Shown here: positions 1 to 64,000 of the stretch, piece by piece
Layout of the letters: each line of letters opens with the position of its first letter
Numbering within the stretch: the first letter of the stretch is position 1
NCBI GenBank assembly: GCA_026003235.1
Contig: BPGW01000001.1
Location: forward strand, 280,224-344,223
From: Bacteroidia bacterium
Lineage (GTDB): Bacteria > Bacteroidota > Bacteroidia > SpSt-205
Direction of reading: 5' to 3'
DNA: 64,000 nt
Made by a program: the position numbers and the translations under genes
The notes under the pieces: model-generated
The model's database searches: none
Seen by the model: only the letters and a program-made list of their open reading frames with translations
What the model was told of the DNA's origin: nothing

Positions 1-42
1 ATCCGACCGCGAAAATCCCGCTGCCAGCGGTTTGAAAGACGA

Positions 43-3000
43 ATGGGCGTTATGACCGAATCCACCCTTGAATCCATCGCCCTCGGTTGGCTCAAAGGCC
101 TGGGATGGCGCGTAGCGCACGGCCCCGACATCGGGCCAGAGGAACGCGCCGATTACAGCGAGGTGATTCTGAAGCGGCGCCTGCGCGATGCCCTGGTGCA
201 GCTGAATCCCGACCTCCCACCGGAGGCGCAGGAGGACGCCTTCCGCAAACTGACCCGCCCCACGGAAACCGACCTGGTCCAGCGCAACCGCACGTTGCAC
301 CGGTGGATGGTAGACGGCGTGACGATAGAGTACCGCCGCTCAGACGGTTCTATCGGCGGGGCGCAGGCCCGGGTCCTTGACTTCGACGATCACGCAAACA
401 ACGACTGGCTCGCGGTAAGCCAGTTCACCGTCAGCGAGAACCGCCACACCCGCCGGGCCGACATCGTGCTCTTCGTGAATGGCCTTCCGCTTGCCATCCT
501 TGAACTGAAGAACCCCACCGATGAGAAGGCCACCCTCTGGACCGCCTACCAGCAGCTCCAAGTCTACAAGCGGGAGATCCCTTCGCTCTTCGCCTACAAC
601 GAAGCGCTCGTCATCTCCGACGGGTTGGAGGCCCGCATTGGGACGCTCACCGCGGACCGAGATCGGTTCATGTCCTGGCGCACGATCGCCGGCGATGATG
701 TGGCGCCACCGGAGATGCCGCAGCTTGAGGTGCTCCTCAAGGGCGTGTTTGAGCGAGGTCGGTTTCTCCAGCTTGTTCGGGATTTCATTGTGTTTGAGGA
801 TGAGGGGGGTGGCAAGCTCACCAAGAAGATGGCGGGCTACCACCAATTCCACGCCGTGAATGTGGCGGTGGAGGAGACCCTGCGGGCTGTGGAGTTACCC
901 CCTTTGGTCAGGACAGCTGGGCAGCGGAGGACAGGCACCGAGGGCGACCGGCGCATAGGCGTGGTCTGGCACACCCAGGGCTCAGGCAAGAGCCTTACCA
1001 TGGTCTTCTACGCCGGTCGGCTCGTCCGCCACCCCAAGATGAAGAACCCCACCCTCGTCGTGCTCACCGACCGCAACGACCTGGACGGCCAGCTCTTCGG
1101 TGTTTTCTCCCGCTGTCGGGAGCTCCTGGGGCAAGACCCGATCCAAGTGGAGAGCCGGGCCCACCTGCGCAAGCTCCTCCAGGAACGGCAGGCCGGCGGT
1201 GTCCTCTTCACCACCATCCAGAAGTTCCTGCCCGAAGAGAAAGGCGACCGGCACCCGACGCTGTCTGAGCGGCGCAACATCGTGGTCATCGCCGACGAAG
1301 CCCACCGCAGCCAGTACGACTTCATAGATGGCTTTGCCCGTCATCTGCGCGACGCCCTGCCCGACGCCTCCTTTATTGGGTTCACCGGTACGCCCATTGA
1401 GCTCGACTGACCGAACACTCGGGCCGTCTTCGGCGACTACATCAGCATCTACGACATCCAGCGCGCAGTGGAGGATGGCGCCACGGTCCCCATCTACTAC
1501 GAGAGCCGCCTGGCCAAGCTCGCCCTGCCTGAGGAGCTGAAGCCGAAGATCGACGAGGAGTTTGAGGAAGTCACCGAAGGTGAGGAGGTCGAGCGCAAGG
1601 AAAAGCTCAAGACCAAGTGGGCGCAGCTTGAGGTCATTGTCGGAGCTGAGCAGCGCCTGCGCCTCCTCGCTCAGGACATTGTCCAGCACTTCGAGCAGCG
1701 GCTCGAGGCTGCTGGACGGCAAAGCGATGGTGGTCTGCATGAGCCGGCGCATCTGCGTAGAGCTGTACAACGTGAGATCGTCAAGCTGCGACCTGAGTGG
1801 GCCAGCGAGGACGACGACAAGGGAGAGATCAAGATCGTGATGACCGGCTCGGCTTCGGATCCGCCTCGACTGGCAGCCGCACATCCGCAACAAACAGCGC
1901 CGGGAGTTCCTGGCTAAGCGCTTCCGCGACCCGAAGACCCCTTCAAGCTCGTCATCGTGCGCGACATGTGGCTTACGGGCTTCGACTGCCCCAGCCTGCA
2001 CACCATGTACCTGGACAAGCCCATGCGCGCCCACGGCCTCATGCAGGCCATCGCGCGGGTGAACCGGGTCTTTCGCGACAAGCCCGGCGGCCTGGTGGTG
2101 GACTACCTGGGGCTGCCCACGAACTCAAGGCGGCGCTGGCAACCTACACCGAGAGCGGCGGCAAGGGCGCACCGCACTCGACCAGGCGAAGCGGTGAGCG
2201 TCATGCAGGAGAAGTACGAGGTCTGCTGCGACCTCTTTCACGGCCTTCGACTGGACGGCGTGGAAGACTGGCAGGCCGGAGGACGCGCCTTGCGCTGCTC
2301 CCGCACGGCCCAGGAGCACATCCTGGCCCAGGAAAACGGCAAGGACCGCCTCCTGCAAGCGGTCTCGGAGCTCTCGCGCGCCTTCGCGCTGGCGGTACCC
2401 CACGAGGAGGCCCTCGCAATCCGCGACGACGTGGCCTTCTTCCAGGCGGTGCAGCGGGCTGCGCTAACCGCGCGCCCGGCCAGGCCGAAGCCCGAGGAGG
2501 AACTTGAGCACGCGATCCGCCAGATCGTCTCCCGGCTATCGCACCTGAGGGCGTGGTGGACCTCTTCGCAGCGGCCGGCCTCAAGAAGCCCGACATCTCC
2601 ATCCTTTCCGAGGAGTTCCTGGCCGAGGTGCGGGGGATGCCGCAGAAAAACCTGGCGGTGGAGCTCCTGCGCAAGCTCCTGGAGGGGGAGATCAAGACCC
2701 GACGGCGAGAAGAACCTCGTCCAGGCCCGATCGTTTGCCGATGCTCTTAGAGCAGGCCCTCCGCCGCTACCAGAACCGCGCCGTCGAAGCAGCCCAGGTG
2801 ATTGAGGAACTGATCGCCCTCGCCAAGGAAATGCGCGAAGCGAACTGCAGGGGTGAGAAGCTGGGCCTGTCAGAGGAGGAGCTGGCCTTCTACGATGCAC
2901 TCGAGACCAACGACAGCGCAGTCAAGGTCCTGGGCGACGAGAAGCTCCGGACCATCGCCCGCGAATTGGTCGCGACCGTGCGCAACAACGTCACGATCGA

Positions 3001-3154
3001 TTGGATGCTGCGGGAAAATGTCCGTGCTAACCTGCGGCGGTTGGTCAAGCGCGTCTTGCGCAAGCATGGTTACCCGCCTGACAAGCAGGAGAAAGCGACG
3101 CAGACCGTGCTGGAGCAGGCAGAAGGGCTTTGCGAAAACTGGCTCTTGGGTTAG
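43..3154 (+). pseudogene. hsdR: Type I restriction enzyme R subunit (HsdR), disrupted by an in-frame TGA and several frameshifts
   Basis: ORF 43..1410 carries the nuclease/helicase region ([31 protein letters not shown]) and ends at TGA 1408-1410. Homology resumes in the same frame ([33 protein letters not shown]) and then continues across ORFs 1468..1917, 1797..2507, 1957..2805, 2553..2750 and 2735..3154 in changing frames. Confidence 0.88.
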
Positions 3155-3409
3155 CACCGCACGCAGCCAGGATGGATGCCGGGCCTGCTTAAGGCCTGGG
3201 CTCGCTTCTGAGAGGAAGACTTGGGGCTTCAGCCGAGCCTGGAGCGTCAAGAGGGGGGTCGTCCCTCCTTGGCGGGGATGAGGTAGGCTCCTGAGCTGCT
3301 TCGGAGCGCCCAACCTCCCATCAGGGAAGGGCCGATTCTGGGCATGAGGGCCTCGGACAGCCCTCGCCCTGCAACAAACAGCCCCATCCAGCGTATATCT
3401 TTACAAGCT

Positions 3410-3568
3410 ATGGCTAAGCCGGAAGAAATAAAGCCGGGCGTTTGGCTGAAAGGCTCGCCGGTCGGAAAAGCTGGCGCTGTGGTCACTTCCATGCACTTTG
3501 CCAGCGCACGCACATCGGGTTCGCATGGTCCAGATTCACTGGATGGTCGTATAATTGAGGAGGTATGA
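3410..3568 (+). pseudogene. Possible N-terminal remnant of a helicase-like defence gene (MAKPEEIKPGVWLKG...)
   Basis: Short reading frame inside ORF 3344..3568; its start resembles N-termini of some SNF2/DEAD helicases in restriction loci. Weak evidence. Confidence 0.2.
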
Positions 3569-3658
3569 AGGAGCCTACGTCGCAGAACTTAGATGTGGAA
3601 GGGGCAGTTGGAGCGCTGGAGCATGAAGATACGAAGGAGCCTATGTCGCAGAACTTAG
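3565..3658 (+). repeat. 28-bp direct repeat pair (3565-3592 and 3631-3658), 66-bp period, at the mod 5' end
   Basis: atgaaggagcctacgtcgcagaacttag versus acgaaggagcctatgtcgcagaacttag; encodes KEPTSQNL / KEPMSQNL in one frame. Confidence 0.9.
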
Positions 3659-4890
3659 CCAAACTCCAGTCCCTGCTCGCTGAACTCTTCCAGCTCGACC
3701 AGGCCGACCTGGACTTTGGGATCTACCGCATCATGAACGCCAAGCGCGCGGAGATCACCCGCTTCCTTGGGAAGCTCCTGCGGCAGGTCCGCGAGGTTCT
3801 GCAAGCCTACGAAAGGGAGAGCCGTGCGGCCCTTAAAGCGGAACTGGAGAAGGCCGAGGAACAGGCAAAAGCCCTCGGCTTTGACGATCCAGCTCAAGCC
3901 CCGAAAGTCCAACAGCTCCAAGCGCTCTACAACGCTGCTTTCAACGTGGAGGCAGCCGAGCAGGAAGTCTTCTCCCACCTCTACAACTTCTTCCGCCGCT
4001 ACTACAGCGAGGGCGACTTCATCTCCCAGCGCCGCTACAAAGAAGGCGTCTACGCCATCCCCTACAAGGGCGAGGAGGTCAAGCTCTACTGGGCTAACTA
4101 CGACCAGTACTACATCAAGACGAGCGAGTACCTGCGCAACTATACCTTCAAGCTCCCCTCCGGAAGGCGCGTCCATTTCAAACTGGTCGAGGCGGACACC
4201 GAGAAGGACAACAACCGCCCTCAGAAAGGCAACGAACGCCGCTTCATCCTCTCCCAGGAGCAGCCCCTGCTCGAGGAGAACGGCGAGCTGGTGATCCGCT
4301 TTGAGTACCGGCCCGATCCGGAGAACCGCAAGCAGGCAGACCTCAACGCAGCGGCGGTAGACCGTATCCTGAACCAGACTACGGGATTTGACCGCTGGCG
4401 GCAGGAGCTTGCCTCCCCCCCGCCCACCGAGAAAAACCCGAATCGCACGCTCCTGGAAAAGCATCTCACCGCCTACACCGCTCGCAACACTTTTGACTAC
4501 TTCATCCACAAGGACCTGGGCGGCTTTTTGCGGCGCGAGCTGGACTTCTATATCAAAAACGAAGTCATGCACCTGGACGACATCGAGAACGAAACCGCCC
4601 CCCGCGTGGAGCAGTACCTGGCCAAGATCAAGGCCATCCGCCGCATCGCCCACAAGATCATAGACTTTTTGGCGCAGCTCGAGAACTTCCAGAAAAGGCT
4701 CTGGCTCAAGAAGAAGTTCGTCGTGGAGACCCAATACTGCATCACGCTCGACCGCATCTTCGCTATCGAGGACGACGAAACGCGCGACTGGCTGCTCGAT
4801 CAGATCGTCAACAACGAGGCTCAGCGCAAGGAGTGGGTCGATCTCTTCGCCATCGATGAGCTACCCGATTACCCGTGGCGCAACCCAATC

Positions 4891-4926
4891 CCCTCTCCCC
4901 AACGGGGAGAGGGCCAGGGTGAGGGG
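4891..4926. repeat. Left terminal inverted repeat of the DUF559 element
   Basis: Reverse complement matches 5303-5338 apart from a few positions; contains its own hairpin. Confidence 0.9.
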
Positions 4927-5302
4927 TACAAACTCATCAAATCCCGCACGAAAGAAGAACGCAACGCCCTGATCCAAAAATTCGCTCGCGAGATGCGGCA
5001 TGCACCCACCGACGCGGAGCAACGCCTCTGGTATTTCCTCCGCGATCGGCGCCTAGGCGGTTATAAGTTCCGTCGCCAACACCCTGTAGGAAACTTCATT
5101 GCAGACTTTGCCTGTATTGAAGGACGCTTGATCGTAGAACTCGATGGGGGGCAGCACGCCGAACTATTTCAGCAAGAAAAGGACATCGCCAAAACGCGCT
5201 TTTTTGAAGAACGAGGGTTCCGTGTATTGCGATTCTGGAATAACGAAGTGCTCAACGATACCCAAACCGTCTTAGAGACGATTCTACAGGCGCTAGAGGA
5301 GG
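4927..5302 (+). CDS. DUF559 / very-short-patch-repair-like nuclease domain (reads through as part of the Mod ORF)
   Basis: RTKEERNALIQKFAREMRHAPTDAEQRLWYFLRDRRLGGYKFRRQHPVGNFIADFACIEGRLIVELDGGQH...KTRFFEERGFRVLRFWNNEVL is the typical DUF559 signature. An internal in-frame ATG lies at 4993. Confidence 0.85.
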
Positions 5303-5338
5303 CCCCTCACCCCAACCCTCTCCCCATTGGGGAGAGGG
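5303..5338. repeat. Right terminal inverted repeat of the DUF559 element
   Basis: See left repeat. Confidence 0.9.
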
Positions 5339-7192
5339 AGACACAGGCGGAAATTGCTCCCTCCAAGGAGGAGAGGGGGTTCTTACAGGCCCACCCCTCC
5401 CTAGTAGTGGACACCCGCCACTTCGATGAAGCTTTCAAACTGCGCCTGCTGGCGGCGATTCCGGATATTGACGAGGAGACCGACGGCCTGCTCATCCACA
5501 GCGAAAACTTCCAGGCCCTGAACCTGCTCTTGGAGCGGTACAGGGACCAGGTGAAGTGTATCTACATTGATCCGCCGTATAACACGGGCAACGATGAGGT
5601 TCATCTATCAAGGACAGACTACCAACACTCACATGGCTATCAATGATGGCCGACCGCTTTGCGTTAGTGCAAGTTGATGCGTGACGATGCGCTCCTCTTG
5701 TGAGCATTGACGAGAATGAGCTGACCGCCTAAAGAACTGGCTTGACGTCACTTGGCTGGGAACGTATCGTCAATACCTTATGTATGGATCAACAATCTAA
5801 AAGGACGAGATATCGAGCGGGCGCCGCCAGAACACACGATATGTGCTTCGCATATCTGGTAGCGAGTTACATTTGTGTCCCTGTGGCGAAGTTCACGAAT
5901 GCAGCCGAGTATCTACAAGGTTTCAACTATGGGACGTGAGGACGAGCAGGCTTCTATATACGAGGAATGACTCTACAAACGAATTCAAAATTCACGGGAG
6001 ACAAGACCGAGATCTGTGTCTTCAACGATCCGACTTACACTTCCTCAGGAGAGATTAGTTTTCGGAAGTTGACGATCAATTGAGTATGATGGATTTGTAA
6101 AGATCGCACCAAAGCCGAATAATGACGGCATTGACAAATACCACGCTTGGCTTGGGAAAAGAGAAGATACAAAGGGAAAAGTCAATCTAGAGTTCGTTAA
6201 GGAGAAGATGTGTAGAATCTACACCAAGGTTAGGGAGTTTCGGACAACTGCACTTGCTATGGACATCAGCACGATGTGGCGGCGAAGAACTCTCCAATTG
6301 TTCGGGAAAACTGCCTTTGGCTATCCGAAGCCTGTTTATCTGTTGAGGTGCTCTTGCAAGTTATCGGAACTAGAACTCATCCTCGACTACTTCGCCGGCT
6401 CCGGCACTACGGGCCACGCGGTCATCAACCTCAACCGCGAGGACGGCGGGCGGCGGAAGTTCATCCTGGTGGAGATGGGCGACTACTTCGACACGGTGCT
6501 CGTGCCGCGCATCAAAAAAGTCATCTTCACGCCGGAATGGAAGGACGGCAAGCCCAAGCGCATGGCGACGCCGGAGGAAGTCGCGCGCAGCCCGCGCCTC
6601 CTCAAGATTCTGCGCCTGGAATCCTACGAGGACACGCTGAACAACCTGGAGCTGAAGCGGACCGGGAATCAGCAGTCCCTCCTTGATCAGCATCCCGCCT
6701 TCCGCGAGGACTACATGCTCCGCTACATGCTGGATGTGGAGAGCCGCGGGAGCGCCTCGCTTCTCAACCTGGACCGCTTTGAGGACCCCTTCCACTACCA
6801 GCTCGATATCGCCACCGGCACCGCCGGCGAGACCAAGCCCACGGTCGTGGACCTGGTGGAGACCTTCAACTACCTGATCGGCCTGCGCGTGGAAAGCATA
6901 AAGCACATTGAGGGGGTGCGCGTGGTTACCGGCACGAGCCCGCAAGGCAAGCGGGTGCTCATCCTCTGGCGCAACACGAAAGAGCTGGACAACGACAAGC
7001 TGGACGAGTGGTTCCGCAAGCACGGCTACAACACCAAAGACAAAGACCAGGAATACGACCTCATCTACGTCAACGGCGACAACAACCTGATGAACCTTCG
7101 CGGTGAGAACCAGACCTGGGAGGTCCGGCTGATTGAGGAGGAGTTCCAGCGGTGCATGTTTGACGTGCCAGGACGTGTAAGGATTGGCCACC

Positions 7193-10100
7193 ATGCCAAG
7201 ACAACGAGCCATACAAGCGAATCAGCGAACACGGGCCACAGGCCAGCCCGTCCTGCGGTTTGAACAGCGGCTGGTGCTTCATCAGTGGCTGCTGGGCCTT
7301 TTTGGCGTGTCGAGCTTGGAGCGCCTGGCCGCTAACCTGAAGGGCCCGGAGCTGGAGGGCTTCGAGGAGGACAACCTTAGCCGCTTCTATCGACGAGCTT
7401 TGTCACCACATACCGGCGGACAAGCGCCCGCATCTGCCGGATGACCTGCTGCTGGCCTACGACCAGAACATCGTGCGCCATTGGAAACAGATTACGAAGA
7501 GGCGGAACCACGGAGGACCGTTTCTCTACCCGAAGTACTTCCAGTACCTGGCGCTGCTCTTTACCGAGATTTACCTTGACTGGTACTTTCGCAACCCGGA
7601 CGGGCTACTCGGTGAGCTCAACGGCCACGTAGAAGTCTTCAACGCTGCTGCGCCCGAAGCAAGTCGCCTCGCGCTGTATGAGAAGGAGGACCTGAACAAG
7701 CTGGCCTTCTGGATGGCGACGGGAAGCGGCAAGACGCTGCTCATGCACATCAACATCCTCCAGTACCAGCACTACCTGCACGCGCATCATCGTGAGCGTG
7801 AGCTCAACCGGATCATCCTGCTCACGCCCAACGAGGGCCTCTCCCACCAGCACCTGGAGGAGTTCCGGCTTTCGGGCATCCCGGCCGAGCTGTTCTCCAA
7901 GGAAGGCCGTGGCCTCTTCACCGGGCCGCGTGGTGGAGATCCTCGACATCCACAAGCTGCGCGACGAGGTGGGCGAGAAGACCGTGGCCGTGGAAGCCTT
8001 CGAGGGGAACAACCTTGTCTTGGTGGACGAAGGCCATCGGGGCACCAGCGGCGCAGAAACGGGCGCCTGGATGCAGAAGCGGAATCAGCTTTGCGAGAAT
8101 GGTTTTTCGTTTGAGTACTCGGCGACCTTCGGCCAGGCGATAAAGGCCAGCGGCAGCCCCACGCTGGAGCAGACCTACGCCAAGTGCATCCTCTTTGACT
8201 ACTCCTACAAGTACTTTTACGCCGACGGCTACGGCAAGGACTATCGTATCCTGAACCTGGAGAACGACTCGGACGGAGCGGTCCGCCACCGGTATCTCAC
8301 CGCCTGCCTCCTTACCTTTTATCAACAGCTCAAACTCTATCTGGACAAGCCGAAGGGGTTCCGGCCCTTCTTGATCGAGCGCCCGCTCTGGGTCTTCGTG
8401 GGGGGGAGCGTCAACGCGGTGCGTTCCGAAAAGGGGCGCAAAGTTTCCGACGTCGTGGACATCCTACTCTTCTTGGCTACCTTCGTGCGGGAGCGCAACA
8501 AAAGCGTTGAGATAATCGAACAGTTACTCAGGGGGAAATCAGGCCTGCTTGATCGAGAAAACCGGGACATTTTCGCCGGGGCGTTTACGTATCTGAACAC
8601 CCTTGGTCTCACGACCGATGAGATCTTCGACGACATCCTGCGCGTGCTCTTCAATGCCCCCCGCACGGCCAAACTGCACGTTGAGCACCTGAAGGGTACG
8701 GATGGCGAAGTCGCCCTTCGGCTGGGCGACAACGAACCCTTCGGCGTGATCAACGTGGGTGACGCCTCAGCGCTCTGCAAGCTGTGCGAGGAACGGAACG
8801 AGCTGGTCGTCACGGAGAAGGCCTTCTCCGGTTCCCTCTTCCGCTCTCTCAACGACGAATCGTCCTCGGTCAACATCCTGATCGGGTCCAAGAAGTTCAC
8901 CGAGGGCTGGTCCAGCTGGCGGGTTAGCACCATGGGCCTGATGAACATCGGGCGCAACGAGGGTCCGCAGATCATTCAGCTCTTCGGTCGCGGCGTTCGG
9001 CTCAAAGGCAAAGACTTCTCGCTCAAGCGCAGCCGGGCCTTAACGGATGGTGTAGTTCCTGCAAGCCGTAGGGAAACCAAGCGTCCCTCTGATTGCTGGG
9101 CAAAGGCCTTGATAAAAAAGGTGACTGCTAGCTTCTCAAAAACAACCAAGCAACAGGAACAACCCCCAGACCAAGCGGTTTCGGTTCCTCCGGAAGGAGT
9201 GACCCTACCAAGCTTCATCCAAGAGTTAGAAACGCTGTATGTCTTCGGCATCCGCGCGGACTACATGCGCCAGTTCAAGGAGTACCTGGAGGATGAAGGC
9301 CTGCCGGCGAACGAGGACCGGCTCGAGTTCGTGCTCCCCGTGATCAAGAACCTGGGTAGCAAGAAGCTGAAGATCGTTCGGCTCAAGGAAGGCGTAGATT
9401 TCAAGAAAGATGGTCAAAAGCCGGCACTCGATGGCAAGCCGCCGGAGTTTTTGACCAAGCACCCGATCGTTCTCGACTGGTATCCCAAGCTACAGGCCAT
9501 GGACAGCGGCGCGGGTCGGACCAGCGCACAGGTGGCAGAACGGGATCGGTGCTACTTCAAAGAATCGCACCTGGCGTTTCTCGACTTGGACGCCATCTAT
9601 TTCGAGCTTCAGCAGTTCAAAAACGAGCGAGGCTGGTACAATCTGACCATCCCGCGTGATAGCGTCGTCTCTCTCCTGAAGCAGAATGATTGGTACACGC
9701 TGTACATCCCCAAGGAGGAGATGGAGTTCCGTTCGTTCCAGCAAGTTCTCCGCTGGCAGGAGATTGCGACTGCTCTTTTGAAGAAGTACCTGGACCGTTA
9801 TTACAGGTTCAAGAAGCAGGAGTTCGAAGCCATCCACCTGGAGTACCGGGATCTGTCCGAGGACAACCCCAACTTCGTGAGCGAGTACCGACTGCTCATC
9901 GAGCAGTCGCGCGCGGACATTCTCCAGAAGCTAAACGAAATAAAAGAGTTAATCGAACGCGGAAGTCTGAAAGAAGCAGAGTTCTCTAGGTTGGCTTTTC
10001 AACGGGGTTCATTTCAGACTATCGCTTTTGCCAGGCACCTATATCAGCCGCTCATCTACGTCGGCAACAGCCTGATCGAGGTCAAGCCCGTGGTCTTAGA

Positions 10101-10563
10101 AAATGAGGGTGAACGCGATTTTGTTCTGGATCTTCAGCAGTTCTGCGAATCAAGTGAGGGCAAGGACTTCCTCAAGGGAAAAGAGCTTTACCTGCTCCGC
10201 AACCTGGGTCCCGGACGCGGCATTGGCTTCTTCGAGGCGGGTCGTTTTTATCCCGACTTTATCCTCTGGTTGCTGGTCCAGGACAAGCAGTATGTGAGCT
10301 TCATTGACCCCAAGGGGCTACGGAATCTGGAAGGTCCCGAGGATCCGAAGATCCGGTTCCACCAAACGATCAAGGATCTGGAGCAGCAGTTGGGCGATCC
10401 GGAGGTTGTCCTGAATTCCTTCATCCTTTCCAGTACGCCTTGGAGTCAGGTCCGATGGTGGAGGGAGGGCAAGGACGCATTTGAGGCACGAAATGTTCTT
10501 TTTCAGAGGGAGGACCGGGCCACTTACATCAAGAAGCTGCTGGAAAAAATGCTTGCAGGGTAA
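7193..10563 (+). pseudogene. res: Type III restriction enzyme Res subunit (helicase/nuclease), frameshifted at ~7395 and ~7910
   Basis: Pieces 7184..7444, 7473..8114 and 7792..10563 join into one Res protein: KLAFWMATGSGKTLLMHINILQYQ, LVDEGHRG, TEGWSSWRVSTMGLMNIGRNEGPQIIQLFGRGVRLKGKDFSLKRS, and the C-terminal nuclease motif FYPDFILWLLVQDKQYVSFIDPKGL. Confidence 0.88.
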
Positions 10564-10744
10564 TACAGCGTCGTCCTGATTGCCCACGAAAAGGACCTGT
10601 ACGGCCTCATGGGCTTTCCCCCTGCCGGGGCCACTACGGCCAACCTGGGGAGGTTGCCCACGGAGAAGGAGGAGACCGAGCCTTTCGCTCAGCTGAAAGA
10701 GCTGGCCGAGGTCATGCGATGGGAGGCACTGGCGCATCCTTCGG

Positions 10745-11140
10745 TTGAAGGGCTTAGGAACTAAGCTGGCCAGCTATACATGGAAGGCCAGCCGGCAGGC
10801 CTACCCGAAGCCCGCCGGGTCCTGGGGGACCGGGAGAGCTGCTAACGAGCTGGTAGAGGGGTACCCCTTTGACTGGTATGCGTGCAGTGAGGAGGGAGAA
10901 GAGATCATGCGTTACTGGGTAGCTCCAAAACCCATGGAAGAAGACAACAGCCTGGAATGTCCCGCCGAAGTGTGGGAAGCCTTCAAGCAGTGGCCCTCAA
11001 AATATACGCTAATCTGGAAAAGGTCAAGAAAGGTGTTTGCCCTTTCAGCCGAAGAGCTGATGGGGAGGCTTCAAAACAAAGCGGTTGAGGTTTTCCCCGC
11101 TGCTTATCGGCTCCGACTCAAGGGCTTGGCAGGGGAGTAG
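10745..11140 (+). CDS. Hypothetical protein, 131 aa
   Basis: Complete ORF after res with no recognised family; could be spurious. Confidence 0.35.
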   Translation: MKGLGTKLASYTWKASRQAYPKPAGSWGTGRAANELVEGYPFDWYACSEEGEEIMRYWVAPKPMEEDNSLECPAEVWEAFKQWPSKYTLIWKRSRKVFALSAEELMGRLQNKAVEVFPAAYRLRLKGLAGE

Positions 11141-11169
11141 GAGCATTCTCTTAAGCGAACATTTACCTC

Positions 11170-11198
11170 TTGACTTAGTCACCTTTGTCGTATATTTG
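11170..11198 (+). promoter_or_regulatory. Bacteroidota-type promoter: TTGAC-like -33 and TATATTTG -7
   Basis: ttgactt at 11170-11176 and tatatttg at 11191-11198; ATG at 11205. Confidence 0.6.
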
Positions 11199-11204
11199 TG
11201 TGCG

Positions 11205-13109
11205 ATGCGTAGTGCGTTCTTTTGGATGGGGTGGGGGTGTGTAGTAGGCTCTCTGCTGGCCCAAAACAAAGTACCTCGGATGCGGCAGCTGGAGCGGTGG
11301 AGTGAGCTGGGCTTTTGGGAAAAAATCCTGGCGCACTACGAGGCGCAGCCGCATGCTTTCAGTGTGCGACAGCTCCCTTACGTAGCTGAGGCCTACCTGC
11401 ACCTAAGCAAACCCACGGAAGCCTTTCGTCTTTTTGATCAGAGTCTACGGCAGGGAGATTTTGCGCCGGAGCCCCGACATCTTTTGATGTATGCGCAGCT
11501 CTTGCACACACGGGGTGAGGTTCAGCGCGCCGCCGCTTACTACAAGCTTTATGCGGAGAGGGCCTCTGATCCGGGGGCGGTTTCTCTGGCTTTACTCCAG
11601 CTAAGCAACCTTTCTCGCTTGGGTCAAGATACGGCCTGGAAGATTGAGCCTGTACCAGCGCTTGTGCCGTGGGCGCCCGTATATGGAGCCTGGTGGAGCG
11701 GTGCAGAGCTATACGCCATTACCCGCTCGCCTAAGACCGGTGCCCCCTTGGATCGGGCAGGTATACCCTACGAAAGGATCGTGCCGAGCCTTCCGGGCCT
11801 GCGCTATCGGTACCATCAGGCCGTGGCAGGGGCCCTTGCCCCCGATACGCTGATCGTGTATCTGTCTCGTGGTAGGGGTAACCTCTATCTTACAGCGCTG
11901 GGACCGACCGGATGGAGTCGGCCCGTGCGGTGGAAGCGGCTGCCTTTTCGTCCTTCGGGGCGAGTGAGTGTGTACATAGACCCCCGTACGCAGGACGTGT
12001 ACTTCACCCGGGAGCCTGGACCCAAGCGAGGGACGGGCCGGGACCTCTACCGGTGCGTGTATCAGGAAAACGGCCGCTACGGCCCCCCTGAACGCCTCCC
12101 CGCACCCATCAACACCCCTTACGACGAAGATGCGCCCTTTATTGTGGGGGATACGCTGTACTTTGCCTCCAACGGCCCCCAAAGCGTCGGGGGCTACGAT
12201 ATTTTCCGATGTGTGCGGGTCGGCCTGCGGGAGTGGAGCGCGCCTGAACCCATGCCGGCCCCGCTCAACTCACCGGCCCACGATATTTATTACTACCCCT
12301 TCTCGCCGGAGCGCACCTATTTCTCGTCCGATAGAACGGGGGTTTTCCTGGTGTACCAAGTTCAATACGAGCCGCCTTTGCCTCCTCCTGCGCCGCCGGC
12401 CGCTGTAGCGGTGAGTGAATCGCTTCCTTCTGCGCCGCCGCCAACCCCGCGGTGGGTCCTTTCCGGGCGCCTCGTGGCCCAGGATAATCGTTCTGCTTTA
12501 GATGGGGAGGTCATACTCGTTGACTCCCTCACCGGTAAGGAAACGGTCGGCATGCGGACCGTGGAGGAAGGAAAATTCCGGCTCTTTCTGCCAGCTGAAG
12601 GAGGAACTTTCTACTTGTATGCCCAAGCGCCAGGCTACATGACGCATGTGGAGGTGGTGCGTTTGCCGGCCACGACGGCCTTCGCAGAACTCCCCCCTAA
12701 AGAAATAGCTCTTGTGCCCATTGAGATGGAGGCTACTTTTGCCCTGCGCAACATCTACTTTGACTTTGGAAGCGATCGGCTGCGGCCTGAGTCGTTTCCT
12801 GAGCTGGAGCGGCTCAAACGGCTCCTTCAGGAGAACCCCAATATCCGGATTCGTTTCTCAGGGCACACCGATAATGTGGGTTCGGACAAGTACAACCAGC
12901 GCTTGTCTGAGCGGCGGGCCAAAGCGGTGTACGAATGGCTTCGTAAGGCAGGCGTGCATCCCATCCAGATGGAGTACATTGGCTATGGTAAGAGACGTCC
13001 TGTAGCCTCTAACGCCACAGAAGAGGGTCGGGCGCTGAATCGTCGCATTGAGATGGAAGTGGTGGGGATTCGTCGGCCTGCCTTAGACGCCTCGGCCGCT
13101 CGGGAATAA
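11205..13109 (+). CDS. PorE-like protein (TPR, PD40 beta-propeller, carboxypeptidase-regulatory-like domain, OmpA C-terminus)
   Basis: Signal peptide, TPR-like N-terminus, propeller repeats (EDAPFIVGDTLYFASNGPQSVGGYDIFRC), CRD-like WVLSGRLVAQDNRSALDGEVILVDSLTGKE, OmpA domain IYFDFGSDRLRPES...RFSGHTDNVGSDKYNQRLSERRA. Start placed at 11205 from the promoter. Confidence 0.8.
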   Translation: MRSAFFWMGWGCVVGSLLAQNKVPRMRQLERWSELGFWEKILAHYEAQPHAFSVRQLPYVAEAYLHLSKPTEAFRLFDQSLRQGDFAPEPRHLLMYAQLLHTRGEVQRAAAYYKLYAERASDPGAVSLALLQLSNLSRLGQDTAWKIEPVPALVPWAPVYGAWWSGAELYAITRSPKTGAPLDRAGIPYERIVPSLPGLRYRYHQAVAGALAPDTLIVYLSRGRGNLYLTALGPTGWSRPVRWKRLPFRPSGRVSVYIDPRTQDVYFTREPGPKRGTGRDLYRCVYQENGRYGPPERLPAPINTPYDEDAPFIVGDTLYFASNGPQSVGGYDIFRCVRVGLREWSAPEPMPAPLNSPAHDIYYYPFSPERTYFSSDRTGVFLVYQVQYEPPLPPPAPPAAVAVSESLPSAPPPTPRWVLSGRLVAQDNRSALDGEVILVDSLTGKETVGMRTVEEGKFRLFLPAEGGTFYLYAQAPGYMTHVEVVRLPATTAFAELPPKEIALVPIEMEATFALRNIYFDFGSDRLRPESFPELERLKRLLQENPNIRIRFSGHTDNVGSDKYNQRLSERRAKAVYEWLRKAGVHPIQMEYIGYGKRRPVASNATEEGRALNRRIEMEVVGIRRPALDASAARE

Positions 13110-13126
13110 GCGGTACTTTTGCATGG

Positions 13127-14242
13127 ATGTCGCGCTTCACTTTACACCTCGGTACGGTGGGGGGTATCCCCATTTATGTACACTGGAGCTTCTGGCTGCT
13201 GGTGCTGTGGGTGGTGCTGGATAGCCTTTTCTCTCCTGGTTTCAGCCTTGGCTTTCTTGTTTGGCGGCTTTTGCTGCTCTTGGGCCTGGTGTTGAGCGTG
13301 ATTTTGCATGAACTCGGCCATGCTCTGGCGGCGCGGGCCTATGGAATCCCTACCCGGGACATCACCATGTACCCCTTTGGCGGCGTGGCTTCCTTGCACC
13401 GCATTCCTGATAAGCCCCTCCAGGAACTCGTCGTGGCGATAGCGGGTCCCTTGGTAAACTTTCTGCTGATTGGGCTTTTCCAGGTGGTGTTGTGGATCCT
13501 CCACGAGCCGATCGGATTTTCCCCGGAGGCTTTTCGGTATAGCGGTCCGACGTGGCCAGCGTTGTCTTTCTGGCTTTACAACCTCAGCTTCATGAACGCC
13601 ATGCTTGCGGTTTTCAACCTTTTGCCGGCTTTTCCCATGGACGGCGGGCGCATCTTGCGAGCTTTGCTGGCCACCCGGCTGAACTATGTGCGGGCTACCC
13701 AGATCGCTGCGCTGATAGGTCAGGGTTTTGCGGTACTCTTCATATTTTTGGGCTTCTTCTACAATCCTACCCTTGTTCTTGTTGGTTTTTTTGTTTATGT
13801 AGCAGCCAGTCAGGAGCGCCAGCAGGTGGAGCGTCGGACAGCCCTGCGAGGCTTTACGGTCATGGATGCGCTCATGCGGGATATGCCCACCCTCAGCGTC
13901 CACCAGACCTTGCAGGATGCGATTGAGCGGCTCTTACAGTCTCAAGTGCGCACCTTCGTGGTGGTAGAGCCTACAGGTAAACCGGTGGGGATCCTGTCGC
14001 GTGAGCGTCTTATTGAGGCGCTTCACGAAGGGCGTTCTCGCGACACGGCTGTATTGGAGGTGATGAATCCGAGCCTCATACGGGTGCCTCCGAGTACGCC
14101 TTTGCATGAGGCTTTGCAGCTGCTGCAGGAGCACGACGCCCCTTTACTGCTGGTGGCAGAAGGGGAACGAGTGCTGGGGTACATAGATGCGGAGAACATT
14201 GCAGAATTTTTACTAGTGAGGCAGGCGTTAGGAGCTGCTTAA
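13127..14242 (+). CDS. Site-2 protease family (M50) membrane metalloprotease with CBS domains
   Basis: HELGHALAARAYGI, FPMDGGRILRALLA, then CBS-like repeats (FTVMDALMRDMPTLSVHQTL...). Confidence 0.88.
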   Translation: MSRFTLHLGTVGGIPIYVHWSFWLLVLWVVLDSLFSPGFSLGFLVWRLLLLLGLVLSVILHELGHALAARAYGIPTRDITMYPFGGVASLHRIPDKPLQELVVAIAGPLVNFLLIGLFQVVLWILHEPIGFSPEAFRYSGPTWPALSFWLYNLSFMNAMLAVFNLLPAFPMDGGRILRALLATRLNYVRATQIAALIGQGFAVLFIFLGFFYNPTLVLVGFFVYVAASQERQQVERRTALRGFTVMDALMRDMPTLSVHQTLQDAIERLLQSQVRTFVVVEPTGKPVGILSRERLIEALHEGRSRDTAVLEVMNPSLIRVPPSTPLHEALQLLQEHDAPLLLVAEGERVLGYIDAENIAEFLLVRQALGAA

Positions 14243-14913
14243 GTGCCCAGGAGGAAGAGGGTAGGACCTTTGGTCAGCGGGGTGGGAGGCCACTGCCCGA
14301 CCGGATAGGTGCGTACGAACCCCTCTTCTTCTGTCAGGCGGTGAGCCACGCATAAGAGGAGGGTGCGGGGGGCTTGGCTCAGGATCTCTTCCAGGAGTTG
14401 AGGGCTCCGGGCTGGGGTCTCCATGAGGATCTGGGTGCTTTCGCGGGCGGCTGCGTAGACTTGCTGGAGGAAAGCTTTACGGGCTTTCTTTTCTATAGGG
14501 GGGTAGCCCCAAAAGGTGAAACGCTGCCCAGACAATCCTGAGGCGGCCAACGCCAGGGTAATGCTGCTGGGCCCTGCCAGGGGGATCACCGTGTAGCCTT
14601 CTGCGTGGGCGCGCCGCACCACACTCCATCCGGGATCAGCCACGCCCGGCAAGCCCGCTTCCGTCAGCAAGCCCGCCGGTGCGCGCTGCCCAAAGACTTG
14701 CGTGTAGGCTTCCCACGGCCAGTCGCCCCTGGCCGGATCGTATTCGTATAGCTCGGCCTGAGCACTCACGCCAGCCCTTTCCAGGAGAGGACGGGCCCGC
14801 GCAGCCCTTTCCACAAAAAAATGCTGAAGGCTTTTCGCCACCTCTGCCCATCCAGGATAGGCCCAGTAAGGAGACTGCCGACTGAGAGGAGCAGGCAGTA
14901 CGTAGAGCCGCAT
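14239..14913 (-). CDS. SAM-dependent methyltransferase of the tetrapyrrole methylase/RsmI family
   Basis: LLTEAGLPGVADPGWSVVRRAHAEGYTVIPLAGPSSITLALAASGLSGQRFTFWGYPP; start placed at MRLYVLPAPL. Confidence 0.8.
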   Translation of the reverse strand: MRLYVLPAPLSRQSPYWAYPGWAEVAKSLQHFFVERAARARPLLERAGVSAQAELYEYDPARGDWPWEAYTQVFGQRAPAGLLTEAGLPGVADPGWSVVRRAHAEGYTVIPLAGPSSITLALAASGLSGQRFTFWGYPPIEKKARKAFLQQVYAAARESTQILMETPARSPQLLEEILSQAPRTLLLCVAHRLTEEEGFVRTYPVGQWPPTPLTKGPTLFLLGT

Positions 14914-15007
14914 AGCCGAAAAATAAGGGCTTTTCCACATGCCTTTTCGGCTTAGGAGGGCGGTGGAAAGCTTGGGGGTTTTCCGGAAGCCCGGCTACCT
15001 TTGCCTT

Positions 15008-15424
15008 ATGACAGATTCCCTGAAGTGGATGATGGGCTTACCTTTTCTCTGGATAGGCTGTAGCGGGCCTAACACAGAGCATGAAAGCGCATCCGAGTCT
15101 ATTCCCCTGAGTGGGACGATAAGCCGGTCTGAGGTGCGCATAAAAGAAAAATGGCGTCCCCTGGTCAAAATAAACAGCAAAAAGCCCCAGAAAACCCCTG
15201 CCTTCAAAGTCTCAGGCAAGGAATGGAAAATATCTTGGAAGAATAAAAGCCCTGGGGAGCTGATTGTGATTCTTTACGACGAGGATAGGCCTGATTACTC
15301 GGAGATTCTGGTCAATGTGAATGCGCCGGACGAGGATGTGATTTACCTTACAGGGAAGGGGAGGTTCAGGTTGGAGGTGGTAGGTCGCCAGCCGTATGAG
15401 CTCCTGGTGGAGGAGCTGCGTTGA
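15008..15424 (+). CDS. Small predicted lipoprotein
   Basis: MTDSLKWMMGLPFLWIGCSGPN lipobox-like start; TACCTTTG at 14996-15003. Confidence 0.6.
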   Translation: MTDSLKWMMGLPFLWIGCSGPNTEHESASESIPLSGTISRSEVRIKEKWRPLVKINSKKPQKTPAFKVSGKEWKISWKNKSPGELIVILYDEDRPDYSEILVNVNAPDEDVIYLTGKGRFRLEVVGRQPYELLVEELR

Positions 15425-16409
15425 GGAGGGGAACGAGCAGGTCCTGGACCTGGAGCGTGTGCCCGCAGGCGAAGTGGCGGAGGGGGCAGGATTTTCTTCC
15501 ATGCAGGCCGCAGGGTCGGCAAGGGAGGCTTTCGTGGGTTTGCGCGATCGTGCTACCTGGGGCCAGCGGGCCGAATCCAAACGCTGGCTCTGTGGAGCAG
15601 AAGACGGTGGTGGCGGGGCGCCCTAACGCCGAGGCGAGATGGGTGAGGGCGCTATCCACGGTGTACACGCGCGCCGCGTCTTGGACCAGGGCGGCCAGCT
15701 CTGGCAGGGAAAGCGTTCCAGCCAGGTTGTGGGCGTTGGGGTGGGCTTTCGTGAGGGCCTCCAGGCGAGGCCTATCGGCAGCAAGGCCAGTAAGGTAGAT
15801 GGTGTAGAAGGGCGGGATCTTCTGAAGGAAGGCCTGCCAGAGGGAAAAAGGCGCTTCTTTGGTGGGCCAGCGGGAAGTGGGGGAAAGGATAAGGTAGGGC
15901 TGTCGGGCGTTCCAAGGGGCCACCGCCTGCCGGGCGGCCTCAGAAGGGAAGAGCCACGGTAGCGGGGGCCTGTCAGGGGCAAGGCCAGCTACCGCCGCCA
16001 GCGCCAGCACGCGATCCACCTCGTGGGTGCCGTCTCCTATGCGATGTACGGCCCGTCGGCTGTAAAGCCAGCTCAGCGGGTTTTTGTCGTAGGTCACATA
16101 GAGCGAAGCGGGCAAGAGGCGCCCCAGCAGGCCGCTGCGAAAGAAGCGTTGGACCACCCAAACGCCTTCCCAGCGATAGGCCCGTAGCTGGGATAGGAGT
16201 TTCCACCATCCCCGCCAGGTTTTGTCCCAGGCCCAGAGCTGGGCTATCCAAGGATGCCCTTCCAGCAGAGGAGCTACCTCGGTCCTTACCACCGCGTGTA
16301 CTTCAGCGGTAGGAAAGTGCGCTTTCAGTCGGCCTATGAGAGGCAAAGCCAGCAGGGCATCACCCAGGAAGGCGGGCTGCACTACAAGGTGGCGCGCCAT
16401 CGGGTCCAT
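15366..16409 (-). CDS. Glycosyltransferase family 9 (heptosyltransferase-like)
   Basis: HLVVQPAFLGDALLALPLIGRLKAHFP...YTVDSALTHLASALGRPATTVFCSTEPAFGFGPLAPGS. Confidence 0.85.
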   Translation of the reverse strand: MDPMARHLVVQPAFLGDALLALPLIGRLKAHFPTAEVHAVVRTEVAPLLEGHPWIAQLWAWDKTWRGWWKLLSQLRAYRWEGVWVVQRFFRSGLLGRLLPASLYVTYDKNPLSWLYSRRAVHRIGDGTHEVDRVLALAAVAGLAPDRPPLPWLFPSEAARQAVAPWNARQPYLILSPTSRWPTKEAPFSLWQAFLQKIPPFYTIYLTGLAADRPRLEALTKAHPNAHNLAGTLSLPELAALVQDAARVYTVDSALTHLASALGRPATTVFCSTEPAFGFGPLAPGSTIAQTHESLPCRPCGLHGRKSCPLRHFACGHTLQVQDLLVPLLNAAPPPGAHTAGDLPPPT

Positions 16410-17731
16410 TGTTTACGCCACCAGTCCCAATAAAGCCATCGCGCCTCGGTCGTCACAAGCAGGATCAGATACAGCGTGAGGGGGCCCACCACCAGAAGAG
16501 GCAGAAAAGCCCCAATCGCCGGATGGAGGAGACCTTCGCGAGCAAGCTTTTTGCCTTGCGCATTCAGGATGTAGAAGACAATAAAGAGGGCGGTGGAGAC
16601 GACGAGGGGCATGCCCAGGCCGCCTTTGCGGATTACCCCTCCCAGCGAGGCGCCTAAGATCAAAAACACCACCGTTGCCAGCGGATAAGAGAATTTATAG
16701 TACCACTCCAGCTGGTAGCGCCAGAGGGTTTCTTGCAATTGGGCATGGCGCTGGGTGTAGTATTCGGCGAGGGTTTTTTCTCGGCGCAGGAGGTTCTCCA
16801 CCAGGGCGCGGTGAATAGCAGGAGGGGGCAGGGAGCTGTCTGAAGGCCAGGGTGGAAGGAATATACTGCGCAGGAGTTGGCTTCGTTCTTCCTGGAAGCT
16901 GGCATAAAGGGCGGCCAAGCTATCTATGGCGGTGCGTAAGGCGCCTATTTCCAGCATGTACTGGTGTCCTGCAAAGAGCCGTTCGTCGGAGCGCCGCAGC
17001 CCCAGCCCTGAGATGTCCAGGCGCAAGAGAAGGGTGTCAAAGCAACTTTGGGTCAAGGCAGGGGCTTGCTGGGGGCCCAGGGTGGTTTCGTACTGGCAGC
17101 CTCCGTACAGGGTAAACACCAGGAAGAGCCACGTTTTATCCAAGGTGATGCGGCCACTGTCAGCCCGGATGGTGCGCTGCAGGCTCCCGTCTGGTGCGTA
17201 TTCATATATCAGCACATCCCGCACTTGGTCGGGCGGTGTAAGAGCCCCAATGCGGATGGCATACCCCTCTATCCAGCGGTTGAAGAGGCCGGGTTTGAGG
17301 GCCAGAGCGGGGCGCGCATGTTCCATGTCATAGAGCAGGGTGTAGAGTTTGAGGTTGGCGCGGGGCACGATGTGCCAGGACAGCCAGGTGGCCAGGCCCA
17401 TCGTGAGCAGCCCGAAAGCCCACAGAGGAACCAGGATTCGCACGAAAGGCACGCCTGCGCTTAGCAGGGCGGTCAGTTCCAGTCTTTCGCCGAGGTTGCC
17501 CATGGTCATGAGGCCTGCCATGAGTAACCCCATGGGCAGGGCCAAGAGCACCAGCGACGCCGAAGCATACCCAAAAAGCTCGGCCAGCGCACTGGCTGGA
17601 AACCCCTTGCCCAGGATGTCCTCCTGGTAGCGGGAGAGAAACTGGATCACCAGAATCACCAGCGTCGTGCTGAAGCTGGCCAAGAAAGGGCCGAGAAAAT
17701 TCTGTAGCAGGTAGGTATCGAGCCGTTTCAT
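16382..17731 (-). CDS. LptF/LptG family permease
   Basis: MKRLDTYLLQNFLGPFLASFSTTLVILVIQFLSRYQEDILGKG and C-terminal membrane segments typical of YjgP/YjgQ. Confidence 0.85.
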   Translation of the reverse strand: MKRLDTYLLQNFLGPFLASFSTTLVILVIQFLSRYQEDILGKGFPASALAELFGYASASLVLLALPMGLLMAGLMTMGNLGERLELTALLSAGVPFVRILVPLWAFGLLTMGLATWLSWHIVPRANLKLYTLLYDMEHARPALALKPGLFNRWIEGYAIRIGALTPPDQVRDVLIYEYAPDGSLQRTIRADSGRITLDKTWLFLVFTLYGGCQYETTLGPQQAPALTQSCFDTLLLRLDISGLGLRRSDERLFAGHQYMLEIGALRTAIDSLAALYASFQEERSQLLRSIFLPPWPSDSSLPPPAIHRALVENLLRREKTLAEYYTQRHAQLQETLWRYQLEWYYKFSYPLATVVFLILGASLGGVIRKGGLGMPLVVSTALFIVFYILNAQGKKLAREGLLHPAIGAFLPLLVVGPLTLYLILLVTTEARWLYWDWWRKQWTRWRATL

Positions 17732-17734
17732 GGC

Positions 17735-18928
17735 TCAGACCCAGACTTCGCTGTGGGCGGCGTAGGTGGGGAGGGCGGCTTCGGTGCGTTCGCCTGAAAC
17801 GAGCCACAGAATTGGGAAGCGCTGGGCCAGTTCGCCGGCCTTAGCGTGGCGCAGGTAGAGGGGTTCGCCTATGCGCAGGAGAGAGGGTGGGTCCGGAATG
17901 AGCACGGGCGTTTGGACTTCGCCGGCGCCTTCGTGGGGCAGGAGGCGAGCTGAAGGCGGAAGCCAGGGACGGGGTAGTTTGTCTGGGCCGGCAGCGCCCG
18001 AGGCGATATAACCTCCGCCATGACAGGTAAAGATGTTTTGGGCCGGCCGCCGCACAATCTCAAGGCTAAAGCCTGCTGCTGGCACGAAAGACACCTTCTC
18101 GTAATGGTCAAAAAGCGCAGGCGCCAGGAAGGCCGAACCGGCGGTGACCTCGGTGACGGCGGGGTCCTGAGCGGTATCGGGCAAGCTGCCGGTTCCACCG
18201 CCATTGACCAGCTCCAGGGAGAAGCCGGCTTGGCGAAGGGCTTCCACGAGGGCGGTGCGCCGCGTGGTCACTTCCTTCCAGGAGCGGCGCTTCAGGGCGC
18301 GCACCAACGGTCCTTTCCACCCAATGCGGCTGTCTCCAACTCCAGCGATCTGCGCTTCGTACGCCAGGAGCCCTACGAGCCTCACCCGCTCAAGCCGCTG
18401 TAGCGCATGGGCCAGCACCAGCACCGCCTCTACCGTGCGCAGGGGCGAGCGCCGCACCCCGAAGTACAGCCACCCCCAGTCCGAGGAGACATCCGCTTCT
18501 ATGCACACCGGTGCGCGCAACCCCGTGCCCTGGAAGGTGTAATTCAGCGCTTCGGCCTGCTCCAGGCTGTCTACGAGGGCTATGGCTTTTTTGCCCCGCC
18601 GAATCAGCTCCAAAAAAGCTTCTTGCTCAGCCCGCTGGTAGAAGGGGTACCCAATCAGGAAATCATCCAGCCCTTCGTGGGCCAGGTGGAGGGCTTCCCG
18701 AGCGCTGACGCATAAAAATCCCTGAAACCGGCTGCTGTAGTCCCGCAAAAGCTGGAGCAGCCGCAGGCAGCGTACCGACTTGGTGGCGATGCGTACAGGG
18801 AGCTTGCCTGCGTAGGTGAGAACCCGCTGGGCGTTTTCCAGGAAGGCCTCTTTGTCTACAAAAGCCAGCGGCCGTGGGGCCTCTCGCAAGGCGGTGGTAT
18901 AGCGCAGGTATTGGGCTTCCCAGGACAT
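17735..18928 (-). CDS. PLP-dependent D-threonine aldolase / D-serine dehydratase-like protein
   Basis: PLAFVDKEAFLENAQRVLTYAGKLPVRIATKSVRCLRLLQLL; ELVNGGGTGSLPDTAQDPAVTEVTAGSAFLAP; FTCHGGGYIASG. Confidence 0.75.
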   Translation of the reverse strand: MSWEAQYLRYTTALREAPRPLAFVDKEAFLENAQRVLTYAGKLPVRIATKSVRCLRLLQLLRDYSSRFQGFLCVSAREALHLAHEGLDDFLIGYPFYQRAEQEAFLELIRRGKKAIALVDSLEQAEALNYTFQGTGLRAPVCIEADVSSDWGWLYFGVRRSPLRTVEAVLVLAHALQRLERVRLVGLLAYEAQIAGVGDSRIGWKGPLVRALKRRSWKEVTTRRTALVEALRQAGFSLELVNGGGTGSLPDTAQDPAVTEVTAGSAFLAPALFDHYEKVSFVPAAGFSLEIVRRPAQNIFTCHGGGYIASGAAGPDKLPRPWLPPSARLLPHEGAGEVQTPVLIPDPPSLLRIGEPLYLRHAKAGELAQRFPILWLVSGERTEAALPTYAAHSEVWV

Positions 18929-18931
18929 GGA

Positions 18932-20074
18932 TCAAAGGTAGGTAACCTTGAGGAGGGCGCTCCAGATGCTTTGCACGCACGCTTCCCAGGAAAAGCGCTC
19001 TACGTGGGCTCGACCGAGGGCGGCGCGACGAGCCCGCTCTTCCGGGCTTAGGGTCAAGGCCTTGTACAGAGCTTGGGCGATGTCCGCTTCGTCGTACGGG
19101 TCTGCATAGAGAGCCGCTTCGCCGCCTACCTCAGGGAGCGAACTGACCCGACTTGTGACTACGGGCACACCACAGGCGAGCCCTTCTGCGACCGGGTACC
19201 CAAACCCCTCGTATAAGGAAGGGTACACCACCGCCGCCGCCGCTCCGTACACCTGCACCAGCTCCGAGTCCGGAATAGGCGGATGGAAAATTACTTCGTC
19301 TTTGTAGGGCAGCTGCCGATACAGGCGCAGGATTTGGCTTTGGCTTCTTCTCCACATAAAGCGGCCCACGCATAACAGCCGTAGGGGTTCCCGGTAGGTC
19401 TTGCGGAGCAAAGCGTAGGCCTTGAGCATACGGAGAGGGTTCTTACGGGGATGAAGGCTTCCCACATACAAGAGGTAAGGTAAGCCGCTGGTGTACCGCT
19501 GGCGTACGGCTTCGTGCTGGCTGGGGGGTAGAGGCTTAAAAAACGCCGTGTCGCAGCCGCTGTAGGCGCGTTGGATTCGGTCGGGGGAAACCTCCAGCAG
19601 CTCAATCAGGTCACGCTCTACCGAGGCACTGTTGGCCAGAAGGAGGGCAGCCCCTTTAGCGACCTGCCTCGCTGTGCGCAAGTAGTAAGCGTACCAAGAG
19701 CGCGGTACAAATTCTGGATGCCGCAGGAAGGCAATATCGTGGATGAAAGCCACCACAGGCACTCGTCGTAGCACGGTTGAGGAAGCCAAGCCGTAGGTGG
19801 CAAAAAGCACGTGGGGACGGTGCTTTCGGAGGTACCAAGGCACCGATAGGCGCCACCACACTTCGTACAGGGCCCAGTGGCGGGTCGGAGGGGGCAAAAT
19901 ATGAGAGATCTGATTGGGGCCGAAGTGGTACTGAGGCAGGGGTCGCCGGTCAAAGAGAAGGTCAAACCGCACCTCGGGATGCTGGTGCACAAGGCGGGAG
20001 GCCACTTCTCGGGTGAAGCGGCCCCACCCCTCCAGGTGAGGAAGCAGCATGCGGCTATCTAAGGCGACTCGCAC
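18932..20074 (-). CDS. Glycosyltransferase family 4
   Basis: YLLYVGSLHPRKNPLRMLKAYALLRK...VYPSLYEGFGYPVAEGLACGVPVVTSRVSSLPEVGGEAALYADPYD. Confidence 0.9.
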   Translation of the reverse strand: MRVALDSRMLLPHLEGWGRFTREVASRLVHQHPEVRFDLLFDRRPLPQYHFGPNQISHILPPPTRHWALYEVWWRLSVPWYLRKHRPHVLFATYGLASSTVLRRVPVVAFIHDIAFLRHPEFVPRSWYAYYLRTARQVAKGAALLLANSASVERDLIELLEVSPDRIQRAYSGCDTAFFKPLPPSQHEAVRQRYTSGLPYLLYVGSLHPRKNPLRMLKAYALLRKTYREPLRLLCVGRFMWRRSQSQILRLYRQLPYKDEVIFHPPIPDSELVQVYGAAAAVVYPSLYEGFGYPVAEGLACGVPVVTSRVSSLPEVGGEAALYADPYDEADIAQALYKALTLSPEERARRAALGRAHVERFSWEACVQSIWSALLKVTYL

Positions 20075-21542
20075 GACGCCAAAGTTGGGGGATTTTCCAT
20101 AGCCCGCCCCAGCCTACGAAAGCCCCCCCTGCCAGGAGCGCTTTAGACGGCAGCCCCAGCCCAAGGTGGCTTAGACCCCACGCCGAGAGCCCATACGAGA
20201 GCGCAAACCCTGCAAGCCGACCTAAAAGCGTCCAGGGCACCGGTACCGGTCCGACCCGCTCCAGCAGCAGAATAAACCCCAGGCCATAGGTGGCGTAGCT
20301 TACCCCCAGGCTCAGGGCCGCGCCTACCCCTTGGTACAGGGGCAGCAGCACCAAGCTGCTCAGGCCATTCATAAGGCTGGCCCCGATCATGAGCCCAAAG
20401 GCCGCCCATTCGTGCCCCGTAGCCGTCAGGTAAGTGCTGTAGATGATGGAAAGGCCATTCAAGATAAGGGGGATAGCAAGCACCTGGAGGATGGTTTGCA
20501 TGTGGAGCTTTTCAGCAGGGGAACTGTGGGGGAAAAGAATCATGAAGGCTTCGGGGAGGGCCAGGAAGGCGCCTGCTACGGCGATGAGGGGCAAGGCAGC
20601 TACCAGATGGCCCCACAGGAGGGTGCGCCACAATTCGCTGGTTCGTCGTCGCCCCAGGAGCGCAAAACGCGCAAAGAAAACCGGCATCACAATCCAGAGG
20701 TACATCATAGCAGCCGAAAACCACCGGTAGGCTCCCCAGTACAGGCCGTTCTCGTAGGGGCCTATTAGCCGCTCTAATAGGATTTGGTTGATTCGCTCGT
20801 TGAAGGCGGTAGCGTAGGCCATCAGGGCGAAAGGCGTGATGCGGCGCAGCGTCTCCCACATTGCTAAGCGGTCAAAGTGCAGACTGGGCAGGCCGTACCT
20901 TCGGGCCATCCATGCGCCCGCTAACGCAGCCGAACCCACCCCGGCCGCAAACAAAATCTGTACATACCGGTCCCCGGCAAGCTGATTCCAAAAAAAGGCC
21001 AGTAGGATCAAGACCAGACCTTTTTCCAGGGCAGAGAGCAGGGCATCTATTTGAAAGCGTTGGTCTCCCTGGAAAAAAGCCCGGAAGTACTGGAGGTAGC
21101 TCAGGGCAAGCTGGTACCCTACCAGCAAGCCCAGCCAGCTGAAGCTATGCCCTCTGTAGCCCAAGAGATACCCTAAGAGGAGGAACCCTCCGCCAGCCAG
21201 GAAGGTCAGGAGCAGTTTGAGCGAGAGGGTGTTCTGGCTGAGGTGGGGGTAGTAGGCTCGGCTGCGAGCCATTTCTCGCGTCACGAGGGCATACAAGCCC
21301 CAGTCCGCAAGGGTAGCTGCCCATTGCCCTATGCCCAGGAGGGCGCCTATGAGGCCGTAGGCTTGGTGTCCAATGCGATCTTGAACAAGTGCGTCGGTAA
21401 CCAGCCAAACGGGCTTAGAGAGGAGGTTGGCCAGGAGGGTAGCTACGAGACCCTGCCTCAGGTCTCGCATGGCAAAAACGCATAGCCCCGGCGAAGCTGA
21501 GCTTCCGCCATAGCCCACAAGCTGGCCCCCACGCCTTGCCAT
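20055..21542 (-). CDS. Polysaccharide/O-antigen flippase-like membrane protein
   Basis: Multispanning sequence LRQGLVATLLANLLSKPVWLVTDALVQDRIG...; neighbours are glycosyltransferases. The annotated start may be too early. Confidence 0.75.
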   Translation of the reverse strand: MARRGGQLVGYGGSSASPGLCVFAMRDLRQGLVATLLANLLSKPVWLVTDALVQDRIGHQAYGLIGALLGIGQWAATLADWGLYALVTREMARSRAYYPHLSQNTLSLKLLLTFLAGGGFLLLGYLLGYRGHSFSWLGLLVGYQLALSYLQYFRAFFQGDQRFQIDALLSALEKGLVLILLAFFWNQLAGDRYVQILFAAGVGSAALAGAWMARRYGLPSLHFDRLAMWETLRRITPFALMAYATAFNERINQILLERLIGPYENGLYWGAYRWFSAAMMYLWIVMPVFFARFALLGRRRTSELWRTLLWGHLVAALPLIAVAGAFLALPEAFMILFPHSSPAEKLHMQTILQVLAIPLILNGLSIIYSTYLTATGHEWAAFGLMIGASLMNGLSSLVLLPLYQGVGAALSLGVSYATYGLGFILLLERVGPVPVPWTLLGRLAGFALSYGLSAWGLSHLGLGLPSKALLAGGAFVGWGGLWKIPQLWRRASRLR

Positions 21543-22222
21543 CCAAAGTGTCTGTACAGAATCTGGGTTCGCTCGCGCAGGTAGCGGTGTAGCCTTTGCG
21601 CGGAGAGGCCCCCTGCCAAGTAGCGAATCAGCACGCGCCGGGTATCGTAGGTACGAGGGTGAGTAGCCAGCAGGCGAATCGTCCAGTCCAGGTCTGCAGC
21701 CAGCCGATAGTTTAGGTCAAACAAAGGGGCTTTTTCCCGCCGCACGATTAGAGCCTGGTGGCAGATAACCATCCCCGTTTGAAAGTGGGCGGCTCGCAGG
21801 GGCGGCTGAGGGTAAGGGCGATGGCGAGGCCGAAGCAGGAGCTGCCCCTGCCGGTCTACGTATCGGTGATCGCCGTACAGGACATCAGCTTCGGTCGGGG
21901 CCTGGGTAAAGACCTTCTCCAGGGTATCGGGTGCCCAGAAGGCATCCCCTGCGTTGAGGAAAATCACAAACTCGCCTTCCGCCAGCTGGAGGGCCTTATT
22001 CATGGCGTCATACAAGCCTCGGTCAGGCTCGCTGATCCAACGAACCCGACCTATTTTTTCTGCATACTCGCGAATCAAGGCTATAGTCCCATCCCGCGAA
22101 GCCCCGTCTACAAAGAGGTGTTCCCAATCGGTCCAGGTCTGGGCAGCGACGCTGCGCAGCGTGAGCGGAAGCGTCTCTTCGGCTTGGTAGGTTACCGTGA
22201 GAATGGAGAGCTTAGGACCCAT
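21458..22222 (-). CDS. Glycosyltransferase family 2
   Basis: MGPKLSILTVTYQAEETLPLTLRSVAAQTWTDWEHLFVDGASRDGT...AEGEFVIFLNAGD. Confidence 0.9.
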   Translation of the reverse strand: MGPKLSILTVTYQAEETLPLTLRSVAAQTWTDWEHLFVDGASRDGTIALIREYAEKIGRVRWISEPDRGLYDAMNKALQLAEGEFVIFLNAGDAFWAPDTLEKVFTQAPTEADVLYGDHRYVDRQGQLLLRPRHRPYPQPPLRAAHFQTGMVICHQALIVRREKAPLFDLNYRLAADLDWTIRLLATHPRTYDTRRVLIRYLAGGLSAQRLHRYLRERTQILYRHFGWQGVGASLWAMAEAQLRRGYAFLPCET

Positions 22223-22745
22223 ACGAGCCCGGATCAGCGGGGGGAAAGGCCGTAGACACAGGCCTGCCCCCAGGATACAGCGCATAAATATCCTGGATGA
22301 TATGGGGTGGCAAAAGCCCCTCAAGATGGCCGTGAAACCGTATCACCTCACGTACCAGGGTTGAGGAGACAAACGACGTCTCGGGACTGCTGAAAAGATA
22401 GAAGGTCTCAATGCCAGGGTCAAGGTATTTATTCAGCAGGTCAATGTTGCGTTCGTACTCGTAATCGGGGGCCGAACGGAGGCCGCGTAAGATGAACTGC
22501 GCTCCTACTTCTCGCGCAAACTGCACCGTTAGCCCTGTGTAGGGACGCACTTGCACACGGGGCTCCTCGCGGAAAGCTTCCGTTATCCATCGCAGGCGCT
22601 GGTCAGGGCTGAACATGGGCTGTTTGGTGGTGTTGAGGCCCAGGCCCACAATGATCTCATCAAAAAGCGCCAGCCCTCGGCGAATGATTTCAATATGCCC
22701 ATTGGTGATGGGGTCAAAGCTGCCGGGAAAAAGGGCCCGCTTCAC
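22212..22745 (-). CDS. coaD: Phosphopantetheine adenylyltransferase
   Basis: MKRALFPGSFDPITNGHIEIIRRGLALFDEIIVG...SSTLVREVIRFHGHLEGLLPPHI; GTG start. Confidence 0.95.
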   Translation of the reverse strand: MKRALFPGSFDPITNGHIEIIRRGLALFDEIIVGLGLNTTKQPMFSPDQRLRWITEAFREEPRVQVRPYTGLTVQFAREVGAQFILRGLRSAPDYEYERNIDLLNKYLDPGIETFYLFSSPETSFVSSTLVREVIRFHGHLEGLLPPHIIQDIYALYPGGRPVSTAFPPADPGSYGS

Positions 22746-22756
22746 GGAGGGCGAAG

Positions 22757-25405
22757 TTAGCGAAACTGCCCGCGGTTCTGCGCAAAGAAGGCTGCGTAGT
22801 CCTGCATCCGCTTCTGCGTGAAAGCCACGCGAAAGTTAGCCTGCGAAATAGGGAAAAAGTCTTGCGGGGACTTCACGCCGAGCTGGGCGTACCAGGGCTC
22901 GCTTTCTATGGCCTGGAGGTAGGCTTCCGCGCTCCGGTAGTCGGGAAACTGCGCAATGTAGGCCAAGTGGTGGGTGTTGTTGTAGAGAAAGACCACCAGG
23001 TTCAACCGCTGCTCCCCGAAAAGCCGTTCGTTTGAGCGGGCTAAGTACTGCTTGAGGGTTTCGGAGGGAATTTTATCTTTGGGCACCAGCAGCACGACGA
23101 GGATGGCTTCCCCTGGGCGGGTTTGCGCTGAAAACCCACTAAAGTTGGCTTCTCCAGAAGGCGAGGGCGAGCTGACCGAAGGGGAAGGGTTCCTCTCCGG
23201 TTGAGAGACGGGCTGCGCCTCGGCAATCAGTTCGGTCTGCCCTTTGTTTAGGCGGTCCAGGAGTTTTTTAGCCAGGGGCGCACACCCGCTTTGGGGGTGC
23301 TTATCCAGGATCGCTTGAAGCAGGGGTTTGGCTTTGTCTGGCTCCTTGAGGTGTACGTTGGCCGCGGCTATGAGGTAGAGGATGCCGGGTTCGGAGGGGG
23401 TGCCCTGCCATTTGTCTCGGGTAGCCTCGCCAAAAGCCACCACCGTCTCGTACTCCCCTTCCTGGTAACTGCGCAGGAGCGCATCATGGATGTCCAGCGT
23501 AGCGGTGGTGGGGGTGAAGGCTTTTCCGCCTGCGCTTAGGAGTCGGGCGTATTCCGATTCGGGGTACTTCTGGAGGAGTTCTTGCTTGTAGGTTTCGGCC
23601 TCAGGCGTGCCGCGGCTTAGCACATAGAGACCGTATAAGGCAGGCACCTGGGCTTCCGAGCGGTGGGGCAGCCGCTGGCGCAGCCACAGGTAAAGTCGCC
23701 GGGCCGAGTCCGGCCGCGCAAAAACTTCCGTGTACAACTGCGCCAGCCCTATCGCTGAAGCGATGAGGGTGTCTTCTACCGCGCGCTTCTGGGCTGCATT
23801 CTGCGGGATGGTGGCAAGGAGCTTCTTCTTGAGCTCCCCTACGCGCTTGGGCGTCAGCTGAGCCAGGTCTTCGGGCCATTCTACGGCCAGGGAGTCCTCG
23901 GTAGCAGGGCTCTTGGATGCTTCCGTACGGTTGGCCACAAGGAGGGCGGCTTTGTTGCGTCGCCGCCAGTGGTCTTCGTCGGGCCGGTCGCCCCACAGCC
24001 GTACGAACTCCTGCCGGCCTTGGGTGACTTGGATGGGGTTGTCAAAGTAAAATCCGCTTGCTCGTGCCCCTCCCATGCCAGGCTGCTGAAGGAACGGATT
24101 GGGTGGCGTGGCGGAAGGGGTACCTGCCGCTTCCTGGGCTTTTCGGGCTTTTTCGGTGGCCCGGCGGGTCACCTCCGCCTGAATGTAAGCTTCCAGCGCT
24201 CGCTCTCGCGCTTCGGGGCTCATCTCCGCCAGCAAAAGTAGGCTGTCGGATCGCTTGAGGTGCTCCTTCAGGAGCGCATACTCCTTGAAGCGAGCCTGTA
24301 GCGCTTTGATCTCGCTGGCACGAGGGTGCTTCTCCGGGATAAGGGTGGCGGCCGTATCGTAATGCTTCTGCGCCGCTTCCAGGTTCTCAAATTTGGAGAA
24401 GTACAGGTTCCCCGCTTCAAAGTGGGCCAAGGCTCGGGCGGACGATTGTCCGGCCGAACCCGCTTTTTGGTACGTTTTGAGGGCGGCTTCGTACTGGCCT
24501 TGCTCAGCGTAGAGCTGGCCTATGCGGTAGTAAATCTGGTCTCGGTAGTCTTCGTAGCGGGCGTTTTGGGCCATTTTTTCCAGGCGGCGCAGGAGCCGGG
24601 GGTCCCGTGCGCCTCGCACTAAACTAAGCTGGAATTGCGACTGAAAAGTAAGGGCGTTGTTGGCGTTGATGCGGAAGACCTTCTGGAAGGCTGCTTCCGC
24701 CAGGGCTGGCTGGTTCTGATGAAGGTAAAGCTGCCCCAGTAGGTAATACCCCCGGGCGCGCCGGAGCCGGGTGTCAAGTCGTTTGACGCTCCGCTCCAGG
24801 AACCGGATCGCTTCGGCCGGCTGGCCCTTCAGGACCAGCGTTTGAGCCAGCAGCGCATCAATGTGAGGTTTGTAGCGTTTGAGCTGTTTGGCCTCCAGCT
24901 CCAGCGCTTGCGTGAGCCGGGTCTCCGCCCGGTAAGGGTTCTCCTCCTGGAGGGCCGCATAGGCTTGCCACCAGTAAATTTTAGCTCGCAGGGGGGTGTT
25001 CGGAAAGGCGTTCAGCACATAAGAGAAGTTCATCTCGGCGTTAGGCAGGTTGTTGCGCAGCACCCAACACTGGCCTATCAGGGTTCGGCTGTCGTCTATG
25101 TACTTGCCGTTTTTGTGGCGAAAGATGATAACTTCACATTTTTTTGTTGCTTCTTCCAGGCGGGCGTACTGACTTCGGCAGATGGCGGGGTCAAGAAGGG
25201 GGTACACCAGGGCAAAGCCTTCGGAGGGATCGGGGGAAGCGGCTTCAATCGCTTGCTGGGCTAAGCGGAATCGCTGCTCGGCGTGGTAGTACCCATTGAA
25301 GTAGGAGACAAAGGTATGCCAGCCGCGCGCCAGGGCCGAATTCTTCTCTGAACTGCACCCGGCCCCCAGGAGGACCACACCTATTACCAGGCTTGCTCGA
25401 CCCAT
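22757..25405 (-). CDS. TPR-rich lipoprotein resembling PorW/SprE of type IX secretion
   Basis: Lipobox VVLLGAGCSSEKNS, then ARGWHTFVSYFNGYYHAEQRFRLAQQAIE and many TPR-like repeats. Confidence 0.65.
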   Translation of the reverse strand: MGRASLVIGVVLLGAGCSSEKNSALARGWHTFVSYFNGYYHAEQRFRLAQQAIEAASPDPSEGFALVYPLLDPAICRSQYARLEEATKKCEVIIFRHKNGKYIDDSRTLIGQCWVLRNNLPNAEMNFSYVLNAFPNTPLRAKIYWWQAYAALQEENPYRAETRLTQALELEAKQLKRYKPHIDALLAQTLVLKGQPAEAIRFLERSVKRLDTRLRRARGYYLLGQLYLHQNQPALAEAAFQKVFRINANNALTFQSQFQLSLVRGARDPRLLRRLEKMAQNARYEDYRDQIYYRIGQLYAEQGQYEAALKTYQKAGSAGQSSARALAHFEAGNLYFSKFENLEAAQKHYDTAATLIPEKHPRASEIKALQARFKEYALLKEHLKRSDSLLLLAEMSPEARERALEAYIQAEVTRRATEKARKAQEAAGTPSATPPNPFLQQPGMGGARASGFYFDNPIQVTQGRQEFVRLWGDRPDEDHWRRRNKAALLVANRTEASKSPATEDSLAVEWPEDLAQLTPKRVGELKKKLLATIPQNAAQKRAVEDTLIASAIGLAQLYTEVFARPDSARRLYLWLRQRLPHRSEAQVPALYGLYVLSRGTPEAETYKQELLQKYPESEYARLLSAGGKAFTPTTATLDIHDALLRSYQEGEYETVVAFGEATRDKWQGTPSEPGILYLIAAANVHLKEPDKAKPLLQAILDKHPQSGCAPLAKKLLDRLNKGQTELIAEAQPVSQPERNPSPSVSSPSPSGEANFSGFSAQTRPGEAILVVLLVPKDKIPSETLKQYLARSNERLFGEQRLNLVVFLYNNTHHLAYIAQFPDYRSAEAYLQAIESEPWYAQLGVKSPQDFFPISQANFRVAFTQKRMQDYAAFFAQNRGQFR

Positions 25406-25481
25406 CCAGCGAAAAAGCCGATTTTTCTCAAAGGTAGCATTTTCGGGCTAACCGGCGGCTTCTGTGTGGTACCTTTGTCCA

Positions 25482-26228
25482 GTGCGGGGGCTGCTGCGCT
25501 TTCTGGGCAAGGTCTTGGGGCGGCGATACCGCCTCCTTTGGCTGGAAGACCAAGGCACTTTTCGGAGGGAAGTGCGCTTGCCGGGCTGGGGGTGGCTTTT
25601 GGGGCTCGTCCTGCTGGGGGGTGCGGTATGGACGCTCTTTGCATACACGCCCTTGCGCTACACCATCCCCGGCTATCCCACCCGCCGCTTTCATCGGCTA
25701 TACCAGGCGCTGGTTGAACGGGTCGGCCAGCTTGAAGACAAACTTCGGCAGCACTTGGCCCAGGTGGAGGAGCTGCGCCAGATCCAGGAGACCCTGCAAC
25801 CCCATCCTACCTTAGCGAGCTTACCTTTGCTGCCTTCGCTGCAATCGGGTCCTTATGTGCTGCCGGTAGAAGGGCAGGTTTCACGGGGCTTCCAGCCGGC
25901 GCAGGGCCACTGGGGCATAGACATCACCTGCGAGGCCGGCGAAACCGTCTTAGCCATGGCCGAAGGCACAGTCATCCTGGCCGAATACTCCTATGAGACC
26001 GGGTATGTGCTGGCCATCCAACATCCGAATGGGCTGGTCTCGTTTTACAAGCACAATAGCCGGCTCCTGCGGCAGCTGGGCGAACGGGTTCAGGCGGGCG
26101 ATGTGGTGGCGCTGGCGGGAGGATTAGGGGTCTACTCGTCAGGGCCCCACTTGCACATTGAGACCTGGTTGGGGGGGCAGCCCATCGATCCGCTTCAGCT
26201 CCTCAACTACCCTCGTAGGCCTTCATAG
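25482..26228 (+). CDS. M23-family peptidoglycan endopeptidase
   Basis: GYVLAIQHPNGLVSFYKHNSRLLRQLGERVQAGDVVALAGGLGVYSSGPHLHIETWLGGQPIDP; GTG start after TACCTTTG. Confidence 0.9.
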   Translation: MRGLLRFLGKVLGRRYRLLWLEDQGTFRREVRLPGWGWLLGLVLLGGAVWTLFAYTPLRYTIPGYPTRRFHRLYQALVERVGQLEDKLRQHLAQVEELRQIQETLQPHPTLASLPLLPSLQSGPYVLPVEGQVSRGFQPAQGHWGIDITCEAGETVLAMAEGTVILAEYSYETGYVLAIQHPNGLVSFYKHNSRLLRQLGERVQAGDVVALAGGLGVYSSGPHLHIETWLGGQPIDPLQLLNYPRRPS

Positions 26229-26253
26229 AGGTGAGGGTTTGGAGAGAAAATCC

Positions 26254-26261
26254 TACTTTTG
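26254..26261 (+). promoter_or_regulatory. -7 box TACTTTTG of tRNA-Cys
   Basis: 8 nt upstream of the mature tRNA 5' end. Confidence 0.6.
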
Positions 26262-26269
26262 CCTGGAGC

Positions 26270-26340
26270 GGCGACGTGGCCGAGCGGTTAGGCACGGGTC
26301 TGCAAAACCCTTTACGGGAGTTCGAATCTCCCCGTCGCCT
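26270..26340 (+). tRNA. tRNA-Cys (anticodon GCA)
   Basis: GGCGACG...GGGTCTGCAAAACCC...GGGAGTTCGAATCTCCC...CGTCGCC cloverleaf; no encoded CCA. Confidence 0.95.
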
Positions 26341-26363
26341 CTACACCGAAGCCAAGCTCAACT

Positions 26364-26438
26364 GAAGAGCTTCTGAAGCTGGAGAGCCAGGTTAAGGTCA
26401 CCCTGAATGCGCACTTTGCCGCTGAGGAAAGCCTGCAT
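26364..26438. repeat. 75-bp direct repeat, copy 1 (SCP2 C-terminal fragment on the minus strand)
   Basis: 73/75 identical to 27469-27543; the two mismatches are tt versus cg near the stop-codon end. Confidence 0.95.
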
Positions 26439-26615
26439 TTTTGTTGTCAGGGGCAAAGTCTGAACTTGCAGATTGGAAACCTTACCGGAGATTACTAAGG
26501 GAGCAGGTTAGATTTAGGCAAAGAAAAACCCCTCCTTGGGTATGTTAACCCCTTATCGTGCACGCAGGCAAGAACACCGCCTTCAGAAAAATTTCTATGG
26601 AAAGCAAAAGGGAGC

Positions 26616-27317
26616 TTACTCGCCACTCGCCGGGTTAGGTTGTTCACTGCTAGAACGCTTTCTCCTCGTCCGCTCTTCACAAGGGTTAGATACCCAGGTT
26701 TTTATTCTATTTCTTGGAATACGAAGAACCGCGCCTGAAATACTAACATCCATCTTAGAACTACGCTTGGTTCCCGTTTTGGCCAGCGTTACCGTTATAG
26801 AGAGGCTAGTCTTGAGATTTTCTAATAGAATGGAGCATATTTGCCTGAGGTCGTTAGAACATAAAAGAACAAAGCCGCTATCCTTCTTATTAGTACTATT
26901 TCCGCAAACTAGCACAAGCATTGGCTGTGGTCTTTCGGTTCCCTGGCTTACTTTATTGATGATTTCCTTTATCAGATCCCTTGCTTTTTTTACTTCTTCT
27001 TGTAGATCTTCAGGGATGTCTTTTTCATCACATAGGCCGGATTCACTCAATAGCGCATACAAGAAGAGAATCTCTTTAGAAGATAAAGTAAAACCCCAAC
27101 TTGTAGAACTTGGGGAACTTGGCTTATTGGGCTCTGTTCTATACTTTATCATTATCAGGAAGTCTGGTCCCTTGTTTAGAGCAACTGAATATACAGTACC
27201 AACCTCAGGGAGCTCACCCACCAGGAACTGCCATCTACCTGGATTGCTTGAGAAGAGCTTTGCAAAGAAGGCGCCATGGTATAGCTCGTGCGACTGTATA
27301 TGTACTTGAATGGTCAT
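26616..27317 (-). CDS. Hypothetical protein, unknown family
   Basis: MTIQVHIQSHELYHGAFFAKLFSSNPGRWQFLVGELPEVGTVYSVALNKGPDFLIMIKYRTEP...; TATCTTTG 4 nt upstream of ATG at 27317. Confidence 0.7.
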   Translation of the reverse strand: MTIQVHIQSHELYHGAFFAKLFSSNPGRWQFLVGELPEVGTVYSVALNKGPDFLIMIKYRTEPNKPSSPSSTSWGFTLSSKEILFLYALLSESGLCDEKDIPEDLQEEVKKARDLIKEIINKVSQGTERPQPMLVLVCGNSTNKKDSGFVLLCSNDLRQICSILLENLKTSLSITVTLAKTGTKRSSKMDVSISGAVLRIPRNRIKTWVSNPCEERTRRKRSSSEQPNPASGE

Positions 27318-27459
27318 GGAGCAAAGATACGAACTTTTCGGCTTATGCGGTGCTCTGGGTGGGGAATATTTGTGGAAAAGCGCCTGGGTTCTGCTCTTAG
27401 GTGGCCGTGCACCCACCCTTCAAGCTAAAGCGCTGAGAAAGCAGACCATCCCAAAAGGG

Positions 27460-28953
27460 CTACCTTGGGAAGAGCCGCTGAAGCTGGAGAGCCAGGTTAA
27501 GGTCACCCTGAATGCGCACTTTGCCGCTGAGGAAAGCCTGCATAGGGTCAAGCTGGCCGGTCAGGAGCGCCTGGAGGTCGGTTGGGGTTACTTGTAGCAC
27601 GCAGGGGGCTTCGCGGGCACCCTCAAGAAGCTGGTTGGTAGGCCCGGTGCCGTCTATGACGAGGTGATGCTCCCCCAGGTCCAGTCCGATGCGTACGCCT
27701 ATAGGGGGGCCAGCGGCCTGCTTGCGCAGCAGCTGAACCACCTCCGCCACGGTATCAGCAGCCCCTCCAGCGGGATCAGCCGGCGCCGAGTAAGTCCGAT
27801 CGTCTATGAGGATCTTAGCCAGAATCTCCCGCATGATCTCCGATGAGCCCCCTCCGATGGTGAGAATGCGCACATCTCGGTACGCTCGGGCCACCTTGTA
27901 GTCCTCTATATAGCCGTACCCGCCAAACATTTGGAGGCATTCGTATGCGGCTTTGTTGGCCAGTTCGGTGGCAAGGAGCTTGGCGATGGTGCATTCTTCT
28001 ACGGCGTAGACGCCTTCCGCAAAAAGGCGGCAAGCGTGGTAGACGAAGGTTTTGACGGCCTGGGTCTCGGCATGCAGTTGGGCCATGCGGTGGCGCAGCA
28101 CCTGAAAGCGATTGATAGGCCGGCCGAAGGCCTGCCGCTGCGCCATGTACGCCAGGGTATACTCCATGAGGTGTTCAATCCCCGCTATAGCTCCTACCGC
28201 TCCAATGAGCCTTTCCAGCTGCAGGCCTTCCATCAGGTAGAAGAAGCCTTGGCCTTCCTTGCCGATGAGGTTCTCGGCGGGCACGCGCACCTGATCAAAG
28301 AAGATTTCTGCGGTGTCAGAGGCGTGCCATCCCAGCTTGCGTAGTTTATGGCGGGTGATGCCAGGGCTGTCTAAATCCACCACCAGAAGAGAGATGCCTT
28401 GGAGGCCGGCTTCGGGCTGGGTCTTCACCACCAGCACGATGAAGTCCCCGTAATAGCCGTTGGAGATGAAAGTTTTTTGGCCGGTCACGATGTACTCGTC
28501 TCCTTGCCGTACGGCGCGGGTTTGGATGCCCGCCACATCGGAGCCTGCCGCCGGCTCACTAATCCCTATTGCCGCAATCTTCTCCCCGCGGATGACGGGC
28601 GGCAAGTACTTCTGCTTGAGGGTTGGACTGCCGTATTTGTAAATGTACGGCGTAGACATGTACTGGGTGACCAGCGGAATCACCCCAAAACCCCCCGAAA
28701 ACACACGGGACACTTCCTCCGCAAATACCACCGTGTAAAAAAAGTCCAGCCCTGCTCCTCCATATTCAGGGGGGTAGTGCAGGCCCAAAAAACCCTGCTC
28801 GCCAAACGCACGCCAGAGGGATTTAGGAACCTGCTGTTGGGCTTCCCACTCATCTATGTAGGGCAGGACTTCTTTCTCTATAAACTTGCGCAGGCTCTCC
28901 CGAAAGAGTTCGTGTTCTGGGGAGAAGTAGTACCGGTTCAAGTTGGTATTCAT
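27460..28953 (-). CDS. Acyl-CoA dehydrogenase with C-terminal SCP2-like domain
   Basis: ACAD motifs AIGISEPAAGSDVAGIQTRAV, QMFGGYGYIEDYKVARAYRDVRILTIGGGSSEIMREILAK; tail LDLGEHHLVIDGTGPTNQLLEGAREAPCVLQVTPTDLQALLTGQLDPMQAFLSGKVRIQGDLNLALQLQRLFPR matches SCP2. Confidence 0.85.
   Translation of the reverse strand: MNTNLNRYYFSPEHELFRESLRKFIEKEVLPYIDEWEAQQQVPKSLWRAFGEQGFLGLHYPPEYGGAGLDFFYTVVFAEEVSRVFSGGFGVIPLVTQYMSTPYIYKYGSPTLKQKYLPPVIRGEKIAAIGISEPAAGSDVAGIQTRAVRQGDEYIVTGQKTFISNGYYGDFIVLVVKTQPEAGLQGISLLVVDLDSPGITRHKLRKLGWHASDTAEIFFDQVRVPAENLIGKEGQGFFYLMEGLQLERLIGAVGAIAGIEHLMEYTLAYMAQRQAFGRPINRFQVLRHRMAQLHAETQAVKTFVYHACRLFAEGVYAVEECTIAKLLATELANKAAYECLQMFGGYGYIEDYKVARAYRDVRILTIGGGSSEIMREILAKILIDDRTYSAPADPAGGAADTVAEVVQLLRKQAAGPPIGVRIGLDLGEHHLVIDGTGPTNQLLEGAREAPCVLQVTPTDLQALLTGQLDPMQAFLSGKVRIQGDLNLALQLQRLFPR
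27469..27543. repeat. 75-bp direct repeat, copy 2 (3' end of the acyl-CoA dehydrogenase-SCP2 gene)
   Basis: See copy 1. Confidence 0.95.
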
Positions 28954-30695
28954 ACGGTTACGGGATTTTGCTGGGTTTCATGCCAGATAACTGGCGTTGG
29001 GTGGTTTATCCAGGTCTGGTAGTGGGGGCTGTAGCGCTGGTGCACTTGGGGGCGGCGAACTTTGAGGGTGGGGGTCAAGAGACTGTTTTCAATGCTCCAA
29101 GTCTCGGCCAGCAGCACGATACGAGCGATGCGCTGGTAAGGGGGTAAAGGGTCGTTGACGGTTTCCAGAAGGCGAAGGAAGGCTGTTTCCACTTCGGTGC
29201 GGGGGGTTTTGTGTCCCAGCTCAGAGAGGGTAGCCAGAAGCAGCGGCTGAGGCAGGCCCAGCCCGACCACGCACACCTGCTCCACAAAAGGAAGCTGAGC
29301 GAAAGCCGTTTCCAAGGGCTCTGGCACCACAAAGAGGCCCTTGGCGGTTTTGAAGCTGTCTTTGAGGCGGCCGGTGATACGAAGAAAGCCCTCTTCGTCC
29401 AGCTGGCCGGTGTCTCCCGTATGCAGCCAGCCGTCCCGCAAGACCTCGGCGGTTTTTTCGGGGTCTTTGTAATAGCCCTCCATGACCCAGTCGGCCCACA
29501 TGAGGATTTCATCGGTCTCAGGGGCGATCCGCAGGCGAACCCCATGGAGCGGCTTGCCTACCGTGCCGGCCTTGTACAGGCCGCGTGGCATGACGGTGCA
29601 GCCCGCACAGTTCTCGGTCATGGCGTACACTTCGCGCAGGGGAACCCCCAATTCGTGAAACCAGCTTTTGATGGGGTCGGGGGTGATAGCGCCTCCGGTC
29701 AGGGCCAGTTCTACCCGGGCTAGGCCCAATTTCCGCCGAAGGTAGGCTTTCAGCAGGCTGCCCACCAGGGGCAAGCGCACCAGACGAGTATACCGCTTGG
29801 GCCCACCCAGCCGCTCTAAAACCCCTTGCTGGAGCCGCTGCCAGATACGCGGCACGCCGAAGAGAAAAGTCGGCTGGGTTTCGCGAAGGTTCTGCGCAAA
29901 AGTGTCTGCCGACTCCACAAAGGAGATCACACTACCCCGGTACAGTCCGGCGACTTCTATGGCGATGCGTTCGGCGATGTGGTTGAGCGGCAAGTACGAA
30001 AAGAGCCGGTATTCCCGCATCTCAAAAAGCCCGAAGTCTCCATGTTGCCGCTCATTCTCCATGAAGCGCACGGGGCAGCGGTACGGTAGCATGACGCCCT
30101 TGGGGGTGCCCGTAGTACCCGAGGTGTAGAGGATGGTCCACAGGTCCTCTAAGGCAGGCAGGTAAGCTTCTTGGAGGGGTTTGTGCTGAGCCAGGAGGGC
30201 TTCCCAGCTTTCGCCGGCTTCTACTTGCGAGCTACCTGGGTAGGACGGAAATCGGATGAGCCGCAGGTGGGAAGGAATGATGCCCTGGATTCTCTCCCAG
30301 TAGCCGGGGTCCAATTTGCCAACGAAAAGGTGGGTGACTTCGCTTTTTTCAAGGACCGTGCGCAAGTCGGCTGGTGCCAGGTTAGGGTAGAAGGGCACGC
30401 AGACGGCGCCTGTCATCCCGATCGCCAGATCAGCCAACACCCAGTGGTAGCAATTGCGTGAAAGCAAACCTACGAGGGTGCCTTTCTGCACGCCGAGGGC
30501 TTGGAGGGCTGCTGCGATGCGGCGGGCCTGGTCGCCTGCCTCTTGCCAGGTGACGGTGTGCCAGCGCCTTCCGTACGGCTGCCGTAGGAAGACTTCTTTG
30601 GCTTTTGCCCGCTCCCAGTAGTAAAACGCATGCAGGTGCGTGATAGGTCCCTGCTGCGCCCACAAAGCCGCTTCTATCTGAGTAGGTGCATTCAT
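28950..30695 (-). CDS. AMP-dependent long-chain fatty-acid-CoA ligase
   Basis: LWTILYTSGTTGTPKGVMLPYRC...WLHTGDTGQLDEEGFLRITGRLKDSFKTAKG. Confidence 0.92.
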   Translation of the reverse strand: MNAPTQIEAALWAQQGPITHLHAFYYWERAKAKEVFLRQPYGRRWHTVTWQEAGDQARRIAAALQALGVQKGTLVGLLSRNCYHWVLADLAIGMTGAVCVPFYPNLAPADLRTVLEKSEVTHLFVGKLDPGYWERIQGIIPSHLRLIRFPSYPGSSQVEAGESWEALLAQHKPLQEAYLPALEDLWTILYTSGTTGTPKGVMLPYRCPVRFMENERQHGDFGLFEMREYRLFSYLPLNHIAERIAIEVAGLYRGSVISFVESADTFAQNLRETQPTFLFGVPRIWQRLQQGVLERLGGPKRYTRLVRLPLVGSLLKAYLRRKLGLARVELALTGGAITPDPIKSWFHELGVPLREVYAMTENCAGCTVMPRGLYKAGTVGKPLHGVRLRIAPETDEILMWADWVMEGYYKDPEKTAEVLRDGWLHTGDTGQLDEEGFLRITGRLKDSFKTAKGLFVVPEPLETAFAQLPFVEQVCVVGLGLPQPLLLATLSELGHKTPRTEVETAFLRLLETVNDPLPPYQRIARIVLLAETWSIENSLLTPTLKVRRPQVHQRYSPHYQTWINHPTPVIWHETQQNPVTV

Positions 30696-31465
30696 ACCAG
30701 CGGAAAAAAGTCGCCCCAGAGGCGCTGGCCGCCGTCTATGTAGATGGTTTCGCCTGTGATGTAAGTAGCGTACGGGGAAGCCAGAAAGAGGGTGAGGTAG
30801 GCGACCTCTTCTACGGTGCCCAGGCGGCGCAGCGGGATCTTCTCCGCTAAACCCTGCTTGAACTCCTCAGGATACTGCTCCAATCCAGAGGAAGCGATGA
30901 TGCCGGGGGCTATGGCGTTGACGCGTAGGCCATAGCGGCTCCACTCTACGGCGAGGGTGCGGGTGAGGTTCTCCACGCCCGCCCGGGCCGCCCCCGTGTG
31001 CAGCATACCTGGAAAACCCCGATATATGTTGGCGATGATATTCAGGATCAGGCCTTGGCGAGCCGGCAGGAAAAACCGATGCGCCATCGTGTAGATCACA
31101 TTCCAGGTGCCGAGTAGGTTGTTCTGGATCACGGCGGCAAAACCCTTAGGGGTGATGTTTTCGGCGGGGGCCAAGTACTGGCCGCCGGCGTTGTTGACGA
31201 GCAGGTGGAGGGCACCGCACTGCTCTTGGATGTGGTCGGCCAGGGCCGTGACGTCCTCCAGGGAGCGGATATCGCACCGGTAAGCGTAGACGGGGCCAGC
31301 TTCAGCGAGGGTCTGAGCGGCGTGGTGGAGTTTTTCTTCGCTGCGGCCGCAGATGACGACAGTAGCGCCGGCACCCAAGAGCGCCTTTGCGATGGCGTAG
31401 CCAATGCCGCTTCCGCCGCCGGTTACGAGGGCCACTTGACCTTGCAAGGGGGTGCCAGCTAACAT
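30692..31465 (-). CDS. Short-chain dehydrogenase/reductase, enoyl-CoA reductase-like
   Basis: QVALVTGGGSGIGYAIAKALLGAGATVVICGR...LVNNAGGQYLAPAENITPKGFAAVIQNNLLGTWN. Confidence 0.9.
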   Translation of the reverse strand: MLAGTPLQGQVALVTGGGSGIGYAIAKALLGAGATVVICGRSEEKLHHAAQTLAEAGPVYAYRCDIRSLEDVTALADHIQEQCGALHLLVNNAGGQYLAPAENITPKGFAAVIQNNLLGTWNVIYTMAHRFFLPARQGLILNIIANIYRGFPGMLHTGAARAGVENLTRTLAVEWSRYGLRVNAIAPGIIASSGLEQYPEEFKQGLAEKIPLRRLGTVEEVAYLTLFLASPYATYITGETIYIDGGQRLWGDFFPLV

Positions 31466-31468
31466 AGC

Positions 31469-32332
31469 TTAGGGTTTGGGAGGCAAGTTAAGAAAAGCTC
31501 GGGTTTCGGCGAGGGTAGCGGGCTCCCGGCCCAGCATGCGGGCCAGCCGTACCGCGGCTTCTACGAGCTCGCCGTTAGAACGGGCCATTTCGCCCTCAGG
31601 GAGGTAGAAGTTGTCTTCCAGCCCCACGCGGATATGCCCGCCGAGGGTGAGCGCCACGGCGATGAGGGCCCATTGCCTTCGTCCAATGCCAATTACTTGC
31701 CAATGGCTCCCAGGAGGCACACTCCGAGCTTGGTGTACAAGGTTCTCCGTCGTAGCGGGAATGCCCCCCATCACGCCCATCACGAAACTAAACACATACG
31801 GCGGTCGCAGCAATCCCATGTCTATGAAGGGCGTGGCATTGTGAATGTGCCCGCAATCAAAAACCTCCATTTCTGGCAAGGTCCCCGCTTCCTGCATCAC
31901 CTGGAGGAAGTACTGAATGTCCCCAAACGGGTTCTGAAAGACGAAGTCGTGGTAAAAGCGTCGCGTTTTGGGCGAGTAGATGGCGTAGTTCATGGAGCCC
32001 ATGTTGAGGGCGGCCATGTCGGGGCGTAGCGCTCGGATGTGGTGTATGCGCTCTTCACGGGGTAGCCCCACCGCCCCCGTAGAAAAGTTGACGATGACGT
32101 TGGGGGTGCGCTGACGAACCTCCTCGTAGATTTGGCGGTAAGTTTCCACGTCAAAGGCGGGGAGGCCATTGGGCTGACGGGCGTGAATGTGCAGGATGGT
32201 GGCCCCGGCTTCTACGGCGCGGCGCCCTTCTTCGGCGATCTCCGCTGGCGTATAAGGAATGTAAGGGCACTGCTCACGCGTAGCTAAGACGCCAGTCAAA
32301 GCGGCCGTAATCACGACTTTGTTATCACTCAT
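31469..32332 (-). CDS. BKACE family (DUF849) beta-keto acid cleavage enzyme
   Basis: MSDNKVVITAALTGVLATREQCPYIPYTPAEIAEEGRRAVEAGATILHIHARQPNGLPAFDVETY...GGHIRVGLEDNFYLPEGEMARSNGELVEAAVRLAR. Confidence 0.9.
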   Translation of the reverse strand: MSDNKVVITAALTGVLATREQCPYIPYTPAEIAEEGRRAVEAGATILHIHARQPNGLPAFDVETYRQIYEEVRQRTPNVIVNFSTGAVGLPREERIHHIRALRPDMAALNMGSMNYAIYSPKTRRFYHDFVFQNPFGDIQYFLQVMQEAGTLPEMEVFDCGHIHNATPFIDMGLLRPPYVFSFVMGVMGGIPATTENLVHQARSVPPGSHWQVIGIGRRQWALIAVALTLGGHIRVGLEDNFYLPEGEMARSNGELVEAAVRLARMLGREPATLAETRAFLNLPPKP

Positions 32333-32342
32333 AGGGCTGGGG

Positions 32343-33158
32343 TTATCTTCCTTTCCAGGTTGGCTTGCGTTTCTCTTGGAAGGCGCGCAGGCCTTCTTGG
32401 AAGTCTTCTGTTTGGACCAGTTTGAGCAGTTCGCCATGCAGGTCTTCGTGAGAGAGGTGGGCTAAGTGGTGGTAAGCGGCGATGCCGCGCTGCTGGGCCA
32501 GCGGCGCGCCTTCCCGCAGCTGGGCAATCAGCTGGTCTGCGGTGGTGAAGACGGCTTCGGGGGTTTCCACCAAGTGCGTGACGAGGCCCCAGGGTAGTAG
32601 CTCGGCGGCGGTGCGAGCCTCTCCTACCAAGCACCAGGCTAAGGCCAAGCGGGGCGGCATAAACGCAGAGAGGGCTTTGAGCACCTGGAAAGGGAACAGG
32701 CCTCTTCGTACCTCCGGCAAAGCAAACCGTACCCCTTTGTGGGCTATCACGAAGGTGGCCCCTGTGATGAGGAGGAGCCCGCCGGCCACCACATCGCCCG
32801 TCACTTCGGCAAGAAGGGGCCGCGTGAGCAGCGGGAAAAAGGCATGTAGTACGATAGGTTGGGCGGCTTTAGGTACCGTTGAGGGGGACTCTTCTTCGCC
32901 AGCGAAGGCCCGCAGGTCAGCGCCCGCACAGAATACCTCCCCTGCGGCCCGTAGCCTCACAAAACGAAGGTCCGGCTGGGTCTCGGCCCAAGCCAGGCCG
33001 TACGCCAGCTCGTTCAGAAGGGTAGGGCTGAGGGCATTCCGTCGGCTGGGGTTCTGGAGGGTCAGCAAAAGCGTATCCCCTTGCACGGCCCACCCCACCT
33101 GCGCCCATTGGAAGCTCTCAGGGGGGGCCAACCGGGGAAAGTACTCGGCTAAGCTCAT
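32343..33158 (-). CDS. Enoyl-CoA hydratase/isomerase family
   Basis: LQNPSRRNALSPTLLNELAYGL...FCAGADLRAFAGEEE...GVRFALPEVRRGLFPFQV. Confidence 0.9.
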   Translation of the reverse strand: MSLAEYFPRLAPPESFQWAQVGWAVQGDTLLLTLQNPSRRNALSPTLLNELAYGLAWAETQPDLRFVRLRAAGEVFCAGADLRAFAGEEESPSTVPKAAQPIVLHAFFPLLTRPLLAEVTGDVVAGGLLLITGATFVIAHKGVRFALPEVRRGLFPFQVLKALSAFMPPRLALAWCLVGEARTAAELLPWGLVTHLVETPEAVFTTADQLIAQLREGAPLAQQRGIAAYHHLAHLSHEDLHGELLKLVQTEDFQEGLRAFQEKRKPTWKGR

Positions 33159-35203
33159 GTTTCAGAGATAGGTTCAATGCGGAGGAGCTCGGTACCAGCG
33201 TCCACGGTCTGGCCTTCGCTTACGAAGACGGCTTTTACTTGGCCTGCTTGGTGGGCGGTAAGGCGGTTTTCCATCTTCATGGAGACGAAGACGAGCAGGG
33301 GCTGGCCAGGGGTGACCGTGTCGCCAGGCCGAACCAACACCTGGACCACTTGGCCAGGCATGGGGGCCCTGTATTGGCCTTCTTGGGGGGAGGCCCTGCC
33401 TGACTCAGGGAAACGGGGCATTAGGCGCACTTCTGCGTGTCCTTTGCCTGGTTCGTGTAGCCAGTGGAGGGACCCTTCCTCGGAGAGAGCGATACGCAGG
33501 GTATGATGCCGGCCCTGCCATTCGTAGACTACCTCGTGGGGGCCAGCATGGAGGAGCCAGGCTTGACCTTCTTGGTCAAAGGCCCGGCATACGTAGCGGC
33601 GGTTGTCCAGGGGGCGATAGGCCACGGTGACCGTCTTGTGGCCTACCTGCCAGCCGTAGGGCAGAGGGGGATCGGGCAGATTCCGCCAGCTTGGGGGGAA
33701 ATGGGGGAGCCCAGGTAGGCTGGCAGAGGCCTGAGCCAATCGCCACAAGGTCAGCCCCACAAGCCAGGCTGCCCATGTGTCGGTGTCAAAACGATGCGCC
33801 AGTTGGTCAAAAAGGTCTTTGCGCCGGCTTAGAAAGGTGGTGTCATACTGTCCGGCCTGGACAGAAGGATCGCTGCTAAGCAGTGCTAAAAAGTCCAGAT
33901 TATGGCGCAGCCCCAGGCAGGTCAAGTGCGAGAGGGCATAAGCCAACCGCTGAAGGGCCTGGGGACGAGTGGGGGCATGCACGATGATTTTAGCCAGCAG
34001 AGGGTCGTAAAAAGGCGATACTTCTGTGCCGGTTTCTACGCCGCTGTCTATCCGGAGGTAGGGGAGCTCGGGAACCTGCCATTGGAGGATGCGCCCTGCA
34101 GAAGGCCGGAAGTCCGCTGCGGGGTCTTCGGCGTACAGCCGCACTTCTATAGCATGGCCGGCCGGTCGAAGGTCCTCTTGCTGGAAAGGCAGCGCTTCGC
34201 CAGCCGCTATCCGGAGCTGCCATTCCACCAGGTCCAGACCCAAGAGCGCCTCCGTAACCGGATGCTCAACCTGCAGGCGGGTGTTGACTTCAAGGAAGTA
34301 GAACTCGCCTGGCCCTACGTAGAGAAATTCTACGGTGCCGGCGTTGTCGTAGGCGAGGAGGCGGCCAATCTGGAGGGCTGTCGCCGTGAGGGCCTGCCGG
34401 TCTTCTTGCGAGAGCCCCGGCGAAGGCGCCTCTTCCCACACCTTCTGATACCGGCGCTGAAGAGAACACTCTCGTTCGTAGAGGTGAACCAAGTGGCCGT
34501 GTTGGTCGCCAAGGAGTTGTACCTCAATGTGGCGGGCGCCGGGAAAGTACCGTTCAAGGAGCAGGTCGCCGCAGCCAAAAGCGTTGAGGGCTTCTCGTTG
34601 GGCAGCGTCAAAAGCTTCTTGAAACGCAGCGGGTTCGGAGACGATGCGCATACCTTTTCCTCCACCACCGGCGGCGGCTTTGAGCAGAACGGGATAGCCC
34701 AGCTTGGCGGCGGCGGCCTGGAGGGCTTCGGGCCCGGCCTCCGGCTCGTAATAGCCTGGAATCGTCGCAATCCCATGGGCCGCCATCAGGGCGCGAGCCT
34801 CGGATTTGGACCCCATGCGGGCTATGGCTTCTGGATGCGGACCTACGAAGCGCAGGGGGGGCTGGCCTGAGGCTACCCGCTGCGCAGACCGCTCCGCCAC
34901 CTGCCGGGCGAACGCTGCATTCTCGGAGAGGAAGCCATACCCAGGGTGAATCGCATCAGCCCCAGATCGGTCCGCAATGGCCAGAATCTTCTCAACGCTA
35001 AGGTAAGTCTCGGCGGGGGTCTGACCTTGGAGGGGATAGGCTTCGTCGGCCTCGCGTACAAAAGGGGCTTCCCGGTCCGGGTCGCTGTACACGGCTACGG
35101 TCCGAATGCCCAAGCGCCGGCAAGTACGCTGGATCCGCCGAGCTATTTCGCCTCGGTTTGCGATGAGCACCTTGCGAATCGGCTCAATGCCGGAAGACGC
35201 CAT
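33155..35203 (-). CDS. Acyl-CoA carboxylase biotin carboxylase/BCCP subunit (MccA-like)
   Basis: KVLIANRGEIARRIQRTCRRLGIRTVAVYSDPD...KAAAGGGGKGMRIV...C-terminal VFVSMKMENRLTAHQAGQVKAV. Confidence 0.92.
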   Translation of the reverse strand: MASSGIEPIRKVLIANRGEIARRIQRTCRRLGIRTVAVYSDPDREAPFVREADEAYPLQGQTPAETYLSVEKILAIADRSGADAIHPGYGFLSENAAFARQVAERSAQRVASGQPPLRFVGPHPEAIARMGSKSEARALMAAHGIATIPGYYEPEAGPEALQAAAAKLGYPVLLKAAAGGGGKGMRIVSEPAAFQEAFDAAQREALNAFGCGDLLLERYFPGARHIEVQLLGDQHGHLVHLYERECSLQRRYQKVWEEAPSPGLSQEDRQALTATALQIGRLLAYDNAGTVEFLYVGPGEFYFLEVNTRLQVEHPVTEALLGLDLVEWQLRIAAGEALPFQQEDLRPAGHAIEVRLYAEDPAADFRPSAGRILQWQVPELPYLRIDSGVETGTEVSPFYDPLLAKIIVHAPTRPQALQRLAYALSHLTCLGLRHNLDFLALLSSDPSVQAGQYDTTFLSRRKDLFDQLAHRFDTDTWAAWLVGLTLWRLAQASASLPGLPHFPPSWRNLPDPPLPYGWQVGHKTVTVAYRPLDNRRYVCRAFDQEGQAWLLHAGPHEVVYEWQGRHHTLRIALSEEGSLHWLHEPGKGHAEVRLMPRFPESGRASPQEGQYRAPMPGQVVQVLVRPGDTVTPGQPLLVFVSMKMENRLTAHQAGQVKAVFVSEGQTVDAGTELLRIEPISET

Positions 35204-36791
35204 ACCGATTAGAAGCGTAGAGGGGTTGCTGGTAAACCACCGCCAAACAAAGGCCTAACACTTCGCGGGTCTGGCGGGGGTCAATCACCCCATCATCCCA
35301 GAGCTGGCCTGTGCTGTACCAGGCGGTGGAAGTTTTCTCTATTTCCTGGATGAGGTGACTCCGGAGGGCAGCGGCCTGGGTTTCATCAAGGGGCGTGCCA
35401 GCTTTTTCGGCGGCTTGCCGTTGGATTTGCTCCATCACCCCAGCCAGCTGTTCGGCTCCCATGACGGCAATGCGGCTGTGGGGATAGACAAAGAGAAAGC
35501 GAGGGCGATAGGCCCGGCCGGCCATGGCGTAGTTTCCTGCGCCGTACGAAGCCCCCACGATAAGGGTCAGGTGCGGCACATCGCTGTTAGCCACGGCGTT
35601 GATGAGCTTGGCGCCGTGGCGGATGATACCTTCCGCTTCGTACTGCCGCCCCACGATGAAGCCCGTGATGTTCTGCAGGAAAAGCAGCGGCACGCCCTGG
35701 CGGTTGCACAACTCAATGAAGTGCGCCCCTTTGTTGGCCGAGTCAGGGAAAAGGACGCCATTGTTGGCCAGGATGCCGACGGGATAGCCGTAGATCTCGG
35801 CCCAGCCGGTCACAAGGGTGCTCCCCCACAGCGGCTTGAACTCCAAGAAGCGAGAGTCGTCCACCAGCCGAGCGATCAGTTCCCGGATGTCAAAAGGCTG
35901 GCGAGGATCAGCCGGCACAATCTGAAGGATCTCTTCAGGGGGGTAGCGGGGCGGCCGGGCAGAAGAGGGCACAAAGCCGGCCGAAGGACGAGGTAGCCGA
36001 CTTAGGATTTGTCGGGCCAGTAGGATGGCCTCCAGTTCGTTTTCGGCCAGGAAGTCTGCCAGACCGGAGCGCGAAGCGTGCACTTCTGCGCCGCCCAGCG
36101 TCTCTTCGTCTACGATTTCGCCAGTGGCCATGCGGACTAAAGGAGGACCCCCTAAGAAGGCATACGCCTGCCGGCGCACAAAGATGGTGTAATCGCTCAT
36201 GCCAGGCACATAAGCCCCGCCCGCTGTAGAACTTCCCATGACCACGGAGATGGTAGGGATGCCCTCCCGGGAACGGCGAGTAATTTCTCGGAAGATAGCG
36301 CCCCCCTGGATGAAAACGCGAGCCTGCTCAGGCAAGTCAGCTCCTGCGGACTCCACGAAGTTGACCACAGGCAGCCGATTCTCCAAAGCTATCTCGCTGA
36401 GCCGCAAACTTTTTTGAAGTGTGGGTAGGTCTACTGCGCCGCCTTTTTCGGTGCCTACGTTGGAGATTACGAGGGTCCAATGTCCTGCCACGAGTCCAAT
36501 CCCCCCTACGGTGGTGCCTCCTGGGGAAGAGGTTGTGCCCCCTAACCCAGCCAGGGGCAAGAGCTCTAAAAAAGGTGAGCCTTCGTCCAGCAGGTAGGCG
36601 ATTCGTTCTCGCGCTAAAAACTTACCCTGGGCGCGGGCTTTTTGAATGTGCTTTTCACGCCCCTGGAAGAGGGCTGCTTGGTGGTGCTGGCCAAGGAGTT
36701 CCAGCAAAGAGGCCCACTGCCGAGCGTTTTCCTGGCTCTCCGGCGAAGGGCGCCAGCGGGAAGTATACACCGGCAGCAGGGCTCCGCTCAT
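35184..36791 (-). CDS. Acyl-CoA carboxylase carboxyltransferase subunit (MccB-like)
   Basis: RERIAYLLDEGSPFLELLPLAG...GVLFPDSANKGAHFIELCNRQGVPLLFLQNITGFIVGRQYEAEGIIRHGAKLINAVAN; start at 36791 from TATGTTTG. Confidence 0.9.
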   Translation of the reverse strand: MSGALLPVYTSRWRPSPESQENARQWASLLELLGQHHQAALFQGREKHIQKARAQGKFLARERIAYLLDEGSPFLELLPLAGLGGTTSSPGGTTVGGIGLVAGHWTLVISNVGTEKGGAVDLPTLQKSLRLSEIALENRLPVVNFVESAGADLPEQARVFIQGGAIFREITRRSREGIPTISVVMGSSTAGGAYVPGMSDYTIFVRRQAYAFLGGPPLVRMATGEIVDEETLGGAEVHASRSGLADFLAENELEAILLARQILSRLPRPSAGFVPSSARPPRYPPEEILQIVPADPRQPFDIRELIARLVDDSRFLEFKPLWGSTLVTGWAEIYGYPVGILANNGVLFPDSANKGAHFIELCNRQGVPLLFLQNITGFIVGRQYEAEGIIRHGAKLINAVANSDVPHLTLIVGASYGAGNYAMAGRAYRPRFLFVYPHSRIAVMGAEQLAGVMEQIQRQAAEKAGTPLDETQAAALRSHLIQEIEKTSTAWYSTGQLWDDGVIDPRQTREVLGLCLAVVYQQPLYASNRYGVFRH

Positions 36792-36869
36792 CCCCACAAA
36801 CATACAAAGCCAGCCGTTATACCCCAAACCAGCGGGCATTCAGCTCTGAAAAAAGTTACATTTGCTACA

Positions 36870-37559
36870 GTGGAGGTCAATCAGCCCCCCTCTATCCGCA
36901 GCATAGCGGACCTGCTGCGCATCCTGCAGGAGCACCCCGAATGGCGGGCCCAGCTCCAGGGGGTCCTGCTAAGCGAACGGCTATTAGCGCTGCCGGATCG
37001 GTTTGATGCGTTTGTAGAGCGGGACCATGCGGCTATTCGAGCTTTGCTTGAGCAGGCTTCTCACCATCTGGCCAGTGCGTCGGCGCGGTTGGATCGGATG
37101 GAAGCGCAGATTGAGGCTCTCACGCAGCGGGGCGGCGATGAACTGGGTCCTGGAGCTGCGCTTTGAGAAGCGGGCTATACCCCTTCTTCGTCGGGACTTT
37201 CGGCGCGTGCGCGTGCTATCCGGACAAGAATGGGGGGACCTCCTGGATGAGGCCGAAGAGGCAGCGATCCTCACGCCAGAAGAGATAGACGAACTCAGTC
37301 GGCTGGATGGGGTGGTGGAGGCGTATCGTCGAGAGACCGCGCACCCGTAGCGATCGCTGTGGAAGTGTCGGCGGTGGGGGACCGCTGGGATGTAGAACGG
37401 GCCGCTCGCCGAGCCGCTCTCTTAGCCCGCATCCTCTCCTGGAAGCGCCAGCAGCCCTGCCAAGGTGTGGCGGCCGTGGTAGCTGAGTTCTTCACCGCTG
37501 GTGCTGTAGAAAGCGCTCGCTCCTACGAAACCCTTCTTCTCTCCTTTGAGCTGGATTAG
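36870..37559 (+). pseudogene. Coiled-coil plus PD-(D/E)XK-nuclease-like hypothetical protein, split by frameshifts
   Basis: SIADLLRILQEHPEWRAQLQGVLL...LDRMEAQIEAL / RAIPLLRRDFRRVRVLSGQEWGDLLDEAEEAAILTPEEIDELSRLDGVVEAYRRE / VAIAVEVSAVGDRWDVERAARRAALLARI across three frames. Confidence 0.6.
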
Positions 37560-37748
37560 CGGCCGCCCTCAATTCGCTGGGCCTGCACTTCTGCCTCGTG
37601 ACCCCAGGCGTACCCCCCAAAGATGTCATCCCTTCCGTGTGCTGCGAGGGCGGCTCCTGGTTATTTTGTCCTGAAACAAGCCCCGCCAGCTCCACCAGGA
37701 AAAACTTGCGCAGACATAGGTTAAGGACGATTCGGGCTTTTAGGACTT

Positions 37749-38330
37749 CTATTCCCGCACGAGGGGCAGGCGGTAAGTCTGGCCGGCTCCTTCTATGACG
37801 ACCCAGTAGAGGCCTTTTTGTGGGGGCAGGGCGAGGACGGTCTCGGTGCCCTCAAAGGTGTAGGTGGCCACCATCTCACCGAGGCTGTTGTACAGCCGTG
37901 CGCTCCAGGGGCCGGCGTGGGGCATCTGCAGGGTCACGGTTTCCTGACTGGGGTTGGGGAAAAGGGCCAGCGTGGCTTCCCCGGCGGCCTTGCCCTGCGC
38001 CTGGGCTCTGCTTCCCGACCCAAAAAGAGCGTCCGCAGCTTTTTCGCAGCCGCTGCCGGCCCGGGAGACGAGCATCACATGGCGAGCTTCCAGACAGCGC
38101 ACCATGAACCGCTGGAAGGCCGGATCCTCAAGGCTCTCGCAGACTTGCCGGTCCACCACTTCGCCGCTGGCGGTGCGGCAGGTCAGGATGTACGGCTTTT
38201 TCTGCGCAGTGCCGTCTGACTCTTCAAGGCGCGCTTCGGCTTGCTGGAGGGGGACAGAACGGAGTGGGCGTACCTTCTGCCCCCACCCCAGCCCCAGAAG
38301 CGCCACGAGTATCGCACCTATCCGGGTCAT
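37749..38330 (-). CDS. Secreted protein with type IX secretion C-terminal sorting domain
   Basis: C-terminus ALFPNPSQETVTLQMPHAGPWSARLYNSLGEMVATYTFEGTETVLALPPQKGLYWVVIEGAGQTYRLPLVRE is a type A CTD; start placed at MTRIGAILVALLGL. Confidence 0.8.
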   Translation of the reverse strand: MTRIGAILVALLGLGWGQKVRPLRSVPLQQAEARLEESDGTAQKKPYILTCRTASGEVVDRQVCESLEDPAFQRFMVRCLEARHVMLVSRAGSGCEKAADALFGSGSRAQAQGKAAGEATLALFPNPSQETVTLQMPHAGPWSARLYNSLGEMVATYTFEGTETVLALPPQKGLYWVVIEGAGQTYRLPLVRE

Positions 38331-38366
38331 GAGGCGCAAGATACGACTTTTCAGGCAAAGTCGCAT

Positions 38367-39218
38367 TCAGTCCCACATGTCAAAGGCCCACACCACCGCT
38401 ACCCAGTAGTTGGTGTCTTCTATGTAACAGGCTCCTCCGCAGCAGCCTCCTAAGGAAGAGCGTAAGTCAAAGCCTATACTTACCCGGTCGCCCCGGCTCA
38501 CCTCGCAATTTTGCGTACACTCATACACCCCAACCTGGTCTTCATTAAGACAGAACCCACTGGTGTAGATTTCATAAAGGTTTCCATTTCTGGAGAGCGC
38601 AAGGCCTCGGGTACGGATGGTAGGGGTGTTCCCACTATTATTGCCTACACGAACAATCACTCGTACGATGCGTCCATTGTACGGGACGACCCATTGGGCG
38701 CGGGCTTCGCTGTTTGGTGCCGCGGAGCCTACGGGTAGCGCAGAAGCAGAGCCGTAATCATCATTTGCTTCACCCCCAGGAGGAGCAAACCAGCTGATAG
38801 TATTAGCAGGCGAGCCGGACCAGCTGCCATTATGATACTTATGGTACGATACATGGCGAAAGCGCCCAAATATGTCTCCGTTAGACTGAATCCTCATTCG
38901 CTCAATAGGTGTAGGTGCTCCTCCACTTCCTGGTGGGGCTGTCCAAAAACCTATATGAGCACTAAAGTTTCCATCATCTATGCCGATGATCTGGGCTGGA
39001 GGTCCTCCCGGCCGTCCTCGCCAGGGAGCAAACTCTAAGTAGGTTTGACGGTTAGCCCCTCCATCGGCGGATAAGCGCAAGCGCCCTCCTACGCTGGTGC
39101 TGGCTGGATCGTGATCGTAGACTTCCAGCCGGGTAGCGGGTGTAGCGATCCCAATCCCGACATTCTGCGCCAGCGCCAGGCTGGCTAGTGCAAGCCCTGT
39201 AGCGACCTTCCGGTACAT
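38367..39218 (-). CDS. Secreted protein resembling tail-fibre/adhesin sequences
   Basis: MYRKVATGLALASLALAQNVGIGIATPATRLEVYDHDPA signal peptide and GIG.ATPATRLEV motif; Cys pairs near the C-terminus. Confidence 0.55.
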   Translation of the reverse strand: MYRKVATGLALASLALAQNVGIGIATPATRLEVYDHDPASTSVGGRLRLSADGGANRQTYLEFAPWRGRPGGPPAQIIGIDDGNFSAHIGFWTAPPGSGGAPTPIERMRIQSNGDIFGRFRHVSYHKYHNGSWSGSPANTISWFAPPGGEANDDYGSASALPVGSAAPNSEARAQWVVPYNGRIVRVIVRVGNNSGNTPTIRTRGLALSRNGNLYEIYTSGFCLNEDQVGVYECTQNCEVSRGDRVSIGFDLRSSLGGCCGGACYIEDTNYWVAVVWAFDMWD

Positions 39219-39326
39219 ACCGCAAAGCTATGTAGCAAGCCTGAATTCTGCAAGCGGCTTGATACAAGAGTGCAAAGGACCTGGGTAGGGACTCAGGATA
39301 AGTGGGGCCTTTCTACCTTTGCTGGG

Positions 39327-40580
39327 ATGGCTGCATGGCTGGAGCCTCTGCGGTGGCGGGGGCTGGTGCAGGACCATACTCCCTTGCCGGAAGACCCCCG
39401 GGCGATCGGCGCCGCGTATGTGGGCATAGACCCCACGGCCGATTCGCTCCATATTGGCCATCTGGCGCCGCTGCAGCTCCTGTACCACCTGGCGCAAAGG
39501 GGCATCCGGCCTATCGTCGTGGTGGGAGGGGCCACCGCTCGCATCGGCGACCCCTCTGGCAAAAAAACCGAACGGCCTCTCCTACCCCCCGAGGTCGTCG
39601 CCGCCAACGCCCAGGCCTTGGCCGCCCAGCTTCAGAAACTCCTGCCCTTCCCCTTTGAACTGGTGGACAACGCCTCCTGGCTGGCAAGCTTCAACCTTAT
39701 TGATTTCCTGCGCGATATAGGCAAGCACCTTACCGTCAGCTACCTCCTGGCTAAGGAGACCGTTCAATCTCGCTTGGAAAGCGGGATTTCCTTTACCGAG
39801 TTCTCGTATCCCCTTCTGCAGGCGTATGATTTTTATCATCTTTTCCAGGCTCGGGGCTGCCGGATGCAGGTAGGAGGAGCAGATCAGTGGGGCAACATCA
39901 CCACGGGTATTGAGCTGATTCGCCGGCTTACAGGGCAGGAAGCGTACGGGCTCACTTGCCCGTTGCTGACTCGGGCTGACGGCACCAAGTTCGGCAAGAG
40001 CGAAGGCGGCGAAAACATCTGGTTGGCCCCCGAGAAGACGTCTCCGTACCGGTTCTATCAGTTTTGGGTTGGTCAGGCGGATGCGGACATGCCTCGGCTT
40101 CTCAAGGTCTTTAGTTGGAGGGGCGAGGCGGAGATAGAAGCGCTCTTGGCCGAGCAGGCGTCGGCGCCGGAGAAGCGCACCGCTCAACGAGCCCTGGCTT
40201 TTGAGATGACGGCCCGCGTGCATGGGGAAGCGGTGGCGCAAGCGGTGGCCCGCGTCTCGGAAGCTGTTTTTGGGTCCCGCTCGCTTCAAGAGCTGGAAGC
40301 TTTGCCGGAAGGGCTCTTCCAGCAGGTGGTGGCGGAGATGCCCCTGCATCGGGTGCGGGCGCCGGAGCGGCCCCTTCTGGAGGTGCTTGTGGAAAGCGGA
40401 TTTTTGCGCTCGCGTTCGGAGGGCCGTCAGCTCATCCAGCAGGGAGGCCTCTGGATCAACCGTCAGCGGGTGACGGGGGAGCAAGGGCGCCTTGAAGACT
40501 TTGGGCGACTGCGCCAGCGCTATTGGCTTGTACAGCGGGGCCGCCGCCACCTCGCCTGGCTGGAAGAAATGCCTTCTTGA
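39327..40580 (+). CDS. tyrS: Tyrosyl-tRNA synthetase
   Basis: YVGIDPTADSLHIGHLAPLQLL (HIGH), GADQWGNITTGIELIRR, RADGTKFGKSEGG (KMSKS-like), C-terminal S4-like domain. Confidence 0.95.
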   Translation: MAAWLEPLRWRGLVQDHTPLPEDPRAIGAAYVGIDPTADSLHIGHLAPLQLLYHLAQRGIRPIVVVGGATARIGDPSGKKTERPLLPPEVVAANAQALAAQLQKLLPFPFELVDNASWLASFNLIDFLRDIGKHLTVSYLLAKETVQSRLESGISFTEFSYPLLQAYDFYHLFQARGCRMQVGGADQWGNITTGIELIRRLTGQEAYGLTCPLLTRADGTKFGKSEGGENIWLAPEKTSPYRFYQFWVGQADADMPRLLKVFSWRGEAEIEALLAEQASAPEKRTAQRALAFEMTARVHGEAVAQAVARVSEAVFGSRSLQELEALPEGLFQQVVAEMPLHRVRAPERPLLEVLVESGFLRSRSEGRQLIQQGGLWINRQRVTGEQGRLEDFGRLRQRYWLVQRGRRHLAWLEEMPS

Positions 40581-40614
40581 AGGCTAAACTTGCTTTTTGG
40601 GTTATTTTTGCCCA

Positions 40615-42486
40615 GTGGAGGCGGCGCTGCAAGTGCTGCGCCAGTATTGGGGCTATACGGCGTTTCGGCCAGCACAGGAAGCCGTGATACGGGCTCTCCT
40701 GGCAGGGCGGGAGGTGCTGGCCCTTTTGCCCACCGGCGGCGGGAAGTCTATCTGTTACCAAGTGCCTGGCTTGGTGCGAGGCGGGGTCACGCTCGTTATT
40801 TCGCCGCTGATCGCGCTTATGCGGGACCAGGTAGAGGGTTTGCGTCGTCGGGGCCTCGCCGCTGCTTCCATAGACAGCTCCATGCCCACCTTCCTCCGCG
40901 ACAAAGTCCTTGAAGAAGCCCGCACAGGTCAGCTCCGCTTCCTGTATGTGGCTCCGGAAAGGGCGGTCTACCCGGCCTTCGTGGAGAAGCTGCGCGAGCT
41001 GCCTGTAACGCTCGTGGCCGTAGACGAAGCCCATTGCATTAGCCAGTGGGGGCATGACTTCCGCGCTTCGTACTTGCGGCTGGCGGAGCTGCGAATGCAC
41101 CTGCCCGAAGCCCTCTGGGTGGCCCTCACCGCTACCGCTACCCCCAGGGTGGTCCGGGATATCGTCTACTACTTGGGACTGCGTGACCCCGTGCAGGTGC
41201 GCGAGTCCTTCTACCGGAAAAACTTTTACTACGCCGTCGTAACCGATATTGAAAAAGACAAGCGCCTCTACCAGAGCGTGCACAAACTTCAGGGTTCGGG
41301 TATCGTGTATGTCAGCTCACGGGCGGCCGCGGTAGAGGTGGCCCAGAAGCTCCGCAAATGGGGTTTTTCGGCTTTGCCGTACCATGCGGGCATGGAGGCT
41401 GCTTTGCGGGCCCAAACGCAGGAAGCCTGGATCCAAGAAAAGGTGCGCCTTATTGTGGCTACGACGGCCTTCGGTATGGGCATAGACAAGCCCAACACCC
41501 GCTTCGTGATCCACTATGACCTTGCCCTGGAACCGGAAGCTTACTTCCAGGAGGTGGGCCGAGCGGGACGAGATGGAGAACTGGCGTATGCCATTGCGTT
41601 GTATTCACCCCGGGATGTGGAGGGCCTTCATCGTCGCCTTGAAGAGAAGTACCCTTCGCCCGACTTTCTCTTGCGGCTGTATCAGGTGGTGAAGCAAGAG
41701 GCGGGGCAAGGAGCGATCCGGGTCGCTCTGCCTGCATGGGCTGAGTGGCTGAAGGTTCGGCCGGGGGTGCTGCGACGGGCTTTTCATCTGCTTGCGCAGG
41801 AGGGGCTTATCTTTTGGCGGGAATCTTGGGATGGGCGGGCCTATTTGCGGAGCTTAGTGCCGCCCGAAACCTGGCAGGCCGTGCCCTCAGAAAAAGCCCA
41901 GTGGATTCTGCGCTTAGGTGGGGCGGCTCTTTTCCAGGAAGGCGCTTACATAGACCTGGCAGAATGGACTTATCAATTAGGCTGGCCGCAGGACACCCTC
42001 TACAAGGCGCTGGAAGAGCTACAGGCCGCCGGCTTGCTACATCATACGGCCCTGCGACCGCAGGAAGGAGAACTGAGCGTGGTGCAGCCGCTTCCTTCGC
42101 CGACCCTCTGGCAAGCCCTCCGACACAAGTATAGCGCGCTCCTTCAGCAAGCTTATGTTCGGGCGCGTTTCATGAGAGGCTACTACAGTCAGCAGGACAC
42201 GTGCCGACCCCAGTACCTGCTGCGGTATTTTGAGGAGTCTATTGAGCCCTGCGGGCAATGCGATGTGTGCCGAGGTTATTACCAGCGTCCTCGCCTCCAG
42301 GAGGAAGAGAAGCTTGTGGCGGCTGCCCTGCTGTCTGAGGTAGCCCGCCGCCCCTGTACACCGGCTGAGCTAAGAAAAGCGCTTCGCGAGCACTTCCCCG
42401 GCAAAGAGGAAGCCCTCCTGGAGAAGTTTCTGGCCGATGGACAGCTGGAAGTGGTGCAAGGGTTTTTACTGCGCTGGCGCCGGTAA
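40615..42486 (+). CDS. recQ: ATP-dependent DNA helicase RecQ
   Basis: YTAFRPAQEAVIRALLAGREVLALLPTGGGKSICYQVPGLV, DEAHCISQWGHDFR, Cys cluster YSQQDTCRPQYLLRYFEESIEPCGQCDVC; GTG start. Confidence 0.95.
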   Translation: MEAALQVLRQYWGYTAFRPAQEAVIRALLAGREVLALLPTGGGKSICYQVPGLVRGGVTLVISPLIALMRDQVEGLRRRGLAAASIDSSMPTFLRDKVLEEARTGQLRFLYVAPERAVYPAFVEKLRELPVTLVAVDEAHCISQWGHDFRASYLRLAELRMHLPEALWVALTATATPRVVRDIVYYLGLRDPVQVRESFYRKNFYYAVVTDIEKDKRLYQSVHKLQGSGIVYVSSRAAAVEVAQKLRKWGFSALPYHAGMEAALRAQTQEAWIQEKVRLIVATTAFGMGIDKPNTRFVIHYDLALEPEAYFQEVGRAGRDGELAYAIALYSPRDVEGLHRRLEEKYPSPDFLLRLYQVVKQEAGQGAIRVALPAWAEWLKVRPGVLRRAFHLLAQEGLIFWRESWDGRAYLRSLVPPETWQAVPSEKAQWILRLGGAALFQEGAYIDLAEWTYQLGWPQDTLYKALEELQAAGLLHHTALRPQEGELSVVQPLPSPTLWQALRHKYSALLQQAYVRARFMRGYYSQQDTCRPQYLLRYFEESIEPCGQCDVCRGYYQRPRLQEEEKLVAAALLSEVARRPCTPAELRKALREHFPGKEEALLEKFLADGQLEVVQGFLLRWRR

Positions 42487-43836
42487 GCGATCCAGGAGTT
42501 TCTCTACGGCTTGGCGGCGAGAACCTTTTAGGTAGAGAAGTGGAACCTGAGCCAGCCACGAGAGGAGGGAAGCTTCTACTTCGTCGGCGTGTTGGAAGGT
42601 CCAGACAGGAAAAGGGGCTGGGGTTGGGAGGGCCTGCCGCCATAGAGAGCCGATAAGGAGGGCGCCTGCGATCCGAGAGGCCTGCGGCAAAACGCCTTCT
42701 TCCCACACTTGGCGGTGTTTTTCCAGGGCTTTTTCGCCAAGCTCTTCCATCTGGCCCAGCACCAGCGCCACGGAGGTGGGGTTCGTCTCCCACAGGGCTT
42801 TTAGGCTCGCCAGGAGGGAAGAGGGATTGGCGTTGTAGGCGTCCAGGATGACGATTTGGCTGCCGCGCTCCACGATTTGCGAACGGAGGGCTTCTGGGCG
42901 GCAGGTGGCGAGGGCCGCTTCCAGGGTGTCCCAATCAAGGCCGAGGTCTTGCGCTACCGTAAGAGCTGCCAGCACATTCAAGCGGTTGTAGCTGCCCCAA
43001 AGAGGCAGGCGCACGGTCCGGGCTTCTCCGTGGACAAAGAGCTCCAGTCGGGCCTGATGCCAGCTTTCCTGGTGCCAGCGGCCACTCCGAAGGCTGCCTG
43101 GGGGAGAGCCCCCTTCAGGTCCGCCGAAGTATCGCACCTCAGGCCGCTTTAGCTGGTGGTATGCCGCCTGAAAGCGAGGGTCTTCTCCGTTCAGGTAGAG
43201 ACGCTGGCCGCCATGGGTCGCCAGGTAGAGCGCCAGTTCCCACTTGGTGGCGAAGTTCTTTTCCAGGGAGCCGTAGCCTTCCAAGTGGTCTTCGCCTATG
43301 TTGGTGATGAGGCCGTGGGTGGGCTGAGCTATCTCGCACAAGGCCTGCACTTCGCCGGGGTGGTTGTCGCCGATTTCCAAGACCGCGTACGCATGATGAG
43401 GGCGCAGCCTAAGCAGCGTAAGGGGCAGGCCGATAGCGTTATTCCAGCTTCGGGGGCTGGTGAGGGTAGGAGCCTTGGAGCTTAGCAGATGGCCAAGCAG
43501 GGCTTTGGTGGTGGTTTTGCCGTTGGAGCCTCCGATGGCGATCACGGGCAGGTGGAACTGTCTTCGGTGTTCGGCGGCCAGCTGACCCAACCATTGGAGG
43601 GGGTTGGGGTGAAAGGCGATACGGTCAGAGGGGATCGTGGGCGGCTTTGGCCAGCCCTCGGGCAGCACCACGTACGAAGCCCCCTTCCCATAAGCTTCCT
43701 CAGCAAACTCCGCTCCATGCCGAGCCGAACCCTCCAGGGCAAAAAACACCTCCCCCGGCTGAAGGAGACGCGTATCTACGCTGGCCCCGCAGAAGCCTTT
43801 CAGCAGGGCCTGCCGTACCGCTTCCTGGCCTGTCAT
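42466..43836 (-). CDS. murF: UDP-N-acetylmuramoyl-tripeptide--D-alanyl-D-alanine ligase
   Basis: VDTRLLQPGEVFFALEGSARHGAEFAEEAYGKGA...VIAIGGSNGKTTTKALLGHLL...TSPRSWNNAIGLPLTLL. Confidence 0.93.
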   Translation of the reverse strand: MTGQEAVRQALLKGFCGASVDTRLLQPGEVFFALEGSARHGAEFAEEAYGKGASYVVLPEGWPKPPTIPSDRIAFHPNPLQWLGQLAAEHRRQFHLPVIAIGGSNGKTTTKALLGHLLSSKAPTLTSPRSWNNAIGLPLTLLRLRPHHAYAVLEIGDNHPGEVQALCEIAQPTHGLITNIGEDHLEGYGSLEKNFATKWELALYLATHGGQRLYLNGEDPRFQAAYHQLKRPEVRYFGGPEGGSPPGSLRSGRWHQESWHQARLELFVHGEARTVRLPLWGSYNRLNVLAALTVAQDLGLDWDTLEAALATCRPEALRSQIVERGSQIVILDAYNANPSSLLASLKALWETNPTSVALVLGQMEELGEKALEKHRQVWEEGVLPQASRIAGALLIGSLWRQALPTPAPFPVWTFQHADEVEASLLSWLAQVPLLYLKGSRRQAVEKLLDRLPAPAQ

Positions 43837-44129
43837 CCTTCCTTCACGCCAAACTTCGGCACGCGGATGTAGAGGCCATCCGATTTGGGAGCGTTTTGGA
43901 GCAAAAGCGGCGAAGGCGGGGAAGGGTCCGGCTCATCAGACCGTAAATAGCCGGAAGGACGCCCCGGAAAACGCAGGGGCTCTACCTCAGCCAGGTCCAG
44001 CTCGCGAATCTTCTCCACAAAAGTCACGATCCGTTCCAAATCTTTCAGCAGGGCAGCTCGCTCTTCTCCTTCCAGGTGGAGGCGGGCCAGTTCACACAGA
44101 TTGTCCAGCAGGGACTCGGTTATCTTCAT
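43833..44129 (-). CDS. gatC: Asp-tRNA(Asn)/Glu-tRNA(Gln) amidotransferase subunit C
   Basis: MKITESLLDNLCELARLHLEGEERAALLKDLERIVTFVEKIRELDLAEVEPL; ATGA overlap with plsC. Confidence 0.85.
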   Translation of the reverse strand: MKITESLLDNLCELARLHLEGEERAALLKDLERIVTFVEKIRELDLAEVEPLRFPGRPSGYLRSDEPDPSPPSPLLLQNAPKSDGLYIRVPKFGVKEG

Positions 44130-44838
44130 AGCGGGCCAAGGTTTTCGGCCATCCAAGTGTAGACGTAGTTGCGCAAGCTCTCCACGGTATGTCCTTCTGG
44201 GTGGATGAGGGGGTGAAAGATGCACGTAACCTGTCCAGGCTGCATGAGAAAGCGGCCGTCGGCGGTCATGCACCGGTCTGACCCTACGATTACGAAGGGT
44301 AGCAGGGGTTTTTTTCAGCTCTATCGCCAGGAGGAAAGCCCCATCGTAGAACTTACCGAGGGGCCGGGGGTGCTTGGTGGTGCCTTCAGGGTAGATGAGG
44401 ACAGAAATGCCTTGCTGGAGTTTTCTGGCCACGGCAAGGAGGCTTTTTTTACGGGCTGCCGGATCTTTTCGGTCCACGACCACGTGGAGGCGGCGATAGG
44501 TCCAGCCGTAGAGGGGGATCCGGGCCAGCTCTGCTTTACCCAAGAAGGCCACGCGAGGGGGGGAAAATCGTATAACAGACCGGAATATCCAAATAGCTGC
44601 GGTGGTTGGCCACCAGCAGGCAGGGTTCTTCGGGGAAGTGGTAGCCTATGGTGCGCACGCGAATGCCCCCCATCAGAAGGATGAGTTTGCCCCAGAGGCG
44701 GTTGAGCTGATGGCCTAATCGTACGGTAAAAGGAGTCAGCCGCCATAGCACGAGCGCATACAGGGGGAAGGCCACCAAAAAGTAGCCAAAAAGCCAGAAA
44801 GCAAACCATACGCTCCAGAAGCGGCGCAGGACCGTCAT
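44126..44838 (-). CDS. plsC: 1-acyl-sn-glycerol-3-phosphate acyltransferase (PlsC), frameshifted twice in this sequence
   Basis: EEPCLLVANHRSYLDIPVCYTIFPP / RVAFLGKAELARIPLYGWTYRRLHVVVDRKDPAARK...ISVLIYPEGTTKHPRPLGKFYDGAFLLAIELKK / PLLPFVIVGSDRCMTADGRFLMQPGQV. Deleting one base from the 7-nt runs near 44565 and 44312 restores one frame. Confidence 0.85.
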
Positions 44839-45137
44839 AGGGGAGGAAGGGAAGCCAGGTCAAGCGACCCCGAAGCCCGGTGGTAGTGATAGAAGAGAAA
44901 GAGGGCGGCGGCGGCTTCAAGAAGCGCAAAAAAGAGCGTGACAAACACCAAGGCTATCGCTTCCGGGCTGCCTGCTTGCAAGAAGAGAGGGACCGGCGCA
45001 TTGAGGAGCAGTTCTGCGCCGAGGAGCATCCACAAGCCGTGCGAGCGGGCCAGAAGCAAGTAAGCCCCCGCCGCAAAAAGGGTTGCTGTAAGGAGGAAGG
45101 TCACCCCCACAAAGTTAGCCACAAACCGCTTTGCCAT
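44835..45137 (-). CDS. NuoK-like small membrane protein, outside a nuo operon
   Basis: GVTFLLTATLFAAGAYLLLARSHGLWMLLGAELLLNAPVPLFLQAGSPEAIALVFVTLFFALLEAAAALFLFYHYHR; both characteristic membrane Glu residues present. Confidence 0.6.
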   Translation of the reverse strand: MAKRFVANFVGVTFLLTATLFAAGAYLLLARSHGLWMLLGAELLLNAPVPLFLQAGSPEAIALVFVTLFFALLEAAAALFLFYHYHRASGSLDLASLPPL

Positions 45138-45184
45138 CCAAGGCTATGTGTATTTTTGCGGCAGAGCCTTTTCGTTTTGGGTTA

Positions 45185-45965
45185 TGGATGCTGACTTACA
45201 AGCGATGCTCCAGCGGGGGGGACCTTGAGGGGGTCCGCGCCCGCCTTTCTTCTCCCACCGAGCTCCAACTTCGTGATGCGCAGGACGCGACGGTCCTGCA
45301 TTGGGCGGCCCGAATGGGGGCTGTAGCCATTGCAGAGTGGCTAATTACCCAAGGGCTCTCGCCCGCCGACGTGGATCAAAATGGCGAGACGCCTTTGCAT
45401 TATGCGGTGCGGGCTGGGCAGGTGGACATGGTGCGTTACCTCCTTCAGATAGCGCCTCAGCTTGTTCACAAAGCTTCCCTGACAGGGGCTACCCCCCTGC
45501 ACCTGGCTGCACACGGGGGCTACCTGGAGATTGTACGCCTGCTTTGCCAGGCCCAAGCCGACCCCAACGCCGAAAATGAAAACGGCTCTACCCCTTTGCA
45601 CCTGGCTGTCTACAACGGCCACAAAGCCGTGGTGGAGTACCTCCTTCAGCAAGGGGCTGATGTGCACAAGCCTACCCACAAGGGGGTTCAGCCTATCCAC
45701 TGGGCTGCCATTACGGGCAATGTGGAGATGGTAAACCTTCTGCTGGACAGGGGGGCCGATCCGAACGCACGCGATCGGGAGGGCCGCACGCCTCTGCATG
45801 AAGCGGCGGCGCGGGGGGCACCTGGCGGCCGTACAGGTCCTAGTCCAACGGGGAGCTGACATCAACGCGCTGGATGCCCAGAAGCAGACCCCCCTGTACT
45901 TTGCCGAGAAGCGCTGGCACAGCGAAGTGGCAGAATGGCTGCGCGAGCAAGGCGCTGAGGAGTAA
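45185..45965 (+). CDS. Ankyrin-repeat protein, frameshifted twice in this sequence
   Basis: Deleting one G from the G7 run at 45215-45221 gives MDADLQAMLQRGDLEGVRARLSSPTELQLRDAQDATVLHWAARMG; deleting one G at ~45818 gives AAARGHLAAVQVLVQRGADINALDAQKQTPLYFAEKRWHSEVAEWLREQGAEE*. Confidence 0.8.
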
Positions 45966-45970
45966 AGCCC

Positions 45971-47959
45971 ATGCGTTACCTCGTTTACGGCGGCACTGCC
46001 CTACGCCAACGGCCCTTTGCATATTGGGCATATCGCCGGTGCTTACCTGCCAGCGGATATTTTTGCCCGTTACTTGCGCTTACGGGGCCATGAAGTCCTT
46101 TTCGTGTGCGGCTCTGACGAACACGGCGTGGCCATCACCCTGCGAGCCTGGCAGGAAAAAACTACACCCCAGGCTCTCGTAGAGCGGTATCATCCTCTTC
46201 TGGAAAGCAGCCTCCGAGCCTTGGGCATCAGCGTAGACTTTTACGGGCGCACCTCGGACCCCCTGCATCACCAGGTGGCCCAAGCCTTTTTCCTGCGCCT
46301 TTACCAGCGAGGCTGGATTGAGGAGCGCACCGTGGAGCAGTTTTGGGATCCCCAGGCGAAGGTTTTCTTACCTGACCGCTACATCGTGGGCACCTGCCCG
46401 TACTGCGGCTTTGAGGAGGCGTATGGAGACCAGTGCGAGAAGTGCGGGGGCTTTGCTCAACCCCACCGACCTGAAAAACCCGCGTTCTCGCCTTACGGGC
46501 GCGGTGCCGGAGCTACGGCCCAGCTTCCAGTATTATTTGCGGCTGGACAAGCTACAGCCCCAAGTGGAAGCGTTCGTCCGTTCCCGCTCCTGGAAGCCTA
46601 ATGTAGGCCCCGTGATTGAGCATTGGCTTCGCGCGGGGCTTTCGCCGCGGGCTATCACCCGAGATCTGGCGTGGGGTGTGCCGGTTCCGCTGCCTCAGGC
46701 CCAGGGCAAGGTCCTGTATGTGTGGTTTGAAGCCCCTATCGGCTACCTTTCCCTCACCCAGCGATGGGCGCAGCAAGAGGGTCAGCCGGATCGCTGGCAG
46801 CTCTACTGGAAGGACCCCGAGACCCGCATTCTGCACTTCATCGGCAAGGACAATATCGTCTTTCACACGCTCTTTTTCCCCGCTATCTTGCTTGCCGCTG
46901 AGGAGGGCTACACCTTGCCTTATGCGGTGCCTGCCCAGGAGTTCCTCAACCTGGAGGGGCAGAAAATCTCCACTTCCCGCCGCTGGAGCATAGACATCGA
47001 TCGGTATGTAGCGGAGGCGCCCGAACGCATAGATGAGCTGCGGTTTGTGCTTACCCTTCTGATGCCCCAGACCAAAGATCGGGACTTCACTTGGGAGGAG
47101 TTTGCGGCTCGCATCAACAACGAGCTGGTAGCTACGCTGACGAACCTCCTTCATCGGGTGCTTAGTCTCTTATGGCGATTCGGACCGGTGCACCGGGTGG
47201 AAGTGTCTCCTGAACTGCTTCGCTGGCGGGTTGAAACCGCCCGTCAGGTGGCCGAAAAGCTGGAGCGATACGATTTTGCTGGGGGCGTTGGAGACGATCC
47301 TGGCCTTGGCCCACAAAGCCAACAAGCGCCTCACCGAAGCGGCTCCTTGGCACCAGCCGACCGAAGTGGCGCGCCTTCACTTGGCGCAGTACGGCGACCT
47401 CTTGGCCGCCTTTGGTACCTTGCTGGAGCCTTTCCTGCCTGTACGGGTAGCCCCCACTTTGCGGGCTTACCTGGGGCTCCCCCTCTACGGGTGGGATCGC
47501 CTCCTTTCCCCTGAGCCTCTCCTGGAAGAAATCCGCCTCCAAGAAGCTCCTCGGCCTCTCGTGCCTAAACTTACCCCCGACGAACTGAATCGCTTGCGGG
47601 AGCGCCTTTTGCCCAGGGCGGAAGCCCCTACCGCACCTATCACCTTGGAAGATTTTCAGCGCGTGCAGCTGAAAGTGGTCACCATTCGCCATGCTGAGCG
47701 GGTTCCTCAGGCCGACAAGCTGCTCAAGCTGCTTATTCAGGCCGATGACGGGGAGCACACGGTCGTGTCGGGGATAGCCCAGCATTACGAGCCTGAAGCC
47801 CTGATAGGCCAGCAGGCGGTTTGGGTGGCAAACCTCGCTCCCCGCAAGCTGCGCGGCATCACCAGTGAAGGCATGCTCCTATTTGCGCAGGGGGAAGGAG
47901 GCCAGCTTGTGCGGATCCTGCCTGAAAAGCCGGTGCCTCCCGGCAGCCCCGTGCAGTAA
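45971..47959 (+). CDS. metG: Methionyl-tRNA synthetase, frameshifted three times in this sequence
   Basis: PYANGPLHIGHIAGAYLPADIFARYLRLRGHEVLFVCGSDEHG, Cys cluster CPYCGFEEAYGDQCEKCG, LEGQKISTSRRWSID, C-terminal tRNA-binding domain (VVTIRHAERVPQADKLLKLLIQADD). Three +1 shifts near 45986, 46446 and 47284. Confidence 0.9.
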
Positions 47960-47997
47960 CCCTACCTGGAGCCAGAAGAGTTCCGTACATTTGAAGC

Positions 47998-48471
47998 ATG
48001 GAGTCGGCGGCGGCGCAGGCTCAGGCTATCCTGGAGGCTTATCTGGCAGAAAAGGGGCTGCGGCGTACCGAAGAGCGAACCGAAGTGCTAAAAGCCATTT
48101 ATGAAGAGCTTACGCACTTTGATGCCGAAAGCCTGCACAAGCACCTCCAGGAAAAAGGCCTGCGCGTGAGCCGCGCTACCGTCTACAATACGCTTGACCT
48201 GCTGGTGGCCTGTGGGCTGGTGACCCGTTACCACTTTGGGGAAGGACGCACCCTCTACGAACGCACCCTGGGCCGCCGTCAGCACGACCACCTTATTTGC
48301 TTGGACTGCAACCTCATTCGGGAGTTTTGTGCGCCGCAGATGGGCCCCGTGATTGACGGGGTTGCTCGTCTCTTTCAAGTGAAGCCGGTTCAGCACCAGC
48401 TGGTCATCTACGCGCACTGCGCGGATGCGGCGTGTCCTCACCGTTCGTCGGAGCGGGCGATTGGTCGGTAG
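47998..48471 (+). CDS. Fur/PerR-family transcriptional regulator
   Basis: GLRRTEERTEVLKAIYEELTHFDAESLHKHLQEKGLRVSRATVYNTLDLLVACGLVTRYHFGEGRTLYE...HDHLICLDCNLIREF. Confidence 0.92.
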   Translation: MESAAAQAQAILEAYLAEKGLRRTEERTEVLKAIYEELTHFDAESLHKHLQEKGLRVSRATVYNTLDLLVACGLVTRYHFGEGRTLYERTLGRRQHDHLICLDCNLIREFCAPQMGPVIDGVARLFQVKPVQHQLVIYAHCADAACPHRSSERAIGR

Positions 48472-48487
48472 GTCGTACCTTCGCTGC

Positions 48488-49421
48488 ATGGAAGGGCTGC
48501 GGGGAAAAGGTAAGCCATCCTGTGTACGGCCGCACCTGCCGGTGGGAAGAGGCCGAGTTGGTCCTGATAGCGGTGCCATGGGGTAGGGGTGTCTCCTTCC
48601 GGCCTGGCACCGAAAAAGCCCCAGCCCTCATTCGTGCGGTTTCCCCCCAAATAGACTACTACCGCCCAGAATGCCCTCACCTGGAGGAAGCCTCCCTTTT
48701 TTGGGCCGAGCCCGAAGCTCCTTTCTCCCTTGAGGCCGAGCCAGATGCGGTGTATGAAGCGGAGGTGCTGCCCTACGTAGCCCGTTGGGCAGAGGCGGCC
48801 CTCACCGCGCGCAAGCCCTTCGGCATCGTAGGCGGGGACCATAGCGTGCCCCTGGGCGCTCACCACGCCTTGCAAAAGTTTGCCCCCGCACCCTATGGGG
48901 TCCTCCATATTGATGCGCATGCAGACCTTCGCAGCAGCTACGACGGACTTCGCTATTCGCATGCGACGATTCTGTATCACATTAGCCAGCTCCCTCAAGT
49001 AGAGCGGATTGTGGCGGTGGGGGTGCGCGACTGGGCCCGCGAAGAGGCCGAGTACGCCCGCAGCCGGTACCCCGCCTTGGTGGTGTATGAAATGCAGCGT
49101 CTGGCTCAAGCCGCCTACCTTGGCCGCTCCTGGATGGAGACCGTGAGCGAAATCGTAAGCCTTCTCCCGCCCTATGTCTACATTAGCTTGGATGTGGACG
49201 CCCTGGAAGTAGGCTATGTCCCCAGCACCGGCACGCCCGTGCCAGGAGGATTCCACTATGAACAGCTTTTTTTCCTTTTGGAGGCGGTGCGCCGTTCCGG
49301 TCGGCGGATCTTGGCCTTTGATGTGTGCGAAACCGGCGGAGCGCAGCTGGACGCCATCGTCAGCGCTCACCTGATCTATCGGCTGTGTGGCCTCGTGTTA
49401 TGCGCGCAGGAGCAGCCGTAG
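48488..49421 (+). CDS. Agmatinase/arginase-family ureohydrolase
   Basis: FGIVGGDHSVPLGAHHAL, GVLHIDAHADLRSSYDGLRYSHAT, ISLDVDALEVGYVPSTGTPVPGGFHYEQL. Body in ORF 48432..49421; start uncertain (possible leaderless ATG at 48488 plus one extra base near 48508). Confidence 0.85.
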
Positions 49422-51063
49422 CCCTTCTCCTGCCTTGGGTAGCGTGCGGGCAGAGAGGAACCCTCGCCACGCCAGAGGGCAAGCGCCTTTACACGCGAGC
49501 CGATACGCTTTTGGGGTGTTTGCGCCCCGCCAGAACCGCCTGGGACGTAGTTCACTACGCTCTGGAAGTTACCCTATACCCCCAGCAAGAAGCCCTAAAA
49601 GGGCAGGTAACCTGCACTTTTCGCTGGCTGGGGGGCTCGGACGTTCTACAGCTTGACCTGGCGCAGGAACTTACTTTGAAGGAGATACAAGTAGATGGGG
49701 CTAAGGTGAGTTTTCGTCGGGAGCCTGGCACGCGAGCCATTTGGGTGAAGCTACCTCCTCAGGCTCGTCAATGGCCCGTGGGTTCGCTACACACTTGGCG
49801 TGCGGCCTACCAGGGCAAGCCCCGTAAGGCTCCTTTGCCCCCTTGGGATGGTGGGCTTGTCTGGAGTCGGACGCCCGATGGCCAGCCCTGGATTGGGGGT
49901 GGCATGCCAAGGGCTGGGGGCCAGCCTCTGGTGGCCCCTCAAAGACCACCTTTCCGACGAACCGGATAGCGTATCTCTTACTTTTTGTGTGCCGCCGCCC
50001 CTGCGTGTCATAGCCAACGGTCAGCCCGCCGGCCAATTCCTCAGGCACACCGACACCTGCTTTGTGTGGCGGGTGACCTACCCCATCAACACCTACAATG
50101 TCACCTTTTACGCCGCCCCCTCTTACATCGTGCAGGAAGATACCTTTCACTCCCTTAGTGGAGAGGTGGTGCCGCTTCGCTTTGCCCTCCTCCAAGCTCA
50201 CACCGACAAGGTAGCCTACTTGGCCGAACAGAGTAAAAAAGTGCTTCGGGCTTATGAGCACTATTTTGGCCCCTTTCCGGTGCCCAGGGATGGGTTCGGC
50301 CTGGTGGAATCCCCCTACTACGGCATGGAACACCAGAGCGCCATCGCCTACGGGAATCGCTTCCGCCTGGATAGAACGTGGGGCTTTGACTACATTATTC
50401 TCCACGAGACTGGGCACGAGTGGTGGGGTAACCACCTAACCGCCGCCGATAACGCCGACCTCTGGATCCAAGAGGGGTTTTGTACCTACGGCGAGTCCCT
50501 CTTTATGGAGTACTACCAGGGCTATTCAGCCGCTGTGAGGTATTTAGTCTCTCAGCGCGGACAAATCCAGAATCGGTTTCCTGTACAAGGTCCTTACTGC
50601 GTAAACGCCGACCAGACCCGCAACACCGACATTTACTACAAAACGGCGTGGATGCTGCACACGCTGCGTAGCCGAGTGGCCAACGATAGCTTATGGCTAC
50701 GGTGTTTGCGTGCGCTGCAGGATAGTTTTTCCTTTCGCACCGTGAGCCGGGCTGAAATCGTAGCTTTTATGGGGCGGCAGCTCAACCAAGACCTGGAGCC
50801 TTTCTTCCGGGCTTATTTGGACCACCTTAGGCCGCCGGTGCTCTCATACCGGGTGGTGCAGGAGGGAGAAAAGGGCGTTTCTCTTGGCACGCTGGATATG
50901 TGAGGAACCGGCTTTTGCAGGGCCGATGGAGTTTCTGGCGGGGGATAAGCGCTTGCGCTTTGAGCTGACCCAGCAGACTCAGCGATTCCCTTTGCCGGAG
51001 GGCGTGAAAGAAGTCTTGCCTGATCGCAGTCGCTTTTTGGTGGTGGTGACGGAGGAACCATGA
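49399..51063 (+). CDS. M1-family aminopeptidase, predicted lipoprotein, frameshifted twice in this sequence
   Basis: LLLPWVACGQ lipobox; DHLSDEPDSVSLTF; HETGHEWWGNHLTAADNADLWIQEGFCTYGESLF. +1 shifts near 49905 and 50888. Confidence 0.88.
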
Positions 51064-51596
51064 GGCCGTATTTTGAGGCGATGGCGGTCACGCCGCCCCA
51101 GCTCCAAGATCTGGACCGATGGACAGAACGGGCCCTCAAGCGGGGCGCTACCGCCTTGGTCTTGCGGCTTCTTCAACCGCCCTCTTGGGCGGCGCTGTGG
51201 GAATGGGCCCGGCGCTGGGAAGGGGTGCCCTGGATAGCTCATGCGCGCTGGGCCACCCACTGTGTGGGATCGGGACTGCACTTTTCCGCCCCTCCCCTCC
51301 CGCCAGGACCCAAACCCGACCCTTCTTACCTCTACGGTCAGTCTTGCCATACGCCGCAAGAGGTGCACCAAGCGGCCCCTTGGGCTTCTTATGTGTGGGT
51401 AGGGCCCTTTTTCCCTACGCCTTCGCACCCTGAGCAGTCCCGCTTTTTCTCCTTGGATGCGCTCAGAGACCTGGCTCAGGCACACCCCGACCTTCCTATA
51501 GTGGCCATTGGCGGCCTGGATAACGAAGAGCGCATACAAAAGGTGCTCCAAGCGGGGGCTCGCGGCTTTGCCGCCATTCGCTACTTTCTGGGCTAA
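51060..51596 (+). CDS. Thiamine-phosphate synthase/TenI-like protein
   Basis: LYGQSCHTPQEVHQAAPWASYVWVGPFFPTPSHPE...LPIVAIGGLDNEERIQKVLQAGARGFAAIRYF. Confidence 0.75.
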   Translation: MRPYFEAMAVTPPQLQDLDRWTERALKRGATALVLRLLQPPSWAALWEWARRWEGVPWIAHARWATHCVGSGLHFSAPPLPPGPKPDPSYLYGQSCHTPQEVHQAAPWASYVWVGPFFPTPSHPEQSRFFSLDALRDLAQAHPDLPIVAIGGLDNEERIQKVLQAGARGFAAIRYFLG

Positions 51597-51620
51597 CGGG
51601 TACGGCGTTATCTTTGCTCT

Positions 51621-53982
51621 ATGGCCCGAGTCAAGGAAACGGCTCTACCCGCTGGCCTTACCCGAGAAACCCTGCTGGAGGACTACTACATCGCTCACCT
51701 GAGCCGGCAGCTTAGCCTCATCGGCCGCAAAGAGGTGCTGACCGGCAAAGCCAAGTTCGGCATTTTTGGGGATGGAAAGGAGCTGCCCCAGCTTGCTATG
51801 GCAAAGGCCTTTCGCCCAGGGGATTTTCGCTCGGGATACTACCGCGATCAGACTTTCATGCTGGCGGCGGGGCTGCTGACCCCCGAAGCGTTCTTTGCTC
51901 AGCTGTATGCGGACACAGACCTGGCGCATGAACCAGCTTCTGGGGGGGCGCCAAATGAATAACCACTTCGCTACGCCTTTCCTGGATCAAGCAGGCCAAT
52001 GGCTTCCCCAGACTACCCGCAAAAATGTGGTCTCGGATGTCTCGCCCACCGCCAGCCAGATGCCCAGGGTGGTGGGGCTGGCTTGGGCTTCGGTTCTGTA
52101 CCGCAAGCTGCCTGAACTGGCTGCCCTCACAGCCTTTTCTCAGAACGGCGACGAAATAGCCTGGGCTACTATCGGAGACGCCAGCACCAGCGAAGGCCTC
52201 TTCTGGGAAGCTGTCAACGCCCTGGTGGTCCTCCAAGCGCCGGCCATCCTGTGCGTTTGGGACGATGGTTATGGCATCTCGGTTCCGGTAACCTACCAAA
52301 CCGCCAAAGGCAGCATCTCAGAAGCCTTAGCAGGCATGCGTACCCAACGCGGCAAACCAGGGCTGGCCGTTTACACCGTGAAAGGATGGGACTATCCGGC
52401 GCTGGTACGCACTTTTTCTGAAGCTGCGGCTCGTACCCGGGCCCTCCATGAGCCTGCCCTCATCCATGTGAACGAGCTGACGCAGCCTCAAGGTCACTCT
52501 ACCTCCGGCAGCCATGAACGCTACAAGTCCCCTGAGCGGCTGGAGTGGGAAAAAGCCCACGATGGCCTGGCGCGTTTTCGGGCGTGGCTGCTGGAAAATG
52601 GCATAGCTTCCGAAGCGGAGCTGGCCCAGATTGAAGAACGGGCCCTTCAGGAGGCTCGGGCTGCCCAGCGTCACGCATGGGAAGCGTACGTGCGGCCTAT
52701 CCAGGAATGGCATGCTGAGGTTTTGCGCCTCACCCCTCCCCTCCCAGAAAAAGCCGCCTTGGAAAAACTCAAACCCCTTACCTATCGCGAAGTCTTCGAG
52801 GCTGTTTTCCCCCTCCTCAGGCGCTACCGCAAAGAAGCGGCCCTGGAGCCTTTGCGCCGGCTGTATAAGGAAAAGTACGCCGAGCTGGAAAAGCGATACG
52901 ACACTTGGCTGTACCGAGGCACCGCCTTAGAGGTAGCGCCTGTGCCCCCTCGCTACCCTGCCCAGCCGGAGTGGGTGGAGGGCTTCCGGATCCTCAACGC
53001 GTGCTTTCGGGCGGCGTTGGCGCGGGATCCTCGGGTGGTGATTTTCGGTGAAGATGTCGGACGGCTCGGCGATGTCAACCAGGGCTGTGCGGGGCTGCAG
53101 GCTGAGTTCGGGCCCTTGCGCGTGGCTGATACCGGTATTCGGGAGGCCACCATCATCGGCCAAGGTATCGGGTTAGCCTTACGCGGCCTGCGCCCTATTG
53201 CCGAAGTGCAGTACCTGGACTATCTCCTCTATGCCGTCCAGATTCTCTCGGATGACGTGGCTACGCTTTCTTGGCGGACCGTAGGCCAGCAAAAGGTCCC
53301 CCTCATCGTGCGTACCCGAGGCCACCGCCTTGAAGGAATATGGCACTCTGGCTCTCCTATACAGCTACTCTTAGGCGCTCTGCGGGGAATGTACCTGCTG
53401 GTGCCTCGCAACATGACGCAGGCGGCAGGCTTGTACAATACCCTCCTGGCTGCCGACGAACCCGCCGTCCTCATTGAAGTGCTCAATGGGTATCGCATTC
53501 GTGAGCCCCTGCCCGAAAATGTGGGCGACTTTCGGGTGCCCCTCGGCCAGCCCGAAGTGCTGCGAGAAGGAACCGACGTAACCCTCCTCACCTATGGCGC
53601 TACCTGTCGCATCGCCTTGGAAGCGGCTCAGGACCTGGAAGAACTGGGCGTCTCCTGTGAAGTGATGGATGCTCAGACCCTTTTGCCTTTTGATGTGCAC
53701 GGCCTTGTCGGGCAGTCGCTGCGAAAAACCGGTCGCTTGGTGCTGGTAGATGAGGACGTCTCGGGGGGGGCTACAGGTTACCTCCTCTGGCATATCCTTG
53801 AAAAGCAAGGGGGGTACTTCTGGCTTGATTCTCCGCCTTTGACCTTGCCAGGTAAGGACCATCGCCCCGCCTACGGCTCCGACGGAGACTTTTTTTCCAA
53901 GCCCGACCGCCTCCAGATTGTAGAGCGAGTCTACAACCTGCTCCACGAAGCCGACCCAACCCGATTCCCAGCGTGGCTATAA
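51621..53982 (+). CDS. 2-oxo acid dehydrogenase E1, fused alpha and beta subunits, frameshifted once at ~51940
   Basis: E1 alpha [39 protein letters not shown]1 beta [26 protein letters not shown]...[13 protein letters not shown]; deleting one G from the G7 run gives [23 protein letters not shown]. Confidence 0.88.
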
Positions 53983-54825
53983 TCGTCGGATCTTGAGGCT
54001 GATATCTAAGGCCCGAGCGGAATGGGTGAGCGAACCGGCTGAAATATAGCGGGCTCCTGCTTCGGCGTAGGCACGGGCATTCTTGGGGGTAATGCCCCCT
54101 GAGACTTCTACGGGCAGGCGCCCTCCTATGTATTCCACGGCCCGGGCTACCTGTTCGGGCGTTAGGTTATCCAGCAAGAGCCGGTCCAAGTGCTCCGCAT
54201 AACCCAATGCCTCATGGATCTCCCGTAGGTTGCGCACCTCTACCACGATAGGGGCCTCCAGCCCTTGTGCGCTCCGGTAGGCTAAGACCCGTTCAATGGC
54301 TTGGCGCACCCCGCCGCATAGGTCTATGTGGTTGTCTTTGATGAGAAACTGGTCAAATAGCCCGAACCGGTGGTTTTTTCCCCCGCCTATCGTCACAGCC
54401 CATTTTTCCAGGGTGCGCCAAAGGGGGGTTGTCTTGCGGGTGTCCAAGATTTCACACCCTGTGCCCGCAAGGGCCTCTACATACGCTCGGGTAAGCGTGG
54501 CTATCCCACTTAGCCGCTGGAGGAGGTTGAGCACCAACCGCTCCCCTACAAGTAGGGTGTATGCGTTGCAATACACCTCAAAAGCGATTTCTCCAGGCCT
54601 GCAAGCCTCTCCGTCAGACTTGTGTATTTCAAGGCTTACACTTGTGTCAATAATAGAATACACTTTCTGGGCCCACTTCACGCCGGCCAGCACCCCTGTA
54701 TCTTTTACGATACATCTGCCGACAGCGGGGTAGTTTCCTGCTCCGATGGCCAGGCTGGTGATGTCGCCGCGCGAGCCAAGGTCCTCCGCCAGTGCTTGGG
54801 AAAGCAGGGTATCCAGGTCCAGCAT
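53977..54825 (-). CDS. nadC: Nicotinate-nucleotide pyrophosphorylase (carboxylating)
   Basis: ALAEDLGSRGDITSLAI...LNLLQRLSGIATLTRAYVEAL...ILDTRKTTPLWRTLEKWAVTIGGGKNHRFGLFDQFLIKDNHI. Confidence 0.95.
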   Translation of the reverse strand: MLDLDTLLSQALAEDLGSRGDITSLAIGAGNYPAVGRCIVKDTGVLAGVKWAQKVYSIIDTSVSLEIHKSDGEACRPGEIAFEVYCNAYTLLVGERLVLNLLQRLSGIATLTRAYVEALAGTGCEILDTRKTTPLWRTLEKWAVTIGGGKNHRFGLFDQFLIKDNHIDLCGGVRQAIERVLAYRSAQGLEAPIVVEVRNLREIHEALGYAEHLDRLLLDNLTPEQVARAVEYIGGRLPVEVSGGITPKNARAYAEAGARYISAGSLTHSARALDISLKIRRL

Positions 54826-54904
54826 AACCCAAAAGTAAAACAGCCGCCGGAGTTAGGCCTCCGAACGGCTGCACACACACTATGCGAGCGTCTCTGCGCC
54901 CTTT

Positions 54905-55297
54905 TTATTCTACCGGCTCAAAGCGAAGCTGATAGATCCAATATCGCCCACCCTGAAATCGTGTAAAAAAACTCACATCCCATTTTCCCTCCGAACTAAC
55001 GTAAGAGCCAATCGCGTAGAGCATATCTTCCGAGCGGCCTTTGTGAAAGAGCGTAAAAGTGGTGGGGGGGTTTTTCTCAAAGAACTCCTTCATTACGTAC
55101 TGGCCTTGTGTGCTGGAATAGATTCGGGGTCCCTCGTTTAGGAAGATCTCCACTTGAGGGGCAAAATAGGCGGCCAGAGCTCGGGCATCGCCCTGGCGCA
55201 GGGCCGCTTCTATGTGATGGAGGGCTTGGTCCGCGCTTTGCCAGGAGGAAAAGCTGCCTGCCAGCACGAACCACCCCCAAAGCCCCCAGCTTGCCAT
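54905..55297 (-). CDS. Small secreted DUF4783-like protein
   Basis: Signal peptide; HHIEAALRQGDARALAAYFAPQVEIFLNEGPRIYSSTQGQYVMKEFFEKNPPTTFTLFHKGRSEDMLYAIGSY. Confidence 0.6.
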   Translation of the reverse strand: MASWGLWGWFVLAGSFSSWQSADQALHHIEAALRQGDARALAAYFAPQVEIFLNEGPRIYSSTQGQYVMKEFFEKNPPTTFTLFHKGRSEDMLYAIGSYVSSEGKWDVSFFTRFQGGRYWIYQLRFEPVE

Positions 55298-55353
55298 GGT
55301 CTTAGCACTCCTTGCATAGACCGTGCCAAAAGGGGAGCTGTTACCTTTGCGCT

Positions 55354-56922
55354 ATGACGCAACAAGAGATAGAGCGGCTGCGAGAACAGGTTCGGGCAGG
55401 GGGGGGAGAAAAGGCCCTGGCCCGGCAAAAAGCCCAAGGTAAGTGGTCGGCGCGGGAGCGTGTGGCTTACCTCCTGGATGATCCTACGCAGGCCGTGGAA
55501 ATAGGGCTCTTTGCAGGCCATGAGTTGTACGAGGAAGCGTGCCCTGCAGGGGGAGTGGTGGTGGTGATAGGCAAGGTCCAAGGACGCCCTTGTGTGATCG
55601 TGGCAAACGACGCTACCGTCAAAGCCGGCGCATGGTTCCCTATCACCGCTAAAAAGAACCTCCGAGCCCAGGAAATAGCTATGCAGCACCGCATTCCGAT
55701 TCTTTATCTTGTGGATAGCGCCGGCGTCTACTTGCCCATGCAGGACGAAGTTTTTCCGGACAAAGAGCACTTTGGGCGTATCTTTCGCAATAACGCCGTG
55801 ATGAGTGCGATGGGCATTCCCCAATATGCGGCGATCATGGGGCCTTGTGTGGCAGGGGGAGCTTACTTGCCCATCATGAGCGACGAAGCCATCATCGTGG
55901 AGGGAACGGGTTCCGTCTTTCTGGCGGGGCCTTACCTGGTCAAGGCGGCCATTGGCGAAGAGACGGATGTAGAGACCTTAGGGGGGGCTCGCACCCATTC
56001 GCAGATTTCAGGCGTGACGGATTACCAAGCCCGAAGTGACCGGGAAGCCCTGGATCTGCTCAAGCGGCTTGTAGCCCAGACGCAGCGCCGCAGCAGCTTC
56101 CAGTGGGATCGTCAGCCGCCCCGGCCGCCTCGCATCCCCCCTGAAAAAATCCCTGAGCTGCTGCCCTCCGATCCGACCCGCCCTTACGACATGTATCCCA
56201 TCATAGAAGCGTTGGTGGACGAAGGGTCCTTCACCGAGTACAAGGCCGGGTACGGTAAAACCCTCATCACGGGCTATGCCCGCATTGAGGGATGGCCGGT
56301 AGGGATCGTGGCCAACCAGCGTATCGTCGTGAAGTCCGGCCGGGGTGAAATGCAATTCGGAGGGGTAATTTACTCCGACTCAGCCGACAAAGCCGCTCGC
56401 TTCATCCTAAACTGCAATCAAAAACAGATCCCTCTTGTTTTTCTGCAGGATGTGACGGGCTTCATGGTAGGCACTCGGTCGGAGCACGGGGGCATCATCA
56501 AGGACGGCGCCAAAATGGTCAACGCCGTAGCCAACAGCGTGGTGCCTAAGTACACGGTTATTGTGGGCAATTCGTACGGGGCCGGCAATTACGCCATGTG
56601 CGGGCGTGCTTACGACCCCTGGCTCATCGTGGGGTGGCCCACCGCCCGTATCGCCGTAATGGGAGGCACCCAAGCCGCCCAGACCCTCCTCCAAACCTAC
56701 AAAAAAGGCAAAGACCTCTCTGCGCAGGAAGAAAAAGCCCTCCTGGCTGAGATCCGCCAGAAATACGAGCGCCAGATGCAGCCTCTCTATGCCGCAGCTC
56801 GCCTCTGGATAGACGAACTCATCCTGCCCCACGAAACCCGCAAGTACCTCGCCCTGATGATTGAAGCGGCCGAATGGGGCTACCAGCCCAGGCCTTTCTC
56901 GGTTGGGGTGATCCAGACTTAA
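55354..56922 (+). CDS. Acyl-CoA carboxylase carboxyltransferase subunit (second copy)
   Basis: MTQQEIERLREQ...KWSARERVAYLLDDPTQAVEIGLFAGHELYEEACPAGGVVVVIGKVQG...DVTGFMVGTRSEHGGIIKDGAKMVNAVAN. Confidence 0.92.
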   Translation: MTQQEIERLREQVRAGGGEKALARQKAQGKWSARERVAYLLDDPTQAVEIGLFAGHELYEEACPAGGVVVVIGKVQGRPCVIVANDATVKAGAWFPITAKKNLRAQEIAMQHRIPILYLVDSAGVYLPMQDEVFPDKEHFGRIFRNNAVMSAMGIPQYAAIMGPCVAGGAYLPIMSDEAIIVEGTGSVFLAGPYLVKAAIGEETDVETLGGARTHSQISGVTDYQARSDREALDLLKRLVAQTQRRSSFQWDRQPPRPPRIPPEKIPELLPSDPTRPYDMYPIIEALVDEGSFTEYKAGYGKTLITGYARIEGWPVGIVANQRIVVKSGRGEMQFGGVIYSDSADKAARFILNCNQKQIPLVFLQDVTGFMVGTRSEHGGIIKDGAKMVNAVANSVVPKYTVIVGNSYGAGNYAMCGRAYDPWLIVGWPTARIAVMGGTQAAQTLLQTYKKGKDLSAQEEKALLAEIRQKYERQMQPLYAAARLWIDELILPHETRKYLALMIEAAEWGYQPRPFSVGVIQT

Positions 56923-56958
56923 ACCTCGTACCTTTGAGGCGGCTCTCATCTTTACGCT

Positions 56959-57507
56959 ATGGAAGCGTCTTTGCGGGAGCGCCTCCAGGCGGAGGAGACC
57001 CGCCTCGCTGCCTTTGAGGAGCTTGTCAAAGCTTACTATCCCCGCGTCAAGCGGTGGATCCAAGGCTGGGTAAAAGACCCCCAATGGGCCGAAGACCTGA
57101 CCCAAGAGACCTTTTTGCGGGCTTGGGAGAAATGCCATACCTTCCGGGGGGAAGCCGCTTTTTCCTCCTGGCTCTACACCCTTGCCCGGCGGGAAACGAT
57201 GCGTGCCCTTCAGAAAAGCCGGCGCCTGGCGTGGGCTCCCTGGCCGCAGGACGAGGAAGGCTTCCTTTACGAACCCCCTGCCGAGCCCAGCCTGGATTAC
57301 GAGCGATTTGAGCGAGAACTTGCCGCCACCGTAGCGGAGTTATCCGAACGGCAACGGACCGTATTCCAAGCAGCCTGGGAGGAGCACCTTCCTTACAAAG
57401 AAATAGCGGCGCGGCTGGGCCTGCGCGAAAACACCGTCAAAGCCCACCTCTTTCACATCCGGCAGCGGCTTTGGCGGCGCTTGCGTACCTGGCTCGGGGA
57501 GGAATAG
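56959..57507 (+). CDS. ECF-type RNA polymerase sigma factor
   Basis: WAEDLTQETFLRAWEKCHTFRGEAAFSSWLYTLARRETMRALQKSRR...LSERQRTVFQAAWEEHLPYKEIAARLGLRENTVKAHLFHIRQRL. Confidence 0.93.
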   Translation: MEASLRERLQAEETRLAAFEELVKAYYPRVKRWIQGWVKDPQWAEDLTQETFLRAWEKCHTFRGEAAFSSWLYTLARRETMRALQKSRRLAWAPWPQDEEGFLYEPPAEPSLDYERFERELAATVAELSERQRTVFQAAWEEHLPYKEIAARLGLRENTVKAHLFHIRQRLWRRLRTWLGEE

Positions 57508-57619
57508 CCCCCCCTTAGTAATGCAACTTTTGTTGTAACTTTGGCTCATGTGGGGACGGGCTCTGGGGGCTACCGCCTCTCAGTCAAGAATGAAACTTCT
57601 GCCCTACCTTTGCGGTTAT

Positions 57620-58777
57620 ATGGAGCGTATGCGCTGGCTGAGTGTGCTGGGGCTAGGCGGCACCGTGTGGGCTCAGATAGGTGCTGCGGCTAAGGCCCGA
57701 GCCACCGAACTCGCCCTTGAGGCGGCCGAAAAATCCGCCGCCTTTGACTGGACCGGCCTGCTATGGAAGCTCGTCTGGATAGAGACCCTTCTCATCGTGT
57801 TTTTGGCCTTCCGGCTGATCCAGCTCGTGGTGCAGTATACGGGTTATGACCCGTTTGCTCGGTGGGATCGCGACAAGGTCAACATGCGCCTTTGGATGGC
57901 GGTAGGATTGGGAGGGCTTTTCCTCGCGCTTTGGAGCACCTTCAAGTATGCTCCGCTCTACCTGCCGGAAGCCGCTTCTCGCCATGGGGTTCTCATTGAC
58001 GGCTTGCGCAATGGCATTATCTCCTTTACGTATCCCGCCTTTATCCTGGTGCATCTCATGCTCTTCTACATGATTTGGCGCTATTACAATGGGCGGGTTC
58101 GGGCAGCTGTCTATCAAGAGACCCATCATAAGCTGGAGTGGGCCTCTTTGATTGCGATTTCTATCCCGGTAGTGGCCATTGCGATTGCAGGCATCTACAT
58201 TTGGAGCTTACCTGTGCATGGCCAGAAGCCCGAGGCAGGTCAAAAGACCGTGGAAATAGAGGTGGTGGCCGAGCAATTTCAGTGGCGGGTGCGCTATCCT
58301 GGAGCGGACGGTAAGCTCGGTCGCTATCATTACACTTTGATTGGCGGCGAAAACGTGCTGGGGCTGGATTTCACCGACCCCAAAGCGCAGGATGACCTTT
58401 TGCCAGCTGCCAAAGAGATCCACCTGCCCGTGAATGCCCTTGTGACCATCCACGTGCGGTCTAAGGATGTGCTTCATTCCCTTTTCTTGCCGCATTTCCG
58501 CACCCATATCTATGCGGTGCCGGGCCAGAAAAACCAGGTCATGCTGGTGCCGACGATCACCACCAAGGAAATGCGGCGCAAGCTGGGCAAGCCCGACTTT
58601 GATTACGAGCTGGCGTGTAACCAGCTTTGTGGCGGCGCCCACTACAACATGCGCATGAAAGTGGTTGTAGAGTCGTGGGAGGAGTACCAAGCTTGGCTGG
58701 CTCAGCAGAAGCCTGCCTACCAGCCGGCCCAGCCCTCTACCCTCACCCAAGCTCGCCTATCTAACCTAAACTTATAA
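57620..58777 (+). CDS. coxB: Cytochrome c oxidase subunit II
   Basis: VVAEQFQWRVRYPGADGKLG, VLHSLFLPHFRTHIYAVPGQKNQV, CuA-site ELACNQLCGGAHYNMRMKV. Confidence 0.92.
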   Translation: MERMRWLSVLGLGGTVWAQIGAAAKARATELALEAAEKSAAFDWTGLLWKLVWIETLLIVFLAFRLIQLVVQYTGYDPFARWDRDKVNMRLWMAVGLGGLFLALWSTFKYAPLYLPEAASRHGVLIDGLRNGIISFTYPAFILVHLMLFYMIWRYYNGRVRAAVYQETHHKLEWASLIAISIPVVAIAIAGIYIWSLPVHGQKPEAGQKTVEIEVVAEQFQWRVRYPGADGKLGRYHYTLIGGENVLGLDFTDPKAQDDLLPAAKEIHLPVNALVTIHVRSKDVLHSLFLPHFRTHIYAVPGQKNQVMLVPTITTKEMRRKLGKPDFDYELACNQLCGGAHYNMRMKVVVESWEEYQAWLAQQKPAYQPAQPSTLTQARLSNLNL

Positions 58778-58781
58778 GCCT

Positions 58782-60731
58782 ATGGCTACGCATGCAATGG
58801 AGGGCACTCATGCCCATGTCCATGAGGGACACGGGCACGACCATGCCCACAAGGAAACCTTCTGGACCAAGTATATCTTCAGCCAGGACCACAAGACTAT
58901 CGCCAAGCAGTTTCTGCTTACCGGTTTTACGGCGGGGTTTATTGGGATCCTTCTCTCGGCGATTTTCCGGCTGCAGCTTGCTTTTCCAGATAAGTCCTTT
59001 CCGTTTCTGGAGACGATTTTAGGCAAGTGGGCGCCGGAGGGCCGGTTGGACCCCAACTTTTACATGGCCCTGGTCACCATGCACGGCACGATCCTGGTTT
59101 TCTGGCTGCTGACGGGAGGCTTAAGCGGTACCTTCGCCAACTTGCTCATCCCGCTTCAAATTGGGGCCCGGGATATGGCTTCCCCTTTTCTAAACATGCT
59201 CTCGTTTCACTTCTTCTTCTGGGGTACGGTGGTGCTTTTTGCCTCCTTTTTTGTGGAGACAGGGCCTGCGGCGGCGGGATGGACGGTCTATCCCCCTCTC
59301 AGTGCGCTACCTCAGGCTATGCCGGGTTCGGGGTTAGGCATGATCTTGTGGATCGTGGCGCTGGTACTTTTTGTGGTCGGGGTACTGATGGGCGGGCTCA
59401 ACTACATCACCACCGTCCTGAATATGCGCACCCAGGGGATGAGTCTCTTTCGAATGCCGTTGGTGGTATGGGCTCTCTTTACGGTGGCGGTGCTGGGGCT
59501 CTTGAGCTTCCCCCCGGCGGTGGCGGCCTTCATCTTGCTTCTCTTTGATCACAGCCTCGGTACAAGCTTTTATTTGTCGGATATCTACATTGCAGGCCAA
59601 GCTCTGCCTCAGCAAGGAGGCAATGTCCTTCTGTACTTGCATCTTTTCTGGTTCTTGGGGCACCCCGAAGTGTACATCGTGCTCTTACCGGCCTTGGGCA
59701 TCACGTCCGAGCTGATCACGGCTCACGCCCGTAAGCCTATCTTTGGCTATCGAATCATGGTGCTTTCCATCTTGGGCATTGCGTTCGTTTCGTTCATTGT
59801 GTGGGCGCATCACATCTTTGTGAGTGGGATGAACCCTCTTTTAGGGTCCATCTTTACTGCGACCACGCTATTAGTGGCGATTCCTTCGGCGATGAAGATC
59901 TTCAACTACATCTTCACTTTGTGGAAGGGGCGCATTCATCTCACTACGCCCATGCTTTTTGCGATCGGGACGGTGTCATTCTTTATTAGTGGGGGGCTTA
60001 CGGGCTTTTTCCTTGGGGTGGCGCCCCTGGATATTCCCCTGCATAACACGTACTTCGTGGTGGGGCACTTCCACCTGGTGATGGGGGTGTCGGCTGTCTT
60101 TGCCATGTTTGGCGGCACTTACCACTGGTTCCCTCGGCTGTGGGGCCGCATGATGAACGAACGCTTAGGCTACATCCACTTCTGGTTGACCTTCATCGGG
60201 GCGAATCTGGTCTTTTTCCCCATGTATTACATGGGGTTTGGAGGGGTGCCTCGGCGGTATTATGCTTTTACCGAGTTTAGCTTCACCAGTCAGTGGCAGA
60301 ACCTCAATGTATTCATCACTGTTGCGGCCCTGATTACGATTGCTGCCCAGTTTATCTTCATTTACAACTTTTTCCACAGCATGTTCTGGGGCAAGCCTGC
60401 GCCGCGCAACCCCTGGAAAGCTACTACGCTGGAATGGAGCTCGCCGGTAAAGCACCTTCACGGCAACTGGCCCGGTAAATTGCCGGTGGTTCACCGCTGG
60501 CCGTACGACTACTCCAAGCCGGGGGCGCCAGCTGACTTCATTCCTCAGTACATCTCGGACGAAGACATTGCTCGGGGTGTGCGGTGGTGGGAAGAGGATT
60601 TTGAGCCGCTGACGGTGATTGATAGGGCTGAACCCGAAGAAGGGGAAAAACAAGCCGCCTCTCCCGAGCCGAAGCCTGCTCCGGCTTTTTCTCCTAACGC
60701 CAAGCCGGAAGAAGGTTCTTCCCCCTCATGA
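58782..60731 (+). CDS. coxA: Cytochrome c oxidase subunit I
   Basis: LVTMHGTILVFWLLTGG, HLFWFLGHPEVYIVLLPALGITSE, VGHFHLVMGVSAVFAMFGG. Confidence 0.97.
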   Translation: MATHAMEGTHAHVHEGHGHDHAHKETFWTKYIFSQDHKTIAKQFLLTGFTAGFIGILLSAIFRLQLAFPDKSFPFLETILGKWAPEGRLDPNFYMALVTMHGTILVFWLLTGGLSGTFANLLIPLQIGARDMASPFLNMLSFHFFFWGTVVLFASFFVETGPAAAGWTVYPPLSALPQAMPGSGLGMILWIVALVLFVVGVLMGGLNYITTVLNMRTQGMSLFRMPLVVWALFTVAVLGLLSFPPAVAAFILLLFDHSLGTSFYLSDIYIAGQALPQQGGNVLLYLHLFWFLGHPEVYIVLLPALGITSELITAHARKPIFGYRIMVLSILGIAFVSFIVWAHHIFVSGMNPLLGSIFTATTLLVAIPSAMKIFNYIFTLWKGRIHLTTPMLFAIGTVSFFISGGLTGFFLGVAPLDIPLHNTYFVVGHFHLVMGVSAVFAMFGGTYHWFPRLWGRMMNERLGYIHFWLTFIGANLVFFPMYYMGFGGVPRRYYAFTEFSFTSQWQNLNVFITVAALITIAAQFIFIYNFFHSMFWGKPAPRNPWKATTLEWSSPVKHLHGNWPGKLPVVHRWPYDYSKPGAPADFIPQYISDEDIARGVRWWEEDFEPLTVIDRAEPEEGEKQAASPEPKPAPAFSPNAKPEEGSSPS

Positions 60732-61699
60732 GCGCGGAGAGGGTCCCTCTTCTTCGGCTGCGGTGGATAGCGGGCGGGGTGGCGGTGCTGTTTTTCCTTG
60801 TCATCGTGGCGGGCGTTACGGTACGCGTGCTGGGAGCGGGGATGGGCTGCCCTGATTGGCCTACCTGTTATGGGCAGCTCATCCCCCCTCTCCATGTGTC
60901 GCAGCTTCCCCCAGATTACCGAGAGCGGTATGCGGTAGCGGGTCGCTTGGCTGAGCCCTTTGACCCGCTCAAGACCTGGGCCGAATACCTCAACCGGCTG
61001 CTGAGCGTGGTAGCTGGGCTGGGGGTTCTCTTCATGGTGGCTTACACCTGGCTTTTTCTGCGGGGGGATCGGCGCCTTCTGCTGTATGTGAGCCTTGTAC
61101 CTGTGCTTCTCCTTGTCCAGGCGCTTTTAGGGTGGCGGGTAGTGGCTTCGTACCTGGCTGAACACCTCGTCACCGTGCACATGCTCTTTAGCGTGCTACT
61201 AACGGGGCTAGTCCTTTTGGTATGGGCGCGCACCTTTGGGCTACGGGAGAGGCCCTTGCAAGGGGAGTGGCGATGGTATGGCTGGTTGGGGGTGGGAAGC
61301 TGGCTTCTCCTCCTGGTGCAGGTGCTCTTGGGGGCCGGGCTGCGGGCTATCATCAGCCAAAAGGGCGTAGAACAAGGACTAGACACCGTGCTCTTCTACG
61401 TGCATCGCAGCTTTTCCTGGTTTGTGTTGGGGGGGTGGGCGTACTTCCACTGGCGCTTGTATCGCGAGCCTGTACGGCAACCGCTGGCTCGTAGATGGGC
61501 CATCTGGACCACCCTCGCGCTCCTCCTACAAATAGGAACCGGCGCGGGTATGGCTTACTTGTCCTTTTCGCCGGTCCTACAGGTGGTACACCTGGTGTCT
61601 GCGCTCTTTGCCCTCAATGCGGGCTTTATCTGCTTGTACTTCCTGCGAAACACCGTATATGGTCGCTCTGATCGGTTTGTCCCTGAGTTTTCTGCATAG
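60728..61699 (+). CDS. ctaA: Heme A synthase
   Basis: VTVRVLGAGMGCPDWPTCYGQLIPP...WAEYLNRLLSVVAGL...HLVTVHMLFSVLLTGLVL. Confidence 0.92.
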   Translation: MSAERVPLLRLRWIAGGVAVLFFLVIVAGVTVRVLGAGMGCPDWPTCYGQLIPPLHVSQLPPDYRERYAVAGRLAEPFDPLKTWAEYLNRLLSVVAGLGVLFMVAYTWLFLRGDRRLLLYVSLVPVLLLVQALLGWRVVASYLAEHLVTVHMLFSVLLTGLVLLVWARTFGLRERPLQGEWRWYGWLGVGSWLLLLVQVLLGAGLRAIISQKGVEQGLDTVLFYVHRSFSWFVLGGWAYFHWRLYREPVRQPLARRWAIWTTLALLLQIGTGAGMAYLSFSPVLQVVHLVSALFALNAGFICLYFLRNTVYGRSDRFVPEFSA

Positions 61700-62531
61700 G
61701 CTCTCGCTTTACCTCCAGCTTACCAAGCCGAGGCTTAGTATAGTGGTGGTGTTTTCTGCGGTGATGGGGGCGGTTTTGGCGGGCATGGAGGGCTGGCAAG
61801 GGTTAGTCTGGCTTCTTTTGGGCGGGTATGCTATTACAGGCTCGGCCAACGCTGCCAATCAGGTGTGGGAGCGAGAAAGCGATCGCCTCATGCGGCGTAC
61901 GTGTGATCGCCCTTTGCCGGCGGGCCTGGTGTCGGTGGGAGAAGGAATCGTTGTGAGTGGGCTCCTGTTACTAGTAGGGCTCTTGGTGTTAGGGGCTTTG
62001 CGGTGGGATGTGGCGGCCTGGGGTTTTCTGGCGTGGGCGTTGTATGTGCTGGGTTATACGCCTCTGAAGCGCAAAGGCGTCATAGCGGTGGTCTTGGGGG
62101 CTTTGCCGGGGGCCCTCCCGCCGGTGATTGGATACTGGGCGGTTCGGCCAGAGGCGACGCCTCTCCTGGGGTGGGTGTTCCTACTTCAGTTTCTCTGGCA
62201 GTTTCCTCATTTCTGGGTGATCGCTTGGCTTGCTCAGGAAGACTATGCGCGGGCCGGCTTTCGTATGCTACCTTTTCCTTATCAGGCCTCAGAAAAAAAC
62301 CGCCAAGCTCTTCTCCTTTCCGTGTGGGCTTTGGTGGGGGGGGCAGGCCTGGGCTTCTTATGGGGGCTGCCTTGGATGGCGGTGGGATGGGCTATCCTCT
62401 TAGGGGGGGTAATAGGGGTTCTGGCGCTAAGAGGGTTACGCTCGCCGAACCGCCGCAGTCTGCGCTATCTTTTGCTGGCTCTTACAGCGTACCTCACGCT
62501 ACTTTACCTGGGCTTATGGCTGCTGGTGTGA
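61659..62531 (+). CDS. ctaB: Protoheme IX farnesyltransferase (heme O synthase)
   Basis: LQLTKPRLSIVVVFSAVMGAVL...SANAANQVWERESDRLMRRTCDRPLPAGLVS...LQFLWQFPHFWVIAWLAQEDYARAGFRML. Confidence 0.92.
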   Translation: MVALIGLSLSFLHRLSLYLQLTKPRLSIVVVFSAVMGAVLAGMEGWQGLVWLLLGGYAITGSANAANQVWERESDRLMRRTCDRPLPAGLVSVGEGIVVSGLLLLVGLLVLGALRWDVAAWGFLAWALYVLGYTPLKRKGVIAVVLGALPGALPPVIGYWAVRPEATPLLGWVFLLQFLWQFPHFWVIAWLAQEDYARAGFRMLPFPYQASEKNRQALLLSVWALVGGAGLGFLWGLPWMAVGWAILLGGVIGVLALRGLRSPNRRSLRYLLLALTAYLTLLYLGLWLLV

Positions 62532-63085
62532 CAGGGCGCGGCGTGCACCCGAAGGAACTGCTCCTATGGCTCTACCTAGCTTCTACCGCCATGCTTTTTG
62601 CTGGCTTTACCAGCGCCTATTTGGTGCAGCGCTTTCATGAGTTCTGGAAAACTTTCCCGATCCCGCCTATATTCTGGGTCAACACGGGCGTTCTCTTGCT
62701 GAGCAGCCTCACTTTTTCGGCAGGTAGACGCGCCTTTGTGCAAGGTGATTACCGCAAGTTTCGTTATGCGCTCATGGTCACGCTTTTGTTGGGGGTGCTC
62801 TTTCTTTTTGGGCAGGTGGTAGGGTGGCAGCTTCTGGTCAGGGAGGGGCTGTTTCTGGCGGGGAACCACAAAGCGGTAAGTTACTTTTATGTGCTGACGG
62901 GTCTGCATGCGGTGCATTTGGTGGCAGGGCTAATCGTGATGGGGTATTGGACCTGGCGAGCGCTGCGTTATCGGGTGGGGCCTGAGCAAGCCCTGGGGCT
63001 ACGCTTGGCGGGCCTCTTCTGGCACGCCCTGGATGTGTTGTGGGTCTATCTCGTCGTATTTTTGCAGGTGAATCAACTCTTCTGA
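62516..63085 (+). CDS. Heme-copper oxidase subunit III family, first copy
   Basis: LLLWLYLASTAMLFAGFTSAYLVQRFHEFW...YFYVLTGLHAVHLVAGLIVMGYW...FWHALDVLWVYLVVFLQVNQLF. Confidence 0.87.
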   Translation: MAAGVTGRGVHPKELLLWLYLASTAMLFAGFTSAYLVQRFHEFWKTFPIPPIFWVNTGVLLLSSLTFSAGRRAFVQGDYRKFRYALMVTLLLGVLFLFGQVVGWQLLVREGLFLAGNHKAVSYFYVLTGLHAVHLVAGLIVMGYWTWRALRYRVGPEQALGLRLAGLFWHALDVLWVYLVVFLQVNQLF

Positions 63086-63086
63086 T

Positions 63087-63776
63087 ATGGCAGCGACAGC
63101 TACACAAGTACAGGACTTGAGTTCGCCTTGGAGCGGTGGCAAGTCCCCCTTCGGCAATGTCAGTTGGGGCAAGCTCATGATGTGGGTTTTCCTCCTGAGC
63201 GATGCCTTTACTTTTGGCTCCTTTCTCACGGCGTACGGGTTCATTCGCTTCAAGTCGGCTAACTGGCCTGATCCGGAGAAGGTATTTGATGCAGCGCCGG
63301 TATTGGGGCACGGCTATCCGCTGGTTTTCGTGGGGCTGATGACCTTTATCCTCATTGTAAGCAGCGTGACGATGGTGCTTTCCGTAGAGGCCGGCCATAG
63401 AAAGGACCGCAAAGGAGCTGCCCTTTACTTGTTTCTGACCATTCTGGGGGGGCTTACGTTCCTCAGTTGTCAAGCGTGGGAGTGGACCCACCTCATCACA
63501 GGGGACCCTGAGCATGTAAAGGCCGTTCTGACCCGCACCGTTGTACATAACCACGATTTTGCGCCGCAGTTTGGGCAGTTTTTCTTCCTGATTACGGGCT
63601 TTCATGGTTCCCACGTGCTGAGCGGGGTTATCCTGAATCTGGTGGTACTGGTGCAGATTCTGCGGGGGGACTTTGACCGGATAAACAACTACAATCGGGT
63701 GGAGAATATTGGCCTGTACTGGCATTTCGTGGACTTGGTCTGGGTTTTCGTGTTTACCTTCTTCTACCTGATTTGA
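63087..63776 (+). CDS. Heme-copper oxidase subunit III family, second copy
   Basis: KLMMWVFLLSDAFTFGSFLTAYGFIRF...FFLITGFHGSHVLSGVILNLVVL...GLYWHFVDLVWVFVFTFFYLI. Confidence 0.9.
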   Translation: MAATATQVQDLSSPWSGGKSPFGNVSWGKLMMWVFLLSDAFTFGSFLTAYGFIRFKSANWPDPEKVFDAAPVLGHGYPLVFVGLMTFILIVSSVTMVLSVEAGHRKDRKGAALYLFLTILGGLTFLSCQAWEWTHLITGDPEHVKAVLTRTVVHNHDFAPQFGQFFFLITGFHGSHVLSGVILNLVVLVQILRGDFDRINNYNRVENIGLYWHFVDLVWVFVFTFFYLI

Positions 63777-63780
63777 GCCT

Positions 63781-64000
63781 ATGGCAGCGACAGAGCATAG
63801 TCTGTGGTACAAAGTCTGGCGGCCTTTCCTGATACTTTTCTTCATAACTGCCGCGGAGTTTATCGTAGCCTTCACGGTTCCCAAGGGGGCTTTCAAGACC
63901 ACCCTCTTTGTGGCCATGACCATCGCCAAGGCTTTTTACATCACTGCGTACTTCATGCACATGAAATTTGAGCGGATCAGCTTAGCCTACATTATTATTT
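63781..64000 (+). CDS. Cytochrome c oxidase subunit IV-like protein (truncated by window end)
   Basis: MAATEHSLWYKVWRPFLILFFITAAEFIVAFTVPKGAFKTTLFVAMTIAKAFYITAYFMHMKFERIS. Confidence 0.8.
   Translation, partial: MAATEHSLWYKVWRPFLILFFITAAEFIVAFTVPKGAFKTTLFVAMTIAKAFYITAYFMHMKFERISLAYIII

Follow-up and report, generated by a model that had tools for sequence, protein, structure and literature searches.

In the window, the stretch of 64,000 nucleotides of DNA analysed here, the gene for a Type III methyltransferase (Mod) holds, in its own reading frame, a DUF559 nuclease domain enclosed by inverted hairpin repeats. This arrangement raises the question of whether the nuclease is a native part of the methyltransferase or a mobile element that was inserted in frame into the host gene, as had been proposed in an earlier interpretation made from the letters of the window (referred to below as the sequence-only reading). 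With a probability of roughly 0.6, the insert is a copy of a widespread selfish, hairpin-bounded, nuclease-encoding in-frame element, the fused nuclease cutting DNA and repair copying the element into the break.

The insert in mod and its site in related Mod genes

The element occupies 448 nt of the window (4891-5338), in which 36-nt inverted repeats bracket the DUF559 nuclease (Table 1). By inverted-repeat search, the two repeats are 89% complementary with a spacing of 376 nt, and each combines a CCCTCACCC-type tail with a hairpin, the stem being perfect over 10 bp and the loop 3 nt long; the imperfect 36-bp inverted repeats with stem and loop that had been described before are thus present. 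Folded as single-stranded DNA, the end hairpins reach about -11 kcal/mol (z -2.4 and -3.6). The pattern CCCTCACCCCAACCCTCTCCC, allowing up to three mismatches, matched only the two element ends within the 64-kb window and gave no match in 100 shuffles. The domain between the repeats was assigned to DUF559 by profile search, with the endonuclease-like protein 3HRL as a solved relative, in agreement with the DUF559/Vsr-like nuclease named in the sequence-only reading. The motif residues of this domain are, in domain numbering, Q47, D56, E67, D69, H73 and D82. An AlphaFold model built from the single sequence was too poor for use (pLDDT 44.6), and no promoter was detected when the element was scanned for one. 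The mod frame is open across all 448 nt and the other five frames contain 3-7 stops each, so that the claimed stop-free read-through holds, and for that frame alone.

Table 1. Features of mod and its insert, with positions counted along the whole window
Feature	Position	Strand	Evidence and remarks
Type III methyltransferase (Mod), N-terminal host part to linker (FAIDELPDYPWRNP)	3565..4890	+	PADLOC MTase_III, E 9e-136 over the ORF; 86% identity to N-terminal Mod of L022
Left end	4891..4926	+	10-bp hairpin at 4891-4913, tail GGGTGAGGGG; translated PSPQRGEGQGEG; inverted repeat, DNA fold, shuffle control
DUF559 / Vsr-like PD-(D/E)XK nuclease domain	4939..5301	+	PF04480, E 9e-41; 3HRL, E 4e-30; motif residues 98-100% conserved (74 copies)
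Right end, inverted copy	5303..5338	-	Tail CCCCTCACCCC, 10-bp hairpin at 5316-5338; translated PHPNPLPIGERE; inverted repeat, DNA fold, shuffle control
Degenerate extra hairpin copy, right flank	5355..5377	+	74% match to the repeat; translated PSKEERG
Mod resumed, FLQAHPSLVVDTRHFDEAF to DPPY motif (VKCIYIDPPYNTGND)	5390..5646	+	DNA 5387-5648 77% identical to L022; tblastn
Mod C-terminal part, separate ORF, N6_N4_Mtase motif	6208..7263	+	PF01555, E 6e-8; 82% DNA identity to L022 from 6382

The degenerate third hairpin sits between the element and the resumed Mod. Mod homology does resume downstream of the element, as had been claimed, but its start lies slightly earlier than was given, at FLQAHPSLVVDTRHF. 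A gene for a Type III restriction enzyme (Res) follows downstream of mod. The Mod allele of the window, as assembled, is probably not an intact gene, because its reading frame ends at 5646 and positions 5649-6381 do not align to the closest relative, L022. This middle stretch of mod contains many frame breaks, with both of its sides aligning well to L022, and is either a hypervariable region that was assembled poorly or a remnant of an old pseudogene. Near the start of the window (43-2805), a Type I restriction gene (HsdR) breaks up into several ORFs that differ in frame, perhaps through sequence quality or decay.

A native DUF559 domain was sought in 80 related Mod loci. The domain was absent from 79 of them, and the idea of an insertion survived this check. 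The closest empty orthologue, L022, shows 84-86% identity in the N-terminal Mod segment, and its AIDEIEGDLATPGYSKPLKPEFLKAHRTLVVDTRHF corresponds to AIDELPDYPWRN-[element]-TQAEIAPSKEERGFLQAHPSLVVDTRHF of the window. About 10 host-side residues beside the window element (DELPDYPWRN) are unmatched in L022, and for this reason the Mod linker seems to have been replaced at the insertion rather than simply split. The sole orthologue bearing DUF559 (L004) belongs to a metagenome-assembled genome of Acidobacteria. Its insertion directly follows AID, about 10 residues upstream of the window site, in the same linker and with the same ends, and its DUF559 is 63% identical to that of the window. The contig of L004 ends within the right end; L324, from the same genome, begins there, carries two hairpin copies and continues in frame into AVEFLKAHPTLMVDTRHF, so that two right-end hairpin copies are present in the Acidobacteria insertion as in the window. 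On the Mod tree, the starred branches force the window and L004 insertions to be two separate events.

The window genome contains neither a second DUF559 nor further copies of the ends, so that mobility could not be demonstrated from the window alone. Ten congeners of this genome were rejected as an empty-site comparison, both DUF559 and this Mod being absent there. From the same two observations, the Mod island is probably foreign to the genus.

Recurrence in other genes and genomes

The wider distribution was determined in a class-level sample of 100 genomes, comprising that of the window and those of relatives, many of them metagenome-assembled. The class resembles Bacteroidia, the best named matches of the query for leucyl-tRNA synthetase (LeuS) being to Bacteroides, Phocaeicola and Parabacteroides. 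DUF559 was carried by 50 of the 100 genomes. Among 124 listed copies, the open frame around DUF559 was at least 350 aa long in 42 cases and at least 700 aa in 34, and 32 of the 61 copies that were read had at least 100 host residues on each side within one open frame. The hosts recognized by NCBIfam above curated cut-offs, in the stretches around DUF559, were MetH (methionine synthase), RecG, RecJ, acetate-CoA ligase (Acs), IcmF, HsdR and LeuS, and Pfam added a SpoIIE-type phosphatase and an Eco57I-type methylase. Hairpins that beat all shuffles were found on the left side of 27 and on the right side of 30 of 40 in-gene copies. The idea thus also survived the search for related ends at other DUF559 copies, many of which are flanked by related hairpins. 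In RecG, a short hairpin insert in one locus (L131) lies at the site where another (L125) has DUF559. No viral contig was found to carry a DUF559 element, and phages gave two weak matches.

LeuS, an essential protein, is encoded by a single copy in nearly all genomes searched, and two of its loops are used repeatedly. Loop S1, just before the editing domain, has 32 residues if empty, and loop S2, just before TTMPGWAG, usually has 29; with a DUF559 element the loops measure 169-256 residues. Among 77 LeuS, 12 DUF559 insertions were located at S1 and 8 at S2. Parsimony on the tree of these 77 gave 12 changes for S1 and 6 for S2, an estimate, since the tree is a quick one with weakly supported forks. 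Within genus g79, S1 is occupied in L251, L255 and L274 and empty in L254, L259, L276 and L277; within genus g44, S2 is occupied in L266 and not in L265, their LeuS DNA being 87.7% identical. Short inserts free of DUF559 were also found at both loops, among close relatives of occupied or empty ones. The S2 insert of G097, PHPQPFSKGEG...SLSFGEGRGEA, consists of two hairpins and no nuclease, and similar short inserts are present at S1 of G092 and at S2 of L255 and of L253 and L257. These comparisons show repeated gain or loss of elements at the same LeuS loops, and the short DUF559-free versions look like derivatives. Together with the two independent insertions in Mod, the repeated LeuS insertions support the proposed spread of a mobile-type element by stop-free, in-frame insertion.

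A target duplication, which the sequence-only reading had proposed to look for at occupied and empty sites, was not readable in these comparisons, in which flank identity was 81-91%. At this identity, a few host residues were seen to be replaced. On the plasmids of S. meliloti and Azospirillum, no clean strain-level empty site was found. In one single-contig genome (G068), the LeuS with a DUF559 insert at S1 (L144) changes frame just after the insert, either by sequencing error or by a real break in an essential gene. At S1 of L169, the left end carries several tandem hairpin copies, and the insert, in which a GFSPQERG-like peptide is repeated, reaches 256 residues. The S1 loop of L192, which DUF559 elements occupy in other species, holds a different palindromic repeat family in frame, reading RHPELVSGSDNEMLKQVQHDD.

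The ends vary greatly among genomes and fall into types of opposite polarity. In the Bacteroidia type (GCCTCACC...hairpin...DUF559...hairpin...GGTGAGGC), the tail is outside and the hairpin inside, as in L122, L185 and L203, whereas in the window type, seen in the window, L004 and S. meliloti (L119), the hairpin is outside and the tail inside. The exact repeat pattern was detected in 18 of the 100 genomes, and the reversed control pattern gave no match. DUF559 was present in 17 of these 18 genomes and in 33 of the 82 others (p 3e-5, kinship ignored). One genome, G038 (L286-L305), has 87 repeat matches, mostly solo with some inverted doublets of about 160 bp, in the REP-like form CCTCACCCCAGCCCCTCTCC-A(n)-GGAGAGGGG; its DUF559 is a single copy and contains a stop. 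The Azospirillum and Sinorhizobium records with window-type DUF559 hold 10-20 such repeats each, some as close inverted pairs. In S. meliloti (L119:1800-2500), the DUF559 gene lies between nested double hairpin repeats, whose inverted arms exceed 110 nt.

On a tree of 74 DUF559 copies, those of the window and L004 group with the Azospirillum and Sinorhizobium copies (97, starred), and the Bacteroidia copies are separate. A clade of 38 Bacteroidia DUF559 consists of in-gene copies only, the free-standing copies being placed elsewhere (SH-aLRT 89 and 85). Copies from Acs, RecJ, CoA transferase and RluA of four genomes are close neighbours on this tree. That in-gene copies from different genes can be such close neighbours points to movement of the elements between genes. 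The motif Q...D...E.D...H, including D56, E67, D69 and H73, is 98-100% conserved in the 74 copies. The dN/dS of DUF559 was 0.025-0.08 in the four pairs with estimable dS, four further pairs being dS-saturated, and in the testable pairs the domain is under purifying selection.

The sequence-only reading had also suggested that the nuclease could be expressed separately, starting at the ATG at 4993. Within the 35 codons that precede the domain, an ATG in frame is present in 18 of 20 free-standing copies but in 19 of 40 in-gene copies, and is thus missing in 2 of 20 and 21 of 40, respectively. The suggestion is weakened by these counts, and internal-ATG expression was rejected as the general mode for the family. 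Having no in-frame ATG close by, roughly one in-gene copy in two is probably produced fused to the host protein, unless GTG or TTG starts are used.

Proposed mode of spread and its competitors

In the mechanism that we favour, the element consists of inverted REP-like repeats (a GC-rich hairpin with a CCTCACCC tail) around one gene only, which encodes a Vsr-like nuclease of the DUF559 family. Since the whole element including its ends is open in one frame, an in-frame landing in a surface loop or linker would keep the host protein and add the nuclease as an extra domain. The fused protein, or free-standing relatives, would then cut or nick DNA. The substrate would be an allele that lacks the element, a hairpin repeat standing alone or hairpin DNA with mispairs, and recombinational repair would place a copy of the element at the break, in the manner of homing endonucleases. 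The nuclease would accordingly be both the mover of the element and a protein acting at hairpins. Any insertion that disrupted the frame of an essential gene would be purged, so that those in frame remain. Active cleavage is plausible because a DUF559 protein, VsrA, is responsible for the SOS response in Caulobacter lacking the methyltransferase ScmA (PMC12907096). The recurrence at the same sites of LeuS fits homing. Ectopic insertion in many unrelated genes does not need homing and goes beyond it, so that classical, allele-specific homing is insufficient.

The main rival, which we hold to be unlikely, is transposition in trans, as for REPINs, in which a Y1 transposase (RAYT/IS200-like) encoded at another place of the genome would move the hairpin-tail repeats as single strands, with DUF559 as a passenger or accessory. 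Inverted hairpin-plus-tail repeats, solo copies and doublets resemble REP dimers, and the 87 repeat matches of G038 stand beside just one, stop-containing DUF559; a passenger role, however, leaves the strict nuclease conservation of the in-gene copies unexplained. A Y1 transposase was matched in 43 of 49 class-level genomes with DUF559 and in 23 of 38 free of it (p 0.005, kinship ignored), yet the window genome (82% complete) and six other DUF559 genomes gave no such match. GTAG and CGTC are the tags of REPs (PMC3733652), and neither is carried by the element ends, of the window type (hairpin-GGGTGAGGGG) and the Bacteroidia type alike.

It is improbable that DUF559 in Mod is a domesticated host nuclease for restriction or repair, Type IIG-like and retained for that use. 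The host protein in the window belongs to the DNA methyltransferases, nucleases of the DUF559/Vsr-like kind act together with methylation (PMC12907096), and hosts acting on DNA (RecG, RecJ, HsdR and Eco57I-type) occur elsewhere too, but most hosts, such as LeuS, MetH, Acs and IcmF, are unrelated to DNA. Nor does a retained function agree with the 79 of 80 orthologues in which the domain is missing, with the Type III Res gene already downstream of mod, or with the Mod reading frame broken beyond the insert. The fusion of Mod and nuclease into a Type IIG-like restriction enzyme was dropped after LeuS, MetH and other non-DNA hosts had been found.

Equally little weight is given to absence of the insert from the protein by mRNA splicing, ribosome bypass at the hairpins or protein splicing. 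Such removal would need neither a stop-free insert nor a host frame that is kept, as it is in the cases read except L144; the insert codons are moreover under purifying selection, and Pfam scans of the host proteins report no intein domain. These points weigh against the strong paired hairpins at both ends and the ease with which insertions in essential enzymes would be tolerated if removed. Finally, an assembly chimera or decayed pseudogene of no wider meaning, which the Mod frame broken beyond 5646, the many metagenome-assembled genomes and the ending of contigs L004 and L324 in the repeat might suggest, is very improbable and for the family already refuted, since the arrangement recurs dozens of times, in genomes, genes and families independent of one another, with a conserved motif and dN/dS well below 1.

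Relation to known systems

A full-text search of open-access PMC papers found no description of DUF559 elements inside genes. The chances are about even that the selfish elements favoured here form a distinct autonomous class: a hairpin-bounded cassette with a nuclease as its sole gene, which invades essential genes and persists there since its product, ends included, is an extra domain that the host protein tolerates, the solo repeats being non-autonomous descendants or targets. If this is true, a whole nuclease gene, readable in frame from end to end, parasitises essential genes with no need of splicing, and the host enzyme itself carries the parasite's nuclease, as a splicing-free counterpart of inteins. 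Housekeeping enzymes could gain new loops and domains from such elements, and where LeuS, MetH or RecG is annotated as fused to DUF559, this would be an insertion and not a designed multidomain enzyme. The movement of in-frame palindromic repeats, such as Rickettsia palindromic elements (RPEs) and intragenic REPs, would also become directly testable.

Vsr-like (EDxHD) homing endonucleases accompany introns or split genes and are not known to have hairpin ends or in-frame fusion. They share a Vsr-type fold within selfish DNA, to which DUF559 is related here via Pfam and 3HRL only. VsrA of Caulobacter (CCNA_02930) belongs to the same DUF559 family and is a free-standing host gene proposed for mismatch repair (PMC12907096). 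With the REPIN/RAYT system (REPtron), the DUF559 elements share a hairpin plus tail, inverted doublets and solo copies that far outnumber the enzyme-bearing ones, such multiple copies being found in relatives and not in the window genome. Unlike REPIN/RAYT, they encode a PD-(D/E)XK nuclease and not a Y1 tyrosine transposase, have no GTAG tag and lie inside coding sequence.

The nearest kind is that of the RPEs and intragenic REPs, likened here by description. RPEs are palindromic repeats that sit in the reading frame of mutually unrelated protein genes and are translated as an extra stretch (PMC10969869), and intragenic REPs are likewise palindromic, in frame and translated within protein genes (PMC3733652). 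RPEs are about 150 bp long and intragenic REP dimers usually give 20-30 residues, with no enzyme reported, whereas the DUF559 element has 448 nt with a full nuclease domain; the short DUF559-free derivatives alone fit the small, enzyme-free size of RPEs. Inteins with homing endonucleases are also nuclease-bearing in-frame inserts of conserved, often essential genes, variably present among relatives. Unlike inteins, the DUF559 element has no splicing domain (Pfam scans of the hosts gave DUF559 and host domains only, and no Hint splicing domain), its hairpin ends are translated, the insert appears to stay in the host protein, and one lineage is found in many unrelated genes. By analogy, the element may best be likened to an intein without splicing, or to a Rickettsia palindromic element with an enzyme of its own.
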